DNA from: Leptolyngbya ohadii IS1
Lineage (GTDB): Bacteria; Cyanobacteriota; Cyanobacteriia; Elainellales; Elainellaceae
Reading direction: 5' to 3'
Assembly (NCBI RefSeq): GCF_002215035.1
Contig: NZ_NKFP01000001.1
Location: forward strand, 741,501-805,500
DNA length: 64,000 bases
In this document: one piece after another, positions 1 through 64,000 of the stretch
Position numbering within the stretch: position 1 is the stretch's first letter
Layout: each line of letters starts with the position of its first letter
Translations under genes and position numbers: made by a program
Notes under the pieces: model-generated
What the model was told of the DNA's origin: nothing
Database searches by the model: none
The model's input: the letters and a program-made list of their open reading frames with translations, nothing else

Positions 1-561
1 TGTACCCCATTGTCTAGACAGTCCTGATAAAACTTTAAGATAGAATCCCTTCTTGGTTCATTTGTTCTTATCTTGTTTCTTTTAATATATTTCAATCACC
101 TCACTTACTGAAATGCACTGCGGCTGGCACTTGATAATCCAACGCTTGGTGTAACCGTTGATGGTTGTAAAACTCGAAGTAATTCCCCAATTCCTCAATC
201 GCGACTGCGACCGTTGAATAATCCTTGAGATACACCTCCTCATATTTGACACTGCGCCAGAGCCGTTCGATAAAGATGTTGTCAAACGCTCGTCCTTTGC
301 CATCGTGCGAAATCCGAATGTCCCTGCTTTCCAGGTAACTCGTGAACGCTTGGCTTGTAAACTGACTGCCCTGGTCGGAGTTAAAAATTTGAGGTTGTCC
401 AATTTGTAACGCTTGTTCCAGTGCCACCAGACAGAAGTGGACATCCATCGTGTTGGACAATTGCCATGACAGGACATAGCGACTGTACCAATCAATGATC
501 GCAACCAGATACACAAACCCTTTGGCAAGGCGGATGTAAGTAATGTCGGTACTCCAAACTA

Positions 562-1770
562 GTGTTTAGTCAATCAATGATTGACGGGTAAAGTCGATGT
601 AATTTGACCCTGGCATCCGCCGTCGTAAAGCGCCAATCAATCCAGGTTTCTGCGTGATTGCGGTTGTCTTGCCAAGCTGCAACCTCCGTTTTGAGTGTCT
701 CTAAATTCTCAATGCGACGATCTAGACATTGACGGCTGAGAATACTCAATTCGATTTCTGCCATGTTTAACCCACTACCATGCTTGGGCGTATGGCAAAA
801 TTCCAGCCGACTCAAAATTCGCTGCGCTTCCTGTGGCTCAAACGCTTTGTAAAGCGATGCAGGGGAATGGGTGTTGAGGTTATCTTGAATCACAATCAGC
901 TTGTCTGCCTGGGCATAATCCGCATCAACTAACGTTTTGAGCAAGTGGGCATAATCTAATGCGGTGCGTCGCTGCGTCACCTCTACCCGCCGCCATCCCA
1001 CCATTGGTTCACACACCATAAACAGATTGGCTGTGCCATTGCGTTCATATTCATAATCGACTCGCTCCGGTTGCCCAGGTTCAGCAGGAATCGGCACCCG
1101 TGTTTCTTTGACTAACTGCTTGGTGGCTTCATCAATGCAAATCACTGGAATCTTCGAGTTGTAAGCACTGTGATACACCTCCAATACCGCTTCCATCCGC
1201 CAGACAAACTCCGCTGATTGCTCCGGCGGAATTACCCAACACTGTTGTCGCCACGGTTGCAGTTCGTTTTTTTCAGCACCTGTCGTACGCTTTCATGACT
1301 CATCTGTTCGACATACCCCAACTCAACCATCTGATCTGCCAGCAATCGCAACGTCCATCGTCCCTTGCCATCCGGTGCCTTGCTACAACGCAAGGCAACC
1401 AAGTGCGCTTCGACTTCGCCCGTGAGTTTCGGTTTTCGTCCCCCACCTGGACGGCATTTAAGCGCAGCTTCCAGCCCTTCCTCGACAAATCGTTGCCGCA
1501 CCCGCTCTATGGTTCTCAGGCTGATGTCGAGAGCTTCCTTGATATCCTGATCACGCCAACTTCCATTGGGCTGATTACGATCTGCCTTGAGCAGAATCCG
1601 CGCATGATTGATCGTGTACGCCGCCCGTTTCCCGGTCGTGACGATTTGTTCAAGCGACTGTCGTTCTGACTCGCTCAAGCTCACCACGTACTTCTTCACC
1701 ATGCCAGCACCTGGAACGCACTGACTTTATCTTACTCCACCTACTCGTCATCCTTTCGTTGACTGAACAC
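562..1770 (-). mobile_element. IS630-family insertion sequence nested in the IS3 element
   Basis: The element is 1209 bp and is flanked by TA at 560-561 and 1771-1772, the target typical of the IS630/Tc1 superfamily. Its ends are inverted repeats: GTGTTTAGTCAA at the left, and the complement of TTGACTGAACAC at the right. Excising it together with one TA restores the IS3 orfB frame precisely. This shows that it inserted after the IS3 element. It carries a transposase in two overlapping frames. Confidence 0.92.
570..1702 (-). CDS. IS630-family transposase in two frames (1702-1232 and about 1275-570)
   Basis: The upstream frame (1702-1232) is a helix-turn-helix N-terminal half with SLRTIERVRQRFVEEG and a GGGRKPKL linker. 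The downstream frame carries the DDE core: CIDEATKQL (first Asp), IQDNLNTHS (second Asp) and NMAEIELSIL (Glu). The frames can be joined at a run of seven A on the coding strand (1267-1273) just after RQVLKK. This is the usual layout for IS630 elements that use programmed frameshifting. All three acidic residues are present, so the element may be active. Confidence 0.85.
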
Positions 1771-2125
1771 TAGGTTTGGTGCATCAATCGTCAGTCCTCG
1801 CAGCAGGTAGGGATAACGGCGTACATTATCAGCAGGGACGGTCGTGCGCGGACAGGGATAGATTGCCTCAATGCCCATCTGCCGCATTAACCTTTGCACT
1901 CGCTTGTGATTGACCACTTCTCCTTGTGTTCTGAGCCATGCCGTCATCCGACGAATGCCATAAAACGGAGTCTTCGTGTACTGAGCATCAATCAGATTCA
2001 TCAGATGCAACTCGTAAGCGTCTACTGCAACGGGCTTGTAGTACCAACTGGAACGCGCTAAATCGAGCAATTCGCATTGACGCGCCACGCTGATATCCGG
2101 GTGGTTTGGCTCCACTAATTGCCGT

Positions 2126-2416
2126 TTATGGTCGAGCGGCAATACCAGATTTTTTTTTCAACCAGTCCAACTCAACTTTGAGTTGCCCAATCTGCTGATA
2201 CAAGCTCGCCGTTAAGTCCTCTTGTTCCTTCTGGCTTTGGGCACGCCGTGACGAGAAGATGCTGGGCAACTCATCGAGCAGATGTTTCTTCCACTGGTGA
2301 ATCTGCGTCGGATGCACCCCGTGTTTGGTTGCCAGTTCATTCACCGTTTTCAGTCCTTTGATCGCTTCGATGGCAACCTTGGCTTTGAACTCTGCACTGT
2401 GCTGTTTGCGCTGCAT
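2126..2416 (-). CDS. IS3 orfA, transposase DNA-binding subunit
   Basis: This 96-residue protein has an HTH_8/Tnp_1 fold (FKAKVAIEAIKG...ELATKHGVHPTQIHQWKK), followed by a leucine-zipper-like coiled coil (QQIGQLKVELDWLKKK). It ends just past the A9 slippage run where the ribosome can shift -1 into orfB. OrfA recognises the terminal repeats as part of the OrfAB fusion. It is intact, but its partner orfB is disrupted. Confidence 0.9.
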   Translation of the reverse strand: MQRKQHSAEFKAKVAIEAIKGLKTVNELATKHGVHPTQIHQWKKHLLDELPSIFSSRRAQSQKEQEDLTASLYQQIGQLKVELDWLKKKSGIAARP

Positions 2417-2495
2417 ACCTTGATTGTCTCCGTAGTTCTGCTGGTTCTGCGAGCAGCGACTCTATCTTATTCCTCTGTTTAGTTTTCGGGGTACA

Positions 2496-2740
2496 TCATA
2501 ACCCTGACTGATCATCACTGGGTGGAAAGCATTACTGGTCGTCACTCCGTAGACATCATCACTTGCGCCTCCGATGCGATCGGGTAAAACAACAGTTTCA
2601 ACATTGATCACCTGTATCGTTGTACTTTCGATCCACTGATTTACAGCACTCACAACCTCCGAGAAAGGTTCATACTCGGCAGGTCCGCCAAAAGGTCCTC
2701 GGTCAGTAATCCGAGGCGCAAAATCTTTGTACTTAATCAA
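2496..2740 (-). pseudogene. Small cyanobacterial hypothetical gene, 3' part cut off by the IS3 element
   Basis: The frame starts with TTG at 2740 and encodes a protein beginning MIKYKDFAPRIT. It contains DRGPFGGP and VINVETVVLPDRI and then runs into the IS3 tip at 2495. A homologue with the missing C-terminus, ending in CVRVWYRE, lies at 32592-33826 and is itself broken by another IS. The protein is a short cyanobacterial family whose function I do not know. An IS701-type element ends 9 bp upstream, so its promoter is probably also displaced. The rest of this copy should lie just outside the window before position 1. Confidence 0.75.
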
Positions 2741-2748
2741 ATCCTCTT

Positions 2749-4148
2749 TACCCCTCTTCCATCATTTAAGCAGAGTTAAAGAGGACGCGCCGTAGCAAAA
2801 GGTCATGCATGATGGGGCAATAAAACTGCTGCATCCGCTGGATTAATTGGATAAATCCCTGGATGAAGGATGGGATTTCAAACACCTCAAGCCAGGGTTT
2901 GAGTCGGTTTAAAGCAATCCAGGGCTCAATCACTAAGCGCAGGTTGTTCAGCAGGTGTTTCCAACCCCGTTGGCTATTCCACCAAGAGTGTTGGGCAAAT
3001 ATCTGGTGAGACAAAGGGCATTCCCGATTGAAGGCATCAGCGAACAAACTCACCATCGTGAAAGCACTCATGACAATCTCCCACCATCGCTCAATCTGCT
3101 TGTAATGGGTCACGCGAAAATCCGCCCATCCCAGAGCATCTTTACTCTGCTTGAGTCCATACTCAATCCAGGTTCGTTCGCCGTAGCGATCCCCAATCTC
3201 ATCGAGTTTGACCTCCGGCGCATTGCTCATTACATAAGTGGTTGAGTTGTCCGGTAACGTTTGTGGGTTAGTCGTTAACAACCAGTAGCGAACCGTTCGA
3301 CGTTTCCCATAAATAATCTCGCTGCGATAGCGAACTTCGGTTTTGCCATTGCTAAAGGTCCGCCGAAAGGCTTGCCAGGGTTCACAGGTTACCTCTTGGT
3401 CTTGGGGCAACCACATCCCGTGGTTCGACCGGATCGCCACGATGTAGGGCAGATTCAACGACTCCAATACACGGATAAAGTTGACTTTACTTTCGCCGTA
3501 CAGACTATCGGCAAGCACTAATTCAAACCGAAATCCCAGCGATAGCAGTTCACGGATCATCTCCGCAGCAATCTGCGGTTTCGTTTTGTACTCATCACCC
3601 GCTTTGAGCCGCTCTTTGGGCTTGTAAACCTCAAACGATAGGGGCAATATCATGCCACGAAATAGGGCATAAGCGGTCACTGCCACGATGCCATTTTCCT
3701 TCTTACCCACATTGCCGATGTATTGTCGCTTGACGTAATCGGTGTGCTTCCCCTTTTTACAGTCGCCCGTTTCGTCAATCAACAGAATCACGGCTTGCCC
3801 GTCTAGGAGCTTGAGGATGAGCTTTAAGCGAATCTGTCGCAATCGCGTCACCGACCAGGGCGATTTCGTCAATAGGTGGTGTAAGCCTTGCTCATTGTCT
3901 AAGCCCACTGCTTTCGCAATGGCTGGTAGCGTTTTGCGTTTTAGTTCTGAGATCATGCCCACATGCAGGTATTTGAAGGCTTCAAAGCTTCGCACTTCGG
4001 GAAACAACGGGGCATACCATTCACAATATTCATCGACAAAGCGCAGGGTAGGACGAGCCGCACGAGGTTCTACCATCACCGCCTCCACGTCTGCAAGAAC
4101 CACCCTTCTAGTCTAATTTTTCCTCTCCAATATGATGGAAGAGGGGTA
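2749..4148 (-). mobile_element. IS701-type insertion sequence
   Basis: The 17-base sequence TACCCCTCTTCCATCAT occurs at 2749-2765 and inverted at 4132-4148, bracketing one transposase gene. The element is about 1.4 kb. I could not find a convincing target duplication at the two flanks, so the exact tips may be off by a few bases. It separates the truncated SDR fragment (4186-4487) from the truncated small gene (2496-2740), two genes whose homologues are also close neighbours at 30893-33826. Confidence 0.8.
2766..4103 (-). CDS. IS701-family transposase
   Basis: The protein has 445 residues, a normal length for IS701 transposases. Its DDE core is visible: LLIDETGDCKKG (first Asp), LVLADSLYGES (second Asp), and WIEYGLKQSKDALGWADFR (Glu). 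The listed start is GTG; an ATG nine codons later (MVEP...) is an alternative. The frame is uninterrupted and the ends are paired, so the element looks potentially functional. Confidence 0.88.
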   Translation of the reverse strand: MVLADVEAVMVEPRAARPTLRFVDEYCEWYAPLFPEVRSFEAFKYLHVGMISELKRKTLPAIAKAVGLDNEQGLHHLLTKSPWSVTRLRQIRLKLILKLLDGQAVILLIDETGDCKKGKHTDYVKRQYIGNVGKKENGIVAVTAYALFRGMILPLSFEVYKPKERLKAGDEYKTKPQIAAEMIRELLSLGFRFELVLADSLYGESKVNFIRVLESLNLPYIVAIRSNHGMWLPQDQEVTCEPWQAFRRTFSNGKTEVRYRSEIIYGKRRTVRYWLLTTNPQTLPDNSTTYVMSNAPEVKLDEIGDRYGERTWIEYGLKQSKDALGWADFRVTHYKQIERWWEIVMSAFTMVSLFADAFNRECPLSHQIFAQHSWWNSQRGWKHLLNNLRLVIEPWIALNRLKPWLEVFEIPSFIQGFIQLIQRMQQFYCPIMHDLLLRRVLFNSA

Positions 4149-4185
4149 TCTTGCAACATCATCTTGTTTCTATTACTTCAATGAT

Positions 4186-4487
4186 TTAGCTCATTTGTCC
4201 AATTGGTCGAACAATGATTTCATTCACATCCACCTCTGCGGGTTGCTCAATCGCAGATGCGATCGCACGTGCGATTACATCTGCTGGAATCACTGCTTCA
4301 CGAAATCCCTCCACCCATTCCGCTGCTTCAGTATCCGTGATCGTGCTGGCAAGTTCGGTTTCCGTCACTCCAGGCGAAATCACTGTAACTCGGATGTCTG
4401 TCGATTCTTGTCGCAGTCCTTCGGAAATCGTCCACACTGCAAACTTAGTGGCGCAGTATATGGCTGCGGTTGGATAGACGTTGTGAA
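4186..4487 (-). pseudogene. 3' fragment of an SDR oxidoreductase gene
   Basis: The last roughly 100 codons closely match the C-terminal part of the intact SDR at 30893-31627: SEGLRQES, ISPGVTETELAS and a terminal IVRPIGQMS. Homology stops abruptly at about 4487, upstream of the catalytic Tyr-Lys region, so the Rossmann half is missing. Together with the truncated small gene at 2496 it mirrors the gene order SDR - (CPBP) - small gene at 30893-33826. This points to a duplicated segment later damaged by IS insertion and deletion. Confidence 0.85.
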
Positions 4488-4563
4488 CATACGTTTAGGT
4501 TTGCAATTACACAATCGGAGCAAGTTCAGAATCTGTGAATTTCGGAGGAGAAAGGGTCACTGA

Positions 4564-5427
4564 TTATTTCTGTTGAAGGAAGTCCAGTAACAAGGGATTG
4601 ACCTGATCGGCGTGAGTCCAGTTGATGGCGTGCGGTCCGCCAGGAATGACAACCAGTTGACTGTTTTTAATCAGCTTTGGAAGTCTTGCTGCGGTAGACT
4701 CAAGTGGCAAGATGCGATCGCTATCTCCATGAATAATTAGAGTCGGCACATCAATGCGGGGCAGATCATCGCGGAAATCGGTGAGCCAGGAAGGTACACA
4801 GTCCAAAGTCCCTTTAGCAGAAGCCCCTGCTGCTACATTCCAACTAGCTTGAATTGCTTCATTGCTGATGCGACCCCGCTTTGCGGGCAGCGCTTCGCGA
4901 TCGCCCAGCAGCACATCCACATTAAAGAATTCTCTGAAAAATGCAGAGAAGTAGGCTGGACGGTCTTCAACAATCGCTTTCATAATGTCGTCAAAAACGC
5001 TTTGATCAACACCCTCTGGATTGTCGTCTGTCTTTAACAGAAACGGTGGAACGGGAGCCATCAGCACGGCTTTCTGCACCCGCTCTGAGCCGTATTTACC
5101 AAGATAACGTGTGACTTCACCTGTTCCCATTGAGAAACCGACCAGCACGGTATTTTGCAAGTCAAGCTTGGTCATGAGTGCATTCAAATCGGCGGCGAAG
5201 GTATCGTAGTCATAGCCAGATGAAGGCTGGCTGGAGTTGCCAAATCCTCGGCGATCGTAGGTAATGACTCGATATCCTGCATTCAGTAAAACTAAAACCT
5301 GCTTCTCCCAGGAATGTCCGTTCAATGGAAATCCATGAATTAGTACAATCGGTTGTCCTGTTCCAAGATCTTCGTAGTAGATATCAATATTTGCAGAGTT
5401 TTCTTGACCAACGGTAATGTAAGGCAT
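4564..5427 (-). CDS. Alpha/beta hydrolase (non-heme chloroperoxidase/arylesterase type)
   Basis: From the ATG at 5427, which follows a GGAGA ribosome site, the product is about 287 residues. It shows HGFPLNGHSW (oxyanion region), the nucleophile elbow GFSMGTGE, the acid HGDSDRILP, and the catalytic His in GGPHAINWTHAD. This is the layout of the cofactor-free haloperoxidase/esterase group, which hydrolyses esters and can show perhydrolase activity. An in-frame ATG 16 codons upstream is less likely. The natural substrate cannot be read from sequence. It stands first in a series of minus-strand small-molecule enzymes. Confidence 0.85.
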   Translation of the reverse strand: MPYITVGQENSANIDIYYEDLGTGQPIVLIHGFPLNGHSWEKQVLVLLNAGYRVITYDRRGFGNSSQPSSGYDYDTFAADLNALMTKLDLQNTVLVGFSMGTGEVTRYLGKYGSERVQKAVLMAPVPPFLLKTDDNPEGVDQSVFDDIMKAIVEDRPAYFSAFFREFFNVDVLLGDREALPAKRGRISNEAIQASWNVAAGASAKGTLDCVPSWLTDFRDDLPRIDVPTLIIHGDSDRILPLESTAARLPKLIKNSQLVVIPGGPHAINWTHADQVNPLLLDFLQQK

Positions 5428-5499
5428 GAGAGGTTTCTCCGTTGTAAATTGATGATGTGTTTTTGTCTGTGGCATCAGAGGCTATGTTAGGCAGCAAAA

Positions 5500-5856
5500 T
5501 CACCGCGCACCCCGGCTGATGCGACGAAACCAGGCCCCACTTGCTGCTCCTGCTAAAGCGATTATGGAGTAAACCGCTAAAGAAGCGACTCCAACAAGAA
5601 TTAACGAACTGCCGGGCAGAACTGGAATAAAAAGCATATACGTCAGTTGACCAAGAACAATACCGGCATAGTGTGACCAAACATGTTTAGGCCGAGCAAA
5701 GCCAACGATAAGGCCAACAATAAGAAGTGCTACAGAATAATAAAAACCTTCCGCATCCCACGGTTCGACCTGCCCGGATAAAAATGGTGACAAGGCCCAG
5801 ACCATTGCGCCGCCCACAAACGAGAACAAAAAACTTATCGCTAACTCTCTTTTCAT
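5500..5856 (-). CDS. Small integral membrane protein, unknown function
   Basis: The 118-residue product has about four hydrophobic segments (residues about 8-25, 40-55, 64-80 and 84-105) and ends with a basic tail (RRISRGAR). I do not recognise a named domain. The gene lies between a hydrolase and a SnoaL-like gene on the same strand. Confidence 0.6.
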   Translation of the reverse strand: MKRELAISFLFSFVGGAMVWALSPFLSGQVEPWDAEGFYYSVALLIVGLIVGFARPKHVWSHYAGIVLGQLTYMLFIPVLPGSSLILVGVASLAVYSIIALAGAASGAWFRRISRGAR

Positions 5857-5957
5857 CAGACTTTATGGTAATAAAGTGCTCAGCATCTCAATGGACAAAT
5901 AGGCTGCAAGAAGATAGCGTTCCGGTGCAGCGTATGATTAGGCATCGTAGGCTGCTA

Positions 5958-6428
5958 TTACACCTCGAACTCCGGCTGGTTCGGAGCGATTTTGATGGTC
6001 CAAGTCCCTTTCTGACTGAACGTGCGAGCGGTCGCGAAAGTATCCTCCATGAACTGAAAGTACACGATCTTCCCGTTGCGCCCCTTTGCGTGAATCGAGA
6101 ACGGTGAGGTCGCCGCCTTGCTCAGCGAAACCGAGCGGTACGTGAACCTGCCGAACACAGCAACGTTTTCACCTTCACCGAAGAGGGCGGTAACGGTGAA
6201 GTCCTCATGCGTCCACCATTTCGCAACCCCGGAGAACGTATCGATGAACGCTTGGGGACCTTTGGAGGTTCCCGTCCAAGGCAAGATTTGCTTCAGTTCA
6301 GGGTTTTCGAAATTCAGGGAAATGTATGTTGCGTCCTCCGCGACGAGTCGATGGGCGGCCGTCTCGATCTTTTCGGGTGCCGTATTTGCCAGAAACTCTT
6401 TGATCACTTCGGTCGGTTGGGTACTCAT
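5958..6428 (-). CDS. SnoaL-like / NTF2-fold protein
   Basis: The 156-residue product has the shape of the NTF2-like cone fold: an N-terminal helix (VIKEFLANTAPEKIETAAHRLV), a strand with a conserved acidic/aromatic region (EDATYISLNFENPELKQILPW), and C-terminal strands. Members include ketosteroid isomerase-like enzymes and polyketide cyclases; many are uncharacterised. Two further NTF2-type genes occur in this window (10453 and 30231). GC content here is higher than in the neighbours, a possible sign of transfer. Confidence 0.75.
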   Translation of the reverse strand: MSTQPTEVIKEFLANTAPEKIETAAHRLVAEDATYISLNFENPELKQILPWTGTSKGPQAFIDTFSGVAKWWTHEDFTVTALFGEGENVAVFGRFTYRSVSLSKAATSPFSIHAKGRNGKIVYFQFMEDTFATARTFSQKGTWTIKIAPNQPEFEV

Positions 6429-6496
6429 GGTAACGATTCCTTTCTTTAGTTTTGTGGTGGTGAGTGTGTTTATCGCCTAACTATTGTGCCGATCGG

Positions 6497-7282
6497 CTAT
6501 TGCGCTACATACCCACCATCTACCATCAACGTTTCACCTGTTATGAACGATGCTAGGTCAGATGATAAAAACAGAACTGCATTTGCAACTTCAAGCGGTG
6601 TTCCAATTCGTCCGATCGGGTGAAGTCCTGTTACGTAAGCCTTTGCTTCATCCTGTCCACCTGTCGCTGCTTCAAACATATCTGTTTCGATTGCCGCTGG
6701 TGCAACGACATTGATGCGAATACCTGCCTTGGCATATTGGAGCGCAGCAGCTTTGGTTAAGCCTATTACCGCATGTTTACTCGCGGTGTAGAGGGGTACG
6801 CCAGGAAGTCCAACGACTCCATTCGCAGATGCCGTATTGACGATGCACATAGTGCCGCCAGAGGCGAACGCACCACTTCCCTGTTTCAACATCTGAGCAA
6901 TTTCATATTTCATCGACAACCAAACGCCTTTGACGTTGACGTTCATCATGCGCTCGTATTCAGCTTCTGTTTGCTCAATCAATGAGGGATTTTCACCGAC
7001 AGTTCCTGCATTATTAAAGGCAATATCCAACCGACCAAAAACGCTAACCGCTTTATCAACCATTGCTTGAACATCAGCTTCTTTCGTGACATCTGCTTGC
7101 ACAAAAATAGCCTCTCCGCCAGCTTCCTTGATCAACTGAACCGTTTCTTCACCTTCATCCATTCGACGACCCACTACCACCACCTTTGCTTGTTGTTGGG
7201 CATAAGCGATCGCGGTAGCACGACCAATTCCCGAAGTTCCGCCAGTGACAAGCGCAACTTTACCTGAGAGTTGTTGTGACAT
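6497..7282 (-). CDS. SDR family oxidoreductase (classical, glucose 1-dehydrogenase-like)
   Basis: The 261-residue product has the cofactor motif TGGTSGIG, NNAG at the second conserved site, a catalytic YTASKHA (Tyr-x-x-x-Lys), and the C-terminal GETLMVDGGY typical of classical SDRs. An Arg pair after the second strand (VVVGRR) suggests NADP preference, which is an inference. It reduces or oxidises a small carbonyl or alcohol substrate that the sequence does not identify. The start follows no strong Shine-Dalgarno site but fits family length. Confidence 0.9.
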   Translation of the reverse strand: MSQQLSGKVALVTGGTSGIGRATAIAYAQQQAKVVVVGRRMDEGEETVQLIKEAGGEAIFVQADVTKEADVQAMVDKAVSVFGRLDIAFNNAGTVGENPSLIEQTEAEYERMMNVNVKGVWLSMKYEIAQMLKQGSGAFASGGTMCIVNTASANGVVGLPGVPLYTASKHAVIGLTKAAALQYAKAGIRINVVAPAAIETDMFEAATGGQDEAKAYVTGLHPIGRIGTPLEVANAVLFLSSDLASFITGETLMVDGGYVAQ

Positions 7283-7433
7283 AGTGTTTTACCGGGTATG
7301 TGACTACTAATGTGATTATCAAATCGGCAATTTACTTACCAATAAGCCCGCGAATTGCTTCGCCCTGATGACAGATGCTGGGTCGGCCGAGTGCAGTGTC
7401 GGGTTATCCCGCCGCCCGCTCCGCCTGATGAAT

Positions 7434-7826
7434 TCAGCCTGGAATACGGGCGATGACCTTAATCTCGAAGTCGAACCCCCCTAGCCAGTTGATGCCGATC
7501 GCCGTCCAATTCGGATAAGGCACTTCCGGGAAGACTTCGCTTTTAACGGTCATGACCGTGCCGAACTGATTCTCGGGATCGGTATGAAAGGTCGTCACGT
7601 CGACGATATCGTCAAGCCCGCATCCACCTGCTTGCAGGGTCGCCTCGAGATTGGAGAATGCCAGGCGGACCTGAGCCTCAAAATCCGGCTCGGGCGAGCC
7701 ATCGCTGCGGCTGCCAACCTGACCAGACACGAACAGGAGGTCACCTGATCTGATCGCTGCGGAATAGGTCTGTGACGTGTAGAGGTCGTGCCGACCGGCG
7801 GGGAAAACGGCGTCACGCTGGGTCAT
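7434..7826 (-). CDS. RidA/YjgF family protein
   Basis: Starting at the ATG at 7826, placed 7 bases after GGAGA, the product has 130 residues and begins MTQRDAVFPAG. It shows LLFVSGQVG and the C-terminal IKVIARIPG of the RidA fold. RidA proteins deaminate reactive enamine/imine intermediates or are stress-related relatives; an Arg near the C-terminus (VIARIPG) matches the substrate-binding Arg of active members. A second RidA gene lies at 27698 and a 5' remnant at 33874. Confidence 0.85.
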   Translation of the reverse strand: MTQRDAVFPAGRHDLYTSQTYSAAIRSGDLLFVSGQVGSRSDGSPEPDFEAQVRLAFSNLEATLQAGGCGLDDIVDVTTFHTDPENQFGTVMTVKSEVFPEVPYPNWTAIGINWLGGFDFEIKVIARIPG

Positions 7827-8007
7827 ATTCTGTTTCTCCTGTTTCAATTTCGTCAGTTTGTATCGGGTAAGTTTGTCGCAGCAACTCAGTGACTCCTTGC
7901 GCGATCGCAATCAGGGCATGATTAACTGAGGAATCGTGAAGAGAACCAGTCTGAGATGTACCTTCATACCCAGAATCATTCTTACCTTGCACTAGTAAAT
8001 GCGTCAT
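7813..8007 (-). CDS. Small hypothetical protein upstream of ridA-like gene
   Basis: This 64-residue frame begins MTHLLVQGKN and is preceded by a good ribosome site (GAGGAAG, 4 bases before ATG). Its stop overlaps the RidA start by 14 bases, which suggests translational coupling. The product is polar, with one helix-like stretch (VNHALIAIAQGVTELLRQ). I recognise no family; it could also be the leftover 5' end of an older gene. Confidence 0.4.
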   Translation of the reverse strand: MTHLLVQGKNDSGYEGTSQTGSLHDSSVNHALIAIAQGVTELLRQTYPIQTDEIETGETEYDPA

Positions 8008-8194
8008 AGAATCTTCCTCAATGAAATACTGATTTACAATTGACTAAATCAATACGCAGGAATTCAGTTGTTGACATGGTTCAAAAAACGGTGATTTTGT
8101 TCAGCGGAATAGGCAAAGTCTAGTCATCAAAATTAGATGGCTTCCAGCACTTACAAACAAGTCAGATATGAATTGGGAGCAAAGATCGGGGAAC

Positions 8195-8752
8195 TTAATG
8201 ACTGGCAGCAATAATCGCTGCCGTTAACTCCGCCGTGTTCCAGTGTCCGATATACCGAATTCCATTGATAAACAGGGCTGGGGCAGTGGTTACTCCACTC
8301 TCTATTCCGCCTTCGATATCTTCATTGATGCGATCGACATGCACTTGTTTAGACAACTCTTTGAGAAATTGAGGAATGTCAAGCCCTAAATCATTGGCGT
8401 ACTCGACAAGATAACCGTCCTCCAACCTTTGTTGATGGTCAAACAAAGTATCGCTCATTAACCAAAACTGTCCTTGGGCGGCGGCAGCTTCGGCAGCTTG
8501 GGCTGCCCGTTGAGCATGGGGATGAATCTGTGTTTGTGGAAAATGACGGAAGATGAAGCATAAATAATCTTCTCCAAAAGCAGCACTAAGCTCTCGTTTG
8601 ATCGCTTTAATCAGCTTGTAAACGTCCGCACTTCTAGGGCATTGATAGTCTCCATACATCACCAGCACGACTCTTGCACCTAGCACACCTTGCATCCAAT
8701 CTTGAGTTGAAGGTGGTACAAGTAAAGACCTGTGGCTACGATCGTCGCTCAT
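8195..8752 (-). CDS. DsbA-like thioredoxin-fold protein with a CPRS active-site motif
   Basis: The 185-residue product matches the DsbA/NhaA C-terminal-like thioredoxin family: MYGDYQCPRSADVY at the active-site position, FIFRHFPQ, a helical insertion, and the cis-Pro loop VTTAPALFING. The active site is CPRS rather than CxxC, so only one Cys remains; this argues for a peroxidase-, chaperone- or transferase-like role instead of disulfide oxidation. No signal peptide is visible, so it is probably cytoplasmic. Copy A of the 127-bp promoter module (8824-8950) lies directly upstream and is oriented toward it. Confidence 0.82.
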   Translation of the reverse strand: MSDDRSHRSLLVPPSTQDWMQGVLGARVVLVMYGDYQCPRSADVYKLIKAIKRELSAAFGEDYLCFIFRHFPQTQIHPHAQRAAQAAEAAAAQGQFWLMSDTLFDHQQRLEDGYLVEYANDLGLDIPQFLKELSKQVHVDRINEDIEGGIESGVTTAPALFINGIRYIGHWNTAELTAAIIAASH

Positions 8753-8825
8753 TTTTTACATCTGTATCAAGCATGGAACCGTGCAATTTACTTGCTCGAT
8801 CACTTGACTGCATCTCTACTTTCAT
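8736..8825 (-). CDS. Possible 29-residue leader peptide ahead of the DsbA-like gene
   Basis: A short frame starts at the ATG at 8825, inside the end of promoter module copy A, and overlaps the DsbA-like start by 17 bases in another frame. It contains DRASKLHGSML, which resembles GRANKLYDSML in the 45-residue frame at the equivalent place after module copy C (20049-20186). Its translation is unproven; it may simply be conserved as part of duplicated upstream DNA. Confidence 0.3.
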   Translation of the reverse strand: MKVEMQSSDRASKLHGSMLDTDVKNERRS

Positions 8826-8950
8826 AAGTTAAATATAGGAAATTGTCTTGAAGCCGTCGCCTATAGCAAGTTGAAATTTTTACAGTACAAATTGATGGAG
8901 TAAGCATTCCATCGCGCAGTAGAAGGCTAGTTATAACTTAAGTTAGAATC
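8824..8950 (-). promoter_or_regulatory. 127-bp promoter-like module, copy A (upstream of DsbA-like gene)
   Basis: This stretch aligns over its whole length with 12709-12835 and with the reverse complement of 19924-20050. At its distal end it has TATAACTTAAGTTAGA (8932-8947), one base off the perfect palindrome TCTAACTTAAGTTAGA found in the other copies. A second conserved block, around GTCGCCTATAGC, lies in the middle. All three copies have the palindrome away from, and the other end facing, the downstream gene. This suggests an operator-promoter unit rather than a random repeat. Confidence 0.75.
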
Positions 8951-9021
8951 GGATGCACTGATTTGTTTGAGAGTATACTTGAACATGTCGTGAATGCTCA
9001 TGATTCGGTAAATACAATGCA

Positions 9022-9060
9022 TAAAAAAAGTTCGTCCATATTAAAATTAAACTGGACGAA
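9022..9060 (-). terminator. Rho-independent terminator (minus strand)
   Basis: TTCGTCCA (9031-9038) and TGGACGAA (9053-9060) form an 8-bp stem with a 14-base loop. On the minus strand this is followed after one base by seven T (9023-9029 as A on the plus strand). It lies just after the stop of the remnant at 9070-9278, so the broken gene retains its terminator. Confidence 0.7.
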
Positions 9061-9069
9061 TTGCTCAAT

Positions 9070-9278
9070 TTATAGTTGAACTTTAGTCGCTAGCAGTGTG
9101 ACCACATCAGCATGAGCTAGCACCACATCGGGGTTACGCTGAAGTGCCATATCATACTTCACCGCAAAGCCATTTCCAACTTCACCAGGTGTGAGTAGAA
9201 TCTGAACATCAGCATTCGAGAGAGCGATCGCTCAATGCCCGTACTGGAGTCGATGTGTAGGATTGAAGACATGATCAT
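9070..9278 (-). pseudogene. Chimeric remnant: azoreductase 5' end joined to an unidentified 3' end
   Basis: After a GGAGG ribosome site the frame reads MIMSSILHIDSS...ERSLSR, which matches the FMN-binding N-terminus of NADH azoreductases such as the intact gene at 20347 (ILHLDASPRGDRSISR). The frame then stops at 9159. A different frame continues to a stop at 9070 with NPDVVLAHADVV, which looks like the end of another protein that I cannot name. It is best read as a deletion joining two genes, followed by decay. Confidence 0.6.
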
Positions 9279-9355
9279 CCTCCGTGTTTGTTGGTTAGCG
9301 AATAGGTAATTGAGTTTGTTTTAGGTGAAAGTGATGCCTAGCTGAAGAAAATCTT

Positions 9356-10309
9356 TTACGCATTCTCTATGATTAGCTTCCGAGTCAAACCAGGCTTTTC
9401 ATGCAGTCTGTGTGCTTCTGCCGTTTGAGCTAATGAGAATGTCTGCTCAATTCGAGGAGATAAAACACCAAGATCCAACCATTCAACTAGCTTAGACAAG
9501 TCAGCCTGATTGGGTTTATTTTCTACCACGATTGGTTTGATGGCTCGATCTTCAGTGTAAGGACCTCCTGGCTTCCACCATTCTGGAAGTACGGTTGTAT
9601 AAGCTCCACCATTCTTCACGGCACTGAAAGTCTGATGGGCAATGTCTGCTCCAACCAGATCGATCGCCCCATCAACGCCTTCAGGTACTACTTCACGAAC
9701 AGCATTGTTCAAGCTTTGGTCAACTGGAACCGCCCATTCAACCCCTTGGGTACGTGCTTCTTCTGCTAAGTGAGGTGATATAGGGGAAATCACTTTTAGC
9801 CCTAGCTGCCGTGCTATCTGACTAGCAAAGCCGCCCACTGCACCCAGTGGATTATTAATCAGAATCAGTTGTCCAGGTAATAGCGAGAGGGCTTTAACGG
9901 CTTGAAGAGCTGTAATACCGGCTAGAGGAATGGCAGCGGCAGTTACAAAGTTGATGGTTTCAGGCAGTTTTACAATCTGTGTTGACGGAACCGCAACGAG
10001 TTCTGCATGAGTACCTCTGCCGCTGGAAGGCTGCTCTGAAATCAGTACGACGCGATCGCCTCCAACAAAATCAGTCACACCATCTCCTACATCTTCAACA
10101 ATTCCTGCGGCATCCCACCCCAAAATCATGGGAAAACGATGTGGTTCACTTGATAAAACACGCCCTTGTCGAACGCCAATATCAACAGGGTTCACGCTGG
10201 ATGCATAGACTCGTACCAATACTTCGTTAGTACCAGGTACTGGATCAGGCATTTCAGTCAGATATAGAACATCAGGTGTTCCATAATGGTCAAGAACAAT
10301 AGCTTTCAT
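9356..10309 (-). CDS. Zinc-less medium-chain NADP-dependent alcohol dehydrogenase / quinone oxidoreductase
   Basis: The 317-residue product has the MDR GroES-like N-terminal domain (MKAIVLDHYGTPDVL, VNPVDIGVRQG, GWDAAGIVEDVG) and the Rossmann domain (INNPLGAVGGFASQIARQLG). Zinc ligands are absent. This is the quinone oxidoreductase/enoyl reductase-like branch, which reduces quinones or reactive enals with NADPH. The gene follows the decayed azoreductase on the same strand and adds to the redox-detoxification theme. Confidence 0.88.
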   Translation of the reverse strand: MKAIVLDHYGTPDVLYLTEMPDPVPGTNEVLVRVYASSVNPVDIGVRQGRVLSSEPHRFPMILGWDAAGIVEDVGDGVTDFVGGDRVVLISEQPSSGRGTHAELVAVPSTQIVKLPETINFVTAAAIPLAGITALQAVKALSLLPGQLILINNPLGAVGGFASQIARQLGLKVISPISPHLAEEARTQGVEWAVPVDQSLNNAVREVVPEGVDGAIDLVGADIAHQTFSAVKNGGAYTTVLPEWWKPGGPYTEDRAIKPIVVENKPNQADLSKLVEWLDLGVLSPRIEQTFSLAQTAEAHRLHEKPGLTRKLIIENA

Positions 10310-10452
10310 TGCTTTTTTAGGAATGAGGTGAATGAAGCTTGAGGTAGATAAATACTGACCGTTGAGAGTTGCTTGTTTGTGATGCAGAGTTTATCTGCGG
10401 TGGATGATAGACAATGCGATTGGGGAGAAAGGGTTTTAGCAATTCGCCAAGG

Positions 10453-10938
10453 TCACCAGAACTTTGCGCCGCTCAGGGCTGCCATGAACGCCATCGGGTT
10501 CCAGTACTCGCGGTAATTGACGATCAACCCATTCTTGACAGTCACAAACGTGGCGTAACTCATTTCATAGGGATTGCCGTTGCTGATCACCCGGCCTGAG
10601 ACGCTCCACTCGGCAATAGCCATGTTGGGGTCATCGGTAGAGTTGATCTTCAGCGTGGGAGTCCGCTGCACGTCAATGACGTTGGGATAGTTCTTCAAAT
10701 ACTCGTAGATAGCCGCTCGGCCCACCAGCTTTCTGGTCGCCACGTCGGGCGCGAAGGGGAATTCGACGACGACGTTTTCGTCGCAGAGTTCAGCCCAGCC
10801 CTTAATATCTTTGGCTAGGAAAGTGTCCAGACTGCGCTTCAGCAATTGCGCTGCGGTCAGACCCTCGCCAGCCTCTTGCGTGTGTGCGGGTGCGGCAGTG
10901 GCGAGCGTGACGTCGCTTGTGAGATGATCTTGTGTCAT
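10453..10938 (-). CDS. SnoaL-like / ketosteroid isomerase-type NTF2-fold protein
   Basis: Started at the ATG at 10938, the product has 161 residues: a helix (LLKRSLDTFLAKDIKGWAEL), CDENVVVEFPFAP, YLKNYP, and paired strands ending VNYREYWNPMAF. These match PF12680-type SnoaL-like proteins. A longer GTG-initiated form from 11028 is possible, but its extra N-terminus is not family-like. It is followed 107 bp upstream by the GMC oxidoreductase on the same strand. GC-rich codon use in both genes suggests that they arrived together. Confidence 0.8.
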   Translation of the reverse strand: MTQDHLTSDVTLATAAPAHTQEAGEGLTAAQLLKRSLDTFLAKDIKGWAELCDENVVVEFPFAPDVATRKLVGRAAIYEYLKNYPNVIDVQRTPTLKINSTDDPNMAIAEWSVSGRVISNGNPYEMSYATFVTVKNGLIVNYREYWNPMAFMAALSGAKFW

Positions 10939-11044
10939 GTGATTGTGTCCAAGTTGGGGTTGGTGATGTTGACTTGCCCCTGCGGCAAATCTCAGAGCGA
11001 TCGCTCTTTCGGGCAGGGTTGCTTTCACTGATTGCGTACTTCTC

Positions 11045-12538
11045 TTAGTCCATCCGGGCAGCGATGCTTTCGGCCAGCATCATGGTCGGGAAAGCCGTTG
11101 CGACGGAGGGCACGTCAGGCCAGATCGAGGCATCGACGACTCGCAGGCTCTTGACGCCACGAACGTGCCCGTCAATATCCACTACGGCTCCGGCATCGCG
11201 CGGTCCGCCCATGGGTACAGTGGAGGTCGGATGCTGATAGCTCTGCACAGAGTCCGCGAGCGCAGCGTTGATCGAAGCGCGATCGCTCTTTGCCGCGCCC
11301 GGTGCCAGTTCTGCACCTACCATATCGGCAAAAGGCTGCTGACGCGCAATGTTCCGGATGACTTCAACACCATCGACCAATCGCTCGCGGTCACCGCTGT
11401 CCGTCAGGAAGCCGAGATCGATGATGGGTGCAGCATAGGGATCACGGCTGGCGATGGTGAGGGAACCCACGGAACGCGGTCTCACGAGCGCAGCGAACAG
11501 CAGGAACATCGCGCCGTCGGAAGTCTGCCCACCGTCGGGCAGGGTCGCGGTGCTGATGTTCAGATCTGCCTCGCCGTTCGTCGCGTGGTTGGATGCCGTC
11601 CACAGCATTGCGCCGATGGGTGGATACGGAAGGCCTACTGCTTCCTTGCGAATCGACCAGACGGTCGGAACCATCGGGTGATCCTGTAGACGGCGACCGA
11701 CCGGCAGATCGGACACGACCGGGATGTCAAGGCCTCGCAGCACCTCAGAGGGGCCAATGCCAGAACGCATCAGGATCGCCGGGCTGACATAGGTGCCCGC
11801 TGAAAGGATGATTTCACCGGCTAGGATGATCGCCCCATCAGCCAGTCGAACGCCTTGGGCCTGTCCATGCTCCACTAACACGGCATCGACCAGCGTCTCG
11901 TCGCGGATGGTCAGATTAGGTCGAGCGCGCACCGCATCGCCCAACAAGGCCATTCCTGTGTTAAGCCTCACACCCATGCGGGTATTCATCACATAGGGAC
12001 CAACGCCCAGCGGCTGCCCCGTCGTAAAACCCGATGTGCGCTGGTAACCCGCAGCCAGTGCCGACGCGATGAAGTCGCGATGCTGGTCAGACACTTCTTC
12101 ATCGCCGAGCTGGTGGATGGGGAAGCAGCCGTCGCGGCCGTCGCCGCCAGTGCCGGAGGTACGCTCCAGCGAACGATAGAAGGTCTGCGAGCTTTGCCAG
12201 TTCAAGGCATCGAGGTCATGCGCCTTGACCCAGCGATCGTGGTCGTATTTCGGCACCCGCATTGCCACTGCACCGTTGATGGCAGATGAGCCACCCAGCA
12301 CCTTGCCGCGGTTAAGCTGAAGCCTTCTGCCCAGCACGCCAGGCTCGCTGTAAAAGCCCCAGTCGTGCTGCGGATTGCCACCCACTAAGTCCTGGCGGCG
12401 GACTGGGTCGGGATAGGCGTTTGGGGGATAGGCCTTGCCCGCTTCGATCAGCAAGACACGGCGAGATGGATCAGCACTCAGGCGATTGGCCAGCACTGCG
12501 CCGGCGGAGCCGCCACCGACGATGATGACGTCAAACAT
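11045..12538 (-). CDS. GMC family oxidoreductase (FAD-dependent choline dehydrogenase-like)
   Basis: The product is about 497 residues from MFDVIIVGGGSAGAVLANRL (FAD-binding GGGSAG). It has the GMC signature GKVLGGSSAINGAV, the second signature SAGTYVSPAILMRSGIGP, and a C-terminal His region (QSYQHPTSTVPMG) plus VVDASIWP for catalysis. It oxidises an alcohol or polyol using FAD. Two starts have ribosome sites: 12538 (used here) and 12556 (six codons longer). Promoter module copy B lies about 170 bp upstream. The GC-rich codon use and few HIP1 sites suggest acquisition, perhaps from a proteobacterium. Confidence 0.9.
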   Translation of the reverse strand: MFDVIIVGGGSAGAVLANRLSADPSRRVLLIEAGKAYPPNAYPDPVRRQDLVGGNPQHDWGFYSEPGVLGRRLQLNRGKVLGGSSAINGAVAMRVPKYDHDRWVKAHDLDALNWQSSQTFYRSLERTSGTGGDGRDGCFPIHQLGDEEVSDQHRDFIASALAAGYQRTSGFTTGQPLGVGPYVMNTRMGVRLNTGMALLGDAVRARPNLTIRDETLVDAVLVEHGQAQGVRLADGAIILAGEIILSAGTYVSPAILMRSGIGPSEVLRGLDIPVVSDLPVGRRLQDHPMVPTVWSIRKEAVGLPYPPIGAMLWTASNHATNGEADLNISTATLPDGGQTSDGAMFLLFAALVRPRSVGSLTIASRDPYAAPIIDLGFLTDSGDRERLVDGVEVIRNIARQQPFADMVGAELAPGAAKSDRASINAALADSVQSYQHPTSTVPMGGPRDAGAVVDIDGHVRGVKSLRVVDASIWPDVPSVATAFPTMMLAESIAARMD

Positions 12539-12708
12539 TGTTTGATTTCCTTTCATTTCATTACTCCTGTAAGGTCTTCTCCGCACGGCACATGCCGCAC
12601 ATTGAGATGGCACTGGCGCGGAGGACTTTATTGATTCAAATTCAATCAATGTCGTTTTTTCCTAGCGATCTGGGGCGTGTCCAGTTCTAGTACTCAACTT
12701 CTTTCGGA

Positions 12709-12835
12709 ATAAGTTCAATATAGGAAATCACCTTCAAGCTGTCGTCTACAGTGAGTTAACGCTTTTACAGTACAAATTGATAGAGTAACGATGCGATCAC
12801 AAAGTAGAAGGCTGGCTCTAACTTAAGTTAGAATC
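12709..12835 (-). promoter_or_regulatory. 127-bp promoter-like module, copy B (upstream of GMC oxidoreductase)
   Basis: This copy aligns end to end with copies A and C. It contains the perfect 16-base palindrome TCTAACTTAAGTTAGA (12817-12832) and the conserved strings TTTTACAGTACAAATTGAT, AGTAGAAGGCTG and TTCAATATAGG. It is oriented toward the GMC gene and lies in the gap between that gene and the response regulator stop at 12858. Confidence 0.8.
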
Positions 12836-12857
12836 CAAATTCGATGGAAAGTACACC

Positions 12858-13487
12858 CTATAAACTGACAATGCCGCGTTTAACGGCAACAATCACAGCT
12901 TGAGTGCGATCGCTGACATCTAATTTATTCAAAATCCGGTTGACATGGGATTTAACCGTGCCTTCACCAATACTCAAAGCAGTCGCAATATCGGCATTAC
13001 TCATCCCCTGTGCCAGTGAACGGAGTACCGCCAGTTCTCGTTCACTCAGTTCTGGATTGCTGAGGCGCTGCACTAACTTTGCTCCCACATCGGGCGGAAT
13101 GTACTTCTGACCCCGATGAACGGTACGAATGGCGTTTAGAAGCTCGTCCGGTTCAGTTTCTTTCAACAGGTATCCTTTTGCGCCTGCCTGCAAGCCCCGA
13201 TAAATATCTTCGTCGCTATCATAGGTGGTCAGTACAATAATCCGAGCCGATTTAGCAGCCGCACAAATTGCCCCGATGGCGGCAACTCCTTCTACTTCAG
13301 GCATTCGCAAATCCATCAGCGTGACATCCGGTTGGTGTTCCTCAAATAGCGCGATCGCCTGTTCCCCATTTTCAGCTTGGGCAATCACCTGCATCTCTGG
13401 GTCACGGTTAATAATCGTGGCTAATCCTTGCCGAAAAATAGCATGGTCGTCCGCAATCAGAACTCGAATGGTTGTGGCTTGGCTCAT
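12858..13487 (-). CDS. NarL/LuxR-type response regulator
   Basis: The product is about 209 residues starting MSQATTIRVLIADDHAIFRQG. The receiver domain has the acidic pair ADDH, phospho-Asp in LMDLRMPE, the Thr region VLTTYDSD, and Lys in LLKET. The C-terminal GerE helix-turn-helix reads LSERELAVLRSLAQGMSNADIA...TVKSHVNRIL. Its start is 7 bases after the kinase stop at 13495, so the two form a two-component operon. A longer form starting at 13550 would overlap the kinase and is not needed. It is a candidate to bind the nearby palindrome modules, which is untested inference. Confidence 0.93.
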   Translation of the reverse strand: MSQATTIRVLIADDHAIFRQGLATIINRDPEMQVIAQAENGEQAIALFEEHQPDVTLMDLRMPEVEGVAAIGAICAAAKSARIIVLTTYDSDEDIYRGLQAGAKGYLLKETEPDELLNAIRTVHRGQKYIPPDVGAKLVQRLSNPELSERELAVLRSLAQGMSNADIATALSIGEGTVKSHVNRILNKLDVSDRTQAVIVAVKRGIVSL

Positions 13488-13494
13488 CGTGACG

Positions 13495-16400
13495 CTACTC
13501 CCGGTTGACGGTGACAATAATCTCTGTTCCCTGCCCAGGTTGACTTCCAATCGTGAGTTGTGCGCCGATGCGCTCTGCCCGTTCGCTCATGCCGAGTAAT
13601 CCAAAACCCTCAGAGGCTGGAATATTTCCGACTCCAAAGCCCTGCCCATTGTCTCTCACGCGCAAGCAAACCTGATCGCGATCGTAGATTAGCTCCACTC
13701 GAATTTCGTCAGCATTGGCATGTTTAATCGCATTGGTTAATGCTTCCTGCCCCATCCGCAGTATATTACTCTCGATTTCAGTGGGGAGAGCATACACTGC
13801 CCCCTCGATCTCATAGTGCAAAGTGGTATCCATTGCGGCAGCTCTAGTCTGAGCGACAAGACGATGGAGAGCGCTTTGTAAATTGCCTTCTTCCAAAAGC
13901 TGAGGACGGAGCGCGACGACCGATCGCCGGGCTTCAGTCAGTCCAGTTCGCGCCAATTCTTTGATCAGATCCAGGTGTGCCCCAGTTGCTTCTACATCAT
14001 CCGTTAGCACCTGTTTTGCCGCTCCCACCTGAGCCAGAATGCCTGTAAACGACTGAGCGAGTGTGTCGTGAATCTCGCGTGCCATGCGGTTACGCTCCTC
14101 TAAAATTGAGGCTGCTTCTGCTTGCTTTTGCGCCGTAATATCTCGCGCCAGCCAAATCACCTGGTCGTGGTCGATTGGAGCAATGCGAGCCGAAAACCAG
14201 GCTTCTCGTCCATTTAGAAACACACTGTACTCGACCGTGCGGGTTTGTTGGGTTCTCAGTACCTGCTGAATATAACCTAGAAATTCATCAGCTTGTTCCT
14301 TTTCGATTTGATGCATGGTTTTACCAATCATCTCCTCAAAGGGTCGCCATAGCAGATTTGGTTCCAGTACCATTATTTCAAGGAGTCGCCCTTCAGCAGA
14401 CAGTACAAACAATGGATCGGGAATTGCCTCAATTAGAGTCCGTAGCTTTGACTCTGAGGCTTGTAGGGCTGCTTCTGCTTGTTTGCGATCGCTAATATCT
14501 GCAATCACACCTTCGATGCATTCATCGGCTGCATTCAGACGAGTAGAGCAAAGTCCCCAAAACAGCGTGCCATCTCGTTTTTGCAGTTGCACTTCAAAGT
14601 TTTGCAGTTCACCATCACGCTTCAGCAATTCAATAGCTTGCTGGCGATCGCTGGGATTCACATAACAGTCTGTAGTGTGTTTCAGCCCAATCACCTCCTC
14701 TGGTGAATCAAAGCCAAACAGATTGGCAAAACGTTGATTGGCTTCGAGAATTAATCCATCACAGGTGCGGGTTCGGTAGATGCCAACCTGCGAATTCTCA
14801 AAGATATTGCGGAACTTGGCTTCACTGCGTTGTAATGCCTCTTCTGCTTGCCTACGCTGGGTAGTGTCGTTGCCCACTGATAAGATTTCAACGACCTCTC
14901 CCTGGTCATTGAAGATGGCTTGATTCGACCAGACCATCCAAACTCGCCGTCCATCTCGACACAGATTTTCACCTTCGCCTTGCGGGTACAATTGAGGATT
15001 GCGAAGTAAATCGTGAACAAAGGGTTTGACATCGCGTCCAGAGGTTTCGATGTCTGGAATGATGGTTTCAAATAGGGTTCGCCCTAAAATCTGATGTTCT
15101 TCATAGCCCAGGAGTTTCACCCCATAATCGTTGATGTATCGAATTCGTCCTTTCGTGTCATAGCGAACGATGACTGAATTGGCAGTTTGTAGCAGGTTGC
15201 GATAATTCGCTTCACTTTGTCTCAATGCGGCTTCGGTCTGTTGACGTTCAGCGATTTCCTGCTGTAAGGATTGAGTTCGCTCTTCTACCTTCCTTTCCAA
15301 TGTTTCGGTATAATCTGCTAACTGTTCATATAACCGAGCATTCTCCAGTGAAATTGCTGCCTGAGCTATCAACAGTTTGAGGACTTGTAAGCGATCGCGG
15401 GTAAAGACTCCGGGACTAAGCTTGTTCTCCAAATAAAGGATGCCGACAAGCTGATTTTGCTTGAGAATTGGCATAGAGAGGAGCGATCGCGTCTGTTGGT
15501 GTTGAATATAAGGATCAGTCAAAAAAGATGGTTCGCTGACTGCATCATCAAACACCACAGTTTCTTGAGTACGTTCTACTGAGTAAATAACGGGGACAGA
15601 AATCGTTGCACAGTCAGTAACAGCGATCTGTTCCAGGTTGCACTGTCTACTCCCACTGCACTGAGCCACCACAGTGAGTTGATCGTCTTCCAGGAGCACT
15701 AGAGCGCCTGTTTCAGCTCCGGCACTTTCGATCACCACCTGCATTAACGTGGCGATCAATTGATCGAGATGGATTATTTCTGAAAGAGCTTGAGCTGCTT
15801 TCATTACCGCAGCCAAATCGATCGCCGCAGTCGGATGAAGGATCGTTTTAGCGGTCAAGATTGAGTTCGATTGCCGAATCAGGTTGGAACTGAGTAGTTG
15901 TGGATAGCGTTTTTCTAAATCTTTGACTTTAGCAGTTGCGCCCCAGCGATCGTAGCAATAGTGCGCCTCTTTCATGTAGGTTTGAGCAATCTTTTCCCGA
16001 CCTCGCGCCAGATAATGTTTAGCCGCTAATTCATAAGCTAATGCTTCTTCCTGGATATACTCATTTTCAGCAGCACCTGCGATCGCTCGTTCATAAAACT
16101 CTTCAGCCTCAAGAAATTGCCCTAAGACTCGCGCTTTCTCTGCTTCGACTAAATAAAATTTATGTAAATAATTCATTGGGGCGTGTTCTGCCCATTTCTG
16201 CATTTTTTCTTGGTTGGTGTTAACGCAGTTTAGCCAAGCTACTTTTTTAGAGTTTGAAGCATCAGGTGATAGGCTCAAAAGCGCTAGAGAATGATAGAAA
16301 CAGAATATAGGTAGACTTATTATTGCTGACACCTCTTCAAAATGTTGCCTTGCCAAAATAGCAGTCTGTTCAGCTTGATGATATTCTTCAAATAGATAAC

Positions 16401-19400
16401 ACAACATGACTTTGTGTAAATAGAGTATTTGAATTACAGTTCTATCTTTAACTGCAATAGCGTGTGATAACGCCTCCTCTTCATTACACACCCGACCAAC
16501 TAAGCGACTGGGATTCTCAGACCTATCTAACAAATTAAGAATGGTCTGCCACACTATTGCAAGCCAATTCGAGGGGCTTTTCCGTCTAATTTGATTGATC
16601 GCTTTGCTATAGGTTGCTGTTTTTTGTTCCAGTTGGGTGAGTTCCTCTCCAGCAGAAAACGAGTTATAGCATACGTTATAGGCAGCATAACCAGCACATT
16701 CAAAGTCTCCAGTTTCCACTCCACTTTGATAGGCATCAGCCAGCATGGGTATTATGTTCCTGAGATGCACCTTCCATTGCATGATATGAGTACCCGAAAA
16801 TCTTAGGGTTCTAGCCTTGCCTCTTTTGTTATTCAATCGTTCTGCCGAGGTAAGAGCCAATTGACCAAATTTATAGCCGAGTTCAATGTCTTGAACAACT
16901 CCACATAGAACAAATCCGTAGGCAGCATAATACATCGGTGACCAGATAGCGTTACCGTAGTTGATTGATAAATTTACCGTTTTGCATATAATCAGTATCC
17001 ACAGTGCTGGTAACGTTATAAATGCAGCAGACCCGATATTCGATAGGATTCTTATAGCTGCCAGTGGTTCTGGTGCAGCAATCTCTGGTAAATTACTCAA
17101 GTCTTCGATTTCTCGTTCAGCGAGTAATGCAGCCGTTGACTCCAATTCCCTTTGAACATCTAACTGACTTGGATTTTCTATTAAATCTATTCCCAAGAGC
17201 TTTAACGCTTTCAATCCAGTTTTGAGTGTTTCTTTCAGGTTACCCTGCGACAAATAACCTTGAATTCTGCTATCGTAAACCTGCACTTTGTCAACCGCTG
17301 TTTTGGCACGATCAAGTACCACTTCTACCAACTGTTCCATCTCATCAAAGCAACCCCGGAGATACGCCGCTTCTGCTGTTTCTGAGTACAGCGCTAAGGT
17401 GAGATCATACTCACTCTGCCAACTCTCTGAATTGAGGAGTTGAAGCCCTGTCGTGAAATACTTAAAAGCTGCTTCATAAGCCGTTGCTGCCTTTGCTTTC
17501 TGACCTGCCGTTAAATTCAATCTGGCAATTTCAGTTCGTTCTGATCGAGCAGTGACTAGCTCAAGTCCTTGATTAAGATGATCGATGATTTCAAACAACC
17601 GATCGGATCGTTGCTCTGGTGAAGTTTTTTCGAGCAAATTGCGACCGATTTGAAGATGAACAACCTGTTTCTGCGATTCATCAATCAAAGCATAAGCCGC
17701 TTGCTGCACGCGATCGTGCGAAAACTTATACTCCTGAACCAACAAATTTTCGTCCAATTCAGACAAAGGTTGAATTAATCCCGCTTGTATGGCTGCTAGT
17801 AGATCCTGAAAAATTGCTTTCGGTGATTTTTCACAAACGGTTCCTTCGGAGTTGCGCTCTGCGCTAAGCGCCAACGTTTCTAAATCAAACTCAGACCCAA
17901 TACAAGCAGCGATGGAGAGAACTTGCTGTGTTGCTTCCGGTAATTTTTGCAACTGACACAGCAGCAACTCCACCACATTAGCAGTGATATCTTGAGCTTC
18001 AATCTCTGCCAGGTTCCACTGCCAACTCAGCTGTTGAGCATCAAAGGTTAACAGGTTTTCGCTATGCAGCAGCTTCAAAAATTCACCCACAAAGAAAGGG
18101 TTGCCCTCGGTTTTACACAACACGACTTGGGCTAAGGAACGAACGGTATCAGGATTGTGATGTAATGTCTCAGCTAACAGTTGAGTCAACGGTTCCAGCG
18201 TTAAGGGAGTCAGAGCGATTTCTTGAAGGATTGCTCCCTGATTTCGCAAGTTCTCCAGCATCAAAATTAATGAATGCGTTGGAGACACTTCATGATCTCG
18301 ATAAGCTCCGATCAAAAACAGAGATTGAGTTTGCTCGTCGAGTAAGATAAGTTCAATCAACTTCAACGTCGCAGAATCGATCCACTGTAAATCGTCCAAA
18401 AAGATGACCAGAGGATGCTCTTTTGCACAAAACGCCCGCATAAACCTTTGAAACGTGAGATTGAAGCGATTCTGTGCCTCAGTTGCTCCAACTTCGGGTA
18501 CAGGCGACTGCTTGCCAATAATTAACTCAACTTCAGGGATAACATCAATGATGATTTGTCCGTTGCTGCCCAAAGCAGTGAGTAAACGCGATCGCCAGAC
18601 TTCCACCTGTTCATCCGGTTCACCCAACAGTTGCTGCACCAACTTTTGCAGAGCATCGACGATCGCGCTGTAGGGAATATTGCGCCGGAATTGGTCGAAT
18701 TTACCCCAGATAAAATAGCCGTGCTTTGCGATGATCGGTTTAAAGAGTTCCTGTACCAATGCTGTTTTGCCAACGCCAGCATAACCAGAGACCAGCATCA
18801 TTTCACGGACTGCCTGACTCCCTGCCACTCTGTCAAACGCCACCCATAATGCTGCAATCTCCGCTTCTCGCCCATACAGTTTTTGAGGAATGCGGAACTG
18901 CTCGGAGACATCTTGCAGTCCCAACGATAGGTTGTTAATCTGACCCATCTCCGCCAGTTGTTGGACACAGCGCTCTAGATCTGCTTTGATGCCCCAGGCA
19001 CTTTGATAACGATCCTCTGCATTTTTTGCCATCAGTTTCAAAATCAGGTTTGAAACAGGTTGGGGGATCGTAGCATTCAATTCATGCGGGGGAATCGGCG
19101 GTGTAGCAATGTGACAGTGGACTAGTTCCAGGAGATCACGGGTGGGAAACGGCAATTGTCCCGTCAACAGTTCGTAGAAGGTTACGCCCAGTGAATAAAA
19201 GTCGGTGCGATAGTCGAGCATCCGGTTCATTCGCCCGGTTTGCTCTGGCGACAAATAGGCGGGGGTTCCTTCTAGAAGATGGAGACTTTTGAATGTGGGA
19301 TTGGTACGACTGAAGCGAGTGGCAATACCAAAATCAATGATTTTGACAACGCCAGTCCTCGAATTAAAGACAATGTTGCCAGGATTAATATCTTTGTGGA

Positions 19401-19872
19401 TGACATGAGCCGCATGGATTTTGCCGAGAGTATCAGTAATGGCGATCGCCAGTCTCAGGAAAGTAGGTAAGGGCATAGGAGAGAAACCCGGTTTCTGCCG
19501 CATCCAGCATTCTAAAGACTCTCCACCAAAGTCTTCCAAAAGAAGAACCAGCGTGCGCTGGTAGTCTTGCTGGCTGTATGCCTTGACTACGCCTTCAATG
19601 TTCAGAAATCGAGTAATTTCATACTCCTGCCGATAGCGAGTTAATTCCTGAGGAGAGGGATAATCCTGCTTGAGGACTTTGGCAATCACTGCACAATCAT
19701 CTTGCTCTCTGATGCCCCGATATACCAAAGAAGCTAAGCTCTCGTAAATTTTGTTGTGAATAGTAATTCCAGGCAGGGTAATCACTGAATGCTCCCCCGA
19801 TGAAGGACTGTCACCGTTTCCCAAAGTATATCGCTCATCAAAGGTGTGGGACATCGCTACCAGATTTTGCAT
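13495..19872 (-). CDS. Trifunctional Ser/Thr kinase - AAA ATPase - sensor histidine kinase (2125 aa)
   Basis: Domains in order: Ser/Thr kinase fold (about 35-300; catalytic HKDINPGN at 159-166, DFG near 180); an AAA_16/STAND ATPase (Walker A GYAGVGKT near 363-370; Walker B VIFLDDLQW); a long TPR-like helical region (about 700-1330); GAF (about 1350-1515); three PAS domains (from about 1550, 1675 and 1800); HisKA_3 (REIHDTL, His near 1935); and HATPase_c (NAIKHANA, DNGQGFG). This composite is common in filamentous cyanobacteria and has no transmembrane segment, so it probably senses cytoplasmic ligands. It transfers phosphate to the adjacent LuxR-type regulator. All signature residues appear intact. 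Confidence 0.95.
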   Translation of the reverse strand: MQNLVAMSHTFDERYTLGNGDSPSSGEHSVITLPGITIHNKIYESLASLVYRGIREQDDCAVIAKVLKQDYPSPQELTRYRQEYEITRFLNIEGVVKAYSQQDYQRTLVLLLEDFGGESLECWMRQKPGFSPMPLPTFLRLAIAITDTLGKIHAAHVIHKDINPGNIVFNSRTGVVKIIDFGIATRFSRTNPTFKSLHLLEGTPAYLSPEQTGRMNRMLDYRTDFYSLGVTFYELLTGQLPFPTRDLLELVHCHIATPPIPPHELNATIPQPVSNLILKLMAKNAEDRYQSAWGIKADLERCVQQLAEMGQINNLSLGLQDVSEQFRIPQKLYGREAEIAALWVAFDRVAGSQAVREMMLVSGYAGVGKTALVQELFKPIIAKHGYFIWGKFDQFRRNIPYSAIVDALQKLVQQLLGEPDEQVEVWRSRLLTALGSNGQIIIDVIPEVELIIGKQSPVPEVGATEAQNRFNLTFQRFMRAFCAKEHPLVIFLDDLQWIDSATLKLIELILLDEQTQSLFLIGAYRDHEVSPTHSLILMLENLRNQGAILQEIALTPLTLEPLTQLLAETLHHNPDTVRSLAQVVLCKTEGNPFFVGEFLKLLHSENLLTFDAQQLSWQWNLAEIEAQDITANVVELLLCQLQKLPEATQQVLSIAACIGSEFDLETLALSAERNSEGTVCEKSPKAIFQDLLAAIQAGLIQPLSELDENLLVQEYKFSHDRVQQAAYALIDESQKQVVHLQIGRNLLEKTSPEQRSDRLFEIIDHLNQGLELVTARSERTEIARLNLTAGQKAKAATAYEAAFKYFTTGLQLLNSESWQSEYDLTLALYSETAEAAYLRGCFDEMEQLVEVVLDRAKTAVDKVQVYDSRIQGYLSQGNLKETLKTGLKALKLLGIDLIENPSQLDVQRELESTAALLAEREIEDLSNLPEIAAPEPLAAIRILSNIGSAAFITLPALWILIICKTVNLSINYGNAIWSPMYYAAYGFVLCGVVQDIELGYKFGQLALTSAERLNNKRGKARTLRFSGTHIMQWKVHLRNIIPMLADAYQSGVETGDFECAGYAAYNVCYNSFSAGEELTQLEQKTATYSKAINQIRRKSPSNWLAIVWQTILNLLDRSENPSRLVGRVCNEEEALSHAIAVKDRTVIQILYLHKVMLCYLFEEYHQAEQTAILARQHFEEVSAIISLPIFCFYHSLALLSLSPDASNSKKVAWLNCVNTNQEKMQKWAEHAPMNYLHKFYLVEAEKARVLGQFLEAEEFYERAIAGAAENEYIQEEALAYELAAKHYLARGREKIAQTYMKEAHYCYDRWGATAKVKDLEKRYPQLLSSNLIRQSNSILTAKTILHPTAAIDLAAVMKAAQALSEIIHLDQLIATLMQVVIESAGAETGALVLLEDDQLTVVAQCSGSRQCNLEQIAVTDCATISVPVIYSVERTQETVVFDDAVSEPSFLTDPYIQHQQTRSLLSMPILKQNQLVGILYLENKLSPGVFTRDRLQVLKLLIAQAAISLENARLYEQLADYTETLERKVEERTQSLQQEIAERQQTEAALRQSEANYRNLLQTANSVIVRYDTKGRIRYINDYGVKLLGYEEHQILGRTLFETIIPDIETSGRDVKPFVHDLLRNPQLYPQGEGENLCRDGRRVWMVWSNQAIFNDQGEVVEILSVGNDTTQRRQAEEALQRSEAKFRNIFENSQVGIYRTRTCDGLILEANQRFANLFGFDSPEEVIGLKHTTDCYVNPSDRQQAIELLKRDGELQNFEVQLQKRDGTLFWGLCSTRLNAADECIEGVIADISDRKQAEAALQASESKLRTLIEAIPDPLFVLSAEGRLLEIMVLEPNLLWRPFEEMIGKTMHQIEKEQADEFLGYIQQVLRTQQTRTVEYSVFLNGREAWFSARIAPIDHDQVIWLARDITAQKQAEAASILEERNRMAREIHDTLAQSFTGILAQVGAAKQVLTDDVEATGAHLDLIKELARTGLTEARRSVVALRPQLLEEGNLQSALHRLVAQTRAAAMDTTLHYEIEGAVYALPTEIESNILRMGQEALTNAIKHANADEIRVELIYDRDQVCLRVRDNGQGFGVGNIPASEGFGLLGMSERAERIGAQLTIGSQPGQGTEIIVTVNRE

Positions 19873-19923
19873 TCAGGTATTGATGGTCGATCGGTTGTAT
19901 GAATGTACTTTCGATCAGATTCG

Positions 19924-20050
19924 GAGTCTAACTTAAGTTAGAGCCAGCATTCTACTCCGCGATGGCATGGTTAATCTATCAATTTGCACTATAAAAAATT
20001 TAACTTGCTGTAGGCGACAGCTTGAAAGCGACCACCTATATTGAATTTAT
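19924..20050 (+). promoter_or_regulatory. 127-bp promoter-like module, copy C (toward azoreductase)
   Basis: This is the plus-strand copy of the module: perfect palindrome TCTAACTTAAGTTAGA at 19927-19942, a dyad GCTGTAGGCGACAGC in the middle, and TATTGAATTTATG at the end, where a short frame starts. Similarity to copy A continues about 55 bases further (…GAGCAAATAAATTG…, …TTCCATGCTTGA…). The module also sits 52 bp from the 5' end of the giant kinase on the opposite strand, so it could serve both directions. Confidence 0.8.
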
Positions 20051-20186
20051 GCAAACAGTCACGCAAATGGGTCGAGCAAATAAATTGTACGATTCCATGC
20101 TTGAAGGCATGAATATTCAATGTGCAACTGGATTAACGCACGCTCAAGCAGCAACGTTGAAAGCATTAGGAGCGATCGCACAGTGA
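20049..20186 (+). CDS. Possible 45-residue small protein following module copy C
   Basis: The ATG at 20049 lies in the last bases of the module and opens a frame reading MQTVTQMGRANKLYDSML and ending LGAIAQ. The first third resembles the 29-residue frame at 8825-8736 at the same place after copy A. There is no strong ribosome site. It may be a leader peptide or a real small protein; codon use is plausible, but evidence for expression is absent. Confidence 0.35.
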   Translation: MQTVTQMGRANKLYDSMLEGMNIQCATGLTHAQAATLKALGAIAQ

Positions 20187-20346
20187 AGTGAATGCCCTTT
20201 GGGCACGCGACGCGAACGCCTTAACTCTGTGCTTAACTCGCGGATCCAAGTAATGCTTAGCTGGACACACTGTTGGGTCAGCGTTAACCCGTTGGTTGCT
20301 CATTCGTCTCCGCTACATTCTTCATTCACAATCTGAGATTTATCCT

Positions 20347-20964
20347 ATGACCCACATTCTCCATTTAGATGCGAGTCCGCGTGGCGATCGCTCCATCTCT
20401 CGCACACTCTCTAAAGAGTTCATTAACCAGTGGAAAACCACTCATCCCAACGACACGATCACCTACCGTGATATTGGGCATTACCCTGTTCCTTTTGTGA
20501 GCGAAGACTGGATCGCGGCTGCATTTACTCCCCCGGATCAACACACACCAGAGTTAGCCGCTGCAATTCAAATTTCCGACGAATTGATCGACGAGTTTTT
20601 ATCAGCCGATCGCTACGTTTTCAGTATCCCTATGTATAATTTCAGCATCCCTGCCAACTTCAAAGCTTATCTTGACCAGATTGTGCGAGTGGGACGTACA
20701 TTCTCTGTTGATGAAGCAGGTTACAAGGGACTGGTTCACAATAAGAAGATGACGATCATTATGGCGCAGGGAGGAGCCTACCCCGAAGGTAGCTCGACCC
20801 ATGCTTATGATCTACAAACACCCTACTTGCAACTCATTTTTGGGTTTATTGGTATCACAGATATCGAGTTTGTCTATGCCGATAGCCTTAATCAGGGGGA
20901 TGAAGCCCGGAATCTGGCGATCGCTAATGCCCAGTCTACCTTAAAAGCTGCGATCGCTCATTAA
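20347..20964 (+). CDS. azoR: FMN-dependent NADH-azoreductase
   Basis: From the ATG at 20347 the product has 205 residues: HILHLDASPRGDRSISR (FMN phosphate-binding loop), PMYNFSIPANFKAYLDQI (the family motif), and AQGGAYPEG in the flavin site. AzoR homodimers reduce quinones and azo compounds by two electrons and protect against thiol and quinone stress. The promoter module copy C is about 300 bp upstream. A broken relative lies at 9070-9278. Confidence 0.92.
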   Translation: MTHILHLDASPRGDRSISRTLSKEFINQWKTTHPNDTITYRDIGHYPVPFVSEDWIAAAFTPPDQHTPELAAAIQISDELIDEFLSADRYVFSIPMYNFSIPANFKAYLDQIVRVGRTFSVDEAGYKGLVHNKKMTIIMAQGGAYPEGSSTHAYDLQTPYLQLIFGFIGITDIEFVYADSLNQGDEARNLAIANAQSTLKAAIAH

Positions 20965-21008
20965 CCACCATCACTTCCTTGCAGCTACAGTTTTTGAGGT
21001 CATGTGTA

Positions 21009-21472
21009 ATGCAGGATCCGTTAGTAGTGGATACAGATGAAAACACTCACCAGGTAACTGCCATCATTTCTCACTTCATTCGACCTGGGCGTGAGCAATT
21101 CTTAGATTTGACCATTACAACAACCTCAAAACCTGGCTGGAATCCAGCATGCGGCAGGAATGGCTGGAGCGGTTGCAACCCTTAATTGAAAAGCCTGAAA
21201 CCATTCAAACTCTAACGGGTCTGGAAACCTGGTTTACGCTTCCCAACAAATCCATAAAGGCTCCACCCCCACGCTACAAAATGGCGATCGTGACATGGCT
21301 GGCAGTGTTTTTTACGATATCTATTCTCAATCGTTTGCTAGTACCGCTCCTAGCTGGGCTTCCGGTATTGCTCAGAACCTTGTTGGTGACAGGTCTAACG
21401 GTTGTCCTGCTGACCTACGTGATTATGCCGCGCCTCACTCAACTCTTTCGCAAATGGCTGTATCGCATTTGA
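21009..21472 (+). pseudogene. Antibiotic biosynthesis monooxygenase-like membrane protein, internally deleted
   Basis: The 5' part (from the ATG at 21009) reads VTAIISHFIRPGREQ, the first strand of an ABM domain. A different frame then gives NLKTWLESSMRQEWLERLQPL, LTGLETWFTLP and PPRYKMAIVTWLAVF, followed by two transmembrane segments and TYVIMPRLTQLFRKWLY. Intact relatives have about 40 more residues between these parts. The copy therefore has an internal deletion with a frame change near 21100 and is probably not functional. Confidence 0.75.
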
Positions 21473-21507
21473 TCAAATCCATATCTTGCACTTCACAGGA
21501 ATCCTCC

Positions 21508-21807
21508 ATGTCTTGTCAACACCTGAACGAACTGACGCTAGAGACTATGATTTCAAAAGCCAATTACCCGGTATTTCGCTGTGAGGAATGCCTGCGAGTT
21601 GGCGACCCCTTGCGGGTATCTCGAAGAGCACGCTGGGTTCACTTAAGAATCTGTCAAACCTGCGGCAAAATGCTGTGTTGCGACTCATCTAAAAATCAAC
21701 ATGCCCGCCGCCATTACGAAGAAAGCGGACACGCGGTGATCAGTTCAGCCGAATTGGGAGAAGAATGGCTGTGGTGTTTTGCCGATGAACAACAGAAGAA
21801 CTATTGA
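21508..21807 (+). CDS. UBP-type zinc finger domain protein
   Basis: The 99-residue product has Cys/His pairs of the zf-UBP fold: CQHL near the start, CEECLRVGDP, WVHLRICQTCGKMLCCDSS, then HARRHYEESGH. Eukaryotic UBP fingers bind ubiquitin C-termini; bacterial stand-alone versions have unknown roles. The start at 21508 is chosen because the family begins with the first Cys-His pair. It lies 33 bp before the DUF5996 gene and is probably co-transcribed with it. Confidence 0.85.
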   Translation: MSCQHLNELTLETMISKANYPVFRCEECLRVGDPLRVSRRARWVHLRICQTCGKMLCCDSSKNQHARRHYEESGHAVISSAELGEEWLWCFADEQQKNY

Positions 21808-21839
21808 TCACGCGCCCTTGTTCTACTTGCAAGGAGACC

Positions 21840-22772
21840 ATGATGTCAAATCAGCCTGCCCTAATGGATATTTGGCCGAGTTTACCCCTGGACGCATGGC
21901 AAGAGACCTATACCACCTTGCACATGTGGACTCAAATCATCGGCAAAATCCGATTTGCCCAAACTCCGTGGATTAATCATTCCTGGCATACTCCCCTCTA
22001 TTTAACCGTTCGGGGACTGACCACTTCCACGATTCCCTATGGCAGCCGCATCTTTCAAATCGACTTTGATTTCATTGATCATGAGCTGCTGATTCAAACC
22101 AGCGAAGGGGCAAGACGGGCGATCGCCCTCTACCCTCGCTCTGTTGCTGACTTTTATCAGACTGTGATGGAAACTCTGAGAGCATTAGATCTTCACATCA
22201 CCATTAACACCAAACCAAATGAAGTCCCCAATCCAATTCGATTTGAGCAGGATGAAACCCATGCTGCTTATGATGCAGATTATGCCAATCGATGCTGGCG
22301 AGTGCTGCTCCAGTCCGATCGCGTTTTTCGAGAATTTCGTTCCCATTTTTCCGGTAAGGTTAGTCCGGTTCATTTTTTCTGGGGGAGTTTTGATTTAGCA
22401 GTGACTCGCTTTTCGGGGCGATCGGCTCCTGAACATCCAGGAGGAGTACCCAATTTACCGGATGCAGTGGCGCAGGAAGCCTACTCCCAGGAAGTCAGTA
22501 GTGCCGGATTTTGGCCTGGAGCCGGATTATCATACCCAGCGTTTTATTCCTATGCGTACCCAGAACCTGATGGGTTTAAGCAGGCTGAGGTTCGTCCTGA
22601 TGCTGCATTTTACAATAAAGAGTTGGGTGAATTTATTTTGCCCTATGATGCGGTTCGCGAGGCAGAATCACCGGATCAGATGTTGTTAGAGTTCTTGCAA
22701 AGCACCTACGAAGCTGCCGCCAGGTTAGGCAACTGGAATCAAAAGGAACTTCAGCAGTTGATGTTTAAGTAG
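21840..22772 (+). CDS. DUF5996 family protein
   Basis: The product has about 310 residues, with WPSLPLDAWQETYTTLHMWTQIIGKIRF near the N-terminus, HFFWGSFDLAVTRFSGR, and WPGAGLSYPAFYSYAYPEP, all hallmarks of this family. The start follows AAGGAGACC. No catalytic function is known to me. The gene often occurs among accessory stress genes, as here. Confidence 0.85.
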   Translation: MMSNQPALMDIWPSLPLDAWQETYTTLHMWTQIIGKIRFAQTPWINHSWHTPLYLTVRGLTTSTIPYGSRIFQIDFDFIDHELLIQTSEGARRAIALYPRSVADFYQTVMETLRALDLHITINTKPNEVPNPIRFEQDETHAAYDADYANRCWRVLLQSDRVFREFRSHFSGKVSPVHFFWGSFDLAVTRFSGRSAPEHPGGVPNLPDAVAQEAYSQEVSSAGFWPGAGLSYPAFYSYAYPEPDGFKQAEVRPDAAFYNKELGEFILPYDAVREAESPDQMLLEFLQSTYEAAARLGNWNQKELQQLMFK

Positions 22773-22851
22773 CAACTGCATTTTATGACCACTCACGTTG
22801 CGTAATCAAAGGCTATCTTACGAAATCACCCAACATGAAGGAAACTGCACC

Positions 22852-23673
22852 GTGAATAGGTTCGCGCTCAAGAATGGCATCCGGCTATTGCTCATCGTCG
22901 CACTCTTTTTAGTCACCACGATCATCACATCTTTAGGAGCTGTTATGAATCCTGCCAGCGCCCAAGACAGTAAACCGACCATCGTCCTGGTTCACGGTGC
23001 ATTCGCCGAATCTTCCAGTTGGAATGGTGTATTGACCCAGCTCATTCCCAAGGGGTACCCGGCGGTTGCTGTCGCCAATCCCCTGCGCGGAGTCAAAAGC
23101 GATGCAGCTTATGTCGCCAGCGTTCTCCAGGGTATTGAAGGTCCGATTGTGCTTGTAGGACACTCCTACGGGGGCGCAGTGATTACGAATGCGGTCAAGG
23201 ACAACGAAAACGTGAAGGCGTTGGTTTACGTTGCGGCTTTTGCTCTTGATGCAGGCGAGACGGCGGTTGAACTCTCAGGACGTTATCCAGGCAGTACCCT
23301 TGGTCCGACCCTCGCACCCCCCGTTGACCTGCCGGATGGTGGCAAAGACCTCTACATCCAACAGGACAAGTTCCACGCGCAGTTTGCCGCAGATGTGCCC
23401 GCCAATGACGCGCAGTTAATGGCGAGTACCCAGCGTCCAATTACAGAAGCTGCATTGAACGAAGCCTCTGGTGTGCCTGCATGGAAGTCTGTCCCGTCCT
23501 GGTTTATTCATGGCGATCGCGATCTCAATATCCCAGCCGCTGCCCTATCATTTATGGCAGAGCGAGCTAACTCCAATGAGACAGTCGTCGTCAATGGCGC
23601 GTCCCATGTCGTGATGGTTTCCCATCCAGATGCCGTTGCCGCAGTCATTGAACACGCTGCGATCGCTCAGTAA
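22852..23673 (+). CDS. Exported alpha/beta hydrolase
   Basis: A GTG start at 22852 gives an N-terminal signal sequence (NGIRLLLIVALFLVTTIITSL) with a likely cleavage after NPASAQ. The mature part shows IVLVHGAFAESSSW, nucleophile VGHSYGGAV, acid GDRDLNIP and a C-terminal GASHVVMVSHPD His. This is the AB-hydrolase-6 group often annotated as esterase or salicylate esterase-like. Export to the periplasm is inferred from the signal. Confidence 0.85.
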   Translation: MNRFALKNGIRLLLIVALFLVTTIITSLGAVMNPASAQDSKPTIVLVHGAFAESSSWNGVLTQLIPKGYPAVAVANPLRGVKSDAAYVASVLQGIEGPIVLVGHSYGGAVITNAVKDNENVKALVYVAAFALDAGETAVELSGRYPGSTLGPTLAPPVDLPDGGKDLYIQQDKFHAQFAADVPANDAQLMASTQRPITEAALNEASGVPAWKSVPSWFIHGDRDLNIPAAALSFMAERANSNETVVVNGASHVVMVSHPDAVAAVIEHAAIAQ

Positions 23674-23729
23674 AAAGTGTGAACCCATTGTATAGGGGTG
23701 ATTGTACTTGTTGCTGCGCCTTGCCATTG

Positions 23730-24119
23730 TCGGGTAGGTTTAGCAATTGCGAAAAAAACAACGTTAAGGCTGAAACATTTACTAGGCAAATATTTCAGCC
23801 TCATTTTTTTGTAGAACTCAAGACGTTCAAATCGCTGGATTCCTTGCTAGGTAAATTTTCCAGGCTTTTTTAGGATTACACGGACCCTGGCGTTCTTCTC
23901 TTGCCATCGATCGCTCTGGACTAGATTTGGATTAAATTACCGTTGAGTTATGGTCTGAAACCCTTGATTTCTCGTTGAGCTATTCAAGAACCACGTAAAA
24001 TCGGTTGAATAGTTGCCTTGTCTCGCAAATAATCAATTTTTGACCATTCTATGGGAGTCATGCTGCATAAGGACTTCAGCCTTAACGTTGTTTTTTTCGA
24101 GAAAGCTAAACCTACCCGA
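23730..24119. mobile_element. MITE-like element with 44-bp terminal inverted repeats
   Basis: TCGGGTAGGTTTAGC followed by CGAAAAAAACAACGTT and AAGGCTGAA (23730-23773) recurs inverted at 24075-24119 with only a few differences. The roughly 300 bases between have no convincing gene. A short element with long inverted repeats and no transposase fits a non-autonomous transposon. No clear target duplication is visible. It lies between an exported hydrolase and the TetR gene. Confidence 0.65.
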
Positions 24120-24160
24120 AGTTCAATAATGCTGTCGGCAAAGCTACCTCCTGCGAGATA

Positions 24161-24193
24161 TGTCATTTAGTGACAAAATGGCATTAAATGACA
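24161..24193. promoter_or_regulatory. Nested inverted repeats, likely TetR operator
   Basis: TGTCATTTA at 24161 pairs with TAAATGACA ending at 24193. Inside it a second dyad, TGTCATTTAGTGACA, overlaps. The site directly overlaps the first possible start of the TetR-type gene, the usual place for an autoregulatory operator. This also hints that translation starts at one of the later ATGs. Confidence 0.55.
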
Positions 24194-24889
24194 AGAAAGA
24201 CGGCTATGCCGAGTGATGGTGACAGCAACACGATGAGCAATCACAAATCAGGCAATCGCAAATCAGGGGAGATGAATGTACAACGTCAACAGCGGGTACG
24301 TCTAGAAATTTCACGGGAGGCAGCGCGTCTGTTCTGGGAACACGGTGTTGCTGCCACAAGCGGCGAACAAATTGCAAGTGCGGTCGGAATCTCGGTGCGA
24401 ACCCTCTGGCGGTACTTCCGCAATAAGGAAAGCTGTGCTGAGCCGGTCTTGGCGCAGGATGTCGAGGAGTGTGTGGCGGTGCTGCGCCGCTGGCCTCGGG
24501 AAGTCTCTCTTGAAGATCACCTCATTGAATGGGCAACGAACCGAACCAAAGATGTTGAGCAGCAAGCCTACGACGAAGCTGTCATTAAGATGACCGTGCT
24601 GGCTGAAAAAGAGCCGGATCTTCGCGCCGCTTGGCTAATGACCCACGATCGAATTGAGCGAGAACTGGTTGAGATCATTGCGGATCGCTTGCGCCGCCCA
24701 TCTGACGATATTGAGGTGCGGTTGCACGCGGCTACAATCACCGCAGTTTTGCGCGTCATTAGCGAAGATGTCAGCGCTGCCCTCATGTCGGGAGCCGATC
24801 GCGCCTCCATCGGCAACCCGATCAGGCTTATAGCCCAAGCTGTACGCGTGGCCACTGGTGGAGTCGTCGGTGATCCCGTTGATCCCTAA
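24188..24889 (+). CDS. TetR/AcrR family transcriptional regulator
   Basis: The N-terminal helix-turn-helix reads REAARLFWEHGVAATSGEQIASAVGISVRTLWRYFRNKE, clearly TetR. The rest is a helical ligand-binding domain. The first ATG (24188) lies within the presumed operator; ATGs at 24206, 24233 and 24272 are alternatives, and the last gives the most family-like N-terminus. It probably represses itself and perhaps the downstream CPBP protease and hydrolase genes. Confidence 0.88.
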   Translation: MTRKTAMPSDGDSNTMSNHKSGNRKSGEMNVQRQQRVRLEISREAARLFWEHGVAATSGEQIASAVGISVRTLWRYFRNKESCAEPVLAQDVEECVAVLRRWPREVSLEDHLIEWATNRTKDVEQQAYDEAVIKMTVLAEKEPDLRAAWLMTHDRIERELVEIIADRLRRPSDDIEVRLHAATITAVLRVISEDVSAALMSGADRASIGNPIRLIAQAVRVATGGVVGDPVDP

Positions 24890-24972
24890 AAACAATCGCA
24901 ACGGCAACTAACAGCCCGATTCGAGCACCCGATTCGAGCACTACAAACACGCACGAACAAAGGGGGATAAAG

Positions 24973-25926
24973 ATGAGGATCAACGCAACCAAAGGAAGGA
25001 AGGGAATCGGAACAGAAGTGAAAGACGTGACTTACGTGGAGGCTGCGAGGTGGGGTAAGTATCGGGGGTGGCGGTATGTTCTGGGACTGATGATCATCCT
25101 CTTTGCGTGGTTGGTCGTCGGTAGTGGTGCCAGTGTACTCGTTGCGTTCGCGCTCGGCGGACAGGCAGACCCCTCGGTGCTCGGTCCCGTGGAATACTAC
25201 CTGTTTGTCATGGCGAGTTTCCTGTTCTTCCTCGCGGGAGTCCTGATCGCTGTCTCCCTCATCCACCGTCGCCACCCCCGGACGCTCGTCACGGCGCGGG
25301 AGCGGATAGACAGGCATCGGGTCGGTCATGGATTCGTGGCGTATTTCGTGCCGTACTGCCTGATCGGTGGGCTGGGGCAGTATCTGTTCTACCCGGATAC
25401 CTTCTCCTTTAACTCCGACCTCTTAACGTTTGCACTCTTCGTCCCGATCGCACTGATCCTCATGGCGATCCAGACGACCACCGAGGAGCTTTTCTTTCGC
25501 GGATACATTGTGCAGGGCGCGAGCCTTATCTGGAGCAACCGCATTTTTCTGGCGATCGCCTCAGCCGTGATATTTACCCTGCCGCACCTCCTTAACCCGG
25601 AGGCGGGCGGCTGGCTCACGATCTTTTCCAACTACTTCCTCGTTCCGGGTTTGGTATGGACTGTGGTCTCGTTGATTGACGGAACCACTGAACTCGCCAT
25701 CGGCGTACACTTCGCGCACAACATCGGTGGGGCACTCCTGTTCGACATCACTGGAAGTGCCTTGCCCTCACCCGCCCTGTTCACAATCAGTAAGTACCAC
25801 GCGACCTACGGGACGCTATCAGTGCTGGTTGCAGTACCCGTGTTTTTGGCGATCGCCTACAAGGTGTTCAAACGCGACGAGGCATCCGAACCCGTTTCCC
25901 AAAGCGATCGAAAGGGTCGCCGATGA
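24973..25926 (+). CDS. CPBP family intramembrane glutamic endopeptidase
   Basis: The 317-residue multi-pass membrane protein has the CPBP/Abi motifs: TTEELFFRGYI (EExxxR), FTLPHLLNPE (FxxxH) and GVHFAHNIGG (HxxxN). It has about eight hydrophobic segments. Bacterial members are linked to peptide self-immunity or membrane protein processing. The gene is GC-rich compared with its surroundings. A deleted copy of a close relative lies at 28134-28327. Confidence 0.9.
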   Translation: MRINATKGRKGIGTEVKDVTYVEAARWGKYRGWRYVLGLMIILFAWLVVGSGASVLVAFALGGQADPSVLGPVEYYLFVMASFLFFLAGVLIAVSLIHRRHPRTLVTARERIDRHRVGHGFVAYFVPYCLIGGLGQYLFYPDTFSFNSDLLTFALFVPIALILMAIQTTTEELFFRGYIVQGASLIWSNRIFLAIASAVIFTLPHLLNPEAGGWLTIFSNYFLVPGLVWTVVSLIDGTTELAIGVHFAHNIGGALLFDITGSALPSPALFTISKYHATYGTLSVLVAVPVFLAIAYKVFKRDEASEPVSQSDRKGRR

Positions 25927-25977
25927 TCTCGTCAGTTCGTAAAACCATCAGCAAATGTATCAAAGGACTTCATCACC

Positions 25978-27630
25978 ATGTCTCAATTTTCTTCTAATTA
26001 CCCACGAGATCTTGACCGATCCACGCACGACGCAGGGGCAACGGTTTCCGCTAGGAGGAGATCCTTGCTCACCCGCAAAACCTACGTCCGCAGCTTGCTA
26101 ATGACCGGGGCGATGGGGCTGGGCCTCAGTGCCTGCGGACAACCGGCATCTGGGCAGTCGCCACAGCCGGGGGAGATCCCGGTAGGATTAGAACGCTTTT
26201 ATAACCAGGAGCTAACCTTTGGTTCGTGCAAAGGCTTTGCGACTACTGCGATCGAGGCACAAGTGTACGTTGATCCGTTTGAATGTGGTCGCCTGGAGGT
26301 ACCGCTAGATTACGACGAACCTGAGGGTGAGACCATGCAAATCGCGGTACTGCGGCTACCAGCTCAGGGTGAGCCAGACCAGCGGATCGGCTCTCTGGTA
26401 CTCAATCCTGGCGGACCTGGAGGCTCGGGCACGATTCAAACCCCCTTCACCGCAGTGGCTCTGAAGGAGACTCACATGGTTCAACGGTTCGACTTGGTTG
26501 GGTTCGACCCTCGCGGGGTCGGAGCCTCGACCCCAGCCATCAACTGCTTCACCGACGAAGAGAACGACCGGGGCGAGAACCAGACGACGCTGTTGGGTAC
26601 GTCGGGAGAATGGAGTGCCGACGACACGCGCGAGTTGATGGAGAAGTGCGCCAATGGGTCGGGTGGTGAGCAGGTGCTTGCCGCCGTTGGCACCCGCAAT
26701 GTAGCCAGGGACATGGACGTGCTCCGCGCCGCACTCGGCGACGAAAAGCTGACCTTCCTTGGGCGAAGCTACGGCACCCGATTGGGCGCGGTCTACGCTG
26801 AGATGTTCCCACAGAATGTCCGTGCGATGGTCCTCGACGGTGCGCTCGACCCCCGGCAGGGCAGCGCGGAACGCCGCTTAGCACTTCATGCTGCGTTCCA
26901 GCGCTCGTTTGATCTGATGGCCGAGTTTTGCGCCCAGAGATCAGACTGTCCGCTGGGCACCGACCCCGAGCAGTCCACCGCTGTGTTCCAAGATCTGTTC
27001 CAGCCGCTGATCGATAACCCCGTGCCAGCGGGCGAGGGGCGCACCCTAGATTTTTTGTATGGCACTGGCAGCGTCCTCGGGGCGCTCTACAATGCCGAGG
27101 CGTGGCCGCGAATTATTGACGGCATCGCCCAGCTCAAAAACGAGGGACGAGGCGACAAACTCCTCGCTCTCAGTGACGACTTTATCGTTGAAGGGTTGGA
27201 GAGCAACTTGGTCGATGCCCAGCTCGCCATCAACTGTAACGACGAGGAGCGCCGCACCCCTGAGCAGGAGGCAGAACTGCGCCGCCAGATCTTCGACATG
27301 AGCCCTTTTCTTGATACCGGACGACCCGTCGAGGGCGTCACCCGCGACGCCTGCGAGTTCTGGCCCAGTGAGCCGACCCTCGGCTTCCCCCATGCTCAGA
27401 ACGTTGAGGGTTTACCCGACACGCTGATCATTTCCATTACTGGCGACCCTGCCACCCCCTACGCTGCTGGAGCCAGTCTAGCCGAAGCCCTGGGCGGCAC
27501 CGTGCTCACCGTTGAGGGAGAGCAGCACACCATCGCCATGGATGGCACCAGCCCCTGCGTCAATGCGATCGTCGCTGACTACCTGATCGACCTTGAACTT
27601 CCCGCAGAGGGCGATCGCTGCGTCCTCTAG
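25978..27630 (+). CDS. Lipoprotein alpha/beta hydrolase (tripeptidyl aminopeptidase, S33-like)
   Basis: The 550-residue product begins with a basic region and a lipoprotein signal whose lipobox is LSAC near residue 46. It then shows the S33 layout: LVLNPGGPGGSG (oxyanion), FDPRGVGAS, nucleophile GRSYGT, ITGDPATPY (Asp) and EGEQHTIAM (His) in the TAP-like C-terminal domain. It probably removes N-terminal peptides outside the cytoplasm while membrane-anchored. It is GC-rich and of actinobacterial style, which suggests transfer together with the CPBP gene 52 bp upstream. Confidence 0.88.
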   Translation: MSQFSSNYPRDLDRSTHDAGATVSARRRSLLTRKTYVRSLLMTGAMGLGLSACGQPASGQSPQPGEIPVGLERFYNQELTFGSCKGFATTAIEAQVYVDPFECGRLEVPLDYDEPEGETMQIAVLRLPAQGEPDQRIGSLVLNPGGPGGSGTIQTPFTAVALKETHMVQRFDLVGFDPRGVGASTPAINCFTDEENDRGENQTTLLGTSGEWSADDTRELMEKCANGSGGEQVLAAVGTRNVARDMDVLRAALGDEKLTFLGRSYGTRLGAVYAEMFPQNVRAMVLDGALDPRQGSAERRLALHAAFQRSFDLMAEFCAQRSDCPLGTDPEQSTAVFQDLFQPLIDNPVPAGEGRTLDFLYGTGSVLGALYNAEAWPRIIDGIAQLKNEGRGDKLLALSDDFIVEGLESNLVDAQLAINCNDEERRTPEQEAELRRQIFDMSPFLDTGRPVEGVTRDACEFWPSEPTLGFPHAQNVEGLPDTLIISITGDPATPYAAGASLAEALGGTVLTVEGEQHTIAMDGTSPCVNAIVADYLIDLELPAEGDRCVL

Positions 27631-27697
27631 CTGCCCCAGCAGCAAAACTAAGGATTTAGAAACCCCTATCGACAATCGTACTGAACGGAGAAACACC

Positions 27698-28099
27698 ATG
27701 AATAAGCCTGAGTTTTTTGTTACTCCCGGCTATGGGGAATACATGCTGAATAACTTGCATTACTCGCAAGCGGTAAAAATTGGCGATCGCGTGGAGACAT
27801 CCGGTCAAGGTGGTTGGGATGACAATCTGAAAATTCCCGAATCGCTCGCGGATGAGATTGCTCAGGCGTTTCGGAATGTGGAGCAAACCCTGGCGACTGC
27901 CGGGGCGGGGTGGGAGCATGTTGTCCACATCAATTCTTACCATGTTGGCGGCTTGCCCCCGGAGGTTAACGATGTGATGGTTAGGCTATATCGCCATTAC
28001 ATGCCCAACCATGCCCCAATTTGGACACAGGTAGGAGTCGAGGCGCTTGGACTGCCAACGATGCGGATTGAAATTCGCGTGACTGCAATTGTTCCATGA
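27698..28099 (+). CDS. RidA family protein (second copy)
   Basis: From the ATG at 27698 (CGGAG 6 bases upstream) the product has 133 residues. It has TPGYGEYMLNNLHYSQAVKIGD, GQGGWDD, a helix FRNVEQTLATAGAGWEHVVHIN, and the C-terminal MRIEIRVTAIVP, placing it in the RidA/YjgF fold. Substrate unknown. Its N-terminus (MNKPEFF) is repeated in the remnant at 33874. Confidence 0.85.
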   Translation: MNKPEFFVTPGYGEYMLNNLHYSQAVKIGDRVETSGQGGWDDNLKIPESLADEIAQAFRNVEQTLATAGAGWEHVVHINSYHVGGLPPEVNDVMVRLYRHYMPNHAPIWTQVGVEALGLPTMRIEIRVTAIVP

Positions 28100-28133
28100 A
28101 TGTCGCACACACTCACCAGTAAAGGAGACAAAG

Positions 28134-28327
28134 ATGAGGATTAGAGCAATCCGCACTTCGTCAACAACATTGTGTACTTTCTCCTGTTCAACTGGTCTGG
28201 AAGCTTCTTCACCACGCCAGCCCTGTTCCGCATTAGTGAGTACCATGCAAGATTCTACGACATCACCTCTCTCGTGCTGCTTCCCGTTTTCCTGGCGATC
28301 GCCTACAAAGTATTCAAACCAGCATAA
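28134..28327 (+). pseudogene. Internally deleted CPBP protease gene
   Basis: The first codons (ATGAGGATTAGAGCAA, preceded by AAAGGAGACAAAG) match the 5' end of the CPBP gene at 24973. Sequence then jumps to a C-terminal part in another frame: HFVNNIVYFLLF, PALFRISEYHA and PVFLAIAYKVFK. The catalytic motifs are gone. It follows a RidA gene, as the intact CPBP precedes one, so the pair could come from duplication. Confidence 0.8.
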
Positions 28328-28443
28328 CCAAGGTTGTGTTTAAGATGGGTGGGTAGTTTACAGGTGAAACATAGCTCTAGCAAGATGTGAATCGGGAAAA
28401 CCTTCTTGTCACAGAGAAACGTGGCATTTGTCAGGAATCACGC

Positions 28444-29415
28444 ATGGCTATCAAGACACTCAATCACAGAAACATGATCAGCATTTCTTCTTGTAAAGAG
28501 ACTTTGTCAGCGCAGCAGTCCGTGGCAGTCGCCAAATGTGCAGAGCTGGCGACATTAGCCGATCAGCATACTGATGGCAGGGGAGAGGGTTATCATTCAA
28601 CCGCGATCGATCCTTTATTCTTTGTCCGACAAAGCAACTCTTCCATCAGCATCCAGGAAGTTAGCGAACCCCTATTCTCCATTGTGGTGCAGGGTCAAAA
28701 AAAAGTATCACTCAATGAGGAAACGTTTCAGTATGGGATTGCTCAGTATCTGATTCTTTCGGTGGACATGCCGCTGAGTGCTTGTATGGTAGAAGCAACC
28801 CCTGATCAGCCCTATCTCGGCTTAAAGCTGAAGCTAGACCCAGTCCAACTCTGTGAGATTATTGCTCAAACAAAGCTGGGTATCAGTCAGAACCAAAGCC
28901 CTGTCAGAGGCTGGTGTGTCAGCGATGCCGCGCCATCTTTAATCGATTGCGTGATTCGGTTAACAAAGCTGTTAGATACACCACAGGACATTCCATTTCT
29001 AGCACCGTTGATGATTCGCGAGATCTATTACCGTTTGCTCACCGATCAACAAGGTGAAGTGGTGCGTCAGATTGCGACCGCTGGCAGTAATATGCAGCGC
29101 ATTGCTGACGTGATTAAACAGATTAAAGCTGATTTTACAAAGCCGCTGCGGGTTGAGGAGCTAGCAGAGCAGACGAATATGTCGGCTGCATCGTTCCATC
29201 GTCACTTCAAAGCTGTCACATCCATGAGTCCGCTGCAATATCAAAAGCAATTACGACTGTTAACTGCCCGACAGATGATGCTTGCCGAGGCGATCGATGC
29301 CACTCAAGCGGCTTATCGAGTTGGGTATGAGAGTACGTCGCAATTCAGCCGCGAATATTCCCGCATGTTTGGTGCACCGCCCATTCGAGATATAGAACGG
29401 CTACGGGTATCTTGA
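28444..29415 (+). CDS. AraC family transcriptional regulator
   Basis: The product has about 323 residues: an AraC_N cupin-like domain (FFVRQSNSSISIQEVSEP, LSVDMPLSACMVEAT, LGLKLKLDP) and two helix-turn-helix units (VEELAEQTNMSAASFHRHFK; RVGYESTSQFSREYSRMFG). Relatives respond to small organic or redox signals and often control neighbouring SDR, hydrolase or reductase genes. An upstream ATG at 28474 is an alternative start. Confidence 0.9.
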   Translation: MAIKTLNHRNMISISSCKETLSAQQSVAVAKCAELATLADQHTDGRGEGYHSTAIDPLFFVRQSNSSISIQEVSEPLFSIVVQGQKKVSLNEETFQYGIAQYLILSVDMPLSACMVEATPDQPYLGLKLKLDPVQLCEIIAQTKLGISQNQSPVRGWCVSDAAPSLIDCVIRLTKLLDTPQDIPFLAPLMIREIYYRLLTDQQGEVVRQIATAGSNMQRIADVIKQIKADFTKPLRVEELAEQTNMSAASFHRHFKAVTSMSPLQYQKQLRLLTARQMMLAEAIDATQAAYRVGYESTSQFSREYSRMFGAPPIRDIERLRVS

Positions 29416-29719
29416 ATGCTGTGCATCTTTTGAGAGGATCAGGCAAACATCGGTAAGGTTTGTGTATTCAAACTCCTAATTCGTACTTATAGGATGAAAC
29501 TATTCGACTACAACCTTCTCTAGCTGCGGTTCGGCGATTAGATCTTGCTCCTGCAATTAGATGTTGTCGATCGAGCCGCAGACTTTGCAGTCGTCAAATG
29601 CAGTTGTCAAGGCTGCACACGATCAGTTTCGACAGTTGGAAACGACACATCTGCACTACGGTTTTGTAGCTCAGAACGCAAACCAGTATCAAACCCTATT
29701 GAGACAAAGCAGGTGTTTT
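29416..29719. other. Intergenic region, no gene supported
   Basis: This 304-base gap holds a frame that opens into the following gene (from 29561), but its codons look unlike a protein and the next gene has its own lipoprotein signal start at 29720. No repeat or clear terminator was found here. Confidence 0.4.
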
Positions 29720-30172
29720 ATGAAAACACAATCGATGCTCAAAACATTGGCAGTGACGATCAGTTTGGGAGCTTTTGCATTAGTAAGCTGTACTCCTCAA
29801 TTGACGGCAGAAACACCTGCGCCAGCCCCCTCCGTAGAAGCTTCTGCCACTGAAGCTCCGTCAGTTGCTCCATTTCCTCAAACCTCTAGTAATCGCCATA
29901 TGAATCCAAATCAAGCGAATACGGTAGCATCCCAAGCCAGTCATCCTTACGTCGGAATGTGGGTTACGCAAGATGGTTATATTCGCCATGAACTTCTACC
30001 CAACAACCGCTACGACGAAGCTCGCGGCAACAGGGAGAGCGCATATCAGGGACGCTATGAAGTAACAGGAAATCGCATTAATTACTGGGACGATACTGGA
30101 TTTACAGCCGATGGCGAATTTCGTGACGGCGTTCTTTATCACGGCGGCTATATTTTTTACCGAGAAAGATGA
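29720..30172 (+). CDS. Atu4866-like domain lipoprotein
   Basis: The 150-residue product has a lipoprotein signal (LAVTISLGAFALVSC), a Pro/Ala/Ser-rich linker, and a C-terminal beta domain: HPYVGMWVTQDGYIRHELLP, YQGRYEVTGNRINYWDDTGF and ADGEFRDGVLYHGGYIFYRE. This matches the small beta-barrel Atu4866 family, whose function is not established. The fused lipoprotein signal suggests that it is anchored in an envelope membrane here. Confidence 0.78.
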   Translation: MKTQSMLKTLAVTISLGAFALVSCTPQLTAETPAPAPSVEASATEAPSVAPFPQTSSNRHMNPNQANTVASQASHPYVGMWVTQDGYIRHELLPNNRYDEARGNRESAYQGRYEVTGNRINYWDDTGFTADGEFRDGVLYHGGYIFYRER

Positions 30173-30230
30173 GCCTTTCAACACCAAAGCAACGATGACT
30201 CGAATTGCATAAAAATTTCAGGAGATTGAG

Positions 30231-30824
30231 ATGATGCGTCATCTAAGTCAGATTTTCATTGGCACAGGGCTGATCGGGCTGCTGGCTATTCCAGCGACGA
30301 CACAAGCTCGCACGGAGGAGGCAGGTTTTCACTCGAATGTGACTGCGTTTGAGCTTCCAGCACTTGTAAATTTGGCTCAGGCAACTCAGCCAAATCAAGC
30401 AGACGCAGAGACTCAGGTGATCGAACAGCGCAATAAGGAAATTGTCCAGCAGTATTTTGATGGCTGGCGAGACGGAACTGGCAGCGTCTTTGATTTGCTC
30501 GCTCCAAATGCCACCTGGACAATTACGGGGACGGGTGAAACGGCAGGCACTTACAGCCGCCAAGCGTTACTCGATCAAGTCGTCAGCCCCACCAGTGCTC
30601 GATTATTAACCCCGATCGTGCCAACCGTACGCGGCATCTGGGCAGATGGCGATATGGTGATCGTGCTGTGGGATGGGGAGGCAACTGCTGGAGATGGTAG
30701 ACCTTACCAAAACACCTACACCTGGTATTTCAGAATGCAGGACGGCAAAGCAGTCGAAGCGATCGCCTTTCTGGATATGCAAGTGTTCAACGACTTATGG
30801 ACAAGAGTTTCACCGAGAAACTAG
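30231..30824 (+). CDS. Exported SnoaL-like NTF2-fold protein
   Basis: The 197-residue product has an N-terminal signal (FIGTGLIGLLAIPATTQA) and an NTF2-like domain: NKEIVQQYFDGWRDGTGSVFDLLAPNATW, MVIVLWDGEA, and TYTWYFRMQDGKAVEAIAFLD. It is probably periplasmic. It sits 58 bp after the Atu4866-like gene and 68 bp before the SDR gene, probably in one operon. Confidence 0.8.
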   Translation: MMRHLSQIFIGTGLIGLLAIPATTQARTEEAGFHSNVTAFELPALVNLAQATQPNQADAETQVIEQRNKEIVQQYFDGWRDGTGSVFDLLAPNATWTITGTGETAGTYSRQALLDQVVSPTSARLLTPIVPTVRGIWADGDMVIVLWDGEATAGDGRPYQNTYTWYFRMQDGKAVEAIAFLDMQVFNDLWTRVSPRN

Positions 30825-30892
30825 TGCTGGTTGCCCTGGTCAATGCAGCCTAACTGCCGATCAGCTTTAATCACCTACAAGGAATAATCACC

Positions 30893-31627
30893 ATGTCAAC
30901 TATTGAGAACAAAGTTATTGCGATTACGGGAGCCAGTAGCGGTATTGGTGAAGCAACGGCTAGATTGCTGGCTCATCAGGGTTTACGGGTTGTGTTAGGG
31001 GCGCGACGCACCGATCGACTGGACGCGATTGCTGCCGAAATTCGCTCTAAAGGTGGCGAAGCAGAATACCGTACCCTTGATGTCACCAACCTTGAAGACA
31101 TGCAAGCCTTTGTCGAGTTTGCCCAAGCTAAATTTGGTCGTCTTGATGTTCTGGTGAACAATGCAGGCTTGATGCCACTCTCCAGGCTTGAGGTGCTAAA
31201 AATTGATGAATGGAACCGCATGATTGATGTGAACATTCGCGGTGTGCTTCACGGGATTGCTGCTGCGTTACCTCTCTTTAAGCAGCAACGATCAGGGCAG
31301 TTTGTCAATCTATCCTCGATCGGTGGGCACAACGTCTATCCAACCGCAGCCGTATACTGCGCCACTAAGTTTGCAGTTTGGGCGATTTCCGAGGGACTGC
31401 GGCAAGAATCGAAAGACATCCGAGTTACGGTGATTTCGCCTGGAGTGACGGAAACTGAACTTGCCAGCACGATCACGGATGCTGAAGCGACGGCATGGGT
31501 GGGGGGATTTCGTGAGGCAATGATTCCAGCAGATGCGATCGCCCGTGCGATTGCCTTTGCGATCGAGCAACCCGCAGAGGTGGATGTGAATGAAATCATT
31601 GTTCGACCGATCGGACAAATGAGCTAA
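30893..31627 (+). CDS. SDR family oxidoreductase (YdfG-like)
   Basis: The 244-residue product has the cofactor motif ITGASSGIGEATA, GARRTDRL (NADP-type Arg pair), NNAG, catalytic Ser in NLSSIGG and YCATKFAV. The C-terminal VNEIIVRPIGQMS matches the YdfG/serine 3-dehydrogenase-like branch that acts on small hydroxy acids or aldehydes. The start follows AAGGAATAATCACC. A 3' fragment of a close paralog is at 4186-4487. Confidence 0.92.
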   Translation: MSTIENKVIAITGASSGIGEATARLLAHQGLRVVLGARRTDRLDAIAAEIRSKGGEAEYRTLDVTNLEDMQAFVEFAQAKFGRLDVLVNNAGLMPLSRLEVLKIDEWNRMIDVNIRGVLHGIAAALPLFKQQRSGQFVNLSSIGGHNVYPTAAVYCATKFAVWAISEGLRQESKDIRVTVISPGVTETELASTITDAEATAWVGGFREAMIPADAIARAIAFAIEQPAEVDVNEIIVRPIGQMS

Positions 31628-31655
31628 TAGGACGGGTCATCTGGAGATTAAACCA

Positions 31656-32447
31656 ATGGCAATTCTGAAACAATTCGGGATTTTATTTGTATTGGGCAGT
31701 GTGGGAATTGTCATGTTCACGATCGCGTCTATTCCTTTAATCGAGCAACAGTTAGCAAAACTGTCTCCAGAAGCACTGGAAAAAGTGCCTCCATTGTGGA
31801 TTTTAATGCTTCTGCAAGGACTACAGTATTCAGTTTTACTTGCAGTCAGCATTTTGATTGGGATTGGTTGTGCCTATCGTGTTGGATTACGCTCCCATTT
31901 GATTGATTATTGGGTGTTCCATACTACTAAGTTTCCATCTTTTGCCGTTGAGATGAAGTGGAGTTTGGGTGTGGGCGCAGCAGCGGCGATCGCGCTCTTG
32001 TTGCTCGGTCGGTTGATGCAACCTGCCCTACCTGAAGCGCTACAGGCAGCCAATAATACAGAGCCAAGTGGGTTGGATTTGCTCACAGCAATGTCCTATG
32101 GCGGCATCACTGAGGAAATTTTGATGCGCTGGGGTTTAATGTCGCTGCTTGTTTGGATTGCGTGGAAAGCTCTAAAACAAGGCATTATGTTGCCCAGTCA
32201 AGGGATTTATCAAGGTGCGATCGTTCTAGCTGCATTAGTATTTGGACTACTACACCTGCCAGCGACTGCCGCGATCGTTCCCCTCACGACCGTTGTGATT
32301 GTTCGAGCGTTGTTACTGAATGGGATTGCAGGGATCGCGTTTGGCTGGCTCTTTTGGCAATATTCGCTAGAAGCTGCAATGTTAGCTCACATGAGCGTTC
32401 ATGCTTTTACCTTTGTTCTTAGCGGTTTACTGGCAAGGTTGGCTTAA
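31656..32447 (+). CDS. CPBP family intramembrane protease (second copy)
   Basis: The 263-residue multi-pass protein has GGITEEILMRWG (EExxxR), LVFGLLHLPA (FxxxH-like) and a final His region MLAHMSVHAFTF. The order of motifs matches CPBP enzymes, although it differs clearly from the GC-rich copy at 24973. It starts 28 bp after the SDR stop and is likely co-transcribed with it. Confidence 0.82.
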   Translation: MAILKQFGILFVLGSVGIVMFTIASIPLIEQQLAKLSPEALEKVPPLWILMLLQGLQYSVLLAVSILIGIGCAYRVGLRSHLIDYWVFHTTKFPSFAVEMKWSLGVGAAAAIALLLLGRLMQPALPEALQAANNTEPSGLDLLTAMSYGGITEEILMRWGLMSLLVWIAWKALKQGIMLPSQGIYQGAIVLAALVFGLLHLPATAAIVPLTTVVIVRALLLNGIAGIAFGWLFWQYSLEAAMLAHMSVHAFTFVLSGLLARLA

Positions 32448-32529
32448 GTTTTGAAATAGATCTCATGGGGCTATCACTGCCCATAAAGCTTTACCGTAAA
32501 AGGCTTGAGAAAGAAAGGCTTGAAAAATG

Positions 32530-32544
32530 GTGGGCGATGCCCAC
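32530..32544. repeat. Palindromic intergenic repeat
   Basis: GTGGGCGATGCCCAC is a perfect-stem palindrome of the kind often repeated between cyanobacterial genes. Similar hairpins with GGGTGAGTACTGCCCAC occur after 36276. It may act as a transcript end for the CPBP gene, but it lacks a T run. Confidence 0.4.
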
Positions 32545-32627
32545 GACTTGAATGGATGCTCAACTCTACAGTTTCAAGGTGGTGGATAAAAATGATTCAA
32601 TGCAAAGATTTCGCGCCTCGGATTACT

Positions 32628-33571
32628 AGACCTCCTGCACGAATCAGGAGGGATGTGCCAGTTCGTAGTTGAGCAGTCCCGCAATCAAGTTCAAGCGCAA
32701 GCCAAATCGCCGCCTTCGATTGCGGTAGCGTCCTGAGAAGATGCGAAACACCTTGAAGCGACGAATCACATGCTCGACTCGCACCCGCAGTTTGGCTAAT
32801 GCCCGATTATGCTGCTTTTCGTCTGGAGCTAATGGCTGCTTGCGCGGCTTCTTGGTGGGCGTACAAGCCCCCGCGTGACGCTTGGCAAACCCCTGATACC
32901 CTCGGTCGGCTAAACATAACTGCGATGAAACAAAGGGTAAACGGCTGCGCTTGAGCAGTTTGAAGTCATGGGTCTTGCCTTTGTCAGTGGCGGTGGCAAT
33001 CACTTGCCCCGTGTCAAAATCCACCAGCAGTTGCGCCTTCAGCGTATGGCATTTTTGCTTGCCACTGTAGTAGCGTTTCTGTTTTTTTTCGGGCGTTCGA
33101 TTTCGACCTCGCCCACATCCACCAGCAGCACCTTCCATTCCCAGCCCGGTTGGTACAACTGCCGCTGGCTCGGTAAGCGAAACTTGCCGCATTTGACGAG
33201 GATGTCTTCGACTTTCCTGATGATGCGCCCTACTGTCGTTTCATGCATCCCCCAACTCGTGCCGATGTGAAATTGGGTGCGATACTCCCGCCAATATTCC
33301 AATGCCACCAGCAGTTGGTCTTCTACACTCAGCTTGTTTTGTCCGCCTCGCTTGCCCTGGCGTTCCAGGTGGGGACGCAACTCCTCGACCATTTCGTCGA
33401 AAGTCTGACGGCTTACGCCGCACAATCGCTTGAATTCTCCGGCACTCAGGCGTTCCAGTTCTCGGTAGGGCATGGCTATTCCTCCTTGAACTTACTTCTG
33501 CCATGCTCACTCCGTTTTTGCAAGCCTCTTGCCCCAACTGGCACACTCTCCACCATTCATGCAGGAGGTCT
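32628..33571 (-). mobile_element. IS5-family insertion sequence
   Basis: The element is 944 bp with perfect terminal repeats AGACCTCCTGCA and further inverted similarity ending in TGTGCCAG. It is flanked by a 3-base duplication, ACT at 32625-32627 and 33572-33574. The interrupted host frame is restored exactly when the element is removed, confirming the boundaries. Confidence 0.93.
32644..33473 (-). CDS. IS5-family transposase in two overlapping frames
   Basis: The first frame (33473-33039) is the helix-turn-helix half: FKRLCGVSRQTFDEMVEEL and EYRTQFHIGTSWGMHETTVG. The second (from about 33085 to 32644) carries the DDE core: YYSGKQKCHTLKAQ, LADRGYQGF (second Asp), and RVRVEHVIRRFKVF (Glu). 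The first Asp is in LLVDVGEVEI. They can be joined by frameshifting at eight A on the coding strand (33082-33089). This is typical of the IS427-like group. Confidence 0.88.
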
Positions 33572-33873
33572 ACTGACCGGGGACCCTTCGGCGGACCTTC
33601 CGAGTATGAATCCTTCTCGGAGGTGGTGAGTGCTGTCAATCGGTGGATTGCAAGTACAACGATCCAGGTGATCAATGTTGAAACTGTTGTTTTACCCGAT
33701 CGAATTGAAGGCACCGGTGATGGGGGCTACGGGGTGACGACCAGTAATGCTTTCTACCCAGTGATGATCAGTCAGGGTCTTGCAATCAATTACTTTCAAT
33801 GTGTGCGTGTCTGGTACAGAGAATAGGCAAGTGAATTATGAACATTAGGGTCTAAATCAGAACAAGGAACACC

Positions 33874-33918
33874 ATGAATAAACCCAAGTTTTTTATCAAC
33901 CGCTCTCATACGAGTTGA
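33874..33918 (+). pseudogene. 5' remnant of a ridA-like gene
   Basis: After AAGGAACACC the frame reads MNKPKFFINRSHTS and stops. The first seven residues and the upstream bases closely match the start of the RidA gene at 27698 (MNKPEFF). The rest of the gene is missing. It is short, so chance similarity cannot be excluded, but the shared ribosome-site region supports common origin. Confidence 0.45.
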
Positions 33919-33967
33919 GCCGAATAGTACAGATATAGAGTTGCACTTCAACTCTGAAGTGAGCATT

Positions 33968-34582
33968 ATGGAGCAGAATGAATGGCAAGATGAAGCCCGA
34001 CAATTAGCGATCGCTCCTCGCCTGTGGCTCTGGTGGGCATTGGCTACTACAATTGCGGGGACGATCGTTGGAGCACTGGAAGCATCAGGCTTTGAGCTTG
34101 TAGCAACCATATTTTTTACAGGTTTGTTTATTGGCGCAGCCCAATGGCTCGTTTTGCGCCAGTACATGCCTAAAGCCCTTTGGTGGATAGTGGTTAGCGC
34201 ACTGGGATGGACTTTTGGGCTAGTACTGATGAGTTATTACATAACCCTTTTTGATCCGCTTATTCAATTCCTAAGTACGCTGGGCGCGTGGGAAGTTTTT
34301 TGGATGAATTTGGTCAAACAGCCGATTGTACTGGCTATTTTTGGCGCAGCTCAATTTCCGATTTTGAGACGATTTGTCCGTAAAGCGCATTGGTGGATTC
34401 TGGTCAGCGCTTTAGGAGGTGCATTAGATGGAGCAAGCGGCTCAACTGTCGCGTACATTTTGCAGCCAGGGCTACCGCCAGCACCATTCTCGACAGCATT
34501 GAGCTATGGGGCAGGTTGGCTAGGCTACGGCATCGTTACCGGAATTTGCCTGCAATGGCTGCTACGTCATCAACCCCAGTAA
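33968..34582 (+). CDS. Multi-pass membrane protein with internal repeat
   Basis: From the ATG at 33968 the product has 204 residues and about six hydrophobic segments. Two halves resemble each other: IGAAQWLVLRQYMPKALWWI and FGAAQFPILRRFVRKAHWWI, each followed by VSALG. Such duplicated small membrane proteins are common in cyanobacteria and have no assigned function. The next gene begins 81 bp downstream. Confidence 0.7.
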   Translation: MEQNEWQDEARQLAIAPRLWLWWALATTIAGTIVGALEASGFELVATIFFTGLFIGAAQWLVLRQYMPKALWWIVVSALGWTFGLVLMSYYITLFDPLIQFLSTLGAWEVFWMNLVKQPIVLAIFGAAQFPILRRFVRKAHWWILVSALGGALDGASGSTVAYILQPGLPPAPFSTALSYGAGWLGYGIVTGICLQWLLRHQPQ

Positions 34583-34663
34583 GAAAGACAATACACAAGC
34601 TTGCGATGAGCGCCGAGGCGCAACTCCGAAGGAACCGCAACATACCTCAATCAGGAATTCATC

Positions 34664-35344
34664 ATGCAATATCTTTCACAGGACTTAATCCTGCTTGCAC
34701 TCAATCCCCAAACGGGGAAAACTCGCTTCTCTTGGTACGCAGCACTCGAATATGGCTTGGTCGGTTCTTTGTTACTAGACTTAGTCCTGCGAGGCAAACT
34801 TGAGATCGACAGCGACAATCGCGTGATCGCTGCGATTAGCGCTTTGCGCAACTCCGCAGGAACCGCAGGCAACACAGGCGATGAATTCTTAGATCGCCAC
34901 CTCAATGAGGTTCTGGCATCGTCTCGACCTCGAACTGCAAGGTTCTGGGTAACTCGTTGGAGACGAAGATACAGATGGTTTCAGCCGATTGTGTTGCAGA
35001 ACTTAGTTGATTTAGGGATTTTGCAACGACAAGAGCAACGCATTCTTGGACTGTTCCCAACGCAGCGATATTTTCTCACCGATGAATCCATTCAACGCGA
35101 GATTGTCCAGCAAGTTCGTGCAGCCGTTTTAGAAGGCACTGGACTGGATTCTCGCATGGCAGCGCTGATTAGTTTGATGCAAGCCTCTCATCTGACCGAT
35201 GCGGTGTTCAGACCTGAAGAACGTCCTGAAGCGCGATCGCAAATTCAGTCGATCGCAGAAGGGGAGTTGGTTGGCAAAGCAGTTTCAAAGGCAATTTTTA
35301 CCATTCAAGCAGCCACGATTTTAGGCACAGTCAATGTCAGATGA
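34664..35344 (+). CDS. GPP34 (GOLPH3-like) family protein
   Basis: The 226-residue product starts MQYLSQDLILLALNPQTGK and has YALEYGLVGS-like, LLLDLVLRGKLEID and WFQPIVLQNLVDLGILQR segments of the GPP34 fold. Eukaryotic members bind phosphatidylinositol 4-phosphate at the Golgi; bacterial roles are not known. The stop overlaps the start of a 47-residue frame by four bases. Confidence 0.85.
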   Translation: MQYLSQDLILLALNPQTGKTRFSWYAALEYGLVGSLLLDLVLRGKLEIDSDNRVIAAISALRNSAGTAGNTGDEFLDRHLNEVLASSRPRTARFWVTRWRRRYRWFQPIVLQNLVDLGILQRQEQRILGLFPTQRYFLTDESIQREIVQQVRAAVLEGTGLDSRMAALISLMQASHLTDAVFRPEERPEARSQIQSIAEGELVGKAVSKAIFTIQAATILGTVNVR

Positions 35345-35484
35345 AATCGAACTCGCTTTTCACCCGTCTTGCCACGGAGACGCAAGCAGGAGATAGAGCA
35401 GGCAAGCCCATCGACAAGACTATCAAGAAAACGGCAGATATGTGGGCTTTTGCCGCTCACTGGACGGGGATAAAGGTGAAGTAA
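35341..35484 (+). CDS. Possible 47-residue protein coupled to the GPP34 gene
   Basis: The ATG overlaps the GPP34 stop (ATGA), a common sign of coupled translation. The product starts MKSNSLFTRLATETQ and ends WTGIKVK. It is basic and has no recognised domain. It may instead be a leftover gene fragment. Confidence 0.3.
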   Translation: MKSNSLFTRLATETQAGDRAGKPIDKTIKKTADMWAFAAHWTGIKVK

Positions 35485-35576
35485 GCGAAGCGATCGCAGA
35501 CGATTTATGACCACGGATGCGGTGGTTTTCACTCTTGAGCATCACTGCATCCATCACCCAATATCGGAGCTAAAAC

Positions 35577-36272
35577 ATGTCACGCAAAACGATCGCTACC
35601 AAAGACCAGTCTCCACAACAACCACTTACTCCCAGTGTCAAACATCCGCTTCGGCGATTTCTTCGCAAACCCTTTCAGATCATTGGCACTAATTTTCGCG
35701 CCTACCTCACCATCAACGCCATTGTGTATGGCTTAGTCATCATCGGGTTGGTAGCGGCGATGGTCTTCCCCAACCTGAACGCAACTCAGGTAGCCATCCA
35801 GGAAGACAACGGAACGGCGGATCTTGTCCGATCGCTATTCAATAACCCCTGGCTTTTTGCGCTGACTATCCTGGGAGTCAACCTCACGACCGGCACGCTG
35901 TGGATCGTGCTCCCTTCGCTGATCGTTCCCTTCGCTGGCATCGCCATATTTGCGTATAAGACGTTCACTCTCGGCTTAGCTATGGCTCCAACTACCAAGA
36001 TTATGGCGGTGGCACTGATCCCGCACTCGCTGACGATACTCATCGAATTCCAGGCTTACGCCCTCCTGATGTTTGGCGCATACATCCTGGGTCGGTCTTG
36101 GGTTCGCCCCGCAACCATCGGCACTCGGAACCATCGTCAGGGTTACGTTCGTGGGCTGCAACAGCTCGGTTGGCTGAGTCTGTCCACGCTCCCACTGTTC
36201 ATCGTCGGCGCGATCTGGGAGGCGTTCTCGCTCCGCTACCTGGTTCATCCGCTGACCCAATGGTTATTGTAG
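35577..36272 (+). CDS. SpoIIM-like multi-pass membrane protein
   Basis: The 231-residue product has a basic N-terminus and about five hydrophobic segments. IPHSLTILIEFQAYALLMFGAYILG resembles the PHG...E core of stage II sporulation protein M relatives, and NNPWLFALTILGVNLTTG the NN.. region. Non-sporulating bacteria carry such proteins with unknown roles. Assignment to SpoIIM is tentative. Confidence 0.55.
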   Translation: MSRKTIATKDQSPQQPLTPSVKHPLRRFLRKPFQIIGTNFRAYLTINAIVYGLVIIGLVAAMVFPNLNATQVAIQEDNGTADLVRSLFNNPWLFALTILGVNLTTGTLWIVLPSLIVPFAGIAIFAYKTFTLGLAMAPTTKIMAVALIPHSLTILIEFQAYALLMFGAYILGRSWVRPATIGTRNHRQGYVRGLQQLGWLSLSTLPLFIVGAIWEAFSLRYLVHPLTQWLL

Positions 36273-36297
36273 CCAGTAGGGTGAGTACTGCCCACAA

Positions 36298-36348
36298 AAC
36301 CTTACTGGACAATCGCTAGTGATTGATGGTGGATACACAGCGAACTGA
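36298..36348 (+). pseudogene. 3' tail of a classical SDR gene
   Basis: The frame reads NLTGQSLVIDGGYTAN then stop, the standard end of classical SDRs (TGxxLxVDGGY). Nothing of the rest of the gene is upstream, where the SpoIIM-like gene and a hairpin (CCAGTAGGG ... CCTTACTGG, 36274-36309) lie. It is a small leftover of a deleted SDR. Confidence 0.6.
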
Positions 36349-36458
36349 AGACCATCAAGCTAGTCGTTTTTGGACAATTGCAACTCGTCGAATATTTGTT
36401 TCAAAACCTTCTGCTGTGTAGAGCAGAAGAATGCTCAAAATCTAATCAGGAGATTCAA

Positions 36459-37343
36459 ATGATCCTAGTAACGGGCGCAACTGGAAATAACGGGCTGGAG
36501 ATACTCAAGCGTCTCGCCTCGCAAAACGTTCAGGTTCGCGCGATGGTGCGTGATCGAGATCGAGCCAGGGCAATTGCAGATTTGGGCATCGAAATGGTCG
36601 AGGCTGATTTCGATCGCCCTGAAACACTGCCCTCTGCCCTGGCAGGAGTCGATCGAGCCTTTCTCGTCACCAACTCAACAGAACACGCCGAAGCACAACA
36701 ACTTGCGTTTGTCGAAGCAGCAAAACAAAGCGGTGTCAAGCACATCGTTAAACTGTCGCAGTTCGCCGCCAATGCTGACTCCCCCGTGCGTTTTTTGCGC
36801 TACCATGCGGCTGTCGAATCGGCGATCCAAGCAACCCAGATGGCGTATACGTTTCTGCGCCCCAATCTGTTTATGCAGGGCTTGTTAAACTTCCGATCGT
36901 TGATCGTTGAGCAAAACACCTTTTACGCTGCGATCGGTGATGCGAAGGTGAGCGTAGTAGATGTCCGCGATATTGCTGACGTTGCTGTCGCTGCTCTGAC
37001 CGAAGCTGGGCATGAAGGAAAGATTTACGATCTTACGGGTTCGCAGGCGCTAACACATACCGAGATGGCAGAATATCTCTCGGCTGCCCTAAAGCGTCAG
37101 ATTGCGTTTGTCGATATTCCACCCGAACAGATGCGGGAAGCAATGGTTGGCTTTGGAATGCCAGATTGGCAAGCCGATGGACTAATTGAAGATTACGCCC
37201 ATTATCGACGCAATGAGGCAGCAGCGATCGCTTTAGGGATAGAGGATGTGACTGGTAAAGCACCGCGTCAGTTTAAGGACTTTGCTCGCGATTATGTAAC
37301 AGCATTTAGGACTTGTCAAGAAATAAGCTTGATAAGTCAGTGA
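36459..37343 (+). CDS. NmrA-like NAD(P)-binding protein (QOR2-type atypical SDR)
   Basis: From the ATG at 36459 (AGGAG 6 bases before) the product has 294 residues: ILVTGATGNNGLEILKRL (NAD(P) site), AMVRDRDRA, KLSQFAANADSPV, and FLRPNLFMQGL. This is the SDR_a5 / NAD(P)H quinone reductase 2-like group, which senses or uses NADPH. The C-terminal AFRTCQEISLISQ tail seems unusual and may come from sequence changes near the IS that follows. Confidence 0.87.
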   Translation: MILVTGATGNNGLEILKRLASQNVQVRAMVRDRDRARAIADLGIEMVEADFDRPETLPSALAGVDRAFLVTNSTEHAEAQQLAFVEAAKQSGVKHIVKLSQFAANADSPVRFLRYHAAVESAIQATQMAYTFLRPNLFMQGLLNFRSLIVEQNTFYAAIGDAKVSVVDVRDIADVAVAALTEAGHEGKIYDLTGSQALTHTEMAEYLSAALKRQIAFVDIPPEQMREAMVGFGMPDWQADGLIEDYAHYRRNEAAAIALGIEDVTGKAPRQFKDFARDYVTAFRTCQEISLISQ

Positions 37344-37454
37344 TTAGTTTGAGCTTGGTGTAATTGTGTAGTTCCATTCTCCGTGAAAGTAGTGCGGAGT
37401 GATGTGTATCGTTGAGAAATTTTCGTCCGAAACTTTGACTTGTATAGGGTACAC

Positions 37455-38527
37455 CTGAGTACAGGACAAAAGGTTGCAAAGGGTGAGGAGGAGAGGGTTT
37501 CATGAGAATTACCACATTCTTTAACCACAAAACCCTCATGAATCAGGTTACTCTACTTCGTCATGCTTTGCGTCCTCATTTGGCTTGGCACGGTGCGGGA
37601 CTGAGCTTTGTCGCTGCTTTTCTCATCGCCCTGCTGCGAGTCAAAACCGTCAACTTTGCCGAGCTAGCGACCGCTTTTAGCGGTGAGGCTCAGACCGATT
37701 CCCACTACAAACGCCTACAACGCTTCTTCCGAGATTACGAACTCAACTATGCTGAACTCGCTCAAGCCGTGGTCAACCTAATGGCAATCCCCGAACCCTG
37801 GACCCTATCGCTTGACCGCACCGAGTGGCAATTCGGCAATTGTGTGTTCAACATCCTGATGCTGGGAGTCGTGCATGAGGGGGTTGCCTTTCCGGTCGTG
37901 TGGTGTTGGTTGGACAAACGGGGTAATTCCAATCGGGATGAACGCATCGCCCTGTTCAATCAGTTTTTAGAGCGGTTTGGGGAGCGGGAGTTAGCTTGCT
38001 TGACGGCAGACCGAGAGTTTGTGGGCAAGGACTGGTTTGAGTATCTGCTGAGCCACCCCTTGACCCCGTTTCGGATTCGGATTCGCGAGAATTATAAGCT
38101 GAGCAATGGTTCCACCTGCCAAAAAGCGAAAGTTTTATTTGCGGATTTGGCAGTGGGACAAACGAAGATACTGCGGCACAAGCGACGGTTGTGGGGTCAT
38201 TGGGTTTATATTGCTGCGGTGCGGTTCGAAGACAACTCCCTCCTGATTGTGGCAACGCCAAGCGCACCCAAGTCTGCAATCTCTGATTACGCTAAACGCT
38301 GGTCAATTGAAACGCTATTTGGCATCTTCAAAACCCGTGGATTTTGCCTAGAATCGACGCATCTGACTGAGCCTGAGGAGCACAAGCCTTTGAGGATCAA
38401 AAAGCATGGACGCAGAGCCAAAAGCATCTTCCGCTACAGGTTCGACCACCTCCGCTGCATCGTTCTCAACCTAGACCACAAGATGAATGATTTCAGCCAC
38501 GCTCTACAACTTTTGTCCTGTACTTAG
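37455..38527 (+). mobile_element. IS4-family insertion sequence
   Basis: CTGAGTACAGGACAAAAGG at 37455 matches, inverted, the end at 38505-38527 (…TTTTGTCCTGTACTTAG). The element is about 1.07 kb with one transposase, whose stop codon lies in the right repeat. Just outside the right tip the last 13 bases, GTCCTGTACTTAG, are duplicated in tandem (38528-38540). No target duplication could be confirmed. Confidence 0.78.
37502..38527 (+). CDS. IS4-family transposase
   Basis: The 341-residue product has the IS4 DDE core: TLSLDRTEWQFG (first Asp), CLTADREFVGKDWF (second Asp) and a YREK-like segment YAKRWSIETLFGIFKTRGF (Glu). The N-terminal part (HYKRLQRFFRDYE) fits the same group. A second ATG 12 codons downstream (MNQVTLL) could be the real start. 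The frame is intact. Confidence 0.88.
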   Translation: MRITTFFNHKTLMNQVTLLRHALRPHLAWHGAGLSFVAAFLIALLRVKTVNFAELATAFSGEAQTDSHYKRLQRFFRDYELNYAELAQAVVNLMAIPEPWTLSLDRTEWQFGNCVFNILMLGVVHEGVAFPVVWCWLDKRGNSNRDERIALFNQFLERFGERELACLTADREFVGKDWFEYLLSHPLTPFRIRIRENYKLSNGSTCQKAKVLFADLAVGQTKILRHKRRLWGHWVYIAAVRFEDNSLLIVATPSAPKSAISDYAKRWSIETLFGIFKTRGFCLESTHLTEPEEHKPLRIKKHGRRAKSIFRYRFDHLRCIVLNLDHKMNDFSHALQLLSCT

Positions 38528-38536
38528 GTCCTGTAC

Positions 38537-38918
38537 TTAGATTTACTGTACAAGCTTTATCAGAGTTACCAGCAGGACAAAACAGTTGAAATGCAGAAGA
38601 CGTTAGAGAAGACTCGACAAGAGCTGAAAAGCTACTATCAGAAGGTGATTAAGGATCGATTTGCTGAGAAGCTGGCACGAGAGCTAAAGTCTTCTTTCGG
38701 AGAGGAGATAAGTCGATTTGAAAAAAATCAAAGTACACTGCGATGCTTCAGTTCCCACAGCAACTTGCTCAAGTGATTACATGCAGGGCTGTAAATCTCG
38801 TCTAGAGGGTTATCGGGAACAGTTGAAATGGCTAGAAAGCAAACTCAGAGACCTCCAGAAATTCGCAGGAATTTTGAGAAACACTGTTCTAGAAGTGACC
38901 CTTTCCCAACCGAAGTGA
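38537..38918 (+). pseudogene. Broken coiled-coil protein fragment next to the IS4 element
   Basis: Right after the IS a frame without a start reads LDLLYKLYQSYQQDK, then a charged coiled coil (TRQELKSYYQKVIKDRFAEKL; GEEISRFEKN). A stretch of seven A follows, and a second frame continues with GYREQLKWLESKLRDLQKFAG to the stop at 38918. The N-terminus is gone and the frame is shifted. I do not recognise the family; a dynamin-like or structural coiled-coil tail is possible. Confidence 0.5.
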
Positions 38919-38944
38919 ATGATTAGATTTAGCCCAATTTAACT

Positions 38945-39721
38945 TTAGCGACAGCATGACCCGATTGGCAAATGAGACGATCGCTCCAAACCAACCTGTT
39001 GCAGCAAGCTCAACCAGGCATCAGCAATTTCTCGCCCCGCCGTCTGTTGATACTGGCTTCCTAGAACCGTAAGCGTGTCATACCAAATTCCTGCCTGAGC
39101 ATATGCCTCAGAATGCTGAAGCGGATCATCCGTGTTCAAAGCTTCTCTCAGACTTGCAGGAACCGCCACGCGCTGAATAGATCCTTTGATCTGGATCGGA
39201 ACATCTGGCACTTCAGGATCACAGAAGATGGATACCGTCCAGCGATAAGTTTCTCCTTCTTGTAGCGCAGGAGTCGTGGGAGACAGGCTGAAACTGCCCG
39301 GCAAAGTGGCGATCGTCGTTTGCGTCGACTCATAAACCGTGCGATCGTTACTACCGCGCAGTGTCAGTTTAATCAGTGTTCCGGCTGTCAGCCCAACTGG
39401 GGCAGTAATCCAGAGCGTCGGTCGCGCCATTGTCGTCAACCCCCAAAGCATAGAGCCGTTTCCAACTGGAACGCTGGGCACAAGTGGCGTCAAATTGGTG
39501 TAGCGATCGCACTCTGGACTGCGTGTGCCTCCTCCCTGAGGTCGGTTTCCCGGTTCGCCACGGTAGGGGGGCGGCGGCGGGACGAACTGCGGCAAAGCGA
39601 GAGCCGGACTGCTCAAAATCGTCAGCGTGAGCCAGAACGTTGTTAGCGTCAGTCGTAGAAAACGCAGCGTAAAGGGAACTGTCCTGTTCTCGATCAGGAA
39701 ATCAAGGAATTGGGAGGGCAT
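38945..39721 (-). CDS. DUF928 domain protein
   Basis: From the ATG at 39721 the product has about 258 residues: a signal peptide (LRLTLTTFWLTLTILSSPALA), a Pro-rich linker (PPPPPYRG), then the DUF928 beta domain with LTPLVP, TTMARPTLWITAP, and the C-terminal GIWYDTLTVL plus WLSLLQQVGL. In cyanobacteria DUF928 genes follow CHASE2-CHAT genes, as here. The function is unknown; export is inferred. Confidence 0.85.
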   Translation of the reverse strand: MPSQFLDFLIENRTVPFTLRFLRLTLTTFWLTLTILSSPALALPQFVPPPPPYRGEPGNRPQGGGTRSPECDRYTNLTPLVPSVPVGNGSMLWGLTTMARPTLWITAPVGLTAGTLIKLTLRGSNDRTVYESTQTTIATLPGSFSLSPTTPALQEGETYRWTVSIFCDPEVPDVPIQIKGSIQRVAVPASLREALNTDDPLQHSEAYAQAGIWYDTLTVLGSQYQQTAGREIADAWLSLLQQVGLERSSHLPIGSCCR

Positions 39722-39776
39722 AGGGGCAAGGTTTGGTAGAGGCACTCCGATGCTTTCCGTGTTTTGGTTAATTTGC

Positions 39777-41663
39777 TCATCCTTTGAAAGGCGATCGATA
39801 ATAGGATAAAACAGCGCCCAGCAATACCGCACCAGTTGCCGGAACGAGGGGAATCCATCCGCCTCCCAGCAGCAGCGTAAAGCAAAACCCGGTGATGAAC
39901 AGCAGGCAAAGGGCGATCCCGCCCAGTCGGTAGAAGGGACGACGAAATAGCCACATTAGTCCGCTGACAATGATTGCCCAGACTGCTATCCAGATTGCCT
40001 CAATCCAGGCAGACCAGACCCAGAGCTGCGGACGGCGATCGAGCACCGTACTCAGAATTTGACTGGTCATTTGAGCGTGCATAGTGACACCAGGGAGCTG
40101 TTCTTGAAAGCCACTGCCATAGGACGTGCTCCAGCGATCGCCCACACTCGGCGCATCCACCCCAATCAAAACAATCCGGTCTTTAATCGCGGCTGCATTC
40201 ACCTGTCCCACAAGTACCTGGGCAGCCGTGACCTGCTGTGCAATGTCTGCTTGTTTGGGAGCAGCGCGGTAATTCAGCAGAATTTGACCCCCGCGAGCAT
40301 CCGTAGGTTGATAGCCGCTGGTGCGGGAATGGAGCAGAGAAAACGTCACAGAACCGAGTTGCAGATCGCCTGTAGGCATGAATTGCGGTGTGATACCGAG
40401 GCTATACAGGTAGCGAAAGGCAAGCTGGGTACTGAGGGCATAGGATGCAGTGCAGGGCGAAGCCGGATTGGGACTCATAAAGAGGTGGCGGCGAACTGCC
40501 CCATCCTCATCCTGCACAAAATCGCTAAACCCCAAACGGGATTCCTCGACTTCTGGCGGCGGCAGCACTCCAGTCGGATCTGCGTCAGCATCGGGACGTT
40601 TGCAGATTGCAACTAGGCGATCGGACTGAAGGAGGGGCAGCAGTTCCGGACTGGCGGAGAAGTCACGGTATAAATCCAGACCAATCACACGCGGTTGAGC
40701 TTGCTCGATTTTTTGTAGCAGTTGGCTCAATGTGCGATCGGACAGCGATCCCTGCCGGAGTGCCTGCCCCTCGGCTTGAAGGTCGGCTTCCGTAACGCGA
40801 ATGACCAGCAATCGGGGATCGGGCAATTCAGGGGGGCGAAGCTGCATCAGGCGATCGAAGGCTGCCAGTTCGAGGGGTTGCAGCCATCCGAACCACCGCA
40901 CTGCTGCAATCAGTCCCGTTGCCAGGAGCCACCGCAGCAGAATAGTTTGCCCGTCTTTGCAGCTTAGGGGAGGCGGCGTAAAAGGCGGACTGCTACACCA
41001 ATCTGTCCAGAGCGAAGGAACCTCTGCGGGGTTTTGACAGATAACAGGCAACCAGGTAGCACAGGGAAAGGTGTCCTCCCACCCCTGCAACTGCTCCCGC
41101 GCCTGTCGAACAGAAGTGTAGAGCGATCGTCCCCCAGAAAAGGCGGCGAGAAAGGATTTGAGAAACGCCTGAGCCACAAAATCAGGGACGGGTTCGCGCA
41201 TCACAATCACTTGGGGCAGGTGCAGATCTGCTAAATCTCGCGCCAGTGCCAGTCCATCGCAGGAGTTAAAAATTGCCAGCTTCAAGCCATTGGCAATCGC
41301 CGCCCGTAACCCGTACTGAAGCTGCTCGATGGTTAGATATTCCCTGCTGTTGATCTGCATCTGTCTCTGTCCCTGACTGGAGCTATGTCCCGCAAAGAAC
41401 AGCACATCCCACTGCCCCTGCCAGAGCTGCTGGTTTAGCGTGGGGCGATCGGGTTCGACCAGAAAGGTGATTTTGCTTTGGGACAATTGCTCTAGAAAAC
41501 GACGATCGGACTCGATATCAATTTCCTCAGCATCCCCCAGAATGGCAAGAATGCGAACTTTACGACGGTTTGCCTGGGTCGCGTTCTGGAGCGATCGTCC
41601 GTAGTTGGCGGGACTGAGTGCCAACTCTGTGAGAGGGTAATCCTCTAAGAGTTTCCGCCAGAG
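39777..41663 (-). pseudogene. CHAT-CHASE2 protein gene, 5'-truncated
   Basis: The remaining frame has the tail of the pre-CHAT region (LLEDYPLTELALSPANYGR), a complete caspase-like CHAT domain (His in FFAGHSSS, Cys in FNSCDGLALA), a membrane segment, an extracellular CHASE2 sensor domain and two or three C-terminal membrane segments. Intact relatives carry about 130-150 further N-terminal residues, often ending LPWHLW before this point; here a stop codon lies just upstream of LWRKLL. The only starts left are TTG-type (41624). It may therefore be a truncated but still translated protein, or a pseudogene. An IS is 50 bp upstream. Confidence 0.75.
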
Positions 41664-41712
41664 TCAGAGTATCAGTGCGCCGAGTGCTGGTCGAGCTTGC
41701 TGCCTACTGTCC

Positions 41713-43130
41713 AGCAATTCTCAGTATGGCGATTCAACTGGTATTGGGCGGAATGTCTAGCTCTAGCCCTTCGAGCATGAAGGTGAGCAGATGATCCCAA
41801 CTGTCGAAATACATGTAACGGGTTAACGCCCGCAAGTCATCAAAAAAGGTCTTACGTGTCGGCAAGTGAGATCGCAGCAGCTTGTACTTCTGGTCGAGCA
41901 ACTCCAACAACGTGTGGAATAGCAGGGACAGGATATTCAGGGTCGCAAGCAGTGAGGAGAGGTGCTGTTTCCCGTGCCCGAAATTGTGTTCCAGATTGTA
42001 GCCCTTAGTCTTAAGCGTGTTGTTATTCTCGTTTTCGACCTTCCAACGGGTACGCCCTGCCAGAACGATCTGGGCTACGTTTTCATTGCTCAGAGAGTGA
42101 TTGGTGGCAAACGAATTCTGATACGTCACCTTGCCGTCAGGACGACTGACTGTGACCTCACACCAGTTAACCAACAAAGCATCCTCGCTATCTCTTAGAG
42201 GCACTGAGTTGAGATAGCGGTAGGTATAGGTCTCCTCAACTTTCCCGGTCCACCGCTTGGTCGTGACGGTTGGCAGAGCAATGCCTGCAAGATGCTCATA
42301 GAGGGTGGTGTGGGATTCGGGACGACACACCAGGATAAAGTTGAACTGCTGGTCTAAAAGCTGCTGGCATAAGGGCTGGCGGCAATAAAGGTCGTCCCCT
42401 AGAACAGTGACGTTCAAGCCACTCCAGCGTTGCCCCTGCTGCGCCAACCAGCGTTTCGCGGCGGCATTCTCACAGTCCTGCTTGTCATGTCCATCCTGCG
42501 GCACGATGAACTCAGGAACCAAGGGGATCACGTGGCTCTGTCCCGGACAGACGATGACCGGCGTGATAACGCTATGGAAGTAGTGAGTTTCTCCCGACTT
42601 CAGCGTGCGCTTTGAACAGTTAGCGCAGTGAATTTGGCTTGAACTGAAGTATTCGGTGCCATCCAAGGCAATCAACAGAGTATCCGCAGTAGAGCGGAAG
42701 TCCGCTAACTGCCCCTGCTGCTCTAACCCCTGCAAGATTTCCTCAAACACCGGAAACACGTGCTCAGGTGCTACCGAATCTAACAAGTCCCGGATTTGGT
42801 TGTCGCTGGGAATCTGATGGACACCAAACAGGCTTTGAGCATTGCTTTTGCCTTTGCTGCCCTCCATCATCCGCTGATATGCCAGAAATGAAGGGGTCTG
42901 GGTGAAAAACACGCTAAACGCGCTTAAAGCTGCATCTTCCATTCCATAGCGAGTATTCTTGCCAGTCCGTTTGTCCGGTAGCGAGGACAGTCGCTGGCGA
43001 AAAGAACCGACTATTATGTCAAACAACCCCCGTTCTTTCAACGGTTCTGGCTCTCTTGGCTCTCTCAGATGTCCTCACAATACAGGCATTTCCATGACTT
43101 GAACAGCTTTTCGCCAAAATGAGAATTGCT
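41713..43130 (-). mobile_element. Insertion sequence with 11-bp target duplication
   Basis: The ends are AGCAATTCTCA at 41713 and its inverse TGAGAATTGCT ending at 43130, with further similarity (TGGCGA). The flanks repeat GCCTACTGTCC directly (41702-41712 and 43131-43141). The element is 1418 bp with one transposase. The long target duplication suggests an IS4-like or ISNCY-type element. Confidence 0.88.
41734..43041 (-). CDS. DDE transposase (ISNCY/IS4-like)
   Basis: The 435-residue protein begins MKERGLFDIIVGSFRQRLSS and has LIALDGTEYFSS (first Asp), VTVLGDDLYCRQPLC (second Asp region), a zinc-like CANCSKRTLKSG, and a WKVENENNNTLKTKGYNLEH segment with the catalytic Glu. This set of motifs is typical of transposases often listed as ISNCY in cyanobacteria. 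The frame is uninterrupted. Confidence 0.82.
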   Translation of the reverse strand: MKERGLFDIIVGSFRQRLSSLPDKRTGKNTRYGMEDAALSAFSVFFTQTPSFLAYQRMMEGSKGKSNAQSLFGVHQIPSDNQIRDLLDSVAPEHVFPVFEEILQGLEQQGQLADFRSTADTLLIALDGTEYFSSSQIHCANCSKRTLKSGETHYFHSVITPVIVCPGQSHVIPLVPEFIVPQDGHDKQDCENAAAKRWLAQQGQRWSGLNVTVLGDDLYCRQPLCQQLLDQQFNFILVCRPESHTTLYEHLAGIALPTVTTKRWTGKVEETYTYRYLNSVPLRDSEDALLVNWCEVTVSRPDGKVTYQNSFATNHSLSNENVAQIVLAGRTRWKVENENNNTLKTKGYNLEHNFGHGKQHLSSLLATLNILSLLFHTLLELLDQKYKLLRSHLPTRKTFFDDLRALTRYMYFDSWDHLLTFMLEGLELDIPPNTS

Positions 43131-43481
43131 GCCTACTGTCCCTTTGCCGCCCAGTTACGTCAGATTGTGCAGCAATTAGTCTCTGCACAACCCCAGGCTT
43201 TGGGCTAATTTCTAACCCTTTGTAGGATCAGTGTGTCTACTGGCAGTTCATTTCCATTGTTTTGGTCATTCTCCATGCCGTTGGCACCCTTGTAACCCGT
43301 TCTCACCTCCAGTTTTTCCTTCCCATTCTCCAGATTACCAACCTTGCCTTCTAGGGTCACACCTCATGAATAATGCAGGCTAGGCAAAAAATCTATCTCT
43401 GGGTGGAGATACAAACTCCCCTCAAATAAGCTAACTTCCAGTGTTGAGCTATTGCGTTTGAGCTAATAGGGACAGTCGCAT
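43131..43481. other. Intergenic region after the IS
   Basis: The stretch starts with the second copy of the 11-base target duplication. Joining 41712 to 43142 restores a short plus-strand frame ending QQLVSAQPQALG at 43207, of unknown meaning. The rest holds no gene that I can support. It leads to the TTG start of the sensor kinase at 43482. Confidence 0.4.
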
Positions 43482-46433
43482 TTGAAAAAACAACGGCTAC
43501 AAGCTGCTTTCACTGCAACAATGGTCGTTCCATTCGTGGTGCAGTTAGTTGTTGCTGTCAGCTTAACAGGATGGTTATCTCTTCAGACAGGGCAGCGTGC
43601 TGTTAATCAAGTTGCCACCCAACTGCGCAACGAAACGTCTAATCGGATTCGCGATCGCCTCGATGGCTATTTGCAAGCTCCCCATCGCATCAATCAGTCT
43701 CATGCAGAAGCGATTCGTTTAGGACATATCGATCCAAATAATATTCCTCGCTTGGAGGATCAGTTTTGGAGAGCCATTCAACTCTACACCACAGTGAGTT
43801 CGATTGGGTTTGGTAGTGCTAATGGCAGCTATGTAGCCAGCGATCGCCGGGGAACGCTCATCCGCAGGGGGTATAAAGATGGGCGCTTTCCTGAGACAGC
43901 TCTACGCATGTATGACGCGGATGCGAACGGCAAACCTACTCGCCTGGGATACACCGGTAGACCCAGCTACGACCCCCGTAAACGCCCCTGGTATCAATTA
44001 GGGCAATCCTCCCCGAACGGGCGGTGGACGGATATCTTCACCTACTCTGCCCAACCCATCTACGTTATCTCAGCAGTTCGGGCGGTGTCCGACCCATCAG
44101 GGCAGTTTCGGGGAGTTCTCGTTACCGATCTCATCCTGTCAGACATCAGCCAGTTTCTCCAAACCCTGGACATCGGTCAAACCGGAGAAGCGTTCATCAT
44201 TGAACGATCGGGACAATTAATTGCTGACTCCAGCACGAACCAACCCTTTCGGGTTCAGAATGGCAAAGCTGAGCGACTTCCCGCTACCGCCAGTTCCGAT
44301 CCCCTAATTCAGAATGCTGCCCAATTTCTGAACCGCCAATTTAGCGATCTGAACGGAATTCAAGAGGTTCAACAGCTTGATTTCTCTATTCATGGAGAAC
44401 GACAATTTGTCCAGGTCTTGCCCTATACCGACGATCGCGGGTTGGACTGGTTAATTGTGGTCGTCATTCCCGAAGCAGATTTCATGCAGCAGATCCACGA
44501 CAATGTTCGCACGACGGTGTGGCTTTGTCTGGCAGCTTTAGGAACTGCGATCGCCATTGGATTACTCACCTCCCGCAAGCTGGTACGCCCCATTGCCAGA
44601 CTCGCCGCTGCCGCTACCCTTGCAGCCAATGGGAAATGGGACAGAAACCTCTCTCTGGAACGAGAGGATGAATTGGGCGTATTAGCAGATGCCTTTAACC
44701 GGATGGCGGGGCAATTGCGCGAATCTCTCAACGCTCTGGAAGAACGAGAAGCCAAACTGACAGAAGCCCAGCGCGTCGCTCATGTCGGAAATTGGGAATA
44801 TACCCCAGACACGCAAATGGCAAGCTGGTCAGAAGAGATGTTCCGTATTTATGGGCTAGAACCACAGCCCAGCCCCCCGCCTTCAAACGAGTGGATTCAC
44901 ATGGTTCATCCAGAGGATCAGTCCTTTGTGCAGCAAACCGTTGCATCCAGTATTGAGAATAACGAAGCGTTTGAAATTGACTTTCGTATTATTCAGCCTG
45001 ATGGAACCCTGCGCGTTGTCAACACCAAAGGACAGCCTCGCCAAAACGAGCAGGGGCAGGTTGCTCAGCTCTTCGGCACCATTCTAGACATTACCGAGCG
45101 CAAACACGCCGAAACCGCGCTGCGAGAAAGCGAAGAACGCGCTCGCCATCTCCTGCAACAGGAACAATTAGCACGGGAAGAAGCAGAACGCGTCAATCGA
45201 GTAAAGGACGAGTTTCTCGCCATTCTTTCCCATGAACTGCGATCGCCCCTCAATCCCATTCTGGGATGGGCAAGACTATTGCAAACTCGTCAATTTGATG
45301 CCAAGAAAACCTCTGAAGCGTTAGCGATTATTGAGCGTAACGCCCAGTTACAAACTCAGTTAATTGACGATCTGTTAGATGTCGCCCGAATTCTTCGAGG
45401 TAAGCTGAGTCTCAAAGCCGCTCCTGTTGATCTCACCGTTGTCATTGAAGCGGCAATCGACACCGTAAATACGGCTGCGGCTGCCAAATCCATTCAAATT
45501 GATTCCAGCCTCCCCCCGATTGGACAGGTTTTTGGAGATGCAACTCGTCTCCAGCAAATTGTATGGAACCTGCTGTCGAATGCCATCAAGTTCACTCCCC
45601 ATGGTGGGCAGGTCAAGGTCGAGCTGACCAGGATAGAGTACAGCCAGGAAGAATGGAAAAGCGAAAGACTGCATGAGTGGCTTAGCAATTCCCCATCCTC
45701 TGCCTCTGATCCTCCAAGCTTCTGTGCCCAAGTGACTGTCACCGATACCGGCAAAGGCATCAATCCTGAGTTCCTGCCCCACATCTTTGAATCGTTTCGC
45801 CAGGAAGATGCCTCCACCACACGTCACTATGGGGGGCTAGGGTTAGGGCTGGCGATCGTGCGTCATCTGGTAGAAGCGCATGGCGGCAGCATTGCAGCAG
45901 AGAGTCCAGGTGAAGGGTTAGGGGCTACGTTCATCGTAAAACTGCCGCTCCTTAACGTTTCTCCACCGCCGCCTTCCCTCCCCACCTTGATGGATGATAC
46001 CGATCTCACCGGGATTCGAGTCCTGGTAGTAGACGATGAAAAAGATGCCCGCGAACTGCTCACCGTTCTACTGACCCAATGTGGAGCGGAGGTATTTGCT
46101 GTAACCTCGGCTGCTGAAGTCCTCACGACCCTAACTACTGTTCAACCCGACGTGCTCATTAGTGACATCGGAATGCCCAATGTAGATGGCTACGCCCTAC
46201 TACAGCAGGTGCGATCGCTCCCTCCTGAAAGCGGTGGACAAATTCCTGCGATCGCCCTGACCGCTTACGCTGGAGAGATTGATCAGCAACGGGCGCTGCA
46301 AGTGGGCTTTCAACAACACATCACCAAGCCCATCCATTCCAACCATCTCACTCAAGCGATCGCAACCCTTGCTCACACCAGTCGCATCATCCCATCCTCC
46401 AGCGGGACTGGCGATCTTCATCTGACCCGATGA
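43482..46433 (+). CDS. Hybrid sensor histidine kinase / response regulator
   Basis: The 983-residue product has a membrane segment (about 12-35), a periplasmic dCache sensor (about 45-330), a second membrane segment (about 346-366), HAMP, PAS (about 440-545), HisKA with FLAILSHELRSPLNPILGW, HATPase_c (NLLSNAIKFTPHG; GLGLGLAIVRHLV) and a C-terminal receiver (VVDDEKDARELL; phospho-Asp in LISDIGMPNVDG; Lys in HITKPI). The dCache part suggests sensing of an extracellular amino-acid-like ligand. The start is TTG; no ATG lies nearby before the first membrane segment except an internal Met at residue 14. No separate response regulator gene is adjacent. Confidence 0.93.
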   Translation: MKKQRLQAAFTATMVVPFVVQLVVAVSLTGWLSLQTGQRAVNQVATQLRNETSNRIRDRLDGYLQAPHRINQSHAEAIRLGHIDPNNIPRLEDQFWRAIQLYTTVSSIGFGSANGSYVASDRRGTLIRRGYKDGRFPETALRMYDADANGKPTRLGYTGRPSYDPRKRPWYQLGQSSPNGRWTDIFTYSAQPIYVISAVRAVSDPSGQFRGVLVTDLILSDISQFLQTLDIGQTGEAFIIERSGQLIADSSTNQPFRVQNGKAERLPATASSDPLIQNAAQFLNRQFSDLNGIQEVQQLDFSIHGERQFVQVLPYTDDRGLDWLIVVVIPEADFMQQIHDNVRTTVWLCLAALGTAIAIGLLTSRKLVRPIARLAAAATLAANGKWDRNLSLEREDELGVLADAFNRMAGQLRESLNALEEREAKLTEAQRVAHVGNWEYTPDTQMASWSEEMFRIYGLEPQPSPPPSNEWIHMVHPEDQSFVQQTVASSIENNEAFEIDFRIIQPDGTLRVVNTKGQPRQNEQGQVAQLFGTILDITERKHAETALRESEERARHLLQQEQLAREEAERVNRVKDEFLAILSHELRSPLNPILGWARLLQTRQFDAKKTSEALAIIERNAQLQTQLIDDLLDVARILRGKLSLKAAPVDLTVVIEAAIDTVNTAAAAKSIQIDSSLPPIGQVFGDATRLQQIVWNLLSNAIKFTPHGGQVKVELTRIEYSQEEWKSERLHEWLSNSPSSASDPPSFCAQVTVTDTGKGINPEFLPHIFESFRQEDASTTRHYGGLGLGLAIVRHLVEAHGGSIAAESPGEGLGATFIVKLPLLNVSPPPPSLPTLMDDTDLTGIRVLVVDDEKDARELLTVLLTQCGAEVFAVTSAAEVLTTLTTVQPDVLISDIGMPNVDGYALLQQVRSLPPESGGQIPAIALTAYAGEIDQQRALQVGFQQHITKPIHSNHLTQAIATLAHTSRIIPSSSGTGDLHLTR

Positions 46434-46529
46434 TGGCTTAGTTTTAGGCGTGATTGAAGCAGTGCAATGTAGAAAGTCGAGTGTTTGAGAATTAAAGTCA
46501 ATCCTTCCAAGTGAGCGGAGAGGAAATCA

Positions 46530-47267
46530 TCAAACCAAGTCAAGCATGGTCGCAATCAGTTGGGCTGTATCAAAATTCTGCGGCGGCAGATGACGACGAG
46601 GATATCTAAACTCTGGAACGGTCGATAACAAATACAGACAAGGTGACATGCGATCGAAGAAATAATCGAGGCTGGGGGGCAGACCAATCTGCGCTCGCTT
46701 CTCGTTTGTATAAGTCCTGATATCTTGGAGGACGGTTCGCTGAAAAAACCACTGCAATCCCTGATTTCGTAAGCGACGAAACAGCGTATTGCTGGGCTGT
46801 AAACCCAAGCCAAAGGGAGCCGTATCCGGGCTACTGAGTGATAGCGCAGATGAATCAAATTCTGCCCAGGGCAAGTCCTTTTGTTCTGCTAGTCAAGAGA
46901 TTCCGAGGAACATCGAGTCCGCCAGCAGAATATCGACAGGAAAGTCATCCAGAATGTCTGCAAGGTCTTTGGTTTGTCCTTGAGCGGGTTCGATGAAAAA
47001 ATTCTTTAGGTCAAACTTCAACTGTTTCGCGCCCTGAAGGGTTTCTCGCTGCTGCATTAAAGCAGGCGAAATGTTGCTCAGGTCTGAATAGTCCGTCCAA
47101 CTGCAAATCGGGACGAATCGTGCTCCAATCGCCTCGATCGCAGCTTGAAAAGCCCGCCCTGTGTACCAGCACACTTGATATCCCCGTTTGACTAATTCCC
47201 GCACAATGGGTATAGCCGGACTGACATGCCCAATGATCGGAATTGTTCCGAGTAAAAAACGAGCCAT
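46530..47267 (-). pseudogene. MGT-type glycosyltransferase gene, nonsense mutation and 3' truncation
   Basis: Starting MARFLLGTIPIIGHVSPAIP after an AAGGAAG site, the frame matches macrolide/UDP-glucuronosyl-type GT1 enzymes. A TGA (46893-46895) interrupts it after LADSMFLGIS, where relatives have a Trp, and the same frame then continues with KDLPWAEF to LYLLSTVPEFRYPR. The C-terminal nucleotide-sugar-binding half is missing: the frame ends at 46530. The gene is dead by two independent lesions. It lies last in a minus-strand series with DUF924, VOC-like and FAD-oxidoreductase genes. Confidence 0.82.
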
Positions 47268-47331
47268 ATTTTTTCTTCCTTTTGTTCTCTCTATTGTTTC
47301 TAAGGATTGTGTTTCTAAGGATTGATTGTTC

Positions 47332-47982
47332 CTAAGCATTAACAAAAAATTTTGACAGATGAGGCGGCAGCGATCGCTGATGCACTAATTCACCGATAGC
47401 GAGGTATTGAAGCTCCTCAGGGGTAGAGGGTCGCCCTAGCACTTCGTTGCGGTGGGGATGGCGACCAAAGCGGGCAACGATCTCTCGATGGCGGTGTGCC
47501 TGTTCAGCAGAAAATTCTAGCCATGCGCGATCGAGCGGAGAGGCTGACTGCACTAAATCATCTGCTAGCCGAGTGACGAGCTCCAAATTCTTCAGATCTT
47601 CAGAGTGTCCCAGCGGCAAGAAGAAAAAAGTTTTTTCCCAGGGAGTCTTAAGTGCCGCGTAGTGACCAATTTCAATTCCTTCTAATGCCAGCCTGCAAGC
47701 TTTTGGATCCTGTGCAAATGCCTGAGGCGTTCCGCGATAAACCGTTCGCGAAAACTGATCGAGGACAATGATGAGTGCCAGCCGCGATCGAGGTTCTTGC
47801 AACCAGTCATCGAGTTCTCCGGTTATCGCACGTTTCAGCAACAGCGAAAACTGCTCGATAATCTCGGCATCTGCCCCTCCTCGAAACCATCGTAGCCACT
47901 GATGGGCTAACGTAGACTGATCCTTGTCAAAGGATTGTGGAAACCAGAACTGAAGCACGTCTTCGTATTCTTTAGTGTTCAT
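47332..47982 (-). CDS. DUF924 family protein
   Basis: From the ATG at 47982 (GGAGA 6 bases upstream) the product has 216 residues: VLQFWFPQSF, LALIIVLDQFSRTVYRGTPQAFAQDPKA, a KTPWEKTFFFLPLGHSEDL motif, and FGRHPHRNEVLGRPSTPEE. These are the hallmarks of DUF924, a TPR-like helical family often linked to thioredoxin or glutathione-related proteins, but not biochemically defined. It is in the same direction as its neighbours, 43 bp after a VOC-like gene. Confidence 0.9.
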   Translation of the reverse strand: MNTKEYEDVLQFWFPQSFDKDQSTLAHQWLRWFRGGADAEIIEQFSLLLKRAITGELDDWLQEPRSRLALIIVLDQFSRTVYRGTPQAFAQDPKACRLALEGIEIGHYAALKTPWEKTFFFLPLGHSEDLKNLELVTRLADDLVQSASPLDRAWLEFSAEQAHRHREIVARFGRHPHRNEVLGRPSTPEELQYLAIGELVHQRSLPPHLSKFFVNA

Positions 47983-48025
47983 GAAAAATTCTCCTTCTTG
48001 GCGATCGAGTGAGCGCATCGTTTGC

Positions 48026-48505
48026 TCAGGTCGATGCAGCTTTCGCGGCAAAGAATTGCTTTAATCTCTGCGGCTCCATAAAAGCGAGATAGCTAGGCGC
48101 GATCGCAGGCGGCAGCAGCTCAATCAAAACGCGGTTTTCGAGCCACAGTTCAATGACTTCAAAAAAGCCTGTCCGGTGTCGGGTTCGCCAGCCTTCACGA
48201 GCGGCGATCGCCTGAATTTGCTCCTCGCTGACCGGAACTGAGATTGCCGCATGGGTAACGGTGTAGATCGAGGCAGCAGGATTCTGTTTTTGCTGAAACA
48301 TCGTATCGCTTTCGGAGCCAGGAATCAGTTCTGTCGTGAATGGATGCACATCCACAGTGGTTCCGTAATCATCCAGAGCAAGAGCAACGTAGCTATCAGG
48401 ATATCGAGCATCAGGAAACGGAACGGCTTCTCCTTGAAACAGTTCTGCTAACACCTGAGCAACATATTTTGGATTATGCGCTGAAATTGAAAGATGATGA
48501 ATCAT
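48026..48505 (-). CDS. VOC-like (glyoxalase fold) small protein
   Basis: The 159-residue product starts MIHHLSISAHNPKYVAQVLAELFQG, with a central SVPVSEEQIQAIAAREGW and an ENRVLIELLPP strand ending near YLAFMEP. It is clearly paralogous to the protein at 49394 (MIHHFSMAANEPLYVAQVLSELLQG). The first strand and paired halves suggest a VOC/glyoxalase-like fold, but the metal ligands are not obvious. Function unknown. Confidence 0.7.
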   Translation of the reverse strand: MIHHLSISAHNPKYVAQVLAELFQGEAVPFPDARYPDSYVALALDDYGTTVDVHPFTTELIPGSESDTMFQQKQNPAASIYTVTHAAISVPVSEEQIQAIAAREGWRTRHRTGFFEVIELWLENRVLIELLPPAIAPSYLAFMEPQRLKQFFAAKAAST

Positions 48506-48731
48506 AGTAAATTATTTGATAGCAGAGTAATTCGTTCACTTAAGCGACGCTCGACTGAGCTAACCGACCACAATGTTCGAGATAGAACTCGGAAGACTTC
48601 GCGATCGCCCCTACCGATTTCTGCGCTGCAACCGCTTGCCATCACTGCTTTAAGCGATCGAGTCCAGAGGGGAACGGCATCTCTCGAAACTGCTCTAGCA
48701 CTGCCCACTGCTCAAACACTGGATAGATCTC

Positions 48732-49317
48732 TCATGTCTCGTGTTGTGCAGCCCGATGCCAAAACTTGCCGAAAGAACGGGACAGAACCTGACCCAGAAT
48801 CAACGGCTGGAACAGGGCGATTGACGGTTTGAGCAGGTGCAGCACTTCTAGAAAAGTGCGATAAACCGGAGCGTGATCGACCAATAATTCCATGAGCTGA
48901 AGCCAGTACCAGTTGACAAACCGAGTCGCTGCACTGATAGGTTTACCTTCTGTGGTGCGGTAACGATAGTCCATGCTGGTGGCAGCCGACCATGCTTCTT
49001 GATGGGCTTTCGCAAGCCGTTTCTGCAACTGGTGAGTGTGCGGGTTCAGACTGCCAATCGCATGACGCTGGAAGAATCGATCGACCATCAGGGATTCGAG
49101 CGCAGCGACGGTCATGGCTTGTCCATAGGTGGGATTAAGCAGGCAAGCGGCATATCGGAAAATTTGAGTGGGGCACTCCTTTACGCGGAACAGGCTGATC
49201 CGGATACATATCCCGTTCAATAACAGTGACGCGATCGAAATGGTTCGCCAAAACGCGACTCATTAGCAGACCTGCTAAACTGCCGCCGATAATCAAAGCA
49301 TGAGTTTGATGTTGCAT
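48732..49317 (-). pseudogene. FAD-dependent oxidoreductase gene with large internal deletion
   Basis: The 5' part reads HALIIGGSLAGLLMSRVLA and VIERDMYP (FAD site, then PRKGVPH), typical of FAD-dependent monooxygenase-like proteins of about 450 residues. Near 49170 it changes frame and jumps to the C-terminal part: LLNPTYGQAMTVAALE, QKRLAKAHQEAWSAATSMD, to a stop at 48732. About 230 residues between are missing. The same frame continues after the stop as degraded sequence to about 48540. It cannot be functional. Confidence 0.8.
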
Positions 49318-49393
49318 TGTGATATGAATCGATAAAGCTTGAATTACTGTTTAGAAGAACCAAGAAAGCAAGTACTTCAATTCATTAGAATTC

Positions 49394-49867
49394 TTATGAT
49401 GCTAAGGTTGCCAGAATCGTCTTTAGCTTTTCCGATTTTAGGAACGCAAGGTACTGCGGCGTAAGCGTTGGGGGCATTAACTCCAGCAAGGTCTGATTTT
49501 CAACCCAAAATTCGATGACTTCAAAGAATCCGCCAGCACTGACCCGAACAGAACGCCATCCTTCTCGTTTAGCGATCGCCTGAATTTCAGCTTCGCTTAC
49601 GGGAACGGACAAATTAAAATGCGTGATGCTGTAGCCAGAAGAACGGGAATGGTTAGCTAAGTAGCAGAAGGACTCTTGGTCTGAACCAGGCTGCAATTCT
49701 AAACCTCGTGGACATACCTCAATCAGCGTTCCAAAGGCATCTCCAGCAAATACAACATAGCCACCTGAATGCTTGGAGAAGGGAGCTACGGTGCCCTGTA
49801 ACAGTTCGCTCAGAACTTGGGCAACGTAGAGCGGCTCGTTTGCTGCCATTGAAAAATGATGAATCAT
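49394..49867 (-). CDS. VOC-like (glyoxalase fold) small protein, paralog
   Basis: The 157-residue product is a paralog of the protein at 48026 (shared MIHH, VAQVLSELLQG, SVPVSEAEIQAIAKREGW, FFEVIEFWVENQTLLELMPP). Its start overlaps the stop of a 79-residue frame upstream (ATGA), which suggests coupling. Two copies bracket the broken FAD oxidoreductase gene, so they may be partners of that lost enzyme; this is inference. Confidence 0.72.
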   Translation of the reverse strand: MIHHFSMAANEPLYVAQVLSELLQGTVAPFSKHSGGYVVFAGDAFGTLIEVCPRGLELQPGSDQESFCYLANHSRSSGYSITHFNLSVPVSEAEIQAIAKREGWRSVRVSAGGFFEVIEFWVENQTLLELMPPTLTPQYLAFLKSEKLKTILATLAS

Positions 49868-50103
49868 GGTGACAATCTCTGAATAAGAGAAATAGAGGAA
49901 GGTACTTCAGGCATTGTTAAAAAGGACTGCTGATTCTGCTCAAAAATTCTGCCAGGATCGAGATTCGATCGGGCTGATTCAGTCGAAGGACTGCCGCTCA
50001 CATCAAAGGCAAAGTTCAAGGTTTCGTCAACCACTGCAAGAACCGATTCCTGCTGAAACCGCTGCTTGTAAGGATCATGATTGTCTGATGTAGCGTATAT
50101 CAT
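49864..50103 (-). CDS. Small hypothetical protein coupled to the VOC-like gene
   Basis: This 79-residue frame starts MIYATSDNHDPYKQRFQQES and its TGA overlaps the ATG of the VOC-like gene. The product is acidic and polar (NFAFDVSGSPSTESAR) with no known domain. The ribosome site is weak, so the overlap is the main argument for it being a real gene. Confidence 0.45.
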   Translation of the reverse strand: MIYATSDNHDPYKQRFQQESVLAVVDETLNFAFDVSGSPSTESARSNLDPGRIFEQNQQSFLTMPEVPSSISLIQRLSP

Positions 50104-50143
50104 CGATTTGCGCCTGAAGCTGATGTTTGCGTTTGGAGTTGCT

Positions 50144-50422
50144 CTAGCGATAGCGTGTCTGCTCCAGCCAAATCCGAACTTCCTGTTCTGTAGAGCAAAG
50201 AAGCGATCGTCCGCTTGCCGGGTCATACGCCACCCACCAAACATTGCCATAGCGATCGCGCCTTTGCCATACTTGCGGTTCATTGTCCTTCATTAGATGA
50301 TGTGATAGAGATTGCCACACCTGATTCCATCGAGAAACCAGTTTTGAGGGTTGAGCGTTTTCATCTTTTGAGGATGGCAGTTCGATCGAGTTTCCGCGAC
50401 GATTGACAGTTTTACTATTCAT
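50144..50422 (-). CDS. Small cyanobacterial hypothetical protein
   Basis: From the ATG at 50422 (GGAG 8 bases before) the product has 92 residues. The C-terminal part, VWQRRDRYGNVWWVAYDP followed by GRSLLCSTEQEVRIWLEQ, matches a small cyanobacterial family that I have seen only as hypothetical. It leads the minus-strand series down to 46530. Confidence 0.6.
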   Translation of the reverse strand: MNSKTVNRRGNSIELPSSKDENAQPSKLVSRWNQVWQSLSHHLMKDNEPQVWQRRDRYGNVWWVAYDPASGRSLLCSTEQEVRIWLEQTRYR

Positions 50423-50990
50423 TTTCAATACTCCATTGGCAAGCGAGTTTTTCATCAATCAGCGTTCGTGGGCAACCAAACGGCGTCTATTTGCAGTAGG
50501 CATGGAGTCTAAGCAAATTCGATTAGCTTCGGTTTCTTGAAGAGTTTGCTTCGGTATGGGTGTCTTCATGGCGGTAAGAACGGATTAGAACGGATTGAAC
50601 TATACTTTTTAAACTTTGCTTCTGGGCTGCGGTTTGAAGCGATAAGTTAGAGCGATCGTGTGCCTAGTTACCGAATTAGTTCTCAATTCAGGTTGGCAAC
50701 TCATACTCAGTAGAATAAGCAGTTTCAACAGAAATGTCAGTCTGAAAAAGTCAGAACCCTGAAAGCCAGAGCTACAGCGGGAAGGAGAAAAAATGACGAG
50801 CGTGAAGCGATCGCTATCCAACTTTCTCAATGCATGATCCAACGTTTGATCTGACTTTTTCAGACACCCAGGAGCAAAGCAGCCTTGTACGATTAATCCT
50901 GTAGCCTGCATCTGTTCTGTTTACAGCCTGTCTACAGAATGTGCAACAGCTTCGTTTTGCTTTGCAGCTTGAAAATTTTAGAGGAAGAAT
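50423..50990. promoter_or_regulatory. Divergent intergenic region with paired 15-bp dyads
   Basis: TCTGAAAAAGTCAGA occurs at 50741-50755 and in reverse orientation at 50850-50864. Each is itself an inverted repeat (TCTGA, 5-base spacer, TCAGA). Between them lies AAGGAGAAAAA followed by ATG and a 14-codon frame (50793-50837), possibly a leader. A related string, TGAAAAAGTCAGA, lies at 63771-63783 upstream of the secretion operon. These features suggest a shared regulator acting on the genes at 50422 (minus) and 50991 (plus). Confidence 0.5.
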
Positions 50991-51443
50991 ATGAACTTCT
51001 CCCACGGATTTCTGTTATTTTGTACTATGCTCGCCTGCTACAATTTGGGTACAATCTGGTTCGCTCAACTGGTTGTCTATCCACTCTTTGCTAAAGTTGG
51101 AGCAAAGGAATACACGGATTATCACAGATCCTATTCACGCTGGATTCCGCTTCCGATCATTCTTCCAGGATTCGCCAGTTTCCTTCTGCCGATCGCTCTC
51201 ATTTTTCTTCGCCCTGAATCAATTCCGCTCTGGCTTACCCTGGCAAATACAGCTTGTTGCTTGCTGTCGTTGTATGTCACCTTGGCATTAGAGATTCCTC
51301 GCCATCATCGATTAGAGAATGGTGGCAAGCAAGAGAAGGTAATTCAGGAATTAATTCTCTACAACTGTCCCCGCACACTCGGAATCACGGGATCTGCCTG
51401 TTTGTTGATCGCGATGCTTACCCTGGCATTTGCACCCATTTAG
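50991..51443 (+). CDS. DUF1772-like four-helix membrane protein
   Basis: The 150-residue product has four hydrophobic segments (about 7-28, 52-70, 78-97 and 128-148) and polar loops with YPLFAKVGAKEYTDYHRSYSRWIPLP and EIPRHHRLENG. The length and layout fit DUF1772-like membrane proteins, which are uncharacterised. The RBS is AGAGGAAG. Confidence 0.65.
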   Translation: MNFSHGFLLFCTMLACYNLGTIWFAQLVVYPLFAKVGAKEYTDYHRSYSRWIPLPIILPGFASFLLPIALIFLRPESIPLWLTLANTACCLLSLYVTLALEIPRHHRLENGGKQEKVIQELILYNCPRTLGITGSACLLIAMLTLAFAPI

Positions 51444-51455
51444 CTTTGCATTACT

Positions 51456-51501
51456 TAACTCTGCGATATCTAACTCTGCAATACCTAACTCTGCGGTTGC
51501 C
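51456..51501. repeat. Three tandem 15-base units
   Basis: TAACTCTGCGATATC, TAACTCTGCAATACC and TAACTCTGCGGTTGCC follow directly one after another, just after the membrane-protein stop. The units diverge at their ends. They lie immediately upstream of the VOC gene at 51533, where they might be part of its leader. Confidence 0.6.
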
Positions 51502-51532
51502 TTCTCACTAGAACACAGGAGTATCAAAGACC

Positions 51533-51952
51533 ATGATAGATATCGGATTAACCCATATTGCTCTACCCGTTGCCAACGTTGAGCGCAGCATCGGCTTCTA
51601 CGCAACCTACGCCAATATGCAGGTGATCCACCGACGAGTGGATGCGGAAAGCGGAATTCCGGTAGTGTGGCTGAGCGACCGAACTCGTCCCTTTGTGATC
51701 GTGCTAATTCAACAGAAAGAAATTAATCCTGCTCTCACGCCCCTTGCCCATCTGGGTGTGGGTTGCAGCAGTCGCGAAACGGTCGATCGATTGTGTGCTC
51801 AGGCGAGGCAGGCAGGAGTATTGATCGATGAACCCAGGGATTCAGGCTATCCAATTGGCTACTGGGCATTTCTGCGCGATCCAGATGGGCATACCTTAGA
51901 ATTATCCTATGGACAGGAAATTGGTTTGACTGTCGATCAGGGATTCAATTAA
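51533..51952 (+). CDS. VOC family protein (glyoxalase/dioxygenase superfamily)
   Basis: The 139-residue product has the two-module VOC layout: LTHIALPVANVERSIGFY with a metal-type His, HLGVGC mid-protein, and AFLRDPDGHTLELSYG at the end with the conserved Glu. This supports a metal-dependent lyase, isomerase or resistance protein. Substrate unknown. A truncated GNAT gene follows at once. Confidence 0.88.
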   Translation: MIDIGLTHIALPVANVERSIGFYATYANMQVIHRRVDAESGIPVVWLSDRTRPFVIVLIQQKEINPALTPLAHLGVGCSSRETVDRLCAQARQAGVLIDEPRDSGYPIGYWAFLRDPDGHTLELSYGQEIGLTVDQGFN

Positions 51953-51954
51953 AT

Positions 51955-52257
51955 CTCAATGTTGATATCCTGATTGGCGAACCGGAGTTCGTGGATCGTG
52001 GGATTAGTCCAGAAGTACTTCTACTTCTGCTGTCGCGGCTTCGCCATCAAGGAGATGTGCCGCTAGTGGGACTGACAACAAGTGTGCAAAATGTCTCTGC
52101 TCAGCGAACCTACAGCAAAGTTGGATTTCGCATTCTGCGGGAATATAGCCATCCTGGATGCGATCGCTGTTATTTGATGATTTACGAATTCGATCGCCTC
52201 CAATCATCCAGCACAATCCTACTTTTTCATACAGATTCATACAGACAAAACCGATAA
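51955..52257 (+). pseudogene. GNAT acetyltransferase gene, 5'-truncated
   Basis: Directly after the VOC stop an open frame without a proper start reads NVDILIGEPEFVDRGISPE, then GLTTSVQNVSAQRTYSKVGFRILREY, the C-terminal half of an AAC(6')-like GNAT. The N-terminal half is absent, so the acetyl-CoA site is incomplete. It ends at 52257. Confidence 0.7.
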
Positions 52258-52404
52258 AACTGACTATTCTGAGGAGCATTACAAGAGCTAGAGGAAATCG
52301 CCTGTATTGGCAAATGCCCGATCGCACGAAAGCAGCAGGCTCTCTACTCCAAGCTCCTAACTTTAAGTTTTGTGTATAAACTGTGGGAAGGTGAGGCTAT
52401 CACA

Positions 52405-53850
52405 ATGGCAATTCAGGCGATAGCAGTACAATCAGAAGCAGAAGATGACATTCCAATCGATCGATTGGCTGCTCAAGCCATGAGCGTTGATGAAGCCCTC
52501 GCCATTCTGGAGCAAGTCTTGCAGCCCCAACGCCTCAATGACCTTCAGCAGATGGTGTTCTGTCGATCGTGGTTAGGGCAGGGCTACGAGGAAATTGCGG
52601 TTGAGCTGGGGTATGGCGATGGGTATATCCGAGAAGTTGGCTCCCAGCTTTGGATGACCGTCTCAAAGGCGATCGGCGAGAAAGTCACCAAAAAGAATGT
52701 TCATGCGGCACTGCGGCGATATCATCAGGAACAGCATCTTCAAAATTCCTTGCCCCATTCACTCGCCTATGGTGCGCTGGTAGACTCCCATGTAGACTAT
52801 CCACCGGATGAGCTGGAGTTTCCCAGTGGGACAGTGCCGCTCAATTCACGCTTTTATATCGAACGTCCGCCGATCGAAGAACAAGTCTTTCGAGAAGTAG
52901 GCAAACCGGGCAGCCTGATTCGGATTCGCGCCCCCCGACAGATGGGCAAATCGTCGCTGATGCACCGGATTATTGCCTATACCAAACAGGAAGGCTTTCA
53001 GATGGCAACCCTAAATCTTCAGCGTGCCGATCGCACGGTCTTTGATTCCCTCGATCGGTTTCTGCGCTGGCTTTGTGCCAATGTGAGCCAACAGCTCGGC
53101 TTAGTGCCCGCGATGGACGAGTACTGGAGTAAGGACACAGGCAGCAAAATGAGCTGTACGCTCTACTTTCAGCAGTATGTATTAAAGGCGATCGATGGAG
53201 CACTGGTGCTGGCGATCGATGAGGTCAACCGCATCTTTGAATATCCCGATCTAGCAGCAGATTTTTTACCCTTGCTGCGATCGTGGTACGAGGACGCGTC
53301 GGAATATGAGCTGTGGCAGAAGCTGCGGTTGGTCGTCGTTCACGCCACGGAAGTCTACATTCCCCTCAACCTGAATCAGTCTCCCTTCAACGTGGGCTTA
53401 CCGATTAAGCTGCCGGAATTAACGCTCGCGCAAGTTCAAGACCTTGCTCTACGGCATCACCTTTCCTGGGCATCTGGAGAATCCGGGGAACAGCATTTGC
53501 AGCCTCTGCTCGATCTGATTGGTGGACATCCCTATCTAGTGCGTCTGGCACTCTACAGTTTGGGACGGCAGGAAATGACGCTAGAGCAACTGCTTGAAGA
53601 AGCCCCGACACCAGCAGGCATCTATAGCGAGCATTTACGCCAGCAGCTCAACCTGCTTCAGCAAGACCAAGCTTTAGCGATCGCTCTTAAGCGAGTGTTA
53701 ACCGATGAAGCGAGCCACATTGAACCAATCACGGCATATAAGCTGGAAAGCCTGGGATTAATTAGACTGCACGGCGATCGGGTAACGCCTAGCCGCAAGC
53801 TGTATCAGATTTATTTACAGAATGAACTGTTGGCGGCATCTACGGAGTAA
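52405..53850 (+). CDS. vMAP-domain AAA_35 ATPase
   Basis: The 481-residue product starts with a vMAP-like region (about 25-110: MSVDEALAILEQVL, LNDLQQMVFCRSWLGQGYEEIAVELGY) and then an AAA_35 STAND-like ATPase: Walker A APRQMGKSSL, Walker B LVLAIDEVNRIF, and GGHPYLVRLALY. Such proteins often carry a C-terminal effector or WD40/TPR sensor; here none follows. In cyanobacteria the family is linked to signalling or conflict (vWA-MoxR associated) modules. An in-frame start at 52372 is less likely. Confidence 0.82.
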   Translation: MAIQAIAVQSEAEDDIPIDRLAAQAMSVDEALAILEQVLQPQRLNDLQQMVFCRSWLGQGYEEIAVELGYGDGYIREVGSQLWMTVSKAIGEKVTKKNVHAALRRYHQEQHLQNSLPHSLAYGALVDSHVDYPPDELEFPSGTVPLNSRFYIERPPIEEQVFREVGKPGSLIRIRAPRQMGKSSLMHRIIAYTKQEGFQMATLNLQRADRTVFDSLDRFLRWLCANVSQQLGLVPAMDEYWSKDTGSKMSCTLYFQQYVLKAIDGALVLAIDEVNRIFEYPDLAADFLPLLRSWYEDASEYELWQKLRLVVVHATEVYIPLNLNQSPFNVGLPIKLPELTLAQVQDLALRHHLSWASGESGEQHLQPLLDLIGGHPYLVRLALYSLGRQEMTLEQLLEEAPTPAGIYSEHLRQQLNLLQQDQALAIALKRVLTDEASHIEPITAYKLESLGLIRLHGDRVTPSRKLYQIYLQNELLAASTE

Positions 53851-54022
53851 CGTTATCAGGAGTAACATTATTAACGAAGGAATGTTCCTGTGAATCCTGC
53901 TGTAAATTGTTCTGAATGATTCTGTTGATCACCGTACACATCACACTGGAGGCTATTTAAGGATGAGTATCCGGGTGCGAGCTGCCCCTAACCCCCAATT
54001 TCGGATGGAACGAACTCCTGTA

Positions 54023-54063
54023 GACGTTTCTTTTGACGTTTCTTTTATATTTGACGTTTCTTT
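54023..54063. repeat. Three copies of GACGTTTCTTTT
   Basis: GACGTTTCTTTT occurs at 54023, 54035 and 54052 in a short AT-rich gap between the two AAA_35 genes. No gene is convincing in this gap, although both strands are open over about 60 codons because the repeat lacks stops. Confidence 0.5.
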
Positions 54064-54200
54064 TATAGAGGAAAAGCTTCCAGGCTCAAAACCTTCCACC
54101 AGCGAAGGATTTAGGGAGCAATACAGCATCTTCAACACTCCTCAAACCCTCTCCGTCTCCTAATTAACCTCGATCGCCTATTAATGCGTTCTATATCAAG

Positions 54201-56582
54201 ATGAGCAATATCCAAAACGGCTCTTATGAATATCAGGTTGGAGGTAGCTTAAAAACAGATGCGCCGAGCTATGTCGAACGTCAGGCTGACCGTGACCTGT
54301 ATGAGGTGCTATTGAGAGGAGAGCTATGCTATGTATTTAGTGCGCGGCAAATGGGGAAGTCGAGTTTGCGGCTGCGAACCAAGCGGCAGCTAGAAGAGAT
54401 TGGCATGAGCTGCGCCTCGATCGACATGACCCGAATTGGCAGCAGAAATATTACGCCAGAGCAGTGGTATGTGGGGATTGCAGTGGATTTGCTGCGGGGG
54501 CTTGACTTGCTGGGCGATGTGGATTTTATGCCCTGGTGGAATGCAAGACAGCATCTCTCGTTTATTCAGCGATTCAGCGAGTTTCTAGAGACGATTGTGC
54601 TGCCCCGGACGAGCGGCAATCTGTACATTTTTGTCGATGAGGTAGATAGTGTCCTGAGCCTCAATTTTGCAGTAGACGATTTTTTTGTGCTGATTCGCTA
54701 CTGCTACAACCAGCGAGCCGAAAATCCGCTTTATAATCGGCTGAACTGGGTGCTGTTTGGGGTGGCAACGCCGTCCGATCTAATTCGCGATCGATCCAGA
54801 ACGCCCCTCAACATCGGGCGATCGATTACTCTCACTGAATTTAGTCTGACCGAAGCGCAGCCTTTGGCGATCGGGCTAGAGGGCAAAGTCAGCAATCCGC
54901 AGGCGGCGCTCAAGGAAATCCTGGCATGGACGGGCGGACAACCGTTTCTGACGCAAAAGCTTTGCCGAATTGTAGCAGAAGATCGGGCAAGCATTGGGTC
55001 AGAGCTGAGGCAGTTGAGTCAGGACGTAGACCTGCAAAGTAGAGATTGCAGCCTGGACTACAAACTGCCGATCGTCAATCAACACCTAATCGATTTGTAC
55101 TATCAGCTTCCCGTTCAGGCGATCGAGAAGTTTGTGCGATCGTGCATTATCGATCACTGGGAAGCGCAGGATGACCCAGAACACCTAAAGACCATCCGCG
55201 ATCGGCTACTGCATCATCCGCGATCAGCTGTGCTGTTAGAGCTTTATCTAACGGTATTGCAGCGAGGCGTTCGCTGTGATGATACGTCAGAACAACTGGA
55301 TTTGCTGCTGAGTGGACTGGTAGTACGGCATCAGGGACAGCTTCAAGTGTTTAACCGCATCTATGGAGAAGTGTTCAGTTCCGCCTGGGTCGAAAAACAG
55401 CTTGCGGTCTGTCCCTACGGCGTCGCGCTGAATGCCTGGATTGCTTCTGACAGACACAACGAAGCCTGTCTGCTGCAAGGTCGTGCTCTTGATGAGGCGC
55501 AGCACTGGGCAGCCACCCATTCTCTAGGTGAATTGGACTATCAGTTTTTGATTGCCAGTCAGGCACTAGAGCGTCGTCAGTTTCGGGAATCTCTGGCAGC
55601 AGGACAGGATACTGCTACACGCCATCCTGCCCAGGGACAGGACGAAGGCAATCCATCACCGTTAGACAATCAAATTCTCCGGAACCTCCAGCAGACCGAG
55701 GCAATCCTCAGCCGACAAAATGCAATCTTAAAGGCACAGCAGGAAGCGGCGATCGACGGTATTCTATTAGTGGATGAACATCGGCGCGTGGTGTCCCACA
55801 ACCAGCGATTTCGTCAACTGTGGAGGATTCCGGCAGAACTAATCGATGCTAACAGCAGTGAGGTATTGCTCTCTTTTGTCGTCGCGCAGATGGCTGACCC
55901 AAAAGCGTTTCTGGCGCGGGTGGAATATCTCTATCAGCATCCTACGGAAATTAGCCGGGACGAAATTTGGTTTCGCGACGGGCGCGTGTTCGATCGTTAC
56001 TCCAGTCCGGTGCGATCGGAAAGCGGTACGGACTACGGTCGTATCTGGTTCTTTCGGGACATTACCGAGGCAAAGCGCGAGGAAACCGTTCGTAAAGAAG
56101 CAGAACAACGGCTAGAGACTGCACTCCGCGTCAAGACCGAATTTATTGCCAATATGAGCCACGAACTGCGAACGCCGCTCAACGCAATTCAAGGTTTTTC
56201 CCAGCGACTCCTCCGCGATCCTGCCCTCACTGCCAGCCAGCAGGAAAGCCTGACCATTATTCACGACAGCGCTAGACATCTTTCCGCTCTGGTCAATCAC
56301 ATTCTCGACCAAGCCCGCCGCGAAGAACAGGCGACGCTCCAGGGCACTGCCTGCGACTTGCCTGAACAGCTCACCGCAGAAATGCTGACTCTGATGCCGC
56401 TAGAATGGGTGCGCCAATTGCATCAGGCAGCTCTCTATACCGACGAGCAGCAAATCTTGACGCTGCTAGAGCAAATTCCTCGATCGCATGGGTCGATTGC
56501 CTCAGCTCTCACCGACATCGTGAATAATTTTCGCTGCGACAGGATCCTCAATCTAACGCAGCCATTGCTGCAAGGAGGGTAG
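54201..56582 (+). CDS. AAA_35 ATPase fused to PAS and HisKA, no HATPase domain
   Basis: The 793-residue product has AAA_35 (Walker A SARQMGKSSL; Walker B LYIFVDEVDSVL; WTGGQPFLTQKLC) followed by a linker and a PAS domain (from about 520; IDGILLVDEHRRVVSHNQRF). HisKA with NMSHELRTPLNAIQGF comes next. Instead of HATPase_c it continues with a short C-terminal helical region (LPLEWVRQLHQAALYTDEQQ) that in cyanobacterial hybrid kinases normally follows the receiver. The protein can bind ATP through AAA_35 but should not autophosphorylate on its own. It may be a natural deletion product or a phosphoacceptor scaffold. Confidence 0.8.
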   Translation: MSNIQNGSYEYQVGGSLKTDAPSYVERQADRDLYEVLLRGELCYVFSARQMGKSSLRLRTKRQLEEIGMSCASIDMTRIGSRNITPEQWYVGIAVDLLRGLDLLGDVDFMPWWNARQHLSFIQRFSEFLETIVLPRTSGNLYIFVDEVDSVLSLNFAVDDFFVLIRYCYNQRAENPLYNRLNWVLFGVATPSDLIRDRSRTPLNIGRSITLTEFSLTEAQPLAIGLEGKVSNPQAALKEILAWTGGQPFLTQKLCRIVAEDRASIGSELRQLSQDVDLQSRDCSLDYKLPIVNQHLIDLYYQLPVQAIEKFVRSCIIDHWEAQDDPEHLKTIRDRLLHHPRSAVLLELYLTVLQRGVRCDDTSEQLDLLLSGLVVRHQGQLQVFNRIYGEVFSSAWVEKQLAVCPYGVALNAWIASDRHNEACLLQGRALDEAQHWAATHSLGELDYQFLIASQALERRQFRESLAAGQDTATRHPAQGQDEGNPSPLDNQILRNLQQTEAILSRQNAILKAQQEAAIDGILLVDEHRRVVSHNQRFRQLWRIPAELIDANSSEVLLSFVVAQMADPKAFLARVEYLYQHPTEISRDEIWFRDGRVFDRYSSPVRSESGTDYGRIWFFRDITEAKREETVRKEAEQRLETALRVKTEFIANMSHELRTPLNAIQGFSQRLLRDPALTASQQESLTIIHDSARHLSALVNHILDQARREEQATLQGTACDLPEQLTAEMLTLMPLEWVRQLHQAALYTDEQQILTLLEQIPRSHGSIASALTDIVNNFRCDRILNLTQPLLQGG

Positions 56583-56737
56583 TCCGTGTTTTAAGTTGTG
56601 TCACAAGAACCAGTGGATAGTAGGATACTCATCGTGGGTGGGCAACCCGCCGCTCGCACCACCTTTTTCAGCTACTTTGCGGGCTGTTGCAGCTTTGCTA
56701 CTCACACTCCGTTTAAAGAATTACGAGGCAGCGTGGT

Positions 56738-57184
56738 CTATGGCTTCTGCCGAAGCCGCTTCTTCATATGATAAATAACTGTACCAATGGGTCTATCTTC
56801 TAGCACACCATAAACTTCATAACCGAGTCTTTCATAAAAGCCTTTCGCTTCAACTGTCTTCAAAAATGAGACAACTGCGCCATTTTCAAAACCAAAAGCC
56901 TCTGCTTGCTTTACCAAGCTTGAACCGAGTCCCTTACCCCTTTCAGAATCTTCTACCCAAAGCGTATCTATCTCCAACCCGTTCCAGTAACAATTAGCAA
57001 GAACTCCTCCGACAAGGCATCCTGAACGGTTAATAGCTTTCACCATGAATATTTTGTCTTCAGACTGCGGTGGTAAGTTAGGGATTTTTTGCCTCATGAA
57101 GGCTTCAAAACGGCTTGTAAGTTCGCTCAACTCTTCTTGCAAAGGAGGCTCTGATAATTCAAATTTCACCGTTGAAATAACCAT
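56738..57184 (-). CDS. GNAT family N-acetyltransferase
   Basis: The 148-residue product has LVGGVLANCYWNGLEIDTLWVEDSERGKGLGSSLV (acetyl-CoA-binding R/Q-x-x-G-x-G/A) and GFYERLGYEVYGVL typical of GNAT enzymes. Substrate unknown. The gene is convergent to the AAA_35-HisKA gene and stands alone. Confidence 0.9.
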   Translation of the reverse strand: MVISTVKFELSEPPLQEELSELTSRFEAFMRQKIPNLPPQSEDKIFMVKAINRSGCLVGGVLANCYWNGLEIDTLWVEDSERGKGLGSSLVKQAEAFGFENGAVVSFLKTVEAKGFYERLGYEVYGVLEDRPIGTVIYHMKKRLRQKP

Positions 57185-57685
57185 AGTGGAATCTATCCCC
57201 TACTGTTAGTAACCTCTGCATCATAGCGGATCTTCCTTCTGCGTCCGTCGAGCATCGTGCGAGCTGATTCCCACACCGATGTCTCACTATTTTACTTTAT
57301 TCTTTTAATCGATCACCCCATTTGGGATTGCAAGCAAATATCTGCCATAGAGTGCAAACTAGAGCACGGGGATTGACATGACTGTAAACAAAGAATTATC
57401 CCTTTCCTCCGAATGCACATAGCATATACAATCTAGAACAGCTATGTGCTTATAATGCCTATTTACATCGCCATCATCGCTTGCTCGATCGCTTTCATAG
57501 TTGTGCCGATTGCCGCACATGCCAACTATTAGAACATTGCAGAATAATTAATTTGCCTCAATTTATGAGTGCAGCATCTCTGAGCGTAGCCAACCTTCAG
57601 GCTGAGCGGCTGTAAGTAACCTTTATATTACAGTCAAATCCTTCAACGGTCTGCTTCAGCCAAAACGTTAGGTGACGACTTCACG
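57185..57685. promoter_or_regulatory. Intergenic region with inverted repeat and possible 25-residue membrane peptide
   Basis: GCACATAGC (57415-57423) pairs perfectly with GCTATGTGC (57441-57449). It is followed at once by an ATG frame (57455-57532) for a 25-residue peptide, MPIYIAIIACSIAFIVVPIA plus AHANY, mostly a single hydrophobic helix. No strong ribosome site is present. Single-helix peptides of this size are known in cyanobacterial membrane complexes, but this one is not recognised. The rest of the gap shows nothing further. Confidence 0.4.
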
Positions 57686-58357
57686 TTACCAACTCATCAT
57701 CAGCGGCAATCCAGGTCGAAAATCTACCTGCTGTCCCTGCACTTCTCCATCAAACCCAAGCTCTACACAATACTCTGCTCCTCCGCGTAGCTTTATCTGC
57801 CTCGTATTGATCACTGCTTGAAGTTCAGGTGACAAATTATTTGCAGCGGGACTAACTAGTTCTACACGAGTAATTTCGCGTAAACCAACACCATGATCTA
57901 GAGGCTGCGACTTCTCAACAGGATATTGATCTGGACGTTGCCCAAATGGAGTTTGGAACAGCCACGGCTCAGTCAATACATCGCTATTCTTTCCTACTTT
58001 AATACTCAGTGTTTTAGGCAAATAAGGGGGGTAATATGCCCAACTGGGGAATGCAACTGCGTTATCAAAACCTACGGCTGGACGTAGACAGACCCCAAAC
58101 GGACAAACCCCATTATTTCGATTCTCCCATCGTTCCCAAAGTTGAGTAGAACGAATTAGCTCAGACTTTGCCTCTTCTGGATCATGAACCCACAAGAACT
58201 CCAGCATTGCATTATGGAAAAAGAAACGGCGATTGGTTGTTCCCTGACCATGATGGGTATTAGAGGTTCCCTCCACCAAACCGAATGAGACAAGACGCTC
58301 AGCCTCATAAGCACCAATGTCAGTCCAAATGAAAAGATGGTCGAATTCAAATGTCAT
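57686..58357 (-). CDS. VOC/glyoxalase-like protein
   Basis: The 223-residue product begins MTFEFDHLFIWTDIGAYEA and has NRRFFFHNAMLEFLWVHDPEEA, an ALSIKVG-like second strand region and VELVSPAANNLSPELQAV, consistent with a glyoxalase-like domain of the VOC superfamily. The substrate is unknown. It lies alone next to decayed mobile DNA. Confidence 0.72.
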   Translation of the reverse strand: MTFEFDHLFIWTDIGAYEAERLVSFGLVEGTSNTHHGQGTTNRRFFFHNAMLEFLWVHDPEEAKSELIRSTQLWERWENRNNGVCPFGVCLRPAVGFDNAVAFPSWAYYPPYLPKTLSIKVGKNSDVLTEPWLFQTPFGQRPDQYPVEKSQPLDHGVGLREITRVELVSPAANNLSPELQAVINTRQIKLRGGAEYCVELGFDGEVQGQQVDFRPGLPLMMSW

Positions 58358-58458
58358 AGTTTCAAAGCTACTTTGAGGATAGGCTTACTTTGTTAGCGAC
58401 TGATTCAAAATCAATCACGGATGTCGTGGTAATGTTTTACATCTGTTGATGTTTGTAA

Positions 58459-58770
58459 TTACAGATAAAGACCGAACTTGTAACGATTGATATACAACCC
58501 TATTACTATATCGTGCATCTGCTCAGACTTGAAAAAGCAGATTGTCTCTCTCGCTAATCGCTTGATTCTTGGACTTAGCGTTAAATGCTTTCGTTCAATT
58601 CTTGGGATGTTTGCCTTTCCAACTTGATGCAGATGAGCTTTTAAAAATCGTTCATACGCTCCCCGCCCATCGGTATAAAATTTCCTAATTCCAATTGAGT
58701 CTAACAGTATTTGCAGCCTCTTGAATACTGCATCATCATAGCTCCCAAATATATACGCTAGGGCGGGTTT
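58459..58770 (-). pseudogene. IS1-family transposase (InsB) 3' fragment
   Basis: The frame lacks a start but reads YIFGSYDDAVFKRLQILL, YTDGRGAYERFLKAHLHQVG, PRIERKHLTLSPRIKRLARE, and CFFKSEQMHDIVIGLYINRY to a stop at 58459, the unmistakable end of IS1 InsB. Upstream of 58770 the frame is broken. Only the C-terminal two-thirds remain and no terminal repeats were found. Confidence 0.85.
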
Positions 58771-58841
58771 TAGAACCTAGAGCCAAAGAAGATTGCAGCA
58801 ATGGTTAGCATATCGAGATAATTCTGTGCCCGTTTTTCATA

Positions 58842-59030
58842 TTAGACGATACTGGTACACCTTTCATTTCTGTTTTGTAAGCGGCGATCGAAGAATTGAG
58901 TCAGTTCTTCCCAGGCATCTGCGGCGGCTGACGGATTGTAATCCGATCGCTTGTTGCAAAAGAAACCATGTCCTGCATCGGGGTAAACCTTTACCCTGTA
59001 GTCTTTGTCTAAATTGGCAAACTTATACTT
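58842..59030 (-). pseudogene. Dienelactone hydrolase-family 3' fragment
   Basis: The frame starts at the end of the HlyD gene and reads DYRVKVYPDAGHGFFCNKRS, then SAAADAWEELTQFFDRRLQ to a stop at 58842. This matches the end of dienelactone hydrolases with the catalytic His in AGHGF. The nucleophile half is missing. The fragment meets the hlyD stop within two bases, which suggests a deletion junction next to the secretion operon. Confidence 0.78.
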
Positions 59031-60387
59031 ATAAAGTGGAAATCAGGCGGGCTTTTCGCAGAATCGATCGCAAAACTGTATCCTGACTCGAAACAATGTC
59101 AATCCTGCCCTCCATGCCAATCTGGATGGGACAGTGACGATCGCCCTGGCTCAACACAGCGCGTTCCGGTTCCAGGATAACTTCGTAATAGGGCATTCTC
59201 TCGGACGGTTCCGCAGCAGTTTGACCAGAAGCGGGAGTCATAACATCCGGCGACAGGGTTTTGACCGTACCTGATAGGACGCCATAGTCAGGATAGGGGC
59301 AGGCTGAAATACGAAACTGGGCTGGTTGCCCAACCTTGATTTTGCTGATTTCCTGCGGGGGGATAAACGCTTTAATCGTGAGCTGGGTTTCGTGCGGGAC
59401 AATCTGAGCGATCTCTTCGCCCGGCTGCACCGTTTGTCCAGTATTTCGCAAATTGAGCTTGGCGATCGTGCCTTTTATTGGAGCGGTGATCGTGGTTTTG
59501 CCTAAATCGTGCTGTACCTGATGCAGTTCCCGCTGATCTAATTCAAGCTGGTTTTGTAGCTGAATCTGCTGCTGAATCAGCGACTCGCGTTCCTGGGTGA
59601 GTGAGGCAAACGTCGCCTCAGCAGTTGCCCGTTCCTGGGCAATTCGTTCGGCTGCGATCGCAACGGCTGCATGACTTGGATCAAGAGCGGTTCTGGCGCG
59701 TTGAAGCTTGGCTCGTGCGGCGACGACTTCCTGCGCCTGCTGCTGGGCAGCGAGTTCGGCTTCTGCAAGGCGATCGGACTCTAACGCTCCCTCGGCAGCA
59801 ATCGGACGGTATCGTGCCAGTCTTACCTGGGCAGTATCGAGAGCGGTCTGGGCTGCTCGCAGGGTCGCTTGCGCTTCGGCAACTTCAGTTTGGGAAATGA
59901 CCTGCTGATTCTGGTAGTCCCGCAGCCGCTGGCTCCACTCTGCCTGGGCAGCCGCGACGACTCGATCGCCCCGATTCTGTTCGGCGGCAATGCGGCTCTC
60001 GATCGAGCGAATTTGCGCCTGCATCTGCAAAATCTGAAGCTGAAGCTGCCGGACGCCGTTTTGAAGCTGCGATCGCTTGGTTTGTAGCGGCGAATCGTCA
60101 ATTTGGGCAATGATATCTCCTCGTCGCACGGTTTGGTTTGGCGTCACCCTCACCTGCATTACCGTTCCCCCTGCTGCTGCCTGCACAATTCGCAATTCAC
60201 CGACAGGACGAACCACAGCAGGTGCTTTCACCGTAATTCGGTATTGGGCGATCGAAGCAATGCCCACCGCAGCAGCGATCGTTCCCACAACAAACAGCCC
60301 ACCAAACTTAATCCAGCTATTGAGCGGCGGCAGAAAATCTTGCGTCTGCACCTCAGGCAGCAACACTTCGCGGGAGGAGTTGAACAT
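59029..60387 (-). CDS. HlyD-family periplasmic adaptor of a type I-like exporter
   Basis: From the ATG at 60387 (GGAG 6 bases before) the product has 452 residues: a membrane anchor (FVVGTIAAAVGIASIAQY), a barrel-sandwich half (GGTVMQVRVTPNQTVRRGDIIAQID), a long coiled coil (about 85-270) and the second lipoyl half (APIKGTIAKLNLRNTGQTVQPGEEIA). It should link the inner-membrane C39 ABC exporter to an outer-membrane TolC, which is not in the window. It is the last gene of the operon with the exporter and two precursor genes. Confidence 0.92.
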   Translation of the reverse strand: MFNSSREVLLPEVQTQDFLPPLNSWIKFGGLFVVGTIAAAVGIASIAQYRITVKAPAVVRPVGELRIVQAAAGGTVMQVRVTPNQTVRRGDIIAQIDDSPLQTKRSQLQNGVRQLQLQILQMQAQIRSIESRIAAEQNRGDRVVAAAQAEWSQRLRDYQNQQVISQTEVAEAQATLRAAQTALDTAQVRLARYRPIAAEGALESDRLAEAELAAQQQAQEVVAARAKLQRARTALDPSHAAVAIAAERIAQERATAEATFASLTQERESLIQQQIQLQNQLELDQRELHQVQHDLGKTTITAPIKGTIAKLNLRNTGQTVQPGEEIAQIVPHETQLTIKAFIPPQEISKIKVGQPAQFRISACPYPDYGVLSGTVKTLSPDVMTPASGQTAAEPSERMPYYEVILEPERAVLSQGDRHCPIQIGMEGRIDIVSSQDTVLRSILRKARLISTL

Positions 60388-60495
60388 AATAGTCTCCAAT
60401 CAGGCTCTTTTTAATCAGGCTGTGCAGCAAATAACCAAAATTAGCGGCTGCTACTCAACCTTGAAATCGCATGTTTCCAAAATTTTCATCGCTAA

Positions 60496-62658
60496 TTACC
60501 GCAGGGCAAAAGAAACAGGATTAAAAAACTTCAGGTGTTCTCCGGGCTGAACGCGCAGTTCCTGCGGAGTCCCTTCGATCTGAACCTGACCGCGATCGAG
60601 CATTACAATCCAGTCTGCCCGCTCGATTACATTTGGACGATGGCTAATCAGAATCGTGGTTTTGCCCTGACGGTGGCGCAGCAGGCGATCGAGCACTTCG
60701 GTTTCGCTGGCGGGGTCGAGTGCGCCGGTTGATTCATCCAGGATCAGAATAGGCGGATCGTTGAGAATCGCACGGGCGATCGCAAGCCGCTGCCGCTGTC
60801 CACCGGAGAGATTTGCGCCAAATTCGCCCAACACCGTCTGATACTTGTCGGGAAGCTGGCTGATGAATTCATCTGCACCTACAATTTCGCACGCCTCCGT
60901 AATACGATCGAATGAAATATGCGGATCGCTAAAGCGGAAATTTTCCACGATCGATCGGCTCCAGAAGTGCGACTCTTGCGGCACAAGGGCGATCTGCTGC
61001 CGCAGACAGTCGAGCAACAAATCTGACTGGTTGTAATGTCCATAGCGAATATTGCCACTTTGCAGCGCGTACAGTCCAGCCAGCAGTTTAACCAATGTGC
61101 TTTTGCCGCAGCCGGATTTGCCGATCAGGACTGTGACTTGTCCGCCCGGAATTCTCAACGAAAAGTTATCTAATAGATCGGTTCGTCCGGCATGGTGAAA
61201 TTGCAGACGCGAGCAAACGATGTCGGTATGAGGCGGTAGAGATACCCAAGGTTTCTTAAAATCGTTGGCATCTTCGGGTGTGGCGTCGATCACTTCGCTG
61301 AGCCGTTGGAGAACCACTTGCGCGGTGATGAACTCGTCAACTAGACCGATCGCCGCCGCCAGAAATCCAAAGAAGTTGCCGCTCAAGCCGTTGTATGCCA
61401 TCAGTTGACCGATGCTGAGCGTGTGGTTAATGACCAAATAGCTGCCCAGCCACAGCAGCAGAACGCTGGTACAGGTTGAAAGAATCGTCGTCACTGTGCC
61501 GCTGTAAAGTTCCAGCTTCATCATGCCCCAACCGAGGTTTGCCAATCTGCCAAAGTTCGTTTGATATTCCTGCCAGGCTTGTGGCGTTGCTTGACTGGTT
61601 TTAAGCACCTGTACGCCGCGAAACGTTTCGACTAAAAAGCCTTGATTTTCCGTGCCCTGCACAATTAAACTGCGCGTTTTTTGCCGCAAAGCAGGCAGAA
61701 ACAAAAAGCTGATTCCTGTCATCACTGCAAAGGCGGCGGTCGAAGCTGCTGTCAGTGTGGGACTGTAGAACAGCATAAAGCCCAGCGAGATGATCGCAAT
61801 GAAAAATTGACTCGGCAAGCCCAAGACAATCTGCGAAACCAGGGAGTGAATCGCGTCTACGTCTGAGATCCGGCTGACGACTTCACCGCTGCGCCGTCCT
61901 TCAAAGTAGCTCAGTGGCAAATGCAGCAGCTTGCGCCCATATTCTAAAATTAAGCCTAACTGTAGCCGTTGCCCAAAATAGCCTATCAGATGCGCCTGAA
62001 TGATGCCGATGACGCTTTGCACAATCGCCATCACAATGACGCCGATCGCTACGATCGTTAGCAGTTGCGTATCGCCCCGAACCAAGACATCATCGGTCAA
62101 CACCTGCATCATTAAGGGCGACGCCAAGGCGAGCAGCCCGATCACAACGTTGAGCGCGATTGCCTGCGCTAGAATCCAACGGTATGGTAGAACACGTTGG
62201 AAGAAACGCCCCAATCCGGAGAGGCGATCGTCCATCTGCTCCGCAAAGCGGCTTTCATCCGGTACAAGCAGCAGCATGATCCCGTTTTCCCAACCTGCCG
62301 CTAATTCTTGACGAGTCAGATAGCGCAGACCGACGCCCGGATCGGCAACAATGTACTTCTTACCGCGCTGACCGTATAGGACAACCCAGTGATAGCCCTT
62401 CCAGTGAATCACGGCTGGAAGCGGCACTTCGCCCAGTCGATCGAGCAGTTGGGCATTGGCTTTGACATGGCGAGCGTTAAATCCTAGATTTTCCGCACCT
62501 CGGTTGAGTCCGAGCAAGCTAGTTCCTCGTGTGCCTGTGCCGACTGCTTCTCTTGCGTGAGCGATCGAAATGGTGCGTCCATAGTATTTAGCGACGGTGG
62601 CAAGGCAGGCTGCTCCGCAATCTTCTTCGCTATGCTGCTGCACGATCGGATATTTCAT
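60496..62658 (-). CDS. C39 peptidase-domain ABC transporter (double-glycine exporter)
   Basis: The 720-residue product begins with a C39 peptidase: QHSEEDCGAACLATVAKYYG (catalytic Cys), VIHWKGYHWVVLYG (His) and YIVADPGVG (Asp). A six-helix ABC membrane domain follows (about 160-440), then the nucleotide-binding domain: LIGKSGCGKSTLVKLLAG (Walker A), LSGGQRQRLAIARAI (signature), ILILDESTGALD (Walker B). Such transporters cut leader peptides after Gly-Gly and export the cargo. Two Gly-Gly precursors lie directly upstream. All key residues are present. Confidence 0.95.
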   Translation of the reverse strand: MKYPIVQQHSEEDCGAACLATVAKYYGRTISIAHAREAVGTGTRGTSLLGLNRGAENLGFNARHVKANAQLLDRLGEVPLPAVIHWKGYHWVVLYGQRGKKYIVADPGVGLRYLTRQELAAGWENGIMLLLVPDESRFAEQMDDRLSGLGRFFQRVLPYRWILAQAIALNVVIGLLALASPLMMQVLTDDVLVRGDTQLLTIVAIGVIVMAIVQSVIGIIQAHLIGYFGQRLQLGLILEYGRKLLHLPLSYFEGRRSGEVVSRISDVDAIHSLVSQIVLGLPSQFFIAIISLGFMLFYSPTLTAASTAAFAVMTGISFLFLPALRQKTRSLIVQGTENQGFLVETFRGVQVLKTSQATPQAWQEYQTNFGRLANLGWGMMKLELYSGTVTTILSTCTSVLLLWLGSYLVINHTLSIGQLMAYNGLSGNFFGFLAAAIGLVDEFITAQVVLQRLSEVIDATPEDANDFKKPWVSLPPHTDIVCSRLQFHHAGRTDLLDNFSLRIPGGQVTVLIGKSGCGKSTLVKLLAGLYALQSGNIRYGHYNQSDLLLDCLRQQIALVPQESHFWSRSIVENFRFSDPHISFDRITEACEIVGADEFISQLPDKYQTVLGEFGANLSGGQRQRLAIARAILNDPPILILDESTGALDPASETEVLDRLLRHRQGKTTILISHRPNVIERADWIVMLDRGQVQIEGTPQELRVQPGEHLKFFNPVSFALR

Positions 62659-62729
62659 TAACTGTTCCTCAGATGAATTCAGGCGATGGAACGAGTTGCC
62701 CCATCCCCATGAGCAGTTAGGCGATCGCC

Positions 62730-63155
62730 CTAAACGGCACTGTAGAAAATTCGGTAGCGCGACCCGCTGCCAGAAACCCGCTTACTGAAGATTTGTCCAC
62801 CTGTTGAGTTAGCGGTAAAGCCACCCATGTGGTCATCGCTGTTACCAAAGTTGCCATCGAGATCAAACAGATCGATTCGCAGAGAACTCTTAAAGTTCCT
62901 CCAGGTTCGATTCACTGTACGGCTGTTACCTGAGTCCATACTCATAACGCCAGTAGCAGTCGCTCCAGGAGCTTCAATGAAACCACTGTCAGCACTTGTG
63001 ATGTAAGTATCGTCTTTGCCTCCAAAAAAGCCGTCAGCACCTGCTTTGAGACACTGAATGGAGTGAACTGCCAAGGTAAGTCCGCCTTCAACGATCGCGG
63101 CTTGCTCGGATGGAATATCGGTAAATAATGAGTTATCGAGATTAAAATCAGACAT
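62730..63155 (-). CDS. Double-glycine-leader secreted protein, C2-like cargo
   Basis: The 141-residue product has a leader SLFTDIPSEQAAIVEGG ending at residue 25, cut by the C39 peptidase between Gly and Leu. The cargo (116 residues) has one Cys (SIQCLKAG), an acidic loop LFDLDGNFGNSDDHMGGF, and a final GSGSRYRIFYSAV. The D-x-D ... DD pattern with a short following strand looks like the calcium-binding loop of C2-like beta sandwiches; this is inference. The start follows TTAGGAGAAG. It is paralogous to the protein at 63237. Confidence 0.85.
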   Translation of the reverse strand: MSDFNLDNSLFTDIPSEQAAIVEGGLTLAVHSIQCLKAGADGFFGGKDDTYITSADSGFIEAPGATATGVMSMDSGNSRTVNRTWRNFKSSLRIDLFDLDGNFGNSDDHMGGFTANSTGGQIFSKRVSGSGSRYRIFYSAV

Positions 63156-63236
63156 GATTCTTCTCCTAATAATTGGAAAAAACTTGAGAGGGTGCTGCGA
63201 TCAAACCGTGAGGCGATCGCAGCATGATTTGCGCGA

Positions 63237-63644
63237 TTAGAACGGTGCGTTGAACGTCACATCGTAGGTAGAACCGTTGCCAGAAATCCTCCTCGTTTGT
63301 GAGTTTCTGGTGGTGCTGGATACAATGAAGCTCCCTAGAGAGCGGTTGCCATCGCTCGCGTCCCGCAAACGAACACGGACAGAAGAACCTGAACCGCCAG
63401 CTTCAGCGAAATTAGCAACAGAGTTCGTCCGCATGAATTTTGTTCTACCGAAACCACTTCTAACACTATTGAATTCGGCGAACACTTGGTCAGAACCTCC
63501 ACCTGCTTGTAAACAACGAAGCTGTAGAAGTTGAACTCGCAAACCGCCTTCGACGACAGCCGCTTGTTCGGGCGAAACTTCGGTAAACAGTTGGTTGTTG
63601 ATTTCAGACAGAGCAATCGAATTAGATTGATTAGAGCGTGTCAT
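63237..63644 (-). CDS. Double-glycine-leader secreted protein, paralog
   Basis: The 135-residue product has the leader NNQLFTEVSPEQAAVVEGG, ending at residue 34 before LRVQLLQLRCLQAGG. The 101-residue cargo has one Cys, a VRVRLRDASDGNRSLGSFIV strand-loop-strand, and NGSTYDVTFNAPF at the end. It aligns with the neighbour at 62730 in the leader, the CL-AG segment and the final SG-GS-Y block, but lacks the acidic calcium-type residues. It is the first gene of the operon, started after AAAGGAAAATT. Confidence 0.85.
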   Translation of the reverse strand: MTRSNQSNSIALSEINNQLFTEVSPEQAAVVEGGLRVQLLQLRCLQAGGGSDQVFAEFNSVRSGFGRTKFMRTNSVANFAEAGGSGSSVRVRLRDASDGNRSLGSFIVSSTTRNSQTRRISGNGSTYDVTFNAPF

Positions 63645-63758
63645 AATTTTCCTTTGAATTGAGTGTTGATAGATGATTGACGAACTTTGAGAACGGTTTA
63701 ATTTCTCCTTGCTTGTCTCACCTGAAACTAATTTATTCCATTTGCCTTGCGATCGCAG

Positions 63759-63783
63759 TCTGAAAAGGTATGAAAAAGTCAGA
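63759..63783. promoter_or_regulatory. Possible operator upstream of the secretion operon
   Basis: TCTGAAAAGG at 63759 followed by TGAAAAAGTCAGA (63771-63783) resembles the 15-base dyad TCTGAAAAAGTCAGA at 50741 and 50850. It lies about 115 bp upstream of the first precursor start, a normal distance for an activator site. The outer TCTGA and TCAGA here are spaced wider than in the other two. Confidence 0.4.
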
Positions 63784-63854
63784 TAGTTCTGAATATGCTG
63801 TGATTAGAGGCGCAAAGCTAGAGTAGATAATGTTCTAGACCTATGAAAGTAAGG

Positions 63855-63885
63855 AAAAAAGGGACGTCTCTCTCGAAACGCCCCT
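63855..63885 (-). terminator. Rho-independent terminator (minus strand)
   Basis: On the minus strand AGGGGCGT and ACGTCCCT form a stem with one mismatch around a loop TTCGAGAGAG, followed by six T. It ends transcription coming from beyond 63885, insulating the secretion operon from its upstream neighbour. Confidence 0.6.
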
Positions 63886-63907
63886 ATTATTTGAAGAATA
63901 TGCTCGG

Positions 63908-63988
63908 CTACTCGATAAAGACTACATGAAGTCGATAAGCATCATATCCAGGAGATCGAACAGATACACTTAATCCTACAAACTTGGG
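63908..63988 (-). other. Possible 3' end of a gene that runs off the window
   Basis: A frame to the stop at 63908 reads GLSVSVRSPGYDAYRLHVVF then IE and lies just before the terminator at 63855-63885. However, an in-frame TAA is present at 63989-63991, so only about 26 codons are open. It is either a short tail after a frameshift or chance. The protein family is not recognised. Confidence 0.3.
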
Positions 63989-64000
63989 TTAAGCGACTAG

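Follow-up and report, generated by a model that had tools for sequence, protein, structure and literature searches.

A gene of the cyanobacterium Leptolyngbya ohadii IS1, here called gene 2, encodes a STAND-type ATPase fused, with a PAS domain in between, to a HisKA domain that keeps its phosphoacceptor histidine and lacks a HATPase catalytic domain; the protein closes with a small helical tail. The gene lies in the 64,000-nucleotide stretch of DNA analysed here (the window), and its architecture is an old, conserved design, not a broken gene. Judging from sequence and gene order, and with a probability of about 0.5, gene 2 would encode the DHp part of a split and probably bifunctional kinase, with its STAND ATPase as the steering element; a hybrid kinase of the same operon (gene 4) would charge it, and it would serve the operon's receiver (REC) protein (gene 5).

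The sequence-only reading that drew attention to gene 2 had described a frame open over 793 codons, a HisKA domain with its phospho-acceptor His, a complete AAA_35 ATPase and no catalytic ATPase domain, and most of this description holds. The gene runs from ATG to stop in a single frame, and H654 is intact. Pfam finds neither a HATPase domain at E ≤ 0.1 nor a Ser/Thr kinase domain, and a hidden HATPase between HisKA and tail is impossible because the gap measures only about 18 residues. A complete ATPase agrees with the predicted fold, a full STAND-type domain over residues 9-402, although the Pfam match (residues 15-265, 99.5 bits) covers only model positions 4-250 of 331. This fold (mean pLDDT 81.3) features a confident ATPase with winged helix and a weak PAS domain; the DHp forms a pair of long helices (622-671, 678-716), and the short helices of the tail are again predicted with confidence. 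The best solved matches to residues 9-402 are 2qen (Z 20.9 over 312 residues) and 2fna (Z 20.2), followed by Orc2, plant NLR cores and CED-4. The features of the gene and its operon are collected in Table 1.

Table 1. Features of gene 2 and its operon in L. ohadii IS1. Plain positions count from the first base of the window; G000:C1 denotes a contig of the same genome.
Feature	Position	Strand	Basis
Gene 1: N-terminal HTH-like region (named by eye) + AAA_35 ATPase, 492 aa	52372..53850	+	Pfam AAA_35, 467 bits
Gene 2: AAA_35(STAND)-PAS-HisKA-tail, 793 aa, without HATPase	54201..56582	+	
STAND-type AAA+ ATPase + winged helix, residues 9-402	54225..55406	+	Predicted fold, alignment
PAS domain, residues 519-628	55755..56084	+	Pfam PAS_7, 30.4 bits
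HisKA/DHp domain, residues 645-709	56133..56327	+	Pfam HisKA, 71.5 bits; predicted fold
Codon of phosphoacceptor His654, SHELRTPLNA box	56160..56162	+	Sequence, alignment
Linker, residues 710-727	56328..56381	+	DHp-CA coupling motif [KR][IL]E[ASTV] missing at DHp end
C-terminal tail, residues 728-793, small helical domain common to the operon's hybrid kinase	56382..56579	+	
Gene 3: solute-binding lipoprotein	G000:C1:812905-814566	opposite to gene 2	Pfam
Gene 4: hybrid kinase, HisKA + HATPase + REC + tail	G000:C1:808478-812716	opposite to gene 2	Pfam
Gene 5: REC-PAS	G000:C1:807556-808425	opposite to gene 2	Pfam

Could such a protein be a deletion product, as the sequence-only reading offered as one possibility? 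The same architecture, sought elsewhere as that reading had suggested, recurs in seven further complete members, in G018 (81% identity; L050, from Phormidium tenue FACHB-886, is this same gene), G012 (80%), G014, G023, G035, G010 and G019, and in a G028 copy that is interrupted by a frame change and the end of its contig, with gene 1 adjoining. By alignment and Pfam, all eight complete members, the window's included, pass from AAA_35 through HisKA to the tail without a HATPase; HATPase box motifs occur in none of them, and gene 2 itself holds no remnant of a catalytic domain after its DHp. Invariant across the eight are Walker A (G52 K53 S54), Walker B (D146 E147) and the H-box residues S653, H654, E655, R657, T658, P659 and L660. 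Besides the interrupted G028 copy, only the window, G018 and G012 have the PAS domain, five of the eight complete members being without it, so that the PAS is the variable part of the design and the HATPase-less HisKA-tail the constant one.

In a tree of 50 HisKAs, built on few columns and with a rough bootstrap, those of the gene 2 family cluster together, separate from other kinases (support 91/95). Between the window, G018 and G012 copies, dN/dS is 0.09-0.11 for the gene overall, 0.08-0.31 for the HisKA and 0.08-0.12 for the tail (the two pairs where it was computable); dS of the window copy against the others is near saturation, and G018-G012 is the safer pair. These ratios indicate that gene 2 is under purifying selection. 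A recent private deletion or a pseudogene is refuted by the identical HisKA-tail junction in every complete member, and this selection also speaks against it; no complete close relative with HATPase and receiver at that point was found, nothing beyond the architecture itself and the interrupted G028 copy speaks for it, and its probability is close to nil. An AAA_35-HisKA-HATPase-REC-tail intermediate was sought at 26 other AAA_35 loci, which were cut at their flanks; 24 gave an AAA_35 frame (L142 and L148 yielded none), and no H-box was present in any of these.

Of the order's 36 genomes, the nine with gene 2 are also the nine with gene 1, the constant upstream partner, whose orthologues in the eight other genomes have 62-79% identity. 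At ≥60%, gene 3 is found in those nine genomes plus G027. All seven other genomes whose neighbourhoods were read (G018, G012, G014, G023, G035, G010 and G019) share one order on one strand: HTH-AAA_35, gene 2, solute-binding lipoprotein, hybrid kinase, REC-PAS. The contig ends inside gene 4 in G035 and before gene 5 in G010, where a frame break precedes the tail of gene 4; gene 5 was read in G018, G012, G014, G023 and G019. Pfam gave the domain names for the window's gene 1, for the G000 copies of genes 3-5 and for gene 4 in G018 and G019; for the remainder they come from position, motif and sequence. Gene 4 features Cache-like, HAMP, PAS, HisKA, HATPase and receiver domains with the tail at its C-terminal end, and a GAF domain in two of the three scanned copies. 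Its HATPase is recognized by Pfam in all three scanned copies and by motif in seven of seven (G000, G018, G012, G014, G023, G010, G019), and the same seven have a full HisKA H-box.

In the window's own genome, genes 3-5 are inverted and lie outside the window, starting 9.5 kb past gene 2, which is now adjoined by a GNAT gene (56738-57184) and a glyoxalase-like gene (57686-58357). In G012, the GNAT and glyoxalase-like genes are located beyond gene 5 on the operon's strand, which is what a single inversion would produce. In G000, the stop-bounded frame of gene 3 begins in a remnant of an IS6/IS240-like transposase, close to the inverted segment's far end. An inversion mediated by this IS was considered and is not supported: near gene 2, no copy matching the remnant was found, only matches of 15-16 bases. 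G027 has genes 3-5, gene 2 was not found there, and a loss looks the same as an assembly effect because the contig turns unrelated-looking near gene 3. Elsewhere in the window, a gene for a HlyD-type membrane-fusion protein adjoins one for a C39-peptidase ABC exporter (59029-62658, minus strand), a pair typical of peptide export, and a DDE_Tnp_1-like transposase at 41734-43041 (minus strand) scores 21.6 bits in Pfam, below the cut-off of 23.

Is the loss of the catalytic domain peculiar to this family? A HisKA+tail profile, searched at E ≤ 1e-28 in 388 genomes of the class, gave 20 matches. Of these, eight are of the AAA_35 type and all belong to the gene 2 family, 11 carry a Cache-type sensor together with HAMP, and the last is a PAS-HisKA-tail protein of 374 aa. 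Domains of the Cache-type family were assigned by Pfam in L191 and L196 (L196 without a HAMP match) and by sequence in the others; L197 is cut by its contig. A second profile returned 19 full-span matches of at least 177 bits, the G019 copy falling outside the candidates it scored, and the next matches listed reach at most 120 bits, mainly over the HisKA. At 9 of the 12 further HATPase-less loci (the exceptions are L193, L194 and L196), the next gene on the same strand encodes a REC-HisKA-HATPase protein, as named by Pfam for the partners of L191 and L195 only. The AAA_35 and Cache families lie apart in the HisKA tree, where their separation is weakly resolved, suggesting that the HATPase was lost separately in each. 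A possible intermediate in such a loss, going by its domains, is L180 (G000:C1:473.5-476.2 kb), a REC-HisKA-HATPase-tail protein whose HATPase scores only 57 bits and has neither the G1 nor the G2 motif. It is followed by a REC-HisKA frame, open to the end of the locus, of the same kind as the partners of the Cache-type HATPase-less proteins.

What the carriers share is the tail. An alignment of 27 tails has an invariant W, A and L, and the predicted structure of the isolated tail is a small bundle of helices (mean pLDDT 79.8). Against PDB sequences it gave three matches of E 0.43 or worse, and none of the solved folds matched significantly (Foldseek E 3 or worse); VIA-align gave Z 3.7 against HPt and 4.3 against FliS, values that bundles reach by chance. 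A conserved phosphorylatable His, which would mark the tail as an HPt domain, is not supported, as the His of its QLHQAA stretch is kept in only 18 of the 27 tails, the others having Y (6), N (2) or K (1). The sequence-only reading held that this tail normally follows a receiver. It does so in gene 4; in L180 it follows a degenerate HATPase, so the placement is no rule.

In a tree that includes only 4 of 11 further tail loci of the same genome (L237-L247), the gene 2 and gene 4 tails cluster with moderate support (87/77), away from the Cache-type tails. A profile of gene 2 proteins alone finds the gene 4 tail as the best non-self tail of the genome (84.7 bits, next 66.0), as does the window protein used as query (63.3, next 54); the ranking by the general tail profile (100.5 vs 84.5 bits) was left unused, since that profile contains gene 4 tails.

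Tails are also coupled to receivers by gene order. In the window's genome, 12 of 15 tails have a same-strand REC of one subfamily at most 507 nt behind them (REC set: the 18 best of 84 listed RECs), compared with a mean of 0.02 and a maximum of 2 in 20000 trials of random placement. Conversely, 12 of the 13 best matches to the REC subfamily (≥57% identity) sit right behind a tail; gene 5, behind gene 4, is a member. The tails with no such REC behind them are those of gene 2, C1:1436837 and C7:165339; in intact operons, genes 3 and 4 stand between the gene 2 tail and the REC. Two tails, at G000:C1:1436837-1437031 and C7:162246-162458, are in frames with an internal TAG, possibly broken kinases or frame changes.

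All of 30 further genomes chosen from the matches of the second profile have tails. At 29 of the tail loci there (L259-L287), a profile search places the start of a high-scoring REC gene directly behind the tail in 16; one has its REC on the opposite strand and 12 have none within 1.5 kb. L259 and L260 were already in the profiles as Cache-type members, and without them the count is 15/27; an earlier regular expression for downstream receivers, which gave 7/26 with three of the 29 loci not located, was replaced by this search. The coupling of tail and REC is real, not universal.

Which parts of the HisKA domain survived the loss of the HATPase? The H-box residues S, H, E, R, T, P and L, and with them the HExxT motif, are kept in all 20 HATPase-less HisKA-tail proteins across two architectures, many of the 20 being close relatives. 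The motif [KR][IL]E[ASTV] at the end of the DHp, read here as a marker of linkage to a catalytic domain, occurs in none of the 20 vs 28 of 30 comparison kinases, namely all seven gene 4 copies and 21 of 23 other HisKAs of the window's genome; given the close relatives among the 20, a Fisher p-value for this contrast overstates how independent the sequences are. These 23 came from 29 loci, the repeats L158, L159, L174 and L182 having been dropped; L160 and L170, missed by the pattern, both have the motif and would bring the count to 30/32. In one of the 23, L181 (G000:C6:556492 region), masked bases cut off the frame after HisKA and a HATPase follows in the next one, so that a break looks the same as masking. 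With the H-box invariant and the linker motif gone, the phosphoacceptor face is therefore constrained while catalytic coupling in cis is lost.

For the kinase CrdS, PMC3510030 describes the acidic residue after the His as needed for kinase and dispensable for phosphatase activity, and the T/N residue as needed for phosphatase and dispensable for kinase activity, with similar mutants reported in three other kinases. Because the roles are split in this way and both E and T are kept, the His is apparently still phosphorylated by a catalytic domain. By analogy, their retention points to a bifunctional DHp that would be phosphorylated by a catalytic domain, necessarily in trans; E655 may instead be retained for structural reasons.

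But where is the missing catalytic half? The kinase at 43482, proposed by the sequence-only reading for trans-phosphorylation, appears from its sequence to be a poor partner candidate: its receiver extends to residue 960 of 983, so that a tail would not fit behind it, and searching for tails gave no match at this site; the related neighbourhoods that were read contain no H-box frame of 180 aa or more besides genes 2 and 4. The linked candidate is the hybrid kinase gene 4, which comes after gene 2 in all seven other operons read and thus genetically links a catalytic domain to it; this same-operon kinase probably supplies the missing half. Gene 4 keeps its own phosphoacceptor, unlike CheA4, and this excludes an obligate split of the CheA3/CheA4 type. 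The other possibility offered by the sequence-only reading, a phosphoacceptor that relies on another kinase, is supported by the H-box kept in 20 of 20 and by the hybrid kinase linked in seven operons; its trans-phosphorylation step is one we infer.

In the split kinase that we propose, input to gene 2 would come through its N-terminal STAND ATPase, plus the PAS domain where present, and gene 4 would use its catalytic domain to phosphorylate His654 in trans. Gene 4 would have its own input from the Cache/HAMP/PAS region and probably also from the solute-binding lipoprotein (gene 3); gene 1 presumably has a role as well. The tail common to genes 2 and 4 would dock the cognate receiver, the REC-PAS protein of gene 5 and/or the receiver of gene 4, and the gene 2 DHp would either pass its phosphoryl group to that receiver or strip the receiver's phosphoryl group by means of HExxT. 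Several observations pull against this proposal. Gene 4 has a complete DHp with its His and does not need gene 2 for kinase function, the gene 2 tail is one of three, out of 15, without a REC of the subfamily directly behind it, and in other genomes 12 of the 29 tail loci lack such a REC within 1.5 kb. Nor is gene 2 sister to gene 4 in the HisKA tree, and as the most gene 2-like HisKA of the genome that of gene 4 (82.8 bits) is outscored by five others. A structural reason for keeping E655 would also weaken the case.

Gene 2 could instead be a dedicated phosphatase that is never phosphorylated, its ATPase-gated DHp only taking phosphate off the gene 5 or the gene 4 receiver. Such activity requires no CA domain: the isolated DHp of HK853 is described as a phosphatase that depends critically on T264 in this motif (PMC5727384), and HExxT is kept in 20 of 20. 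The invariance of E655 in the same 20 proteins, whose CrdS counterpart is described as needed for kinase and not for phosphatase activity (PMC3510030), makes this unlikely. The same residue would go unexplained in a phosphorelay, in which gene 2 would act like Spo0B, ChpT or PhyT and carry the phosphoryl group from the gene 4 receiver via His654 to the gene 5 receiver. The operon does supply the parts of four steps, with an HK-REC, a bare DHp and a separate REC, and degenerate kinases can work as phosphotransferases (PMC5898713). In that account, though, Spo0B, ChpT and PhyT are degenerated kinases, while gene 2 has no trace of a catalytic domain, and we hold a relay to be unlikely. DHp domains dimerise, and the predicted long helical hairpin would suit a HisKA that merely dimerises the STAND ATPase or forms mixed dimers with gene 4, its His being a relic. 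An H-box invariant in 20 of 20 proteins of two architectures, next to a decayed catalytic-domain linker, renders a mere scaffold highly improbable.

Finally, we would like to place gene 2 into the context of known systems. HATPase-less HisKA proteins and degenerate-kinase phosphotransferases are already known (PMC3591291, PMC5898713): PMC3591291 counts 1556 proteins without HATPase among 42417 HisKA proteins, 711 of which keep the motif, and proposes that they are split bifunctional kinases. Like CheA3/CheA4 of Rhodobacter sphaeroides, as described there, gene 2 has a phosphoacceptor without a catalytic domain, a HE/DxxN/T motif and a catalytic domain on another protein. It differs in being of the HisKA and not the CheA type, in a linked kinase that keeps its own DHp, in its STAND ATPase input, in the common C-terminal tail and in the conserved five-gene operon. 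Spo0B, ChpT and PhyT resemble it in that they are thought to be kinase-derived and to act without kinase activity (PMC5898713); in gene 2 the catalytic domain is absent, not degenerated, and a different helical domain follows the DHp. HstK/cbSTKIII are likewise cyanobacterial multidomain proteins with GAF or PAS and HisKA, described as Ser/Thr kinase + GAF + HisKA (PMC2176072), whereas gene 2 has neither a Ser/Thr kinase nor a HATPase. STAND ATPases such as 2qen, 2fna, CED-4 and plant NLR cores share the AAA+ core and winged helix of residues 9-402; a HATPase-less HisKA and tail replaces their effector or repeat sensor in gene 2. Among the matches listed in the open-licence literature, we found no description of a STAND/AAA_35 ATPase fused to a HATPase-less HisKA, nor of the operon, the tail or its coupling to receivers.

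HATPase-less HisKA proteins are easily dismissed as fragments, and gene 2 is a natural, conserved, operon-encoded example. A broader proposal, which we put forward tentatively, is that the tail could be an undescribed receiver-docking domain found across cyanobacteria, whose carriers would have dropped their own catalytic domain at least twice because docking allows them to act on a receiver that a neighbouring kinase has charged; the STAND ATPase of this operon would then act as a sensor, either writing to a two-component pathway or erasing its signal, within a split bifunctional kinase that has the ingredients for switch-like output. With an identifiable partner kinase, a receiver and a second HATPase-less family, split HisKA kinases become directly testable. 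Gene 2 ties STAND ATPases to phosphotransfer signalling, and the gene-order coupling of its tail to one REC subfamily may help to predict kinase-receiver pairs in cyanobacteria.
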